A DNA stretch of 30,070 bases, taken from the IMG/VR virus record IMGVR_UViG_3300049846_001124, positions 1 through 30,070 of that record. One strand, given 5' to 3'. A program made the translations under genes and the position numbers. A model generated the notes under the pieces. It saw only the letters and a list, made by a program, of their open reading frames with translations. It was not told the DNA's origin and searched no databases. Source of the stretch: a virus. Below are positions 1 through 30,070 of the stretch, in pieces (position 1 is the first letter of the stretch; every line of letters starts with the position of its first letter).

Positions 1-2
1 CT

Positions 3-104
3 TCAGTAGGCGTATCTCAAACCGAACTGGCTCAGCGTTTTGGTGTGCATCAAGGGACTATAAGCGACATTCTCCTGAAGAAGGCGTGGGCGCACGTGGT
101 CTAA
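3..104 (+). CDS. C-terminal end of a helix-turn-helix protein, possibly an HNH homing endonuclease (partial)
   Basis: An open plus-strand frame enters from the left edge and ends at TAA 102-104, giving 33 visible residues. They read as a helix-turn-helix: SQTELAQRFGVHQGTISDI, followed by a short basic tail ending in AWAHVV. A C-terminal HTH followed by a Trp-His ending is common in phage HNH homing endonucleases with a DNA-recognition tail, but the catalytic part lies outside the window, so this is inference. It is the only plus-strand gene with good support here, and its stop overlaps the stop of the convergent i-spanin gene by a few bases. Confidence 0.5.
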   Translation, partial: SVGVSQTELAQRFGVHQGTISDILLKKAWAHVV

Positions 105-631
105 TCCGCATCAAGTCCTAAAGCCCAGGTTCTGGCAGCAATCCCATACGCGACCGCGTCGGTGCAGGTTCGCACGTCAGCTGCGCTAACCATGACGGCA
201 TCGGCGGGCAGTCCTTGAGAAACGCCGGGATCGCCACCTTCGGCGCTGGCAACGGTTCCGCCGCTCGCACTTCCAGCGGATTTGACGCGCATCCGGTCAA
301 TGTAGCGCTCAGCAGCGCGGCGAGCATCGGCAAGGTCTTTCGCATGGTCATCGTCGGCTTCCTTCGCTAGTCGGGTGTAGCGCGCTTCCTGCCGGGCCTT
401 CGCTTCCTTCGCGAGCCTTGCCGCTTCGGCTTGCGCAGCGGTGTAGGCCCGGCGATCCGCGACACGTCCGGCGGCGCATTCCGCTGTCTTGTCACGATAC
501 CTGTTGCCGCGCACCCAGAGCGCCGCTGAGAGCGCGAGCGAGGCGATCAGGGCGCAGTGCAGCGGATAGCGCAGGACCAGGCCGAACAGGCGCTTGGCCC
601 ATCCTAGCGCGGAGAGAAGCCAGAGCATCAT
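101..631 (-). CDS. Rz: i-spanin (Rz-like inner-membrane lysis protein)
   Basis: 176 aa. Residues about 22-40 form one hydrophobic segment (core ALIASLALSAALWV) after a basic stretch, fitting an N-in, C-out inner-membrane anchor. Residues 43-115 are a long Ala/Arg/Lys/Glu-rich helix likely to be a coiled coil in the periplasm. This is the usual i-spanin plan, and a lipoprotein gene nested in another frame (118-351) matches the Rz/Rz1 arrangement. The pair fuses inner and outer membranes after the endolysin has cut the wall. The start ATG at 631 forms an ATGA overlap with the holin stop; a second ATG at 628 follows directly. It is the last gene of the leftward array. Assignment rests on topology, position and the nested partner, since spanin sequences diverge. 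Confidence 0.85.
   Translation of the reverse strand: MMLWLLSALGWAKRLFGLVLRYPLHCALIASLALSAALWVRGNRYRDKTAECAAGRVADRRAYTAAQAEAARLAKEAKARQEARYTRLAKEADDDHAKDLADARRAAERYIDRMRVKSAGSASGGTVASAEGGDPGVSQGLPADAVMVSAADVRTCTDAVAYGIAARTWALGLDAD
118..351 (-). CDS. Rz1: o-spanin (Rz1-like lipoprotein) nested inside Rz
   Basis: 77 aa read in a different frame entirely within the i-spanin gene. The N-terminus is a lipoprotein signal: basic MTMRK, a hydrophobic stretch, then lipobox LTGC with the lipidated Cys at residue 21. The short mature part is proline-rich (PLPAPKVAIP), as in other Rz1 proteins. A good Shine-Dalgarno (AAGGA) lies 8 bases before ATG 351. The product would sit in the inner leaflet of the outer membrane and bind the periplasmic end of Rz. 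Embedded Rz/Rz1 pairs are known (lambda, P22), so the lipobox, ribosome site and partner together make this convincing. Confidence 0.85.
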   Translation of the reverse strand: MTMRKTLPMLAALLSATLTGCASNPLEVRAAEPLPAPKVAIPAFLKDCPPMPSWLAQLTCEPAPTRSRMGLLPEPGL

Positions 632-873
632 TCATCCCCCGGCGGCGCAAGCTTCCTCTGCCTCACAACGCGCGAGCCCGCCGCCATGCCGAACACGAAA
701 AGCCCAATACCAGCGCTCGCCAACACCCGCAGCGGCCCGTCCGGCAAAAGCGCAAGCAGCGCCTCGGTCTGCTCCGGGTTGGCGGCGAGATAGCCAGCGG
801 CGATACCCGCCAGAGCGGCGAGTTGCACGCTGGCGAGCTTGTGCGCGTGGCGCGCATTGTCGATCAGTTTCAT
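628..873 (-). CDS. Holin, DUF7940-like, two membrane segments
   Basis: 81 aa. A short amphipathic N-terminus (MKLIDNARHAHKLASVQLAA) leads into a first hydrophobic segment at about residues 18-32. A proline/glycine turn follows, then a second segment at about 48-66 and a basic, charged C-terminus (VVRQRKLAPPGDE). The MKLIDNA..A.KL.SVQLAAL opening matches my memory of the DUF7940 phage holin-like family. Holins trigger lysis by permeabilising the inner membrane so that cytoplasmic endolysin escapes. I start at ATG 873, not at the longer open frame upstream, because 873 has a good SD (GGAAGGA) and makes an ATGA overlap with the endolysin stop. Placement between endolysin and spanins supports the role. 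Confidence 0.75.
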   Translation of the reverse strand: MKLIDNARHAHKLASVQLAALAGIAAGYLAANPEQTEALLALLPDGPLRVLASAGIGLFVFGMAAGSRVVRQRKLAPPGDE

Positions 874-1268
874 GGGTATTCCTTCCACGGCAGTTGCCAA
901 TGAGGCCCGTCCTTGAACGTGCGCCAGTCGCCGCCCCATTCGATGGGAACGCCCACGTCTTTGGCGGCCTGCTTGATGATCGGCGCGAGCTTGAAATAGA
1001 GCGGCCATGCCCAGGACACCTGCCCGCCGTCCATCGGGGCGATATCGACCGCGCGGCTCTTGCCATCGGCACCGGGCAGGTGCCTCGACTTCATCGTCTT
1101 GCTCGCACCCTTGGCGACAAGTTCTTTCTGACGCGCCGGGGTCCGCAGCACTTCGAGGACGGTGAAGTCGATAGGCGACAGGTTCGCGGCATGGGCGACC
1201 ACGCGGGCCAAATCCGGATGCGCGCCGGTAAGCTTCATTTTGGCCTTTTCGCTCAGCACAATGCTCAT
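870..1268 (-). CDS. Endolysin, M15 family L-Ala-D-Glu-type peptidase
   Basis: 132 aa. Zinc-peptidase motifs of family M15 are clear: SRH at 61-63, the AVDIAP aspartate at 75, IEWGGDW with the likely catalytic Glu at 110, and GPHWQL with the last zinc-ligand His at 123. This order matches the M15C (CwlK/Ply500) type, which cleaves the peptide stem of peptidoglycan. There is no signal peptide, so release should depend on the neighbouring holin. ATG 1268 is preferred over an in-frame codon at 1307 because it forms an ATGA overlap with the upstream nuclease-like gene and the extra N-terminus lacks M15 character. The holin start overlaps its stop by 4 bp. All catalytic residues appear intact. Confidence 0.9.
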   Translation of the reverse strand: MSIVLSEKAKMKLTGAHPDLARVVAHAANLSPIDFTVLEVLRTPARQKELVAKGASKTMKSRHLPGADGKSRAVDIAPMDGGQVSWAWPLYFKLAPIIKQAAKDVGVPIEWGGDWRTFKDGPHWQLPWKEYP

Positions 1269-1624
1269 TGCGGACACTCCTTCGCCACGATTTTCCCTGA
1301 ATCCCATTCCGGCTTGTAAATCGCGTTGCCGCTGGCGAGCTGGCGGCAGGACAGGTTTTGCCCACGATAGTAGACGGCCACGACGATGCGCCGGTAGACA
1401 TCGACCTTGAGAATGCGAAAGCGCACCGTGCCCTTCATCGCGGCTTGCAGGTCAGACTTTGCCTTGACCGGATCGCCCGGCGCGCAAGTTCGCCCGACGC
1501 GGCAGTGTCCCGGCAATTCCGGTGCGTCGATGCCCGTCATGCGAAGCGCTGGCCCGACATTGGCGCAACGGATCGTGTCGCCGTCGAGCGCCACCGGGGT
1601 GAGGCAAAGCAAGAGCGCGCTCAT
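1265..1624 (-). CDS. Staphylococcal-nuclease-like (thermonuclease family) protein
   Basis: 119 aa with the SNase-fold active-site pattern: LDGDTIRC at 13-20 (Asp14/Asp16), LRMTGIDAPEL at 27-37 (Arg28, Asp33, Glu36), and DVYRRIVVAVYY around 75-85 supplying the second catalytic Arg. These correspond to D21, R35, D40, E43 and R87 of the S. aureus enzyme, so the protein looks catalytically complete. Four of its five Cys lie after residue 15 (20, 41, 47, 93, with 117 near the end), which could form disulfides if exported. The N-terminus is hydrophobic but very short for a signal peptide. It lies between small membrane proteins and the endolysin with ATGA overlaps on both sides. A role in degrading host DNA or easing lysate viscosity is inference only. 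Confidence 0.75.
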   Translation of the reverse strand: MSALLLCLTPVALDGDTIRCANVGPALRMTGIDAPELPGHCRVGRTCAPGDPVKAKSDLQAAMKGTVRFRILKVDVYRRIVVAVYYRGQNLSCRQLASGNAIYKPEWDSGKIVAKECPQ

Positions 1625-1797
1625 TGCCCGTTAGGCCCGCACGGCCCGAGCTTCGCCCCGGCCTCAAGCCTGCAAATTCGGCGCTCCGTTCCACGTGGAT
1701 CGAAGATCTGTTCGATATACTGGGCAAGCGCCAGGAGAAGTCCGAGAACGGCCACAAGCAGCGCCCAGTTAATCCTGCCGCCGTTCCGACCGTTCAC
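1621..1797 (-). CDS. Small single-span membrane protein in the lysis cassette
   Basis: 58 aa when started at GTG 1797, whose first bases make a GTGA overlap with the upstream membrane-protein stop. The longer open frame extends into that gene and looks non-coding. Residues about 11-26 (WALLVAVLGLLLALAQ) form one hydrophobic segment after a basic, Asn/Gly-rich start. A charged tail with ERRICRLEAG and two Cys follows. No family is recognised. Its place directly before the nuclease-like and endolysin genes, and its topology, would fit a holin partner, antiholin or accessory membrane protein, but nothing in the sequence decides between them. Confidence 0.7.
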   Translation of the reverse strand: MNGRNGGRINWALLVAVLGLLLALAQYIEQIFDPRGTERRICRLEAGAKLGPCGPNGQ

Positions 1798-2297
1798 CGC
1801 GCCACGCTTCCGATATGCGCTTGCCGAAGCGTTGTATCGACCATGCCGTGCAGCCGAGCAGCAATACGCCTGCCAGTGTCCACATGAGACCACCCCACCA
1901 GGACCAGCAGCGCGACCCAGCCGGTGAGAAACATCAGATACCAGTAGGACCAGTCGGCCTCTGGCGTGTATCCGTAGAACAGCACCCGTGCGCCGTGCAG
2001 CCCGCTGATCGTCACCCCGAACAGCGTTACCCCACCCATCACCGCGTTACCCTGGCCAGCGGGCTCGCGCAGAATGATCGAGGTCGCCACGGCATGGCTG
2101 AGCAGGTAGAACAGCCACGGTTGACCGGCCCACGGATCCCCGGCGTGGATCGCAAACCACGCCTGAATTGCCGCGAACAAGCCCGCCACGGTGAGCGAGC
2201 AGCGGAACAGCCCAGGATCGGCCATCAAGTGACTGCGCAGCGCGGCCCACCCGAATGCAAGCGGCGCGGCGAAGAAATAGACATCGAACCAAGTCAT
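1794..2297 (-). CDS. Multi-span membrane protein of unknown function
   Basis: 167 aa, rich in Trp, Leu, Phe and Ala, with about four to five predicted membrane segments: roughly 2-20, 33-50, 62-75, 85-108 and 118-136. Charged residues gather at the C-terminus (HVDTGRRIAARLHGMVDTTLRQ). It is encoded by ATG 2297 in an ATGA overlap with the 52-aa gene upstream and ends in a GTGA overlap with the next gene, so it is translationally coupled within the lysis block. I do not recognise a family. It could be a large holin-like protein or could change the host membrane during infection. The call of membrane protein is firm, the role is not. Confidence 0.75.
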   Translation of the reverse strand: MTWFDVYFFAAPLAFGWAALRSHLMADPGLFRCSLTVAGLFAAIQAWFAIHAGDPWAGQPWLFYLLSHAVATSIILREPAGQGNAVMGGVTLFGVTISGLHGARVLFYGYTPEADWSYWYLMFLTGWVALLVLVGWSHVDTGRRIAARLHGMVDTTLRQAHIGSVAR

Positions 2298-2452
2298 TTG
2301 AGAGCGTCCACCGCAGCGGCGATGAACCGCAGTTCCTCGGCAATGTAGCGTTCGACCTCGCGCAGACGGTCCGCGATCTTGCGCGGCGTGTCGAGCGCGG
2401 GAACGTCAGGGATCGACGAGCGATGATCGGGCGGGGGTGGTCCAGATGCCAT
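2294..2452 (-). CDS. Small hypothetical protein (52 aa)
   Basis: 52 aa from ATG 2452, with an SD (AAAGGA) about 9-10 bases upstream inside the end of the preceding gene, and an ATGA overlap with the following membrane-protein gene. The N-terminal 20 residues are proline-rich (MASGPPPPDHRSSIPDVPAL). The rest is a predicted amphipathic helix with alternating charge (KIADRLREVERYIAEELRFI), which could mediate self-association or binding to a membrane-protein partner. No family is recognised. Coding support comes from the ribosome site, exact junction geometry on both sides and a sensible composition. Confidence 0.65.
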   Translation of the reverse strand: MASGPPPPDHRSSIPDVPALDTPRKIADRLREVERYIAEELRFIAAAVDALK

Positions 2453-2453
2453 G

Positions 2454-2558
2454 TCAGTTGTCCTTTCGGGTTTGAAAGAGCGCCACGCCCATCACGCCGA
2501 GCGAAATCCCGGCGAGAAGGACAAGGGCTAGGATAGCGATGGATTCGGTGTCGGTCAT
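2454..2558 (-). CDS. Very small single-span membrane protein (34 aa)
   Basis: 34 aa from ATG 2558, which makes an ATGA overlap with the tailspike stop. The sequence is almost entirely one membrane segment (SIAILALVLLAGISLGVMGV) with an acidic N-terminus (MTDTE) and a basic end (QTRKDN). The next gene starts one base after its TGA stop. It is the first gene of the lysis region and could be a pinholin-like, antiholin-like or regulatory membrane peptide. No homologue is recognised, and the call relies on junction geometry and topology. Confidence 0.6.
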   Translation of the reverse strand: MTDTESIAILALVLLAGISLGVMGVALFQTRKDN

Positions 2559-4177
2559 GCCGCGAGCGAGGCCTTCTCGACCGTGCAGCGCAGGACAGCA
2601 GCCTCGCTCAGCGATCCGCCGGTTATGTTGCGCAGCCAGACGGTAGCCGAACCCGCCCCGCCCGTCCCGGCCCCGCAAGTGTAACTGCCGAGCGTCCCGC
2701 CGCTGATATGCTGGACAATGACCGTGTCGCCTGTCTCGATGTTGGAATTGGTCAGCGTGAACGAGACGGTGGTATCAGCCGCCAGCGCCGCGTTGTTCAA
2801 TGTCACGTCGCAAACGTGCTTATTGAGGGTGACGCCGGTTGACTTGCTGGTCGCCTGCGTGACCGTCCCGACCGTCGAGGCGAGATAGCCCTTGCCCTTG
2901 GCTGTCGCGCCGTGGATCGCCCCCCCGTCGCACTCGTAATAGTGTTCGCGGGCCTGATAGACCATGCGCCGCCAGTCCGTGCCCTCATAGATCGCCCGGA
3001 GCCGCCCGCGTTGATTCGCGGTATCGACGCCAAGGCCAACGGAGGTCCGGTCGGTCGGCAGCGTCAAATCGCCCCACGCGATGAAGCCCTTGCCCTGACG
3101 CAACTGGTCGTCGTGCGAGGTGCTGATAAGCCGGATACGGTTGGCGCGGGCAAAGGTATTGCCGATGTCGTTCGACGGGCAGTTATCGACCAACTCGATC
3201 CGGTTGTAAGCGCCTGTGCAGCCCGCGTTGGCTTTCAGCCCCACACCGCCCGAAGGCGTCGGGTCCTGCTCGGTCGTGCCCCGAACAAAGTTGTATTGCG
3301 GCAGAGTGATAATCCCGCCGTTGCCGGTGTTGTCGCAGTCGATCATGCGAACGGCGGTGGAACCGGGCGAGTAGTGGAACACAAACCCATTGACGATGTT
3401 CTCAAGCCCGCCGTTGAACAGGATGGCCTCGCGGTTGGTCGTCCAGGTTCCGTTGCCGATCCACTGAAAGTAGAGGTCGGTGCAGTAGTTCCCGTTGGCG
3501 TCGCCCCGGAACTCAAGCCCGACGTTCGCCTTCTCGAAATGGACGTTGCGGATGGTATGAAAGTAGCTGATTAGCCCCGTCACCTGCGAGGAAATGAGCA
3601 CCAGGCACTTGTCGGTTGCAGTCGTCGAGCCGTATTGAGTGCGGCCCGATAGCTTGATGTCGGCAACGGTGCAGTTGCGAACGTTGGCATGGGCTTGGGT
3701 AAGGTCGCGGTGGCCGACGATGACCAACCCTTCGGGATGGGCATAGGTCGAGGTGATTTGCGACGCCTTGCCCTGCCCGATCAGCGCGCATTCGTCGTTC
3801 TTGACCCAGATAATCGGAGTGGTAGCGCCGCCCGTGGTGCGGGTCAGCGTTGCGCCTGCTGCAAGATAGAGAGTGCGCCCGCCAACGCCCAGCGCGTCGA
3901 TAGTGACCATCGAGGCGAGGTTGTAGGTTCCCGGTGGAACATAGACGAACCGCCCCGCCAGCAGCGCAGAGGTAAACGCGGCGCTATCGTCGGTCGTGCC
4001 GTCGCCCACGGCACCATAGCCCTTGACGGACGCGGTTTCGAGAAACCCGGCCTTGGCTTCGGCCATCACGGCCCGAATTGCATCGTTCACATTGGAGCGG
4101 GCCATATTTTCCGCAATCGAGATGCCGCCAACGGAAGTGTTGCTGGCTGCGCTGGCTGACCAAGATGTAACGGGCAT
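2555..4177 (-). CDS. Tailspike/receptor-binding protein with pectate-lyase-like beta-helix
   Basis: 540 aa. The N-terminal 45 residues (TSWSASAASNTSVGGISIAE and following NVNDAIRAVMAEAK) look like a phage tail-fibre attachment module. At about 53-75 the GYGAVGDGTTDDSAAF motif opens a Pectate_lyase_3-type right-handed beta-helix that runs to about residue 400. The last 100 residues are Thr/Gly-rich strands fitting a trimerising beta-sandwich. Such spikes bind and often cleave host surface polysaccharide, but I cannot name the catalytic residues. The SD GGAG lies about 7 bases before ATG 4177, just after a strong terminator (4194-4220). Its stop overlaps the first lysis-region gene by 4 bp. Host range would depend largely on this gene. 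Confidence 0.8.
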   Translation of the reverse strand: MPVTSWSASAASNTSVGGISIAENMARSNVNDAIRAVMAEAKAGFLETASVKGYGAVGDGTTDDSAAFTSALLAGRFVYVPPGTYNLASMVTIDALGVGGRTLYLAAGATLTRTTGGATTPIIWVKNDECALIGQGKASQITSTYAHPEGLVIVGHRDLTQAHANVRNCTVADIKLSGRTQYGSTTATDKCLVLISSQVTGLISYFHTIRNVHFEKANVGLEFRGDANGNYCTDLYFQWIGNGTWTTNREAILFNGGLENIVNGFVFHYSPGSTAVRMIDCDNTGNGGIITLPQYNFVRGTTEQDPTPSGGVGLKANAGCTGAYNRIELVDNCPSNDIGNTFARANRIRLISTSHDDQLRQGKGFIAWGDLTLPTDRTSVGLGVDTANQRGRLRAIYEGTDWRRMVYQAREHYYECDGGAIHGATAKGKGYLASTVGTVTQATSKSTGVTLNKHVCDVTLNNAALAADTTVSFTLTNSNIETGDTVIVQHISGGTLGSYTCGAGTGGAGSATVWLRNITGGSLSEAAVLRCTVEKASLAA

Positions 4178-4193
4178 TCAGTCGCTCCATGCG

Positions 4194-4220
4194 AAAAAGC
4201 CGCCCGGTGAGGGACGGCTT
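4194..4220 (-). terminator. Intrinsic terminator between the large ejection protein and the tailspike gene
   Basis: Read on the minus strand, a 9-bp stem (AAGCCGTCC with GGGCGGCTT, one T-G wobble) closes a 6-base loop and runs into five T. It lies only about 17 bases before the tailspike start codon, so transcripts reaching the tailspike and lysis genes must read through it, be antiterminated, or start within the few bases that remain. Confidence 0.8.
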
Positions 4221-4312
4221 GCGTGTCAGTGGGGTTGTGGTAAGTTCAGCCGATGAGCTGGATTCAGATAGGCGGGATTTTTCTCGCTTCGTGCGGCTTT
4301 ATGGTCGGCTTG

Positions 4313-7300
4313 CTACTGATTGAAGGCAGCCAAAGCAGGGACCGCGACAGTCGCCCCAAATAACCCGCCACGGCGCTTGAATGCCCCCTTGCGGGCGGCA
4401 TCTTGAGCTTGCCGCGCGGCAAGCTCGCTCAAGTATGCGTTGAGCGCTGGCGTGTCAGTGTTGAACAGGATCGGCGCGAGAGCGTCAGCCTTTTTCTGTC
4501 CGCCTCGAATCCGCCAACGGTCAGCAAGTCCGCGCCCGAAATTGCCACCTATGGCCCTAGCCGCAGCGATCGGCGAAACCATGCCGGTCGTGGCTAGTTG
4601 TATACCAGCGTCAGCAAGGTCAGAGCCGCGACCTTGAAAGGCTTCATCGGCGGCAAGACGCGGGGCAGTTTGCGAACCTCCAAGGGTTTCCGTGAAGGTC
4701 TTGCCCATATCGCGCTCCAGGTCGTAGATACGCCCGAAATTTGCCGCGCCTTGCGGGAATACGTCACCGACCTTGGCCTGCTGTGCCGTAGTTCCATACA
4801 CCGCATCGTATGGGTTAGCGGACAGGCGCGCATTATTGACCCTGTCAGCCATTGCCGTGCCAAAGCCGCGTTGAAATTCCCCGGTCTGGCGTTCATCGTA
4901 TCCACGGAGGATACCGGGCAGTTGGCGTGGGCGGACATTCGGGTTGAACGCGGCTTCGCCCGCGTCAAGCGCATTGCGGTTTTGAATTTCGCCCTGATAG
5001 GCCACGCGTGCCGCCCTGTAGTCAGGGTTTAGCTCATCCAGCGTGGAGATGTATCGCTGGCGAAACTTTTCAATGGCGCCCACTGCCGGGTTGCCTTCAA
5101 GGTCAAGTTTTCCGGTCAGTGGATTGCGAAACGGGGCAAGTTCGGCGTCGATCCCGCGCTTGACTAGATCCAGCGTCTCGAAAGACGGCAACTTAACCTC
5201 TTTGCCATAGGCGTCCAGTGGCGCGATTGGCGCATCTGGCCCAGCGGGGACGGAAAAATCCTCATAGGGCGATTGGCCGCCGTTGGCGAAACGCTGTTGC
5301 TGCATCGCGAAGCGCGCATCGCGCGACTGATTGAAAGCGTCGATCTCGGCAAAATCTTCCGGCAAGAACCGCCGCTGGCGGCCCTCATAGGTGTCACGTA
5401 ATGCGTTGATAAACGTGTTCACGTCAGGACGATCAGCCAATTCCGGGAAATACCCCGCTTCCCATGCAGCCATCGCCGCATCATCGAGGGTTGCACCGTC
5501 CTGATTTACGAGAGGGCCAAACTCAGATTCCCTGCCCACAAAATCCATACCCCGGCGCGGAGCATTGCTCAGTCCCATATGCCCAAGCTCGCCGGATTGA
5601 TCGCGCAAACCGCCGCGCATACGCAGCCATCCAACGAGATCAATTGGCCCGGCTTTGGGAACCTGCCTTCCGCCATAACCACCGACAGTGCGACGAGTAA
5701 GCTGATCGCGCTCCTGAGGCATCGTCGTCCGCCGATATCGGCCATCCTGCGGCACAAGTCCGACTTCACCGGCATCATCCAAAATGAAACCAAGTTCGGT
5801 CGGGTCACGGCCTTCGTGCCGCGCAATTTCGTATGCCTGCTTAAGCGCCCTTTTGCCCAAGGGAGTTTGTAGCATTGCGGCAACCCTTGGATCATCGGGC
5901 GCTGGCATTGCGCCAGCCGACGCATAATAGGGTGCGCTTGCCGTTTGCGCCGCTTGCCGCCACTGACCGCGGCGCGCGCCCAAGTCAGTTACGGGCGCAA
6001 GGTTTTGATCAATCGCCTCGTATGCCCTGTCGGCCTGATCGCGGGCGCGCTGCTCGAAAGTCCGTTCGGCCAGTTCCCGCGCATCGGGCGAAAGGCGCGA
6101 TGCAACGCCCCCAAGCGCCCGCAAGCGCGGGTCTGCATCGGAAAGCGAATAGGGTAGTCCGAACCGTTCGGCATCGCGCAGATTTGCCATGACCGGAGAA
6201 GCCGGATCGAGTTGAGGAATCAGGTTTTCACCCCGAGCAAACTGAGGGATTGTCGGCTGTAGCGGCGCGGGTCGGAACCTTTCGGGCAGCCCCTGCGCTG
6301 CCTCACGGAAAGCACCGGACAGTCGCTGCCCCGGCTCCGACCGCATCGCCTTATCGGCAAGCGGGGCAATAACCCTTCGCCCGACCAATGTTCCGCCAGC
6401 GCCAGTAATGCCACCCGCGATGGTGCCAGCAAGTCGGCTGTCATTGCTTTCCAGAGCGCCGGAAACAGCGCCATACCCGGTCCCGCCAGCATATGCCGCG
6501 CCGGGTTTGGTCAGTGCGCCAGCGAGCGCCGGAAACAGCTTTGAAAAGCCAGCGCCTTGGGCAAGGCCGCCGAACAACTGCCCGCCGAGATAGGCTCCCG
6601 GCTGCTCGTTTGCGGAAACCTGCTTGCCCATATTGGCCCAGGCGATGTTGTCCGCCAGCGAGCGGTTGTTGCCCAGCGTATTGATACCGCCGACGATCTC
6701 GTCCAGCCCACCCATGGTGAAGGCGTTAGCCAACCCCATCGACGCCGCCCCGACCGGGGTGGTCGCGCCAACAGCGCGATCAATCGCGCCGCCAATCTCG
6801 CTGCGCTCGCCGGACTGGCGGGGCAAGACTTGCGTAAACTTGCCGGTCCTGTTGCGGTAATCGACCGCATTGCGCCACGCCTGGACATCGCGGATGGTCG
6901 GCTCATAGCCCTGCGACCGGGCGGCAGCGAACAAGTCCTCCGCCGTGCTTCCTTTGCGGTGGTAGGCCGCTTCAACCACCCTGGCGAGCGCAATATCCTT
7001 TTGTGTGGAATAGCGCTGCCCGGTCGTCGCACCGTATTGCGTTTCGCCCGTGAAATTTCCGAGCGGGTCCATTCCGCCCTGACTGGCCGGGACGGGCGCA
7101 CCTGCGGCAGCTAGTTGCGCATCGAGATTCTGAAGCGCCCGGCCATAGATGCTGTCATAAACCCCCAGGTTCTTGCGGAAGTTCGCGTCACTCTGCGTCG
7201 GGTCGAGGTTCGTAACGCTGTCGCGGATGACCTTGAAGTCGCCTTCGGAAAGCGGAGTGAGCGGGTTTTTCCCGCCATTCTGCTTTGCCATTTCGATGAC

Positions 7301-7807
7301 TTTTTCAAGCGCGCCAGAACCGCTAAGGGTGCCGATATCGGCCTTTACGTCCGTCGCGGTCGTGCCGGGAATCATGGCGGCAATATTCGAGCCGAAGCCT
7401 GTCGCGAACCAGTCGTTAGAGCGTTCGCCAAGGCTGCGAACCAGTTCAAGCCTTTGCAGGGCTTCAGCGCGAGCAGCGCGGAGCGTAGCAACGTCAACCG
7501 GCTTGCCCGCATCCTGCGCTGCCTTGGCATCGGCTTCGGCCTTTGCGGCATTGGCAACAGCGGCGCGGGCATCAGCCTGGGCCTTGATGATCAAATCCTG
7601 GGCTGTTGCCGACTTGACCGCATTGTCAATCGCCTGCCCCTGTGTGTTGACCTGCGTGCTGGCAACGTCAGCCGCCGCCTTCGGCATGGCATAGGGGTTT
7701 GGGTTGCCCACGGTCATCTGAGACTGTGCCGCCTGGATCAGCCGAACCGGGTTGCCCTGTGCGTCGGTTTCCCAGATATTGCCAGCTTCGTCGCGTGCCT
7801 GAGGCAT
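4313..7807 (-). CDS. Large putative ejection/internal virion protein (1164 aa)
   Basis: The longest gene in the window. Residues about 50-130 are Ala/Lys/Glu/Gln-rich and probably helical or coiled-coil. Residues about 340-500 hold several Gly/Ala-rich hydrophobic stretches (for example YLGGQLFGGLAQGAGF and LAGTIAGGITGAGG) that could insert into membranes. The rest is mostly polar and helical. The C-terminus ends with a basic KRRGGLFG motif followed by a short hydrophobic tail. A very large protein of this type after tail-tube genes and before the tailspike is typical of podovirus ejection proteins (like T7 gp15/gp16), which form a channel across the envelope. No transglycosylase motif was spotted. 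It starts at ATG 7807 in a TAATG overlap with the M15 virion peptidase. Confidence 0.6.
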   Translation of the reverse strand: MPQARDEAGNIWETDAQGNPVRLIQAAQSQMTVGNPNPYAMPKAAADVASTQVNTQGQAIDNAVKSATAQDLIIKAQADARAAVANAAKAEADAKAAQDAGKPVDVATLRAARAEALQRLELVRSLGERSNDWFATGFGSNIAAMIPGTTATDVKADIGTLSGSGALEKVIEMAKQNGGKNPLTPLSEGDFKVIRDSVTNLDPTQSDANFRKNLGVYDSIYGRALQNLDAQLAAAGAPVPASQGGMDPLGNFTGETQYGATTGQRYSTQKDIALARVVEAAYHRKGSTAEDLFAAARSQGYEPTIRDVQAWRNAVDYRNRTGKFTQVLPRQSGERSEIGGAIDRAVGATTPVGAASMGLANAFTMGGLDEIVGGINTLGNNRSLADNIAWANMGKQVSANEQPGAYLGGQLFGGLAQGAGFSKLFPALAGALTKPGAAYAGGTGYGAVSGALESNDSRLAGTIAGGITGAGGTLVGRRVIAPLADKAMRSEPGQRLSGAFREAAQGLPERFRPAPLQPTIPQFARGENLIPQLDPASPVMANLRDAERFGLPYSLSDADPRLRALGGVASRLSPDARELAERTFEQRARDQADRAYEAIDQNLAPVTDLGARRGQWRQAAQTASAPYYASAGAMPAPDDPRVAAMLQTPLGKRALKQAYEIARHEGRDPTELGFILDDAGEVGLVPQDGRYRRTTMPQERDQLTRRTVGGYGGRQVPKAGPIDLVGWLRMRGGLRDQSGELGHMGLSNAPRRGMDFVGRESEFGPLVNQDGATLDDAAMAAWEAGYFPELADRPDVNTFINALRDTYEGRQRRFLPEDFAEIDAFNQSRDARFAMQQQRFANGGQSPYEDFSVPAGPDAPIAPLDAYGKEVKLPSFETLDLVKRGIDAELAPFRNPLTGKLDLEGNPAVGAIEKFRQRYISTLDELNPDYRAARVAYQGEIQNRNALDAGEAAFNPNVRPRQLPGILRGYDERQTGEFQRGFGTAMADRVNNARLSANPYDAVYGTTAQQAKVGDVFPQGAANFGRIYDLERDMGKTFTETLGGSQTAPRLAADEAFQGRGSDLADAGIQLATTGMVSPIAAARAIGGNFGRGLADRWRIRGGQKKADALAPILFNTDTPALNAYLSELAARQAQDAARKGAFKRRGGLFGATVAVPALAAFNQ

Positions 7808-8643
7808 TAGCGTCCTTTCAATCCCATGATCCCGCGACGACCGAGGTAAGGCACCCGGCCCTCGCCGATGCCTTGAACGTGCAGATGGTCGCTTTCGGGG
7901 ATAATCTTTACACCCGGCCCGAAGTAGGACTGGAGCGCATGGGGGGTAGTCCCAACGTAGTCTGCCGCGTCGCCCGTAAGGTGGCGGCTGTGAGGCTTGC
8001 CGCCGACCGCAGCGTTGCCTTGAATAGTGCGCCGCCCGCTGGTCATTCGACCGGGCGCACGCATCGGGTCCGCAGCGCTACCGGCGAAAGGGGGCTGCCC
8101 TGCCGGGGCCGGCCCTCCCGTAATCGGCGTCAGTTTGCCTACCGGAGCCGTGGGAACGCCGCCGCCCATACCGCCCATCGGAATTACCGTCATGGTGCCG
8201 TCAGGGTTGCGCACCGTCTGATATTGCGGGTGCATGGCGTGGTAAGCCGCCCGTTCATCGGGCGACGCCCCCATATACCAGTTCACATCATTGATCGTAT
8301 CATTGTTGACCGGCTTCGGATGCGCCGCCTCATAGTCCTGTTGCCGCTGCCAGAAGTCCCACTTGTCCTGTTGCTCGCGCTGGTATTGCTCCGCTTCGGC
8401 CTGGCGCTGGCGCTGTTGCAGGATGCCCTGAGTATAGACCGGAGGCCCATCGCTGAACGTGTCGCCAAGGATGCCGAGCACGTCCGCAACGCCAAGCCCG
8501 GAGCCGAACAGGCCGCCGCGCTTTTTCTTCATCGGCGCGGCCCCGCCCATCGGCGCGGTTTCCTGTGCGTCCATGCCGATCCCCGGCACGGCAGGCGTGC
8601 CAAACAGGCCCCGGCGCTTTCCGGGTTGCGTGAATTGCAGCAT
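7807..8643 (-). CDS. Virion-associated M15-type peptidase (putative ejection protein)
   Basis: 278 aa in two parts. The N-terminal half has two basic RGLFG-type motifs (residues 9-14 and 39-47), a Gln-rich helix at about 72-103 and low-complexity Gly/Pro linkers. The C-terminal domain (about 195-278) carries the M15 zinc signature: SRHLTGDAAD at 219-228 (ligands His221 and Asp228) and DHLHV at 252-256. This is a D-Ala-D-Ala-peptidase-like fold that would cut peptidoglycan. Because it lies among structural genes and not in the lysis cassette, it is likely carried in the virion to breach the wall during DNA entry. The start ATG directly abuts the stop of the 196-aa gene. Confidence 0.75.
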   Translation of the reverse strand: MLQFTQPGKRRGLFGTPAVPGIGMDAQETAPMGGAAPMKKKRGGLFGSGLGVADVLGILGDTFSDGPPVYTQGILQQRQRQAEAEQYQREQQDKWDFWQRQQDYEAAHPKPVNNDTINDVNWYMGASPDERAAYHAMHPQYQTVRNPDGTMTVIPMGGMGGGVPTAPVGKLTPITGGPAPAGQPPFAGSAADPMRAPGRMTSGRRTIQGNAAVGGKPHSRHLTGDAADYVGTTPHALQSYFGPGVKIIPESDHLHVQGIGEGRVPYLGRRGIMGLKGR

Positions 8644-9234
8644 CTAACCCCCCGGCGCGAAGGCGAATGAACCGATTTGCGCAAGCCGCCCGAGCGAGCC
8701 GAGCAGCCCGCCGCTCGATTTCTGGACCGTCTTGCCGTCCTGCGTGACGTAGTTGCCCAGCAACCTTTGCACGTTTTCGGCATAGGTTGTGGACGGGATC
8801 GAAGGCAGCATCGTCTGCTGACCCGCAAGGCTGCCAAGCTGGCCAACCGCGTTATTCTGGTTCGCCCGCTCGGTGTTGTATTGGTTAAACCGCACACCGT
8901 TGCCGATGCGCGCCAGTTCGCGCGCCAGCGCCTGGGCATGATAGGCTGAGCCGAAACGCGGCATGAACTGACTGTTGACCTGGTCCGTCACCTCGCCTTG
9001 CGTGTCGTGAATGAACTGCTCCTGAAACGGGTTGCTGTTCAGATACCGGCCCGAAAGCGTATCCGACAACAGTCCGCGCGCCTGGTCAAACTGCGGCGTA
9101 TAACTGTCCGCAATCGCCATGCCCTTGTCATAGGCCGGGCGAAGCGTTCCTGCCGAATCCGAAACGAACGGCTGCGAAAACCCGCTAGGGGTAACCGTTT
9201 GTGTCGATTTGGTCGTTTTCTTTTTCTTGCTCAT
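8644..9234 (-). CDS. Putative internal virion/ejection protein (196 aa)
   Basis: 196 aa with a very basic N-terminus (MSKKKKTTKST), a polar helical middle containing QGEVTDQVNSQFMPRFGSAY and then an Arg/Asn-rich helix, and a C-terminus ending in a GGLLGSLGRL segment and a hydrophobic Gly-rich tail. No known domain is recognised. Position between the GNAT-like protein and the M15 virion peptidase, with stop and start codons directly adjoining, suggests a small ejection protein acting with its neighbours. The GGLLG stretch resembles the RGGLFG motif of the two following proteins. Confidence 0.55.
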   Translation of the reverse strand: MSKKKKTTKSTQTVTPSGFSQPFVSDSAGTLRPAYDKGMAIADSYTPQFDQARGLLSDTLSGRYLNSNPFQEQFIHDTQGEVTDQVNSQFMPRFGSAYHAQALARELARIGNGVRFNQYNTERANQNNAVGQLGSLAGQQTMLPSIPSTTYAENVQRLLGNYVTQDGKTVQKSSGGLLGSLGRLAQIGSFAFAPGG

Positions 9235-9636
9235 TTATGCAAGTTCCTTACGTAAAACCACGCTTACCGGCTTCCAGTCCCGCAACACGCGCATCCACCC
9301 GACACGCCCGTTGATTTCAGCCTGCGCGCAACCCTCGTTCTTCGCCCATTCGAGGAACATGGGGACCAAAACCCCGCCGCCGCGCGCGAAGTCCCCGCCC
9401 ATCTGCCAGCAAAATGCTTCCTTCAACCCGTCGATTAGGTGCAGCCGCGTCACCGCGACAAGGATCGGCTCGCCTTTGTCGAAAACACCCCACAATTGCG
9501 CCTCAGCGGCCCCCAGATCGCGCTCGACCTCTTCGATGGTCGTATCGCCGCTGTCCGCCACAGAAGCGCTGAGAAGCGCCCGCATCGTTTCCCATTCGCG
9601 ATGCTCAAGCGGGGCCTGGACGATCCCGGCGATCAC
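9235..9636 (-). CDS. GNAT-acetyltransferase-like phage protein
   Basis: 133 aa, GTG start at 9636 in a GTGA overlap with the collar-domain gene. Its layout resembles a minimal GNAT fold: an acidic helix, a strand (QLWGVFDKGEPILVAVTRL), a Gly-rich turn, a helix (VPMFLEWAKNEGCAQAEING) and the final GRVGWMRVLRDW motif with a strand (KPVSVVLRKEL). Short GNAT-like proteins often sit beside ejection-protein genes in podoviruses, sometimes as structural or assembly proteins. I cannot confirm the acetyl-CoA-binding loop, so enzymatic activity is uncertain. It may be an inactive structural relative. Confidence 0.5.
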   Translation of the reverse strand: MIAGIVQAPLEHREWETMRALLSASVADSGDTTIEEVERDLGAAEAQLWGVFDKGEPILVAVTRLHLIDGLKEAFCWQMGGDFARGGGVLVPMFLEWAKNEGCAQAEINGRVGWMRVLRDWKPVSVVLRKELA

Positions 9637-10103
9637 GGCTCCTGTTCTCCGGGCCGCAAGCGCGGCAAGCGTCCGCCGCTGATGACGTTGCCGCCCGTTG
9701 TCCCGCCTACGTCGCCCGCGTCCGTCACCACCGTTGCATCGGTCGATACCGTGCCGCTGGCGCTAACCGTCTGGGTCACGGTCGGCGTGGCAATGGTCAA
9801 TGCACCCGAGTAATCGGGCAGATTGAACGTATCCACCCCATCCCCGCCGAACGTCGTTCCGATCACTGCGAACAGGTCAGGGAACCGCAAGGGATGCTGC
9901 GCGGACCCGTCGCACAGCAGATGGTTTGGAATCTCGTCCTGTGTCGCCCGGAGCTTCACCGTTCCCGCCTCCAACACTCCACCTACCAACCCTTGCGAGA
10001 ATATCCGCAGCCGACGCGCCAGGTCGGCAACATCGGTCGCCCGTTCGGGAATGACGAAAGCGGCACTGGTCTTTGTGCAGATGAATGCGAAAGGCGTGCT
10101 CAC
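9633..10103 (-). CDS. Tail collar domain protein
   Basis: 156 aa, GTG start at 10103 in a GTGA overlap with the preceding tail gene. The centre has the phage tail-collar pattern: CDGSAQ around 65-70, RFPDLFAVIGTTFGGDG around 73-89 and DTFNLPDYSG around 91-100. These motifs are typical of the Tail_Collar family found in short fibres and receptor-contact proteins. The first 50 residues are an unassigned N-terminal region, and the C-terminal 50 residues are a Thr/Val/Gly-rich tail ending RLRPGEQEP. It probably forms part of a small fibre or tip near the distal tail. Confidence 0.75.
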   Translation of the reverse strand: MSTPFAFICTKTSAAFVIPERATDVADLARRLRIFSQGLVGGVLEAGTVKLRATQDEIPNHLLCDGSAQHPLRFPDLFAVIGTTFGGDGVDTFNLPDYSGALTIATPTVTQTVSASGTVSTDATVVTDAGDVGGTTGGNVISGGRLPRLRPGEQEP

Positions 10104-11527
10104 CGCCCCGCCCCCGGCTGCGCCACTATCTCAATGCCCCGCGCGTGCCCCCATGACGTCCCCGCCGCAACCGCAATCGTCGGCCTGATATACCGCCCGC
10201 TCGCCCGGATCGGCATATCGCCCGAAATCCGCAAGTCGGTGGTCACGACGTTCGCAAACGCATCGGCCAAGCGCTGCTTGCAGGCCAGCGTGACCGTCAG
10301 GCCGCTCGAACAATCAATGTCCGGGCGAACCTCGCGAACGTCCGCCCGCTTGCCCGGAAACTGCTCAAGGTCGGCCATCGTGAACGTTGCGGCCATCGGC
10401 GTCCCGGTGAACGCACCCAGCGCGAAGCTCGAATTGAATACCCACAACCGGGGATCGCCACCCCGAAACCTGGGATCGTCGAGGCTGTCCAATCCCGAGC
10501 CGTCGATATTGCTGTCATTGGCGACACCCGGCTCATCCTCGTCAATCGAAATGCCCTTGGTCACGCCCGAAAAGATGATCGGCGAGGCATAGGGCGCTGT
10601 CGTCCAGCGCTGCAATTGCCAGTCGTAGATATAGTGCTTGTCGCCCACCGAGACGTGCAGCACGCCGCGCACCGGGTCTATGGCCGTTGACATATTCGGC
10701 CAGTCGGAAACGTCATAGTTGGTCCGGAACTCGGCGTCGATCCATTCCCGCCCGATAGGGACAAGCCCGCCGTTCCACATCATCCAGCCCTCATCGGACA
10801 AGAAGAAGCCAAGCCGTCCCCATTGCGCGGTCGAATGCACTGAAACGCAGCCGATGTTCGATGAAACCTCGGGAAAGTCGAAAATGTTGTTCCCGCCGAT
10901 GTAGTCCATCGCGACCAGCCGGTCGCGTTGCAGGATCAGCCCGCTTTCGCCGCTGAAAATGCCGTTGATCCGCCCGCCGGTCGGAAGCGTCTGATAATCC
11001 GACTGGCCCGCCCCGAAGTTCCATTGCTCGGCATTGAACGCAGCACACCACGCCAGCGTCGAAACATCGCCGTTCATGACCGTTCCGACCAGAAAACCTT
11101 TACCGACCACGGCCAGTGCCTCAAACTTCGGCGGCGAACCGCCAAGCACGCTGACCGTCATGTCGGACAGGTCGATCTTCTGCATCGGGTCCGCGCCGTT
11201 GGTCGCAATCGCCAGCCCGCCGAACTGCGCAAACCGCCAACGCTGCTCGCCCTGGATCGAATAGCCTGTTGCCAGCGCCGTAAAGCCACCGGAGTAAGCC
11301 CGATACAACCCAGCCGCAGTCCCGGCGACAATCGAGGCCGACCCTTGGGGCGAGACGAACGATGCGCCGCCCTTGGGAGCCGCAGGAAGCGCGCTATAGA
11401 CCTGCGACCACTGACCCACCGGGCGATAGCCATCCGGCGAGGAATAGACCCCATCCGCGACCCGCAACAGTTGGTCGTTCAGGCGCGGGTTGCGATCCGG
11501 CGCAAGCGGACCGAGCGGATAATACAT
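10100..11527 (-). CDS. Tail structural protein, beta-propeller-like (P22 gp10-like tail component)
   Basis: 475 aa, mostly beta-strand with repeated Gly/Trp turns. Conserved-looking blocks include NAEQWNFGAGQSDYQTLPTG, SGESGLILQRDRL, GGNNIFDFPEVSSNIGCVSV and FFLSDEGWMMWNGGLVPIG. This resembles the propeller-like packaged-DNA-stabilisation/tail-hub proteins of P22-type podoviruses, which close the portal channel and connect to the needle or fibres. The family link is from memory of pattern and position, not a search. I start at ATG 11527 (MYYPLGPLAPDRN), which makes a TGATG overlap with the repeat-protein stop. The longer open frame adds only 13 Gly-rich residues overlapping that gene. Confidence 0.6.
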   Translation of the reverse strand: MYYPLGPLAPDRNPRLNDQLLRVADGVYSSPDGYRPVGQWSQVYSALPAAPKGGASFVSPQGSASIVAGTAAGLYRAYSGGFTALATGYSIQGEQRWRFAQFGGLAIATNGADPMQKIDLSDMTVSVLGGSPPKFEALAVVGKGFLVGTVMNGDVSTLAWCAAFNAEQWNFGAGQSDYQTLPTGGRINGIFSGESGLILQRDRLVAMDYIGGNNIFDFPEVSSNIGCVSVHSTAQWGRLGFFLSDEGWMMWNGGLVPIGREWIDAEFRTNYDVSDWPNMSTAIDPVRGVLHVSVGDKHYIYDWQLQRWTTAPYASPIIFSGVTKGISIDEDEPGVANDSNIDGSGLDSLDDPRFRGGDPRLWVFNSSFALGAFTGTPMAATFTMADLEQFPGKRADVREVRPDIDCSSGLTVTLACKQRLADAFANVVTTDLRISGDMPIRASGRYIRPTIAVAAGTSWGHARGIEIVAQPGAGR

Positions 11528-13350
11528 CAGCTCCAACTCCCCCCCGCCGCCGGAACCGGCGTCCATGTGCCGTCAGCATCGTTACTCGGCGTCCAGGTGC
11601 CGTTTGCCGCGCCCGAAGGCGTCCAAGTGCCTGACGCGGCCCCGGAAGCCGACCACGATCCGTTTGCAGGCGTTACCATCGTCCACGGATCGGCCAGCGC
11701 CGAAAGACTGCCCTGCGCGGTCGAAAGCGATTGCCCGGTGAGCGCAACAATCGTGCCGGTTAGCGGCGTGACCGTGCCTTGCGCCGCCGCCAGCGCGATT
11801 CCCGAAACCCCGACACTCAGCGCCGGGGCCAACGTGCCTTGTGCGGCGGCCAATGCCTGTCCGCTGATCGCCTTCGACAAGGCCGGAACAAGCGTGCCTT
11901 GCGCAAGCGTTGCGGCTTGCCCGGTGAGCGCCGCGCTCGAATTGGCAACCAGCGTGCCTTGCGAGACGGTTAGCGCCTGCCCGGTCAACGCCACCGTTAC
12001 ATCGCCCGCGACGTTGGCGGTAAGCGTCCCTTGTGCTGTGGCAAGGCTTTGCCCGGACAGCGCAACCGACAAGGCCGGAACAAGCGTGCCCTGCTCCGTG
12101 ACGAGCGCTTGCCCGGATAGAGCCACACTCGCGGCGGGCGTCAGTGCCCCCTGCGACCCGGCGATCACCTGCCCGATCAACGCCACCGAAGCTGCCGGGG
12201 TTAGCGTCCCCTGCGCGGTGGCCAGCGCCGAACCGGCAAGCGCGACGCTGCTCGCCGGGGTCAATGCACCTTGCGACGCCGTTACGCCTTGGCCGGTGAG
12301 CGCATTGTCTAGCGCTGCAACCAGAGTGCCTTGCGCGGCGGTTACACCTTGGCCGGTAAGCGCCTTGTCTATCTCTGCCGTCAGAGTGCCCTGCGAGGCC
12401 GTGAGCGCCTGACCGGTGAGCGCCACGGTTACGTCCGAAGTCGCGACCGTGACCGTGCCGGTTGCCGCCGTCAGCGACGCCCCGGACAGCGCGACCGACA
12501 AATCCGGGGTTAGCGTTCCTGCCGAAGATGCAAGGGCCTGCCCGCTCAAGCCCAGTGAATTTGCGGGGGTTAGCGTCCCTTGTGCCGGCGTGAGCGCCTG
12601 ACCCGTCAGCGCCTTGTCCGTTGCCCTGCCGAGCGAACCTTGGGCAGATGTAAGCGATTGCCCGGTTAGCGCCCTGGTTACGTCTGAGGTTGTGGATGAT
12701 GACCCCTCATCGAACCATGATGCGCTATCGTATTCAGGATCGAACCATGCCTTGGAAACTGCTTCCTTGTAGAACAGGCCGGGACGGGTTGAGCCGAGAA
12801 TAATGGCTTCGCTGAGAATGCTGAAGCCCGAAAGACTGCCAAGCCCAACCAGTGTCGGATCAAGTGTTACCCGCGCCGTGCTGCCGCTCGAAGTGCCCGC
12901 CGCATAGACATAGAGGTTGCCGGTGAGACCGGAAATGTCGATCCCGCCGGTTCCCGCAACCGGATTGCCAACCCAGGTGCCGTTCTTGCCGAACCATGCA
13001 AGATTGTTTGGCCTATCCCATGCTATGTCGATCCGGTCGCCGGTCGTGAATGTCGGCCAGCCCGCTCCCAGGGAACTGTTGTTTAGGTCGGTGTAGCCGT
13101 TGAGGAACGTCCGAAGGGCATTGGTTCCGCCAGAGGCGTATTGGGCAAGCGAACTGTTGCACAGGCCGATGGCAACGTCGCCGCCCGTCCCGTTGTCGGT
13201 GACAACGACGCTGCACACGTTTTTGCCGCCGCCCGCCAGATCGGTGCGAACCGGGCGAAGCGCGCCGCCCCCGAGAAAATCCGCGACCAGGGAACTCGGG
13301 ATGTCAAGAAATGTGTTGTCGTCCCAGGCGGAATACCAGACAGCGGGCAC
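11527..13350 (-). CDS. Repeat-rich tail/adhesin-like protein with a SPRY/lectin-like N-terminal domain
   Basis: 607 aa, GTG start at 13350. Residues about 30-170 look like a SPRY/concanavalin-like sandwich (GGDVAIGLCNSSLAQY, GDRIDIAWDRPNNLAWFGKN, then GIDISGLTGNLYVYAAG). Residues 191-226 are a Trp/Phe-rich linker. Residues 227-555 are sixteen tandem copies of a near-20-residue unit of type ALTGQALTxAQGTLTPAxSV. Residues 563-607 are a second array with a 10-residue GTWTPS unit. The regular spacing suggests a long beta-rich, possibly trimeric fibre presenting the lectin-like head. It lies between other tail genes, so a fibre or capsid-surface adhesin is the best guess. No catalytic motif is seen. 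Confidence 0.6.
   Translation of the reverse strand: MPAVWYSAWDDNTFLDIPSSLVADFLGGGALRPVRTDLAGGGKNVCSVVVTDNGTGGDVAIGLCNSSLAQYASGGTNALRTFLNGYTDLNNSSLGAGWPTFTTGDRIDIAWDRPNNLAWFGKNGTWVGNPVAGTGGIDISGLTGNLYVYAAGTSSGSTARVTLDPTLVGLGSLSGFSILSEAIILGSTRPGLFYKEAVSKAWFDPEYDSASWFDEGSSSTTSDVTRALTGQSLTSAQGSLGRATDKALTGQALTPAQGTLTPANSLGLSGQALASSAGTLTPDLSVALSGASLTAATGTVTVATSDVTVALTGQALTASQGTLTAEIDKALTGQGVTAAQGTLVAALDNALTGQGVTASQGALTPASSVALAGSALATAQGTLTPAASVALIGQVIAGSQGALTPAASVALSGQALVTEQGTLVPALSVALSGQSLATAQGTLTANVAGDVTVALTGQALTVSQGTLVANSSAALTGQAATLAQGTLVPALSKAISGQALAAAQGTLAPALSVGVSGIALAAAQGTVTPLTGTIVALTGQSLSTAQGSLSALADPWTMVTPANGSWSASGAASGTWTPSGAANGTWTPSNDADGTWTPVPAAGGSWS
11530..11664 (-). repeat. 30-bp tandem coding repeats (GTWTPS units)
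   Basis: About four and a half copies of a 10-residue unit (NGSWSASGAA, SGTWTPSGAA, NGTWTPSNDA, DGTWTPVPAA, GGSWS) form the C-terminus of the repeat protein. The period is half that of the main array. Confidence 0.85.
11686..12672 (-). repeat. 60-bp tandem coding repeats, 16 copies
   Basis: Sixteen consecutive units of type ALTGQALTxAQGTLTP make up residues 227-555. Thirteen are exactly 20 residues (60 bp). Units 4, 11 and 15 are 23, 24 and 22 residues, and the first two are lengthened just before a shared DVTV ending. The units have diverged at codon level, so they are old, selected repeats rather than fresh slippage. Confidence 0.9.
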
Positions 13351-13353
13351 CGG

Positions 13354-14256
13354 TTATCTCACCGCAGCGTAGATGCTCGCTGTTCCCGCCGTGATCGCCG
13401 CCGCCGGGTTGGGGAGCGTGGTGGTCAAGCCCGTCGAGGATGTTCCGTTGAGGATCGGAGCCGCAGCCGCCAGTTGCCCGCCCGTCTTGGCCGTCCCGCC
13501 CTTGAGCGTGACCACGGTTGTCGCGGTCATGTAGAAACCGATGTAATAGAGCCCAGAGGTCGGCACGCGATAGGCTGCGGTCAGGGTAAAGCTCGAAATC
13601 GAGTTTGCAGCCCATGCCGTAGTTGTCTTGTTCGTGCTTTGGGCAACCAAGTTGCGGCTCGAATCGAATATCCCCACGTTGTAGTTCGTCGGCGTTCCGG
13701 CCGCCGTCGTGGCGCTCCAGAGATCGATGGTGTTGAGCGTCTGGCCCGCTGTCAGGTATATCGCCTGCATGAACAGAGTGCCGCTCGCACCCACCGTGGT
13801 GTTGACTTCCGGGCAAAGTTCGCGCGGCAGCGTCTCGCCGAGTGTCCCGGTCGCGCCCAAATTGCCGGGCGCGGGAACCTGGTAGCTGTAAGGCGCGCCG
13901 TTGACATCGTAGTGAATCCACTCGCCCGTATCGAGCATCGTGACCACTTCGCCAGCGAGCAGGTTGACGGCAAACTCTGGCGTCGTGGTCGTTCCGTCCG
14001 TGTGCTGCACCGTGACCTGACAGGCTGTCGAGGCGTGATCGTTGCGGATATTGATGTTGCGGACGTTGCGTGCGGTCGAAGACGCCGGGGAAGCGACTAT
14101 ATCGGTGGTCGTCGCGGTCGAGATAGCGGCAGTGTTCGTCCGCCCGTAACTGATCGTGCCCGAGGCGTTGTCGCTCCAGTCCGCACGGCACTTGATCGAC
14201 GCCGCCGCGCCGGTCACTACCTGGATTTTGTCGGAGGTGGAGGTAAGCAGGAGCAT
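13354..14256 (-). CDS. Virion structural protein, beta-rich (300 aa)
   Basis: 300 aa, rich in Thr, Ala, Gly and Asn, with predicted beta-strands throughout. The first 130 residues include FAVNLLAGEVVTMLDTGEWI followed by HYDVNGAPY, a pattern I associate with phage tail or decoration proteins. The second half (about 140-300) looks like another sandwich, with LNTIDLWSATTAAGTPTNYN and SGLYYIGFYMTATTVVTLKG. The start ATG 14256 shares a base with the previous stop (TGATG), and its TAA stop ends three bases before the repeat-protein GTG. Probable surface or tail-associated structural protein. The exact role is unknown. Confidence 0.6.
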   Translation of the reverse strand: MLLLTSTSDKIQVVTGAAASIKCRADWSDNASGTISYGRTNTAAISTATTTDIVASPASSTARNVRNINIRNDHASTACQVTVQHTDGTTTTPEFAVNLLAGEVVTMLDTGEWIHYDVNGAPYSYQVPAPGNLGATGTLGETLPRELCPEVNTTVGASGTLFMQAIYLTAGQTLNTIDLWSATTAAGTPTNYNVGIFDSSRNLVAQSTNKTTTAWAANSISSFTLTAAYRVPTSGLYYIGFYMTATTVVTLKGGTAKTGGQLAAAAPILNGTSSTGLTTTLPNPAAAITAGTASIYAAVR

Positions 14257-14726
14257 CAGCTAATCCGCAGCAGGCCGGTGGTCTGATCGTTGGTCGGCAT
14301 GGTCAGGGTGAAATTGCCCGCCGTGACCGTCTGCGAGCCGAACGTGTAGACCGCGACCGCCCGGTTGCTTTGTGTGCTGTTGTAGATCAGCACCGCATCG
14401 AACGCGGTCGAAAGCGTGACGGTCGTCCAGGCGAACGAGGCCGAAGGCGTCCAGTAGGTCACGTCCGAAGCGTTCGCCGGGGCGTTGGCGTTGGTCACGG
14501 TAACGCCGCCCGCCGTATAGCCCGTGCCTGAAACCTCGTTTGTCGAAGAATAGGCCGTTGTGGTCTTGTTGACCGTCGCCGAAGCGAGATACAGCGCCGC
14601 CTTGAACGTGTCCGTGGTGGGCGAGGTGAGCGAGGTCCGCGATACGAGCGTTGAAGTCCCGAATTGATGCTGGCCTAGCATCAGCTCGGTCTTGAACGAA
14701 TTGCAGATTGCTTGGGTGTTAGCCAC
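14256..14726 (-). CDS. Phage structural protein of a common head/tail type (156 aa)
   Basis: 156 aa, GTG start at 14726 preceded by GGAG with a 9-base spacer. The sequence has the recurring phage pattern of an N-terminal helix (TQAICNSFKTELMLGQHQF), then DTFKAALYLASATVNKTTTA, NEVSGTGYTAGGVTVTNA and a final AVYTFGSQTVTAGNFTLTMP strand. Similar small beta-rich proteins occur in many tailed phages between head-tail connectors and tail genes. I know no established function. It is the third gene after the terminator at 14930-14950. Confidence 0.65.
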   Translation of the reverse strand: MANTQAICNSFKTELMLGQHQFGTSTLVSRTSLTSPTTDTFKAALYLASATVNKTTTAYSSTNEVSGTGYTAGGVTVTNANAPANASDVTYWTPSASFAWTTVTLSTAFDAVLIYNSTQSNRAVAVYTFGSQTVTAGNFTLTMPTNDQTTGLLRIS

Positions 14727-14729
14727 TTC

Positions 14730-14918
14730 TCAAATCTCCGCTTGTTCGCCGGACAACGAAAGTCCGCACATGATCGAAACCGCCACGTCACGGCGGACCA
14801 GTTCGCCATCGTGCCGCCATTCGGTCGCGATGGCCCGGTCGTTTTCGCCTTCAGTTATGATGTCGGTCACTTCAAGCTGATCGCGCGGGATCAGCCCCTT
14901 GATCGTTTGAACGAGCAT
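14730..14918 (-). CDS. Small hypothetical protein (62 aa)
   Basis: 62 aa from ATG 14918, with GTGAGG as a modest SD. The larger open frame reaching 15167 runs into the adaptor gene and has non-coding character. The protein is acidic and compact: MLVQTIKGLIPRDQLEVTDI, then a Glu/Asp/Arg-rich middle (TEGENDRAIATEWRHDGELV) and a C-terminal stretch ending SGEQAEI. Its start lies only 12 bases after the U-tract of the terminator upstream. No family is recognised. Small proteins at this position can be tail-completion or regulatory proteins. Confidence 0.6.
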   Translation of the reverse strand: MLVQTIKGLIPRDQLEVTDIITEGENDRAIATEWRHDGELVRRDVAVSIMCGLSLSGEQAEI

Positions 14919-14929
14919 AAAAGCCTCAC

Positions 14930-14950
14930 AAAAAAGCCGCCCGAAGGCGG
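14930..14950 (-). terminator. Intrinsic terminator after the head-tail adaptor gene
   Basis: On the minus strand a perfect 5-bp stem CCGCC/GGCGG closes a UUCG tetraloop (the very stable C(UUCG)G form) and is followed by C and six T. It lies just after the adaptor stop and directly before the 62-aa gene start. Confidence 0.85.
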
Positions 14951-14955
14951 TAAAA

Positions 14956-15609
14956 CTAGCCGGTCGTGATGTTGAACGACTGCGTCGGATAGCGAAGCAG
15001 CGGATCGACAAGGCGCGGAGAACGGTCCTGCCTGCGCGGATAGGCGTCGAGCACCTTTTGCAAGGCAATGTCGAACAGTGCCGCTTGCTTCTCGCTGTTT
15101 GGCTCGTCGAAATATTCCTGGTAGAGATGCGCCAGGACGCCGTGAAAATACACGTCAGGGTGAGCAAGGCTCAGCCAGTTCGTGGTTGCCGTGCTTGTGA
15201 GCGCGGGAACCTTGGCCCAATAGATGATCGAAGCGGCATAGTTCTGATCCGGGGCTGGGTAGAACCGGAACTGCGTCCCGACTTGCGTATAGAACCTGGG
15301 CTGCGCGGTCAGCGCGCTTGCCTCGAACATCGCCTCCATATTCTGGGGCGCCGTAGGCAAAAGCCGTTCGCCGGTTGCGCTCAGCTCGAAACTTTCGATG
15401 TCCAAAATATCAGTCGGAGCAGCGATGTATTCGCCTGAAATCGTCGCCGTCGCGACCGTGTGCATAGGGCGCACCGGGAACAACGCCAGCCGCCGGTTTA
15501 TCTCGGCTCCGACCATCTCCAATGCGTCGTCGAACGGCGTAGTCTCAGCGGTGCGGTTCAACCGCCGGAACACCGCCGTCGACAGCCCGGAATAGGTCGT
15601 GACCGTCAT
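14956..15609 (-). CDS. Putative head-tail adaptor (phage adaptor protein)
   Basis: 217 aa. The N-terminal half is helical (TPFDDALEMVGAEINRRLAL), with short strands around IAAPTDILDIESFEL. The later part has the block YWAKVPALTSTATTNWLSLA, then HPDVYFHGVLAHLYQEYFDE, and a helical tail. A YWxKxPxLT...NWL...HPD.Y..G.L pattern is characteristic of phage adaptor proteins (DUF6682/gp11-like) that bind below the portal and recruit the tail. Its place after coat and decoration genes and before tail genes fits. The C-terminus is basic and polar (RRQDRSPRLVDPLLRYPTQS). It is followed by the UUCG terminator at 14930-14950. Confidence 0.7.
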   Translation of the reverse strand: MTVTTYSGLSTAVFRRLNRTAETTPFDDALEMVGAEINRRLALFPVRPMHTVATATISGEYIAAPTDILDIESFELSATGERLLPTAPQNMEAMFEASALTAQPRFYTQVGTQFRFYPAPDQNYAASIIYWAKVPALTSTATTNWLSLAHPDVYFHGVLAHLYQEYFDEPNSEKQAALFDIALQKVLDAYPRRQDRSPRLVDPLLRYPTQSFNITTG

Positions 15610-15623
15610 CGGCTACCCTCCAG

Positions 15624-15652
15624 AAAGCGGGGCGGGCCGAAACCCGCCCGCG
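15624..15652 (-). other. G+C-rich hairpin between decoration and adaptor genes
   Basis: On the minus strand GGGCGGG pairs with CCCGCCC across a TTTCGG loop, with extra G-C pairs outside and a short TTTC after it. It overlaps the short gap after the decoration gene. It may be a weak terminator or an mRNA stabilising/processing element. Confidence 0.4.
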
Positions 15653-15655
15653 CAA

Positions 15656-15976
15656 TCACGCATTGAACGATGCGCTGGTGCTCTCGGGCCTGCCGATCAC
15701 GATGGTGTAGGCTTCGGAAGCCGGGTTGACACTGCCAGCAGTCGGATTGACGAACTGGAGCGAAACCGTGTCAGCCGCCTTCACGCGGGCATTGCAGATG
15801 CCCACGCCCGCCGTCAGCGACGGTTTGTTAACGCTGACAACAACGTCCCCGACCTTCACGCCGGGAACGGTAACGTCCTGTTCGGCAGTCGTGATCGTCG
15901 AAACCGCCGCCGGGTCGAACGTGACCTGGACCGCGATCAGCTTCAGAATGTTCCCGTAAGGGATCATGGTGCTCAT
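15656..15976 (-). CDS. Capsid decoration-like / head protein (106 aa)
   Basis: 106 aa from ATG 15976, which has a near-perfect SD (GGAGG) eight bases upstream. The longer open frame extends antisense-like into the coat gene and is rejected. The protein is beta-rich with VTVPGVKVGDVVVSVNKPSL and VKAADTVSLQFVNPTAGSVN, a pattern I associate with small capsid-associated proteins encoded right after the major coat gene. The strong ribosome site fits high-level expression. Decoration or capsid cementing is therefore the best inference. No catalytic residues are seen. Confidence 0.65.
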   Translation of the reverse strand: MSTMIPYGNILKLIAVQVTFDPAAVSTITTAEQDVTVPGVKVGDVVVSVNKPSLTAGVGICNARVKAADTVSLQFVNPTAGSVNPASEAYTIVIGRPESTSASFNA

Positions 15977-15992
15977 TTTGCGTCCTCCATTG

Positions 15993-16014
15993 GGGGCGGA
16001 GTTTCCCCCGCCCC
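15993..16014 (-). other. Stem-loop between coat and decoration genes
   Basis: GGGGCGG and CCGCCCC form a perfect 7-bp stem around an 8-base loop in the 46-base gap between the coat stop and the decoration start. No U-tract follows, so it is more likely an mRNA stability or processing hairpin than a terminator. Confidence 0.5.
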
Positions 16015-16022
16015 TTGGATCA

Positions 16023-17195
16023 TCAGTTGTTGTGGAGGCGCACAGCCAACTGCGGACGCAGCGGCTTGTAGCCGTAAAGGACATCGAGACGAGTCGGGAA
16101 CTTGTCGTTGTTGATGTCGTACTGGCGAACCATGCGCATCGAGATGCCGTCGAACACCTCGCGAGCCTTCCAGTCCACGCCATCGGGCATGACCAGATCG
16201 GCGGTCGCGAACGCAAACGCGCCTTCTTGGTAAAGCAACGACGTACCGACAGCGGTCGAAGCCGTGCCGAGGAAGGTGATCGCCGAGTTATCCGCAGCGG
16301 AGTTTGACACGTTCTGGGTAGCACCCGAGGCGACAATCGCCGGGCTGATCGGGAACGAGGTGGTGGTCGCACCAGCCCCGATCACGAACTGTTGCAGGAT
16401 GCCGGTCGAGACCTTCGTCTCGGGATGCACCTTGAACACGCCCGCGATGGTGATGACATCGCCTTCGGACGGAGCCGTCGCGCCGGTATCGACCGCGAGG
16501 GTCGAGCCGGTCTGGGTAGCGCCGTTGGTCAGATAGGCGGTGTTCGAGCCGCCGCGAGTGTGGGCAGGCCACATCGTGTTTTCCATGAAGTCGAACCCGG
16601 CGGTCCGGCCCATATAGCCTTCGCGATACTGCTTGGCGATGTTGCCCGAATCCTGGAACAGACCTTTGAGCGCATCGACCAGATCGACGTTGTCCTGGGT
16701 GTTCAGGTTCGCCGAACGCGAGTTCAGCGGGGTAAGCGCGTCCTGGAGAATTTTGCGCCCCGCCAGAACCTTCGCCAGAGTAAGCGCCGAACCGCCGTTC
16801 CACACCGACTGATAGACGCTCTTGTACATCGTCATCGCGTCGTATTCGATGTTGGCGGCGAGGACCGACATCGCCGGTTCGATGATCCGCTTCGAGAAGT
16901 CATCGAGCGACATGGTGAGGTCAACGCTGGTGAAGTTCAGGTCAACGCCCTTCTGGGTCGCGACCTGGAGCGTCACGCTGCTTTCCGTGGTGTCCTGCGC
17001 GCTCAGCGTCGCGCCGGTGCGCACGGTGTACTGATTGGGCAGCCTGATCTTGAGGCTGTCGCCGATCTTGGCCCCAGACTTGGCGAACGAGTCGTCATAG
17101 TCGCGGGTGATCGAACCGACAAAATTGAGCTTCTGGTGAAGCACGCGAAGCGCCTCGCGCGTGACAGCGGTCGGCGTAAGGAGAGTATTGGCCAT
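16023..17195 (-). CDS. Major capsid protein, P22 coat family
   Basis: 390 aa. The N-terminus MANTLLTPTAVTREALRVLH followed by NFVGSITRDYDDSFAKSGAKIGDSL is a hallmark of P22-type coat proteins (P22_CoatProtein family, HK97 fold with an inserted domain). It continues with LSAQDTTESSVTLQVATQKG, a helical spine region (ANIEYDAMTMYKSVYQSVWN), and a beta-rich part that may include the I-domain (GDVITIAGVFKVHPETKVST). It is somewhat shorter than the 430-residue P22 protein. It follows scaffold and portal in transcription order, as expected for procapsid genes. The SD AAGGA lies about 9 bases before ATG 17195. It should be the most abundant virion protein. Confidence 0.9.
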   Translation of the reverse strand: MANTLLTPTAVTREALRVLHQKLNFVGSITRDYDDSFAKSGAKIGDSLKIRLPNQYTVRTGATLSAQDTTESSVTLQVATQKGVDLNFTSVDLTMSLDDFSKRIIEPAMSVLAANIEYDAMTMYKSVYQSVWNGGSALTLAKVLAGRKILQDALTPLNSRSANLNTQDNVDLVDALKGLFQDSGNIAKQYREGYMGRTAGFDFMENTMWPAHTRGGSNTAYLTNGATQTGSTLAVDTGATAPSEGDVITIAGVFKVHPETKVSTGILQQFVIGAGATTTSFPISPAIVASGATQNVSNSAADNSAITFLGTASTAVGTSLLYQEGAFAFATADLVMPDGVDWKAREVFDGISMRMVRQYDINNDKFPTRLDVLYGYKPLRPQLAVRLHNN

Positions 17196-17212
17196 CGAAA
17201 AATGTCCTTCTG

Positions 17213-17228
17213 GCCCGGCGAACCGGGC
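17213..17228 (-). other. UUCG hairpin in the coat-gene leader
   Basis: A 6-bp stem GCCCGG/CCGGGC closes a UUCG loop in the 75-base gap between scaffold and coat genes, just upstream of the coat SD. The minus strand has no U-tract directly after it. It probably shapes or protects the 5' end of coat mRNA. Confidence 0.5.
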
Positions 17229-17270
17229 GCGGGGAAAGCCGACGCTTCACAGCGTGGGCATTCGGTTGGG

Positions 17271-18110
17271 TTATCGTGCCTGCGCTTGCCGCTGCTTCAT
17301 CCAGTCATTGATCGAAGCGCGGTCATCCAGCCCCTTGCGAGGCACGGAACCGCCCTTCACTTTCGCCGCTGGCTTGACAGCAGGTTGCTCAGGCTTCGGC
17401 TTGGGAGGCTTGGCCGTCAGCGCCGCAAACGCGGCATGAACCAGCTTGACCTGACGGGGATCGTGCAAGGCGTCGACAAACTCCGCCTCGTCGAATCCGA
17501 ACGTCTCGGCAAACCGCTTCAAGTCTTGCGCCTTGGCTTCGCCCCAATCGGGAATTTCCTTTTCGAGGACCGCCATGCTCCCCCGAAACTGCTCGGCGCG
17601 TTCGCGCTGCGTCTCGGCTTCACGGCTGCCCTGAAGGCCCGTCAATTTCTTTTCGGCCTCGCCACGGTCTTCTTTCAGCCGCTCGTATTGCCGCCAGAGG
17701 CGATTGGCGTCCGCCGGGGATTCCCGGTCAAGAGCGTCCCAATCGATGTTCTTGTATTGCTCCAGGGCGGCGTCGAGCGCCACCGTTCGCGCACGAACAT
17801 TGATTTCCTCATCGCTAACGGCTTCAGCCGCCGCGATCCGGTCCTGCAACACCCGGCGCATCTCCGCGACTTCCTGCGTCTTGCGCGTGTAGTCGGGGCG
17901 AAGCATGAACTCGTCCTTGAGTTCGGCGGGCAGCTTGTAGGTCTTGCCCTTGATCTCAAGTTCGACAGTTTCCGGCTCGGCTTCATCCTGTTCCCCGTCG
18001 GGATCGGCTTCAGCCTCTTCGGACTCGCTGGCATCGAGTTCCAAATCGTCATTGGGTACGTCTTCGACTTCCGGCACGTCTTCGACGCCCGGCTCGGTCG
18101 CGGTTTCCAT
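17271..18110 (-). CDS. Capsid scaffolding protein
   Basis: 279 aa, almost wholly charged and helical. Residues 1-50 are extremely acidic (PEVEDVPNDDLELDASESEE). The middle, about 70-190, is rich in Glu, Arg, Ala and Gln and probably coiled coil. The C-terminus is Pro/Lys-rich (AKPPKPKPEQPAVKPAAKVK) and ends in a short basic helix (DDRASINDWMKQRQAQAR). Acidic N-terminus, long helix and basic coat-binding end are the usual pattern of phage scaffolds such as P22 gp8. Position between portal and coat is exactly that of scaffold genes. ATG 18110 follows an AGG-type ribosome site 15 bases after the portal stop. Confidence 0.85.
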   Translation of the reverse strand: METATEPGVEDVPEVEDVPNDDLELDASESEEAEADPDGEQDEAEPETVELEIKGKTYKLPAELKDEFMLRPDYTRKTQEVAEMRRVLQDRIAAAEAVSDEEINVRARTVALDAALEQYKNIDWDALDRESPADANRLWRQYERLKEDRGEAEKKLTGLQGSREAETQRERAEQFRGSMAVLEKEIPDWGEAKAQDLKRFAETFGFDEAEFVDALHDPRQVKLVHAAFAALTAKPPKPKPEQPAVKPAAKVKGGSVPRKGLDDRASINDWMKQRQAQAR

Positions 18111-18125
18111 GTTTTTGCCTCTAGG

Positions 18126-19952
18126 TTATGCGACTGCCCGGAAAGGCTCGGTCGCGGGTGCACCGCCGCGAAGCATCGGACCATAAGCGGCCTCTGCTTG
18201 CGCACGGATTCGGTCGGTCTCAGCTTCCATCGCCTTGATCCGCAGTTCTTCCTGCTTCAATGCGAGTTCCTGAGCCTTGATGTCGTTCTCGGCGAGCTGC
18301 GCGCGCAAGCCGTCCATTTCCTCTTGCACTTCCGGCGGAATCCCGCCCGCCTCGATCTTGTCCGCAGCTTCGTCGGCACCCGGCCAATCGGACTGGCGCA
18401 AATACATGGGGCCGAGCACCTGGGCGCTCTCGGGAACACTGCGGATAATTTCGATCAGTTCGGCGCGGGTTTCCTCGCGCAACGAGGTGTAACCCGGTCC
18501 GACCTTGACGACCAGGTCGTATTTGCCAGCCGACAGGTCGTAGATGCGATCTACTTGCTCCTGCTGTTCCTGCATGCCCTGGAAAGCCTGCATGGCTTCC
18601 TGCATCGGGTCCGCTGGGCCAATCTTGACATTGCGCGGCTTCATATCCTCGCCAAGAATACGGACGACGCGCTGCGAATTGTAAACCTTGGGGATCAGGT
18701 CGATCAGGATGCGGCCTGCATGGCGCAGCGCGCGCGAAACGTTGTCGATGAAATGGAAGGTCGCAACGTCCCCTTCCATTTGGCGCTGCCGGATCGCGAC
18801 GCCGCTGGTCTCGTTGCTCTTGTTGCCTAGAGAGGCGTCATAGACACCTAAAACCGCCTTGATGCCGTCAGCAGCGCTGAGCATGGCTTGGACCATCCCG
18901 GCGGGAACGCCATCGAACGGTTCGCGCGAAGGGCGCTGCGTGCCGCGCTTGTGCTCAAGATAAGCGTGGTTTGCGCTGTGTGCGGTATTCCAGCGCGGGT
19001 CGATGTCGAACGCGCCTTCCTCGCCGATGAACGGCACACGCGGCGCAAGCGCCACCATCTCGGTTGCCGCAGTCAGCCAGTAGTTGAACCGGCGCTGGCT
19101 GTCCTTGGCCTGGTTGATCAGGCTGCGGAAATAGCGCTTCCCCTCGACGTTAATCTCGTCCCCATAAACCGGCACGATGGGGATGAACTTGCCCGGCCAT
19201 TCGTTGGTTTCGAGAACTTCCGCCGCGTTGAGGATGTATTGCGTGACCTTGTCGCCCTCACGGTGCCAATACTCGGCAACCATGATGCGATCTTCCTCGC
19301 GCCACGGAGATTCGATCCCCGTAAAGTCCGTGTCGAAGTCGCTGGTTTCGGCGGTGGGATAAGCCGCTTCAAACTCATCCCTACCCAGCATACTGACGAC
19401 AAAACAGCAGTTCCAATCCGAACCATCGACCGACTCGCCATGCGGGTCGCCATAGACCGTGAACGGGTTGGCGATACGCTCGAAAGCGAGGTCCGGCCCC
19501 TCTTCGGTGATGTTGATGCGAAAATAGCCGAAGCCGTTACTGACCGCGCTTTCCGCCGCCGTGTCGGTCGCTACGTCGCCATCTGACGTGACCTGGATAT
19601 TGCGTATCAGACCGTTGAAAACCTCGGCAGTATCCTTGTCCGCGCCATCGTCGGCGGGGTGGACGATAATCCCCGGCTTGTTTTGCCGAACCTCATTGAC
19701 CACCTGGTAGATGAATGGGCGCAGCCGGTTTTCGGTCAAGCAAGGACGTGGCCCATAGGGATCGCCTTCGCGCTGGCGGCGAATGAAGTCCGGCCACTGT
19801 TCCCCGAGCCGGGCGAACTTCAAATCCTCCAAACCTTCGTCGCGCGTGTCCTGCTCACGTTCCTGCGCCAGTTTGAACTTATCGCGGGCGAGCTGGACGA
19901 TTTCCTCGTTGGTCAAGTCCCGCACTCCCGACAAACCCGGCGAACGCGCCAC
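18126..19952 (-). CDS. Portal protein, P22 family
   Basis: Up to 608 aa. Typical P22-portal blocks are visible: LRPFIYQVVNEVRQNKPGI, AAESAVSNGFGYFRI, FERIANPFTVYGDPHGES and GIKAVLGVYDASLGNKSNET followed by SGVAIRQRQMEGD. A long C-terminal helical region (about 470-600, Glu/Gln/Ala-rich) corresponds to the barrel. The protein forms the dodecameric ring for DNA packaging and tail attachment. Two starts are possible: GTG 19952 with a GGA site, giving a 40-bp overlap with the 49-aa gene, or TTG 19916 with GGGAG eight bases upstream, giving a 4-bp TTGA overlap and 596 aa. The second fits the window's junction pattern better, but the longer form is listed. Confidence 0.92.
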   Translation of the reverse strand: MARSPGLSGVRDLTNEEIVQLARDKFKLAQEREQDTRDEGLEDLKFARLGEQWPDFIRRQREGDPYGPRPCLTENRLRPFIYQVVNEVRQNKPGIIVHPADDGADKDTAEVFNGLIRNIQVTSDGDVATDTAAESAVSNGFGYFRINITEEGPDLAFERIANPFTVYGDPHGESVDGSDWNCCFVVSMLGRDEFEAAYPTAETSDFDTDFTGIESPWREEDRIMVAEYWHREGDKVTQYILNAAEVLETNEWPGKFIPIVPVYGDEINVEGKRYFRSLINQAKDSQRRFNYWLTAATEMVALAPRVPFIGEEGAFDIDPRWNTAHSANHAYLEHKRGTQRPSREPFDGVPAGMVQAMLSAADGIKAVLGVYDASLGNKSNETSGVAIRQRQMEGDVATFHFIDNVSRALRHAGRILIDLIPKVYNSQRVVRILGEDMKPRNVKIGPADPMQEAMQAFQGMQEQQEQVDRIYDLSAGKYDLVVKVGPGYTSLREETRAELIEIIRSVPESAQVLGPMYLRQSDWPGADEAADKIEAGGIPPEVQEEMDGLRAQLAENDIKAQELALKQEELRIKAMEAETDRIRAQAEAAYGPMLRGGAPATEPFRAVA

Positions 19953-20062
19953 AGCTTTCCATCCGCGTCGCGATCCTCAATCAACTTTGTATTGGCGCGC
20001 ACATTGCCCACGTAGCGGGCGATGGCGTCGTGAGTTTCAGCAGTGAGGTTGCGAACAGTCAT
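19913..20062 (-). CDS. Small hypothetical protein (49 aa)
   Basis: 49 aa from ATG 20062, in an ATGA overlap with the 55-aa gene. Composition is polar and charged: MTVRNLTAETHDAIARYVGN, then an Asp/Lys/Arg-rich part ending VRRVCRECGT with a Cys-x-x-Cys pair. A single CxxC is too little for a full zinc ribbon by itself, but two chains could share a metal. It lies between terminase and portal, and its end overlaps the portal start. No family is recognised. Confidence 0.6.
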   Translation of the reverse strand: MTVRNLTAETHDAIARYVGNVRANTKLIEDRDADGKLWRVRRVCRECGT

Positions 20063-20226
20063 CCCATCCATCCCCGGGCGCGATGGCGTTCGATTCGTGC
20101 GGGCTTGGTGTGATTGGAGAGCGCGGCAATGCGTTGGCGTTGGGCCTGGCTGACATAACCCCCCGCGATGCCGGAGATTAAAAACAGCAGTTCCACAGCT
20201 TCCAGCAGGGCGTCTTCGTCGGTCAT
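20059..20226 (-). CDS. Small hypothetical protein (55 aa) after TerL
   Basis: 55 aa from ATG 20226, in an ATGA overlap with the TerL stop, and ending in an ATGA overlap with the next small gene. The first half is acidic then hydrophobic (TDEDALLEAVELLFLISGIA). The second is strongly basic (AQRQRIAALSNHTKPARIER and HRARGWMG). The last residues GWMG repeat the TerL C-terminus, because both ends are encoded by the same 13-bp sequence. No family is recognised. The acidic-hydrophobic-basic layout could bind a partner protein or nucleic acid. Confidence 0.6.
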   Translation of the reverse strand: MTDEDALLEAVELLFLISGIAGGYVSQAQRQRIAALSNHTKPARIERHRARGWMG

Positions 20227-21530
20227 CCCATCCAGCCCCCCGCCCCAATGTGGTGACGCACAGCCGGACGCGATAGAACCCTGGGTTCTTCGTAAGCGAC
20301 GCAGCCGGTGCCGAAGGCGTCCGCGCTATGGCTCGACCAATCGTGGTTCGGACCGAGACCGATCTCGCGCTTCTCGTCTTTCTTTTCGTGATACCAACCA
20401 AGCGCCTGTAGTCCGGTGGCGCACGCCGTTTCATCGAACCGCATCCGACCGAACAGTTCGCGGCCCTTCTCGACCCGCTGCATTGCAGCACCCTTCCCCT
20501 GGTTGGGGATGACCGTCACGGTGTAGCCAGCGCCCTCGAATGCCTTGCGGTATGAGGTATCGAATACCTTGTCCTGCTGGTCGCCGTCGTGCGGCAGGTA
20601 GATCGTCGCCTTATCAGGCGTGTAGCCTTGCGAGCGCAGCCAGTTCAGGTGCGCAGCCAGCGGCTGCCCCTGCACCTCGTAGTGGTTGACCCAGCGTATC
20701 TCCAAGCAGATCCACTGCGCGGCCCAGAACACGAAATTGTCAGCCTTCGCCCCCGTCCCGCCGATGTCCGCGAACAGGCGAATGACCATGTGCGGGTCTT
20801 CCGGGACGAATCCGATGCGACCGCCCTCCTTCGCCGCCAGAAGGTGTGGGCCGTAGTAAGCCCCCTCCTGCAACGACAGATACTCGCCCTCCCAAATGTG
20901 GCCATACAAATGTGGCCTCTCAAGCTTGTCCTTTTGCCGCTGGCGTTCGAGGATCGCCGGAAACCATGGGTTGTCGCGGTGGTTCATCTCCACGATTTTC
21001 GTGCGCGGGTCGGTGCTGTTGCGAAACCGCTTGTTAGTCGCCGACTTCTCGCGCTCCGGGTTCCATGTAAGCCAGAGTTCGCTGTCTTCCTCACGAAGCG
21101 TCGGGATAAGCTTGACCCAAGCTTCCTCGATTACGTTCTCGGCTTCCTCGATCCACGCTAGCAGAATCCGGGACGTTGACTTGATGCTGTCGATATTACG
21201 GTCAAGGCCGGAGAACACGTATTTGATCCGGCCGGACCGGGTGCGGATATAGTTTTCGCCGATGTCGAAATGAGCCGCCAGCCAGGGCTCCGAACGAATA
21301 GCTGCCTTGACTTCCTCCATTGAGGAATCCGCCAGGCTGTTCTGAAACTGTCTGCCACAAAGGATGATGCCTTCGCGGCCTTCCTGATCCCATTTGTAGG
21401 CGCGAACCGCCGTCATCTTGGCGAAGGTCCGGCTCTTTGCCGAGCCGCGTCCGCCGTGCGACCCTCTTACATCCGCCTCGCCTTCGAAGACCGGAACAAG
21501 CTTGTCCGGTATCTTGATGCTAGCTTTCAC
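20223..21530 (-). CDS. terL: Terminase large subunit (packaging ATPase/nuclease)
   Basis: 435 aa, GTG start at 21530. The ATPase domain has a Walker-A-like GGRGSAKS (26-33), a Walker B segment ILLAWIEEAE (122-131) with its catalytic acid, and a coupling motif LWLTWNP near 152-158. The RNase-H-like nuclease domain shows three acidic centres: FADIGG (Asp255), LPHDGDQQDK (Asp315) and SSHSADAFG (Asp404). All motifs for motor and DNA cleavage appear present. The length fits compact TerL proteins. It overlaps the TerS stop by 11 bp and the 55-aa gene by 4 bp. It powers DNA translocation into the procapsid through the portal encoded downstream. Confidence 0.93.
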   Translation of the reverse strand: MKASIKIPDKLVPVFEGEADVRGSHGGRGSAKSRTFAKMTAVRAYKWDQEGREGIILCGRQFQNSLADSSMEEVKAAIRSEPWLAAHFDIGENYIRTRSGRIKYVFSGLDRNIDSIKSTSRILLAWIEEAENVIEEAWVKLIPTLREEDSELWLTWNPEREKSATNKRFRNSTDPRTKIVEMNHRDNPWFPAILERQRQKDKLERPHLYGHIWEGEYLSLQEGAYYGPHLLAAKEGGRIGFVPEDPHMVIRLFADIGGTGAKADNFVFWAAQWICLEIRWVNHYEVQGQPLAAHLNWLRSQGYTPDKATIYLPHDGDQQDKVFDTSYRKAFEGAGYTVTVIPNQGKGAAMQRVEKGRELFGRMRFDETACATGLQALGWYHEKKDEKREIGLGPNHDWSSHSADAFGTGCVAYEEPRVLSRPAVRHHIGAGGWMG

Positions 21531-21810
21531 CGGGCCGCACGCCCACTAGCTCAATGCGCGTCACAACCTGGACTGCGCCGCCATCTTCATCCCCGGTGAC
21601 GACCGTGCTCGGCTTCCCCCACCCCCGGTCAAGCAATGCCGTCGAGGCCGAAACCTTGGCGGCGTCGCTTTGGCTGGTCAACATAATCTGCGCCAGCGTC
21701 TCCAGCGCGGCCTGAGTATATTCGCGTGCCGCCGCCTTTACCTCGGGGACGGTCTTGTTGCGCGAACCCTGCGGACGACCAGCGCCCTCGCGCTTGCCTC
21801 CGCGCGCCAT
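21520..21810 (-). CDS. terS: Putative terminase small subunit
   Basis: 96 aa, with a basic N-terminus GGKREGAGRPQGSRNKTV that resembles DNA-binding starts of many phage small-terminase-like proteins. A helical middle (TQAALETLAQIMLTSQSDAA) could oligomerise, and the end includes LLDRGWGKP and a beta-rich tail. Placement immediately before TerL with an 11-bp overlap is the strongest evidence. A very good SD (AAAGGAAAT) precedes ATG 21810. It would recognise the packaging site, which may lie in or near the structured gap just upstream. It is short for a TerS, so the call is inference from context. Confidence 0.7.
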   Translation of the reverse strand: MARGGKREGAGRPQGSRNKTVPEVKAAAREYTQAALETLAQIMLTSQSDAAKVSASTALLDRGWGKPSTVVTGDEDGGAVQVVTRIELVGVRPGES

Positions 21811-22032
21811 ATGATTTCCTTTGATATGTTTTTCACAGGGCCAAATTATCGCCCGCCTCAGTCACGCACTGCACTGTGCCACATCGCCCCCGTTAATGAG
21901 GCGCTCCGTGTTTGATCGGCGGTGTCTGTCGTGAGAGAGGCGGGCTGGCGCGGAGAGGGACGCGCCGTGGGAAAGCCTTGGTGGCGCAATTCGCCACTAT
22001 GGGTTTTTCCCTTATCACTCCCGTAAAAAAAG
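21811..22032. other. Structured intergenic region between the GIY-YIG gene and TerS
   Basis: This 222-bp gap holds no convincing ORF. It contains three hairpins: 21947-21966 (GGCGCG/CGCGCC), 21981-21997 (GTGGCG/CGCCAC) and 22001-22011 (GGG/CCC). A near-palindromic GCAC/GTGC cluster lies at about 21866-21879. GATAAT, a -10-like hexamer on the minus strand, is at 21845-21850 without a clear -35. A TTTTTCACA sequence at 21829-21837 fits the DnaA-box consensus TTWTNCACA. Late promoter, packaging site and antitermination target are all possible. Confidence 0.5.
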
Positions 22033-22662
22033 TCAAGATGCCTTGGTAAGCACCCAAAATGGATCATTGTTGTAGCCGAGACTTGGTTCTCCGGCTCCGA
22101 GGCCAAGAGCCTTTTCAAGCTTTGCGTGGTTGCGAAGAAATAAACCGCTATTGGCCAACGGAAGGCCGCTTTCGCCAGCCAGAACCGCAATCAATGCGGC
22201 TGCATCCTCGCTCTTGAAGTTGATCCATTCGCCAGCAAGGCGCTTACCCAATTTCACACATACCCTCAGCGCGAATCCCTCAAGGCCAAATGCTGCGCGC
22301 TTGGGAAGCCAGAACAGGTAGCGATAGGAAAGCTGTTCGTGTGAGCCGCATTGCAAACCCTCCATCCTCTTGATCGGGTTGTGGGTCACGCCAATTTTGC
22401 TTGCTGTCTTGGATGCGTTCTCGATCACGTAAAGGGCATGATCCAGTTGCTGGGAAAGCGATTTGGTTCCTATCCTTTCGATTGAAGCCTTGCGGTTTTC
22501 TGTCCTGTCGCCGCAGGCTTTGACAAGCGCATCCTCTTCGATCAGTTTCAGGTTTAGACGTTCAACCTCGACAACAATCTCGCGATCCTCGAAACAGAAA
22601 ACAGTCGGGACGCTAATGGTTGGCAAGGCCGTCGAATCTAGTGCATATTGGGCGTCAGCCAT
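22033..22662 (-). CDS. GIY-YIG-like nuclease (T5orf172/Mug113 type)
   Basis: 209 aa from ATG 22662, which has an AGAGG site about 10 bases upstream. The open frame reaches TTG 22761, but that part contains a large hairpin and no ribosome site. The C-terminal half carries a GIY-YIG-type pattern: ALYVIENASKTASKIGVTHN (KIGVT for the YIG strand), NPIKRMEGLQCGSHEQL, a candidate catalytic Glu in AFGLEGFALR, and GEWINF near the end. This is the T5orf172/Mug113 variant. The N-terminal 80 residues are an unassigned helical domain. Base composition is visibly less G+C-rich than its neighbours, with structured non-coding DNA on both sides. A homing-type or accessory nuclease acquired by transfer is the likely explanation. 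Confidence 0.65.
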   Translation of the reverse strand: MADAQYALDSTALPTISVPTVFCFEDREIVVEVERLNLKLIEEDALVKACGDRTENRKASIERIGTKSLSQQLDHALYVIENASKTASKIGVTHNPIKRMEGLQCGSHEQLSYRYLFWLPKRAAFGLEGFALRVCVKLGKRLAGEWINFKSEDAAALIAVLAGESGLPLANSGLFLRNHAKLEKALGLGAGEPSLGYNNDPFWVLTKAS

Positions 22663-22688
22663 GTCGAGCTTACCTCTCGTTGTGGTCA

Positions 22689-22729
22689 GGGCCGGGTGAC
22701 GTTGGCGCGTCATTCCGGCCCGATTTTTG
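22689..22729 (+). terminator. Strong hairpin with plus-strand T-tract in the GIY-YIG leader
   Basis: GGGCCGG pairs with CCGGCCC and, inside it, TGACG pairs with CGTCA around a 6-base loop. Read on the plus strand it is followed by GA and five T, the form of an intrinsic terminator. On the minus strand it would be a stable 5'-leader hairpin of the GIY-YIG mRNA with an A-tract before it and no U-tract after it. Confidence 0.55.
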
Positions 22730-22753
22730 TAGCATAAGTGGCCACGAAAACAA
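22726..22753 (-). promoter_or_regulatory. Weak candidate promoter for the GIY-YIG gene
   Basis: On the minus strand TTGTTT and TACAAA are separated by 16 bases, directly after the 175-aa gene. Both match the sigma-70 consensus only partly. It is proposed mainly because the gene has its own leader and looks like an independently acquired unit. Confidence 0.25.
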
Positions 22754-22757
22754 GTGA

Positions 22758-23285
22758 TCAAGCCCCAATTGCAGCGGCCAACCTATCGCCGGCAAAGCGT
22801 ATCTCGATCATCGCGGCCTCGTGAAACTTGCGGCGCGGCTCGAACCATTTGACTATCGTTCGCCCGATCTCCTTGGTCCGCATGACCGAGCCGGATTGCT
22901 GCATAGCCCATTGCGAGACAGTCACGTCATCCACCGCCACGGCGCGAGCGATGGCGCGGAGACTGCCCAGCTCGCGTTCAAGCCTGCCAAGTTCGACCGC
23001 GACCCTGACCAGCGCCGGGGGATGCCCGTTGCCGTTGCTTCGGCCATGAAGGGCTTTGTCCAGGCTGTCGCGCATCGGCGATCGATCCTCGGCAATGGCG
23101 ATGTCCCGGTATCGCGCCAAGCCGTCGAACTGGCGGCGGTTGATCTTCCCCGTATCGAACAGCGTGTCGATCACCGGCTTGCGGCGATAGGCCAGCCCGG
23201 CGCGCTCGAAGGTGCCGGTGGCGAATTGCTCCTCGGTCGGTTCGATCACCGTGACGGGTGCGGGCTTCTTCTTGCGCTTGGCCAT
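22758..23285 (-). CDS. Unknown protein (175 aa) at the late-regulator position
   Basis: 175 aa with a Lys-rich N-terminus (MAKRKKKPAPVTVIEP), a helical centre (FERAGLAYRRKPVIDTLFDT and INRRQFDGLARYRDIAIAED) and a likely helix-turn-helix near 112-128 (AIARAVAVDDVTVSQWAMQQ). A basic C-terminal helix follows. The general form resembles DUF6456-like phage proteins, but I am not sure of that family. It is the last gene of the early block and precedes the GIY-YIG gene and terminases, the place where lambda-type phages carry Q-like late activators. A DNA-binding regulatory role is therefore inference from position and the HTH-like segment. Confidence 0.5.
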   Translation of the reverse strand: MAKRKKKPAPVTVIEPTEEQFATGTFERAGLAYRRKPVIDTLFDTGKINRRQFDGLARYRDIAIAEDRSPMRDSLDKALHGRSNGNGHPPALVRVAVELGRLERELGSLRAIARAVAVDDVTVSQWAMQQSGSVMRTKEIGRTIVKWFEPRRKFHEAAMIEIRFAGDRLAAAIGA

Positions 23286-23299
23286 GTGCGATCCCTTGT

Positions 23300-23836
23300 T
23301 TAGGCGCGGAGACTGTCGGCTGCCTGGCGCTTGATGGCTTCGATTTCATCGAGGGTCGGTTGCCATGCTTTATCCAAAGCCGGGGGTGGCGGACGACGGG
23401 CGGCCATTTCCTGCGAGTGCAACTGGCTCGCTCGCGCCTTGCGCATCGTGTCGGCATCGTGCCGCCGCCATCCCGAGAGAATATCCAGGCACTCCGCGAT
23501 TGTCGGGAACCAGCGGCATTGCCGCGTGGCTTGGTCAACGAGATAGGAGATTGCCGATTGCGGCCAATTACCGAGCTGACGAGTGTAGGCTTCCACGAAC
23601 AGTTCGCCAGTGATTTCGTCGCTGTTCTGGCGGGGCAGGACGGCCAGCATCATTCTCAACGATTGCAGGAGGAATCCTTCATTGCATGGGGGCAGCGATG
23701 GCAAGGGGGCGTCGATTATCCGGCGCAACATCGCCAATTGCGAGTCGTCCAGCCTCTCCGGCAGGCTCTCCAAGTCCAAGTCTGCGATCAAGCGCAGCGG
23801 CAATCCCGTTGCGGTGTTCGGTGTGGTTTCGTCCAT
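23300..23836 (-). CDS. Putative replication protein, P-like helicase loader
   Basis: 178 aa from ATG 23836, with AGGA about 7 bases upstream. The longer frame to 23908 runs deeper into the preceding gene without a better site. The core has LRMMLAVLPRQNSDEITGEL followed by FVEAYTRQLGNWPQSAI, and the block CRWFPTIAECLDILSGW. A cluster of Trp/Phe-Pro-Thr-x-x-Glu after a helical repeat recalls phage replisome/loader proteins such as lambda P relatives. Position directly after the O-like initiator supports this. No Walker motif is visible, so it is not a DnaC-type ATPase. Its first 158 bases overlap the O-like gene in another frame. The family call is tentative. Confidence 0.5.
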   Translation of the reverse strand: MDETTPNTATGLPLRLIADLDLESLPERLDDSQLAMLRRIIDAPLPSLPPCNEGFLLQSLRMMLAVLPRQNSDEITGELFVEAYTRQLGNWPQSAISYLVDQATRQCRWFPTIAECLDILSGWRRHDADTMRKARASQLHSQEMAARRPPPPALDKAWQPTLDEIEAIKRQAADSLRA

Positions 23837-24524
23837 TGGTATGTCCTGTATTTCTGGCCCGCTCGGCCTTGAGCGCGGCGGGAACCCATTCGACGGGCTG
23901 GGAAACATCGTCCGGGCAGCGCGAAAGAACTGTCAGGACTTCGCTGTCAGTGTAGGATTTACGCCAGCGTCCAATGATCGAACGGGCCGAGCGATTATCG
24001 TGCCCGGCTGCCATGAGGATCGAGATACCCGAATCGAAGATGGCTTTCGTAACATCGGACGCGGAAAGTTTCGGCGGTTCGCCGCCCGATGCGTTAGCAT
24101 CGGAACCCTCTGTTCTCTGTCTCTGTCTATGGTCCGTTTCAGAAACGTTTCGTAACGTTTCACTATCGTTACACGGTAGTGTTTCTGCGGTTTTTTTGGC
24201 GCGGTGCCGCCTTACTCTTTCCGCGCTGTGATCGCCGAGATACTGGCGGCGGTTCCACGAGACCACATGAGAGTCGCGCACGATGCCAGTGGCCGCGAAC
24301 GCTGCAACGAGCGCTTCGATAACGGCGAGAGGCTCGCACAACGCGGCTGCGATGCGGAGTGGTGGAAGGTCTATGCGGCCACTGTCGTTGATCGTGGCAG
24401 CGTTCTCTAGGTGAAGGTGCCAGGCGGCGACGGCGACCGAGCGTGAGCAGCCAGCAACCAATGCGGCCTCTGCCAGCTTGGGGTCCGTTACAGTCCCCTC
24501 ATAGGCTCGATACCAGCGGCTCAC
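23679..24524 (-). CDS. O-like phage replication initiator
   Basis: 281 aa, GTG start at 24524 in a GTGA overlap with the DnaA-domain gene. The N-terminal 110 residues form a winged-helix-type domain: MSRWYRAYEGTVTDPKLAEA, an Ala/Leu-rich helical core, then SWNRRQYLGDHSAERVRRHR. This opening and the RRQY..D.SAERVRRHR block are typical of phage replisome organisers. A polar linker (about 113-150) follows, encoded by the iteron-like array at 24135-24185. A C-terminal domain (about 153-235) may contact the loader. An origin inside the initiator gene is known from lambda O. The end overlaps the P-like gene by 158 bp. Replication initiation is the likely role, but no experimental homologue is identified. 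Confidence 0.6.
   Translation of the reverse strand: MSRWYRAYEGTVTDPKLAEAALVAGCSRSVAVAAWHLHLENAATINDSGRIDLPPLRIAAALCEPLAVIEALVAAFAATGIVRDSHVVSWNRRQYLGDHSAERVRRHRAKKTAETLPCNDSETLRNVSETDHRQRQRTEGSDANASGGEPPKLSASDVTKAIFDSGISILMAAGHDNRSARSIIGRWRKSYTDSEVLTVLSRCPDDVSQPVEWVPAALKAERARNTGHTNGRNHTEHRNGIAAALDRRLGLGEPAGEAGRLAIGDVAPDNRRPLAIAAPMQ
24135..24185. repeat. Iteron-like array, candidate replication origin
   Basis: On the plus strand the hexamer CGTTTC occurs at 24135-24140, 24146-24151 and 24156-24161. A CGTTAC variant lies at 24167-24172 and a GTGTTTC at about 24179-24185. The spacing is 10-11 bp, one helical turn. The middle copies are extended to AACGTTTC. A T-tract (TTTTTTT) lies just after at 24191-24197. 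It falls in the linker-coding part of the O-like gene. Confidence 0.5.
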
Positions 24525-24847
24525 GCAACTTCCCGCGCCAAAAGTTCGGCATAGACCTGGGCCGCGCGCGGGCTTGCCTTTAGGTATTCAGGCAACTTGC
24601 CCAATGAGTGCATTACGGTTGTGTGGTCGCGATTGACGATCCGGCCTATGACCCCGGTTGAATGGCCGCGCTCGCGCAGGACGCCTATCAACACCGCCCT
24701 CGCGATGACCGATTGCGGCGAACGGCATGTGCCGCTCATGGTTTCTGGCGAGACAAGCAATTCCCGCGCAATGTGGTCGCGCAGATCGCAGGCTGGCATC
24801 AACTTCCGCGACGGCGGGCGATAGTGTGCGGGCCAAAGAGGTTTCAT
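24521..24847 (-). CDS. Stand-alone DnaA domain IV-like DNA-binding protein
   Basis: 108 aa. Residues about 45-92 match DnaA domain IV, the DNA-binding part of the replication initiator: SVIARAVLIGVLRERGHSTG, then VIGRIVNRDHTTVMHSLGKL. The RDHTTV motif is the DnaA signature that contacts the DnaA box. No AAA+ domain or Walker motif is present, so the protein is far shorter than DnaA. It sits directly before the O-like initiator (GTGA overlap) and after the DUF1064 gene (ATGA overlap). It might bind host or phage DnaA boxes to regulate replication or compete with host DnaA. The fold assignment is firm, the role is inference. Confidence 0.7.
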   Translation of the reverse strand: MKPLWPAHYRPPSRKLMPACDLRDHIARELLVSPETMSGTCRSPQSVIARAVLIGVLRERGHSTGVIGRIVNRDHTTVMHSLGKLPEYLKASPRAAQVYAELLAREVA

Positions 24848-25197
24848 TTCACCACCCTCAGTTCGATGTCGGGATAACAGGCGCGGAACAGCGCGGCGCG
24901 AAGCGGGAAGTCGCGAACGACAATTCCCTTCACATCCTCGACCACGACATTGCCGTGTTCGATGTAGGAGAAGTCCGGGCGGTATCTGGCGCGATGGCCG
25001 TTGCTCATGTAGATCGGACGATCACCGCACTTCAGTTCATAGGTCGGCTCGATCACAAGTCCGTCGATTGCGCCCGCATGGAACAACATGTGCAGCTCGC
25101 CGCAACGACTGGCTTCGCGCTTGCTGGCGTGCTTGTGACCGCGCCCACACACGGTGGTAGTTGCCCCGTATTTGTTCCGGTTGCCCCTGCCCGCCAT
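24844..25197 (-). CDS. DUF1064 protein, putative PD-(D/E)XK nuclease
   Basis: 117 aa from ATG 25197, which has a very strong GGAGG site. The longer frame to 25227 overlaps the preceding gene. Family features of DUF1064 are visible: NKYGATTTV near the start, HASKREASRCGEL (SKxEA with the first acidic residue), a strand IEPTYELK, ARYRPDFSYIEHG (Asp of the nuclease core) and VVVEDVKGIV (Glu-x-x-Lys), with a final basic helix. This layout matches small PD-(D/E)XK proteins thought to act as junction resolvases or repair nucleases in phage replication modules. Its neighbours (NinB-like, HNH-like and DnaA-domain proteins) fit. The exact substrate is unknown. Confidence 0.75.
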   Translation of the reverse strand: MAGRGNRNKYGATTTVCGRGHKHASKREASRCGELHMLFHAGAIDGLVIEPTYELKCGDRPIYMSNGHRARYRPDFSYIEHGNVVVEDVKGIVVRDFPLRAALFRACYPDIELRVVK

Positions 25198-25199
25198 TT

Positions 25200-25364
25200 C
25201 TAGGCCCCTCCGAACATCGCACGGCACGCCTTGGCCCGGTTGCGCACCTCGGTGCTGAAACCTCGCCGCGCGGCCTCGCTACGTGCCTGGCGGATCTGCT
25301 TGCGGGCGCGGAGGCTGGCGGCGATCTCGCGCTTGAGCATATAAAGGCGGACAAGGCGCATCAT
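25200..25364 (-). CDS. Small basic protein (54 aa)
   Basis: 54 aa from ATG 25364 in an ATGA overlap with the NinB-like gene. ATG 25361 follows directly as an alternative. The sequence is very basic and helical: MMRLVRLYMLKREIAASLRA, then RKQIRQARSEAARRGFSTEV and a tail with one Cys. No family is recognised. The charge pattern suggests nucleic-acid binding, and its place among recombination genes is compatible. Junction geometry and the strong ribosome site for the next gene, which lies in its end, support it as coding. Confidence 0.6.
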   Translation of the reverse strand: MMRLVRLYMLKREIAASLRARKQIRQARSEAARRGFSTEVRNRAKACRAMFGGA

Positions 25365-25789
25365 GCGGCCAGCGCCTCGTTGCGCAGCGTGGTCACGTCC
25401 ACGCCGGTCCAGGTTGACCACAGCGCCAGCGCGCGGTCGGTAAATTCCGCCCGATCCGCTTCGTTCATCGCGCGGTTGCTGGTCGAGCGGCGCTTGCGAT
25501 AAACTTCGCCGCTCGGCAGGGTGATTTCATCGAACAACCGCAGCTTGTCGCGGGTAATGTCGTGCAGGTCGGCTTCGTCGAGCGTCAGCCGATACGCCTG
25601 ATTGAGCAGCGGAACGACCAGCGAGGCGACCGACCAATACAACCCCCGGCGCCGCTGGTTTGCCCGCCCCCCGGTGATCTCGCACCGCACCCGGCCATTG
25701 ATTTCGCGCATGGCTTGCTGAGCCGCCACATTGGCCGGGAACAACCCGCCCAGGCGAACGTCGAACAAAAGGGGCGGCTTGTCGCTCAT
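25361..25789 (-). CDS. NinB/DUF1367-like phage recombination protein
   Basis: 142 aa from ATG 25789, in an ATGA overlap with the HNH-like gene. The longer open frame upstream is antisense-like and rejected. The pattern is that of NinB/DUF1367-type proteins: an N-terminal strand region (LLFDVRLGGLFPANVAAQQA), a basic block with ITGGRANQRRRGLYWSVASL, then TRDKLRLFDEITLPSGEVYR, and a C-terminal helix with DRALALWSTWTGVDVTTLRN. These proteins assist recombination mediated by annealing proteins such as lambda Beta or ERF. An ERF gene lies nearby. The family call is from pattern memory and is moderate. Confidence 0.45.
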   Translation of the reverse strand: MSDKPPLLFDVRLGGLFPANVAAQQAMREINGRVRCEITGGRANQRRRGLYWSVASLVVPLLNQAYRLTLDEADLHDITRDKLRLFDEITLPSGEVYRKRRSTSNRAMNEADRAEFTDRALALWSTWTGVDVTTLRNEALAA

Positions 25790-26073
25790 GCCAGCATCCC
25801 GTTGTCGATCCCGTAGGACCGGAATTGCCATGCCCGCCCGGCAAACGTGTCGCTGCCGTGGCGGTGAACTTCGCGGTGGCACTCCCACCACAGCGGCACG
25901 ACGAATTCGTGGTCGCGCCGCCAGCGCTGTTCTGGGTGCCGGTCCAGCGGGTGATGCACTTCGGTCGCAGGCCGCCCGCAGCCGCAGGCGCACGGATAGG
26001 CGTCCATCAGCCATAGATGGAACTTCCGCTCGCGCGCCGTTGGCGTGGGGTTGTATTTGCGCCGAGTGTTCAA
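25786..26073 (-). CDS. HNH-like / DUF968-NinG-type nuclease
   Basis: 95 aa. The centre is a zinc-bound HNH-like module: CACGCGRP (three Cys), then [10 protein letters not shown], a basic loop and [18 protein letters not shown]. The HH...H..H arrangement and C-x-C-x-C match phage Ref/DUF968 or NinG-type nucleases of recombination modules. The start is TTG 26073 in a TTGA overlap with the SSB stop. The only later ATG would remove half the N-terminal helix, so TTG with translational coupling is more likely. No ribosome site is evident. A junction or single-strand nuclease acting with ERF and SSB is the inference. Confidence 0.65.
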
Positions 26074-26540
26074 AACGGGATTTCGTCGTCGATGTCGTCA
26101 TCGCGGCCCCGGAAGCCCTCGCCCCAACCGCCGCTATCGCCCGACTTGCCGCGCGGTTCGTCGCGCTCGCGGTCCCCGCGCTGATCGCCCGGCCGGTCGA
26201 GCATTGTCAGGACAGCGCCCGGCCCCTGCAACACAACCTCGGTCGAGTAACGGTCGTTGCCCGACTGGTCCTGCCACTTGCGCGTTCTGAGCTGGCCTTC
26301 GAGGTAGACCTTGCTGCCCTTGCGCAGATAGCGTTCGCACACCCCGGCCAGGCCATCGCCGAACACCGCCACGGTGTGCCATTCGGTGCGCTCCTGCTTT
26401 TCGCCGGTGTTTTTGTCCTTCCAGCTTTCCGAAGTGGCGATCCGCAGATTGGCGACCTTGCCGCCGTTCTGGAAGCTGCGGACCTCGGGATCGGCGCCGA
26501 GATTGCCGATGATGATGCACTTGTTGACACTGCCTGCCAT
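26070..26540 (-). CDS. ssb: Single-stranded DNA-binding protein
   Basis: 156 aa from ATG 26540 (TGATG overlap). An in-frame GTG at 26543 is the alternative. The OB-fold is clear: [55 protein letters not shown] and [20 protein letters not shown]. An acidic, Gly-rich linker follows, and the C-terminal tip is [10 protein letters not shown], the acidic peptide that recruits partner proteins. Length and architecture are those of bacterial-type SSB. It lies between the coiled-coil gene and the HNH-like gene in the recombination block. It would coat ssDNA during phage replication and annealing. Confidence 0.95.
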
Positions 26541-27232
26541 CACGCGGCCCTCTTGATTTCATGGAAAACGATGCCAGGCACGGGCGCGCGAGTTCCTCGC
26601 GCATCTTCATTCGCCATCTGTTGAATGAGCGCCTCGAAGCGTTCCGGCGCACGTGCGATGTAGTGGAGCAAAGCGGCCTTGCGGTCCGTTATCTCGGCCT
26701 CCCAATGCGTTCGCAGGCCGGTTGCCGAACGGTCGATCTTGTTCGCAACCGCGGTCAGCTTGGCGGCTTGCTCGATTTCCTGCTCGGCGGCGAACTTCGC
26801 TTCAAGGCCGTCAGCTTCGCGCAGTTTGGCCCGCGCCGCTTCGGCCTTGGCTTCGGCTTCCTCGCGAGCCTTCCTGACGGCTTCGTCCTTCGCCCGCTGC
26901 TTGGCTGTGCGGTAGGGTGTGAGCGCGTCCTTGCACGCCAGCGCACCACGGTCGGCCTTGGCGATGATCGGGGTCCACAGTGCCTGGACAGCCTTCTTGC
27001 CGTCATCGAACGGCTTGGCGGCCTCCTTGCGCGCAGCGTCCGCGTCCTTCGATGCTTTGCGGAAGTCGTCCAGAATCGCATCTATTGCGGCTTCCTGTTC
27101 GTCGGTCGTGACATCGCCGCCGGCCAGCGTGTCGCTGAGCAGGGTGAACAGGTCATCGATATGCAGACCGAACGTGGCGTCCTTGGGCGGGTTATTATCG
27201 CCAAGCGGCGCGGGCTCAGAACTTGATTTCAT
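26540..27232 (-). CDS. Coiled-coil protein of the recombination module (230 aa)
   Basis: 230 aa from ATG 27232, preceded by AAGGAG at 7 bases. The TTG 27238 start is less likely. It overlaps the ERF gene by 17 bp. Residues about 50-165 are Ala/Lys/Glu/Arg-rich heptad-like helices ([38 protein letters not shown] and similar). The C-terminus ([20 protein letters not shown] and following [20 protein letters not shown]) is a helical cap ending in [14 protein letters not shown] recognise no named family. Similar coiled-coil proteins often sit between ERF/RecT and SSB genes in temperate phages, suggesting a structural helper in replication or recombination. Confidence 0.6.
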
Positions 27233-27944
27233 CGCCAATCTCCTTCGCCAGATTTCCCTTGGCCTTCGCGTCGGTCTTTGCGCGCTTGGCGAGCTTCTTC
27301 TTCTTTTCGAGGATGTCGATAGCCTCGGCGTATTGCTGCTGATTTAGGTCGCGCAGGCTCGGCACACCGAAGTATTTGACCATCTCGCTGGTCGCGGTGC
27401 CGGTCGCCTCGATCATACCGACCAGGCACGCGAACTCGGCATCGGGCATCCCGCCAGACGCAATCTCGTGCGTGGTTTCGTCCGCGTCGTTGTTACCCTC
27501 GGTCGGAATTGCGAAGGTCATGAACGCGGCGTATTTGTAGGCAGCGGACATCGCCTTGTTGGTGGACTTGTCGCCGCTGTCCATCGCCTCGCCGTAGGTG
27601 CTGGCGGTGTGAACCGAACCGTCCGCAACCGCAACGAAATCGAAGTCAGCCTTTACTGTCGTGTAGAACAGTGTGCCGCCGTTCTTGCTTGTCCGCTCTT
27701 CCTGCCAACGGTCGGTCAGACGCGGGATGATTGTCAGGCCGTGCTTGGCAAGCAGCGGCGCGAGTGCCGCGTAAACATCGTCGATCCCGCGAAAGTTGTA
27801 ACCGCTGCCTTGTTGATTGCGCCGCTCCTTGGCGATGCCGACTTTGGCCAGTTCGCCTTGCACTTCGGCGATGCAGCCATAGACCGCCGGTATTCCGGCA
27901 GCGGGCGGCTTCAAAGGCGTTACGTTAGTCGCTTGACTTGCCAT
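27216..27944 (-). CDS. ERF family single-strand annealing protein
   Basis: 242 aa. The ERF core is recognised by IAEVQGELAKVGIAKERRNQ, then GYNFRGIDDVYAALAPLLAK and HGLTIIPRLTDRW. It continues with strands through TLFYTTVKADFDFVAVADG, the block ASTYGEAMDSGDKSTNKAMS and AAYKYAAFMTFAIPT. The C-terminal 70 residues are a Lys-rich helix (EKKKKLAKRAKTDAKAKGNL) probably binding DNA or partners. ERF proteins of P22-type phages promote annealing and circularisation of terminally redundant genomes, which agrees with the P22-like head genes. It starts at ATG 27944 after a 12-bp gap and leads the recombination block. Confidence 0.92.
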   Translation of the reverse strand: MASQATNVTPLKPPAAGIPAVYGCIAEVQGELAKVGIAKERRNQQGSGYNFRGIDDVYAALAPLLAKHGLTIIPRLTDRWQEERTSKNGGTLFYTTVKADFDFVAVADGSVHTASTYGEAMDSGDKSTNKAMSAAYKYAAFMTFAIPTEGNNDADETTHEIASGGMPDAEFACLVGMIEATGTATSEMVKYFGVPSLRDLNQQQYAEAIDILEKKKKLAKRAKTDAKAKGNLAKEIGDEIKF

Positions 27945-27956
27945 TTCTCTCTCCTC

Positions 27957-28088
27957 TCAATTCCACACCGCCGCGAGCGCGGTCGCGATGCCGAGCAGCA
28001 GCCCGGCGATGAAGGGCACGAGCCAGAACGAGCGCGGTGCGGGCGCGGTTTCGAATTGGCTGTCGAAGTCCGGGTGAGGCGCTTCCAT
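27957..28088 (-). CDS. Small single-span membrane protein (43 aa)
   Basis: 43 aa from ATG 28088, sharing one base with the HTH gene stop (TAATG). The polar, acidic N-terminus (MEAPHPDFDSQFETAPAPRS) is followed by one membrane segment FWLVPFIAGLLLGIATALAA and a very short end. No family is recognised. Small membrane peptides in early operons can act in superinfection exclusion or in modifying host envelope proteins, but there is no direct evidence here. The overlap and clean topology support it as real. Confidence 0.6.
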   Translation of the reverse strand: MEAPHPDFDSQFETAPAPRSFWLVPFIAGLLLGIATALAAVWN

Positions 28089-28504
28089 TAGGCAGCCCTC
28101 GCCGGAAACTCGACCACGGTGGCGCACAGGTCGGCGTGCTCGTTCGGGCCGATCCGTTCGCCGCACTCGCTGTCCTTGCGGTGCGCGGCCATCTTCTTGC
28201 CGACGTAGGTCTCGGCCCACTCGCACAGCGCGTCGTGATCGATGTTGTCGGGCACCTCGACGATGCTGCGGCCCTCGGGGAGCAACAGGCTCAACAGGTA
28301 ATCCGGGACGACATCGACCAGCGCGAACAACACCGCGACGGGCATCATCGTCTCGCCCTTGGCGTAGTTGCACACGCTGTCGTAATCGATCCCGGCGTCG
28401 AGGCTGATCGCCTTGCGGGTCAGGCCGTGGTCGCGCTCGGCAAGCCGGAACATCCGGGCCTGCGCGTCCTTGGTGCGTTGGATGATCTTCGGTTCAAGCC
28501 GCAT
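28088..28504 (-). CDS. Helix-turn-helix regulatory protein (138 aa)
   Basis: 138 aa from ATG 28504 with a GGGAAG-type site. The longer frame to 28573 lies inside the methyltransferase gene. Residues about 8-50 form an HTH of the repressor type: TKDAQARMFRLAERDHGLTR, then KAISLDAGIDYDSVCNYAKG. This is followed by ETMMPVAVLFALVDVVPDYL and LSLLLPEGRSIVEVPD, a dimerisation-like helical part. I know this pattern from HTH proteins of alphaproteobacterial phages, but cannot name a family. An early gene regulator (CII/Cro-like) is inferred. It overlaps the methyltransferase end by 11 bp. Confidence 0.6.
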   Translation of the reverse strand: MRLEPKIIQRTKDAQARMFRLAERDHGLTRKAISLDAGIDYDSVCNYAKGETMMPVAVLFALVDVVPDYLLSLLLPEGRSIVEVPDNIDHDALCEWAETYVGKKMAAHRKDSECGERIGPNEHADLCATVVEFPARAA

Positions 28505-29558
28505 GATCTGCTTCCCGTGGCTGGCTATGTGTTGCGGAATGAAGGAGGAAAGCCGAACCGACCGGGCGACCATTGAGGCCGTCCCGGTCGCGCGACACCG
28601 AGCCGGGCTCGGAAAGGGTGCGGCTGTGGCTATCGGGCCAGTAGACCATGCCGATATGGCGGCTGAGCTGGTCCGGTATCTTGGCGATCATGGCGGAGGC
28701 GGCTTTGCGGGCCTTCGACTTGGAGCCGTGCCGCCGGCAGGTCGAAGTCGGATCGGAAAACCAATCTCCGCCAATTTTAACGCCGGTTTCCTGGTCCACG
28801 CCGTGAAGCCGCTCTACCCCGCAATCCCTGGACGTGAAGCGCGCGCCCTTGCCGGGGTCGGTGCGGCGGACACTTGCGGTCTGGAAACTGCCGCCTTGCC
28901 CGTCAAACCGGAACGACGGCACCTTGACCGCCGATCGACCGACCGGCGTCGGCATCAACGCCGGAACATCTCCCCAAAGGTGGAACGACCCGAAACTGCC
29001 CCGGCTGCGCCCAACCCACGGAATCGCGCCGCGCACGTTCTCGACCACCATCGGGATATGCCGACCGGCAGCCTCGCTTGCCTCGCGCTGGATGCGGAAG
29101 CAGGCGTTGAACAGTGCCAGTTCCTTGGCCAACCGTGCCGGATCGGCGCGGACTTCGGCAGCCAGCGCCTTGGCGCGGGACCACGGCATCGCGGTGTAGC
29201 TGAAGAACTGGCATGGCGGGCTGGCGACGATCAGGGCCGCGTCTTTGAAGATCGCGCCGTGGATCGTCAGAACATCCTGAAGAACAAGCTCGGCGGGATA
29301 TCGCAGCAACTTTGTGCGGGGTTTTGCGTCGGGGCCTTCGCAGCCGAGCGAGATCGCACAACCCGCCGTCCATCCCCGCTTGGTGACAGGGCGGGTTCCT
29401 TTCGAACCCTCCGCAGGCGCAGAAATATCATCTGGAACCCAATACTCGTGCGCCTCGATGTCATAGCCGACCACCCGGTAGCCCAGCGCGAGCAGGCCAT
29501 CCGTCCAGCCACCAAGGCCGCAGAAAAGGTCGATGGCGAGCGGGCGCGTGTACTGCAC
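28494..29558 (-). CDS. DNA cytosine-C5 methyltransferase (orphan phage type)
   Basis: 354 aa, GTG start at 29558 with a very strong GGGAGG site. Motif I is AIDLFCGLGGWTDGL (8-22), which binds S-adenosylmethionine. Motif IV is ASPPCQFFSYT with catalytic Cys116. Motif VI is PMVVENVRGA (Glu171). The C-terminal part contains SKARKAASAMIAKIPDQLSR, typical of compact phage enzymes. No companion restriction endonuclease is present, so it is an orphan methylase, most likely protecting phage DNA from host restriction or marking its own DNA. The specificity region is poorly defined and the target site cannot be read from sequence. It is expressed early, right after two small genes and the repressor. 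Confidence 0.88.
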   Translation of the reverse strand: MQYTRPLAIDLFCGLGGWTDGLLALGYRVVGYDIEAHEYWVPDDISAPAEGSKGTRPVTKRGWTAGCAISLGCEGPDAKPRTKLLRYPAELVLQDVLTIHGAIFKDAALIVASPPCQFFSYTAMPWSRAKALAAEVRADPARLAKELALFNACFRIQREASEAAGRHIPMVVENVRGAIPWVGRSRGSFGSFHLWGDVPALMPTPVGRSAVKVPSFRFDGQGGSFQTASVRRTDPGKGARFTSRDCGVERLHGVDQETGVKIGGDWFSDPTSTCRRHGSKSKARKAASAMIAKIPDQLSRHIGMVYWPDSHSRTLSEPGSVSRDRDGLNGRPVGSAFLLHSATHSQPREADHAA

Positions 29559-29684
29559 CTATCCCTCCCCCTGCACAAACCCGACGCCCTCGATCTCGCG
29601 ACCCAGCGGGGCGCGCCAGCAAAGCAGACCGATCACGGCGGCGCTGAGCAGCTCGACGGCGGCGAGGATGGTGAGCGCGGTCAT
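29559..29684 (-). CDS. Small membrane protein (41 aa)
   Basis: 41 aa from ATG 29684 in an ATGA overlap with the 43-aa gene. Its stop is directly followed by the methyltransferase GTG. One hydrophobic segment (LTILAAVELLSAAVIGLLCW) is followed by a charged tail (RAPLGREIEGVGFVQGEG). No family is recognised. It is the second small gene after the repressor in the early operon. Coding support is from exact junctions and topology. Confidence 0.6.
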   Translation of the reverse strand: MTALTILAAVELLSAAVIGLLCWRAPLGREIEGVGFVQGEG

Positions 29685-29812
29685 GACCAATTCTCGTTCG
29701 CGGCATTGCGCACCGGGAAGCGCAGCCATGTTTTGAGACGCGATTCCGTGGCGAGGAACGCGCGATAGTGCGCGGCGGGCGAGATCGGGGAGCCGAGGGG
29801 GTTTTCGCTCAT
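29681..29812 (-). CDS. Small hypothetical protein (43 aa)
   Basis: 43 aa from ATG 29812, joined by ATGA overlaps on both sides. The sequence is MSENPLGSPISPAAHYRAFL followed by an Arg/Trp-rich part (ESRLKTWLRFPVRNAANENW) and a final Ser. It has no membrane segment. No family is recognised. It could be a small host-takeover or regulatory protein as often found just after the early promoter. Confidence 0.55.
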   Translation of the reverse strand: MSENPLGSPISPAAHYRAFLATESRLKTWLRFPVRNAANENWS

Positions 29813-30030
29813 GCTGCTGCGTCCTGCGGCGGGTAGATGTCGGGTCGCAGCGCATGACGGGACACACCAGTGGCGTCCTCTACCTTAAGAACATATTCCG
29901 CAGGCAGTTGCCCTCGCCCTTTGTTCACCCACCCCCACACCGTTGGCTGCGATACGCCGCAGATGCGCGCCAGTTCGGATTGATTGTCGCCGAGGGCGCC
30001 AAGCGCCAACTGGAGGCCGGTTTTGCTCAT
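29809..30030 (-). CDS. Cro/YdaS-like small repressor
   Basis: 73 aa from ATG 30030. An in-frame TTG at 30042 would add only four residues and has no ribosome site. Residues about 5-45 form an HTH of the YdaS/Cro type: TGLQLALGALGDNQSELARI followed by CGVSQPTVWGWVNKGRGQLP. The part after it (AEYVLKVEDATGVSRHALRP) closes the domain, and a short C-terminus has DIYPPQDAAA. YdaS-like proteins act as Cro-type repressors in lambdoid regions. This is the first gene of the leftward operon, and candidate operator repeats overlap its promoter at 30038-30069. No SD lies before the ATG, matching a leaderless transcript. Confidence 0.75.
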   Translation of the reverse strand: MSKTGLQLALGALGDNQSELARICGVSQPTVWGWVNKGRGQLPAEYVLKVEDATGVSRHALRPDIYPPQDAAA

Positions 30031-30037
30031 GGGGGGT

Positions 30038-30069
30038 GACAATAGCCGCGCCTATAGCAAAGTCAATAG
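30038..30069 (-). promoter_or_regulatory. Early leftward promoter with overlapping operator-like repeats
   Basis: On the minus strand, TTGACT (30061-30066) and TATTGT (30039-30044) are spaced by 16 bases and match the sigma-70 -35 and -10 well enough. CTATTGAC (30062-30069) and CTATTGTC (30038-30045) are direct repeats 24 bp apart, with the palindrome CTATAG (30052-30057) between them. This is a likely operator set for the Cro-like protein. The expected start site lies only a few bases before ATG 30030. Confidence 0.65.
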
Positions 30070-30070
30070 G

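Follow-up and report, generated by a model that had tools for sequence, protein, structure and literature searches.

The open reading frame at positions 24521-24847 of the window (the whole 30,070-nucleotide stretch analysed) is a genuine gene, and nearly all of its product is DnaA domain IV. The 108-residue protein appears to be an accessory regulator that binds DNA and occupies sites, not an initiator. We tentatively favour the view that this free-standing domain acts at DnaA-box-like sites of the host, competing with host DnaA or mimicking it.

A stand-alone DnaA domain IV gene in a replication operon

The 30,070-base IMG/VR record represents a P22-like phage, as judged by its portal and coat protein. 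The reading frame extends on the minus strand from an ATG at 24847, which is preceded by GAGG, to a stop codon at 24521. Its ATG overlaps the stop codon of the upstream DUF1064 gene, and its own stop codon the GTG of the next gene downstream, here termed rep, so that it sits tightly packed within an operon. The surrounding features are as follows.

24521..24847, minus strand: stand-alone DnaA domain IV (Bac_DnaA_C) gene, 108 aa (Pfam, AlphaFold2, Foldseek)
24599..24778, minus strand: Bac_DnaA_C domain proper, residues 24-83 (Pfam)
24844..25227, minus strand: DUF1064/Holliday-junction-resolvase-like protein, directly upstream of the domain IV gene (PF06356, E=4e-13; phrog_190, E=6e-22)
23679..24524, minus strand: putative phage replication initiator (rep), 281 aa, directly downstream with a 4-base overlap (PHROG 3729, E=0.001, weak)
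23300..23908, minus strand: 202-aa protein following rep, at a possible position of a helicase loader (a protein of related locus L094 is 29% identical)
20223..21530, minus strand: terminase large subunit, TerL (PF04466, E=1e-26)

No family match in Pfam or PHROG was obtained for the 202-aa protein. SSB and ERF genes (Pfam), the DUF1064/resolvase-like gene and the weak PHROG match to a replication initiation protein bear out the placement of the domain IV gene in a replication module, as suggested by the initial annotation.

The Pfam profile Bac_DnaA_C (PF08299) matches the 108-aa protein with 41.6 bits (E=1.2e-10), above the gathering cutoff of 31.5, and matches nothing else in the record. 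In contrast to this, the full-length DnaA model TIGR00362 reaches 33.4 bits compared with a cutoff of 343.9, and aligns through its C-terminal part only; neither an AAA+ domain III nor a domain I was detected in the protein by Pfam or TIGR00362. The AlphaFold2 model, built from 46 phage sequences, consists of six helices (pLDDT 92.9, pTM 0.82). On searching the PDB with Foldseek, the best six matches to this model were all DnaA, led by 3pvp and 1j1v, in which domain IV is bound to DNA (query TM 0.70-0.71, target TM 0.78-0.80). The profile built from 47 relatives likewise retrieved DnaA chains only, the best being 1j1v (E=3e-31). A different fold, the structural outcome by which the initial annotation would have been refuted, was thus not observed. 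The recognition helix RDHTTVMH occupies residues 73-80 and contains the RDHTTV signature reported earlier. Profile, fold and context therefore confirm the proposal that this is a stand-alone DnaA domain IV without AAA+ module.

DnaA-box contacts and candidate target sites

Using E. coli DnaA as numbering reference (as in PMC9638019 and general knowledge), R42, R50, D74, H75, T76, T77 and H80 of the phage protein align with R399, R407, D433, H434, T435, T436 and H439. Altogether, the E. coli residues R399, S400, R407, R432, D433, H434, T435, T436, V437, H439 and K443 are kept, and Q408, L422, P423 and R442 are replaced by A51, T64, G65 and Gly, respectively. R50 does not vary among the relatives; conservation is at least 90% for R42, R73, H75, T76 and T77. 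The first set of 42 relatives was gathered largely by means of the RDHTTVMH pattern, so that helix conservation in this set partly reflects the selection. In the second set of 13 proteins, collected almost entirely via TerL, the position of R399 is Arg or Lys in 13/13 and R407 is present in 13/13, T435 in 11/13, D433 in 8/13 and H439 in 7/13. Scaffold and both arginines are thus maintained, while the base readout drifts. A D433H class with the helix RHHTTVLHG is common in diverse phages, in a set found partly via the helix pattern; those encoded in L161-L183 make up a second group of free-standing phage domain IV proteins, which presumably bind a target other than the DnaA box. Given the changes at Q408, L422 and P423, the loss of D433 and H439 in relatives and the D433H class, the window protein may recognise something other than a DnaA box.

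The initial annotation had also pointed to a DnaA-box match before the small terminase gene.

21829..21837, plus strand: TTTTTCACA, fitting the DnaA-box consensus TTWTNCACA (sequence match)

The match is indeed present, some 19 bases ahead of the presumed start codon of TerS, but lends no support: TTWTNCACA occurs once in the window compared with 0.77 expected, and at least once in 53 of 100 shuffles. With one mismatch allowed there are 18 occurrences compared with 19.7 expected. We therefore rejected TTTTTCACA as a meaningful DnaA box, its presence being explained by chance frequency. Enrichment was equally lacking across 48 non-redundant loci with a DnaA domain IV gene (32 compared with 39 expected; 9 compared with 8.5 within 1.5 kb of the gene). 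The stricter pattern TTWTCCACA gave a weak excess within 1.5 kb (5 compared with 2.0 expected, four patterns having been tried), which is at most a hint of phage-borne sites. In a published scan of alphaproteobacterial phages, DnaA sites displayed no positional asymmetry (PMC9437464).

Host sites are the likeliest targets, since most residues contacting the DnaA box are retained in the recognition helix and boxes are not in excess in the phage genome. The parts required for ATP binding, oligomerisation, DNA melting and helicase recruitment are absent from the protein, whose architecture suits it to DNA binding and to little else. Most likely, its mode of action is the occupancy of DNA sites and not the initiation of replication; site occupancy is the only mode that is well supported. 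From the sequence we infer an affinity for DnaA boxes of the TTATNCACA type. On the host chromosome, the predicted targets are sites resembling DnaA boxes, at oriC and at DnaA-controlled promoters, where the protein would compete with host DnaA or mimic its binding during infection. Competition of this kind would fit the retained contact residues. That the protein is a single-domain DnaA decoy, which would occupy host oriC and DnaA-regulated promoters, block or retime host replication and need no phage site, we consider rather unlikely.

Gene neighbourhoods, putative origin and alternative roles

With TerL as the marker for collecting related phages, stand-alone DnaA_C proteins were found in 10 of the 45 viral records with a related TerL, mostly long ones. 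In L072 and L073, whose TerL is 82% identical, the DUF1064 gene is followed by the domain IV gene as in the window; in L077 the two are adjacent in reversed order. A DnaB helicase module fills the region in L074 and L148, and domain IV is absent. DnaB_C is encoded by 6 of the 45 records, one of them with a sub-cutoff match, and domain IV by none of these six; mutual exclusion was nevertheless rejected, as this zero overlap rests on too few cases for significance. The closest relative in the first IMG/VR search was at most 47% identical over 51 aa, except for one match of 54-55% over ~30 aa. An N-terminal KPLWP motif is common to the window and L077 only, and a search with the L077 protein returned its own contig only. 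Across 46 domain IV loci, the neighbours include RusA/DUF1064 resolvases, O-like initiators, HNH nucleases and helicases, as well as NusG/antiterminator family matches. Some loci lie beside Mu Gam, MuB and GemA of Mu-like transposable phages, so no single function at a phage origin can account for all proteins of this kind.

Several further genes were observed in these regions. Between the replication module and TerS, the window encodes a 175-aa protein (22758-23285, minus strand) with 48-51% identity to proteins of L050-L052, 37% identity to gp59 of Pseudanabaena phage Pam1 and a weak Cro/YdaS-like helix-turn-helix signal; it is possibly a late regulator. Its assignment to GafZ/DUF6456 was discarded, being a by-eye likeness without profile support. 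The position before TerS is taken by a T5orf172/MUG113-like protein in the window (22033-22761, weak match) and by a protein that is NusG-like by eye in L072, L073, L074 and L148. A 354-aa protein (28494-29558, minus strand) resembles DNA methyltransferases, with partial C5-methylase matches only, around residues 86-122, and is possibly a divergent member.

It is also possible, though open to doubt, that the protein is a phage transcription regulator with a DnaA-type helix-turn-helix like that of GafY or the GafA N terminus, which would bind a motif of its own in early or late promoters and activate or repress them. In Rhodobacter, the gene transfer agent activator GafA has a DnaA-like N-terminal DNA-binding domain that is needed for promoter activation, and a GafA binding site lies upstream of TerS (PMC9638019). 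In Caulobacter, sigma70 is contacted by GafY, and GafZ acts as an antiterminator (PMC11150451). A separate DnaA_C gene immediately precedes the DUF6456 gene in 7 of the 8 genomes where DUF6456 was matched significantly, implying that single-domain transcription factors of this type exist in likely hosts. The helix drift in related phages and the occurrence beside MuB, Gam and GemA would suit a generic regulator as well. However, the seven DUF6456-linked proteins carry RDRTTV or RERTTV in place of RDHTTV, the DUF6456 partner is absent from the record, and the NusG-like proteins before TerS described above also argue against this role. The chromosomal stand-alone DnaA_C genes preceding DUF6456 (gafA/gafZ) in the alphaproteobacterial loci L150-L155 and L157 share the H434R helix RDRTTV, and this substitution may serve as a simple signature separating GafY-type from DnaA-type helices.

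The third role to be weighed places the protein at the phage's own origin, for which the rep gene offers a candidate.

24132..24172, minus strand: iteron-like cluster in rep with GAAACG-type units and core GAAACGTTTCTGNAACG; putative phage origin (sequence)

The minus-strand sequence of the cluster is GTGTAACGATAGTGAAACGTTACGAAACGTTTCTGAAACGG. Four GAAACG matches fall within 60 bp, a density reached in 0 of 300 Markov simulations, with the motif chosen post hoc and palindromic overlaps counted; under a stricter, non-overlapping 6-mer clustering score the cluster does not rise above shuffles. The case for it is made by the recurrence of its 17-bp core. GAAACGTTTCTGNAACG is also present in L062, L149 and L180, all with domain IV, and is found exactly in 94 IMG/VR contigs. 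In ~21 of these, several near-identical, it lies in a BLAST-detectable rep relative, and in further contigs inside an open reading frame with an RNVSET-type linker; many of the 94 contigs have it within replication-initiator frames whose linkers read RNVSET...TDTDT. The conserved VSET peptide may account for part of this DNA conservation, and some of the 94 matches, located in unrelated frames, may be due to chance. In L073, L161 and L164, the rep genes harbour a different array, GGGACA x5. The rep product is 30% identical to the 'putative replication protein O' of Cyanophage Cy-LDV1 (E=1e-4); it gave neither a Pfam hit nor a match in the viral-contig protein search, and its single-sequence AlphaFold model (pLDDT 43) is unusable. 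An intragenic origin of the lambda O type provides the analogy. The phage's own origin is more likely the iteron-like array inside rep, and the GAAACGTTTCTGNAACG cluster is probably a widely shared intragenic phage origin.

An accessory factor that binds near the rep iterons and assists replisome assembly by the initiator or a helicase loader would match the overlap of the domain IV gene with rep, its position in the replication module and the repeated occurrence of rep relatives near domain IV genes (L149, L161, L164, L165, L202, L221 and L257). The 10 domain IV and 6 DnaB records among the 45 TerL relatives, which do not overlap, point the same way without being significant. The putative origin, however, contains no DnaA box, and domain IV is present in only 13 of the 94 GAAACGTTTCTGNAACG loci, many of them partial, so that the origin seems independent of it; moreover, similar proteins exist in Mu-like phages, which replicate by transposition. 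These observations make such a role unlikely and weaken the earlier suggestion that the protein guides the phage initiator. Finally, a generic helix-turn-helix merely resembling DnaA, as might be read from below-cutoff HTH_38 matches and from a single-sequence PDB search that gave DnaA at E=0.32 only, is highly improbable and largely refuted by the DnaA-only results of the PDB profile and of the top six Foldseek matches, together with the conserved equivalents of R399 and R407.

Comparison with known systems

Occupancy of host sites remains our preferred, tentative reading. In many phages a bare DnaA DNA-binding domain is annotated as a replication initiator, though it lacks the initiator parts. 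Deciding between action at host DnaA sites and regulation of phage transcription would correct this widespread annotation, and could reveal a simple phage means of controlling host replication. The literature searched yielded no work on the function of a free-standing domain IV from phages, nor any binding data for the present protein.

With domain IV of bacterial DnaA (E. coli 1J1V, M. tuberculosis 3PVP) the phage protein has in common the fold and the seven aligned contact positions, from R399 to H439. It differs from bacterial DnaA by the lack of domains I-III, by the exchange of Q408, L422 and P423 and by being one residue shorter between helices. GafY and the N-terminal domain of GafA from gene transfer agents are likewise single DnaA-like DNA-binding modules, in an alphaproteobacterial, phage-derived context. 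The GafY-type helix is distinguished from that of the window protein by H434R, and no HMM match to the DUF6456 partner (GafZ/GafA C-terminal; PF20057) was obtained in the whole record. The window protein falls outside the GafY-type group but, by analogy, may work like GafY.

Among phages, the putative DnaA protein of Microcystis phage Mae-JY35 (XAI96573.1) is a DnaA_C protein encoded between replication genes and terminase, with a TerL 58% identical to that of the window; at 161 aa it has a longer N-terminal part than the window protein. The proteins of uncultured Caudovirales phages listed in UniProt as 'Chromosomal replication initiator, DnaA C-terminal' are also stand-alone domains IV, mostly of ~80-200 aa, and account for most of the named top matches in a BFVD fold search with our model. 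PHROG 27829, 'DnaA-like replication initiation protein', matches 6 of the 47 alignment members, whereas the window protein itself matches no PHROG. The window protein adds a new, divergent member to a kind of phage protein, the stand-alone DnaA domain IV, for which UniProt and PHROGs already hold annotations.
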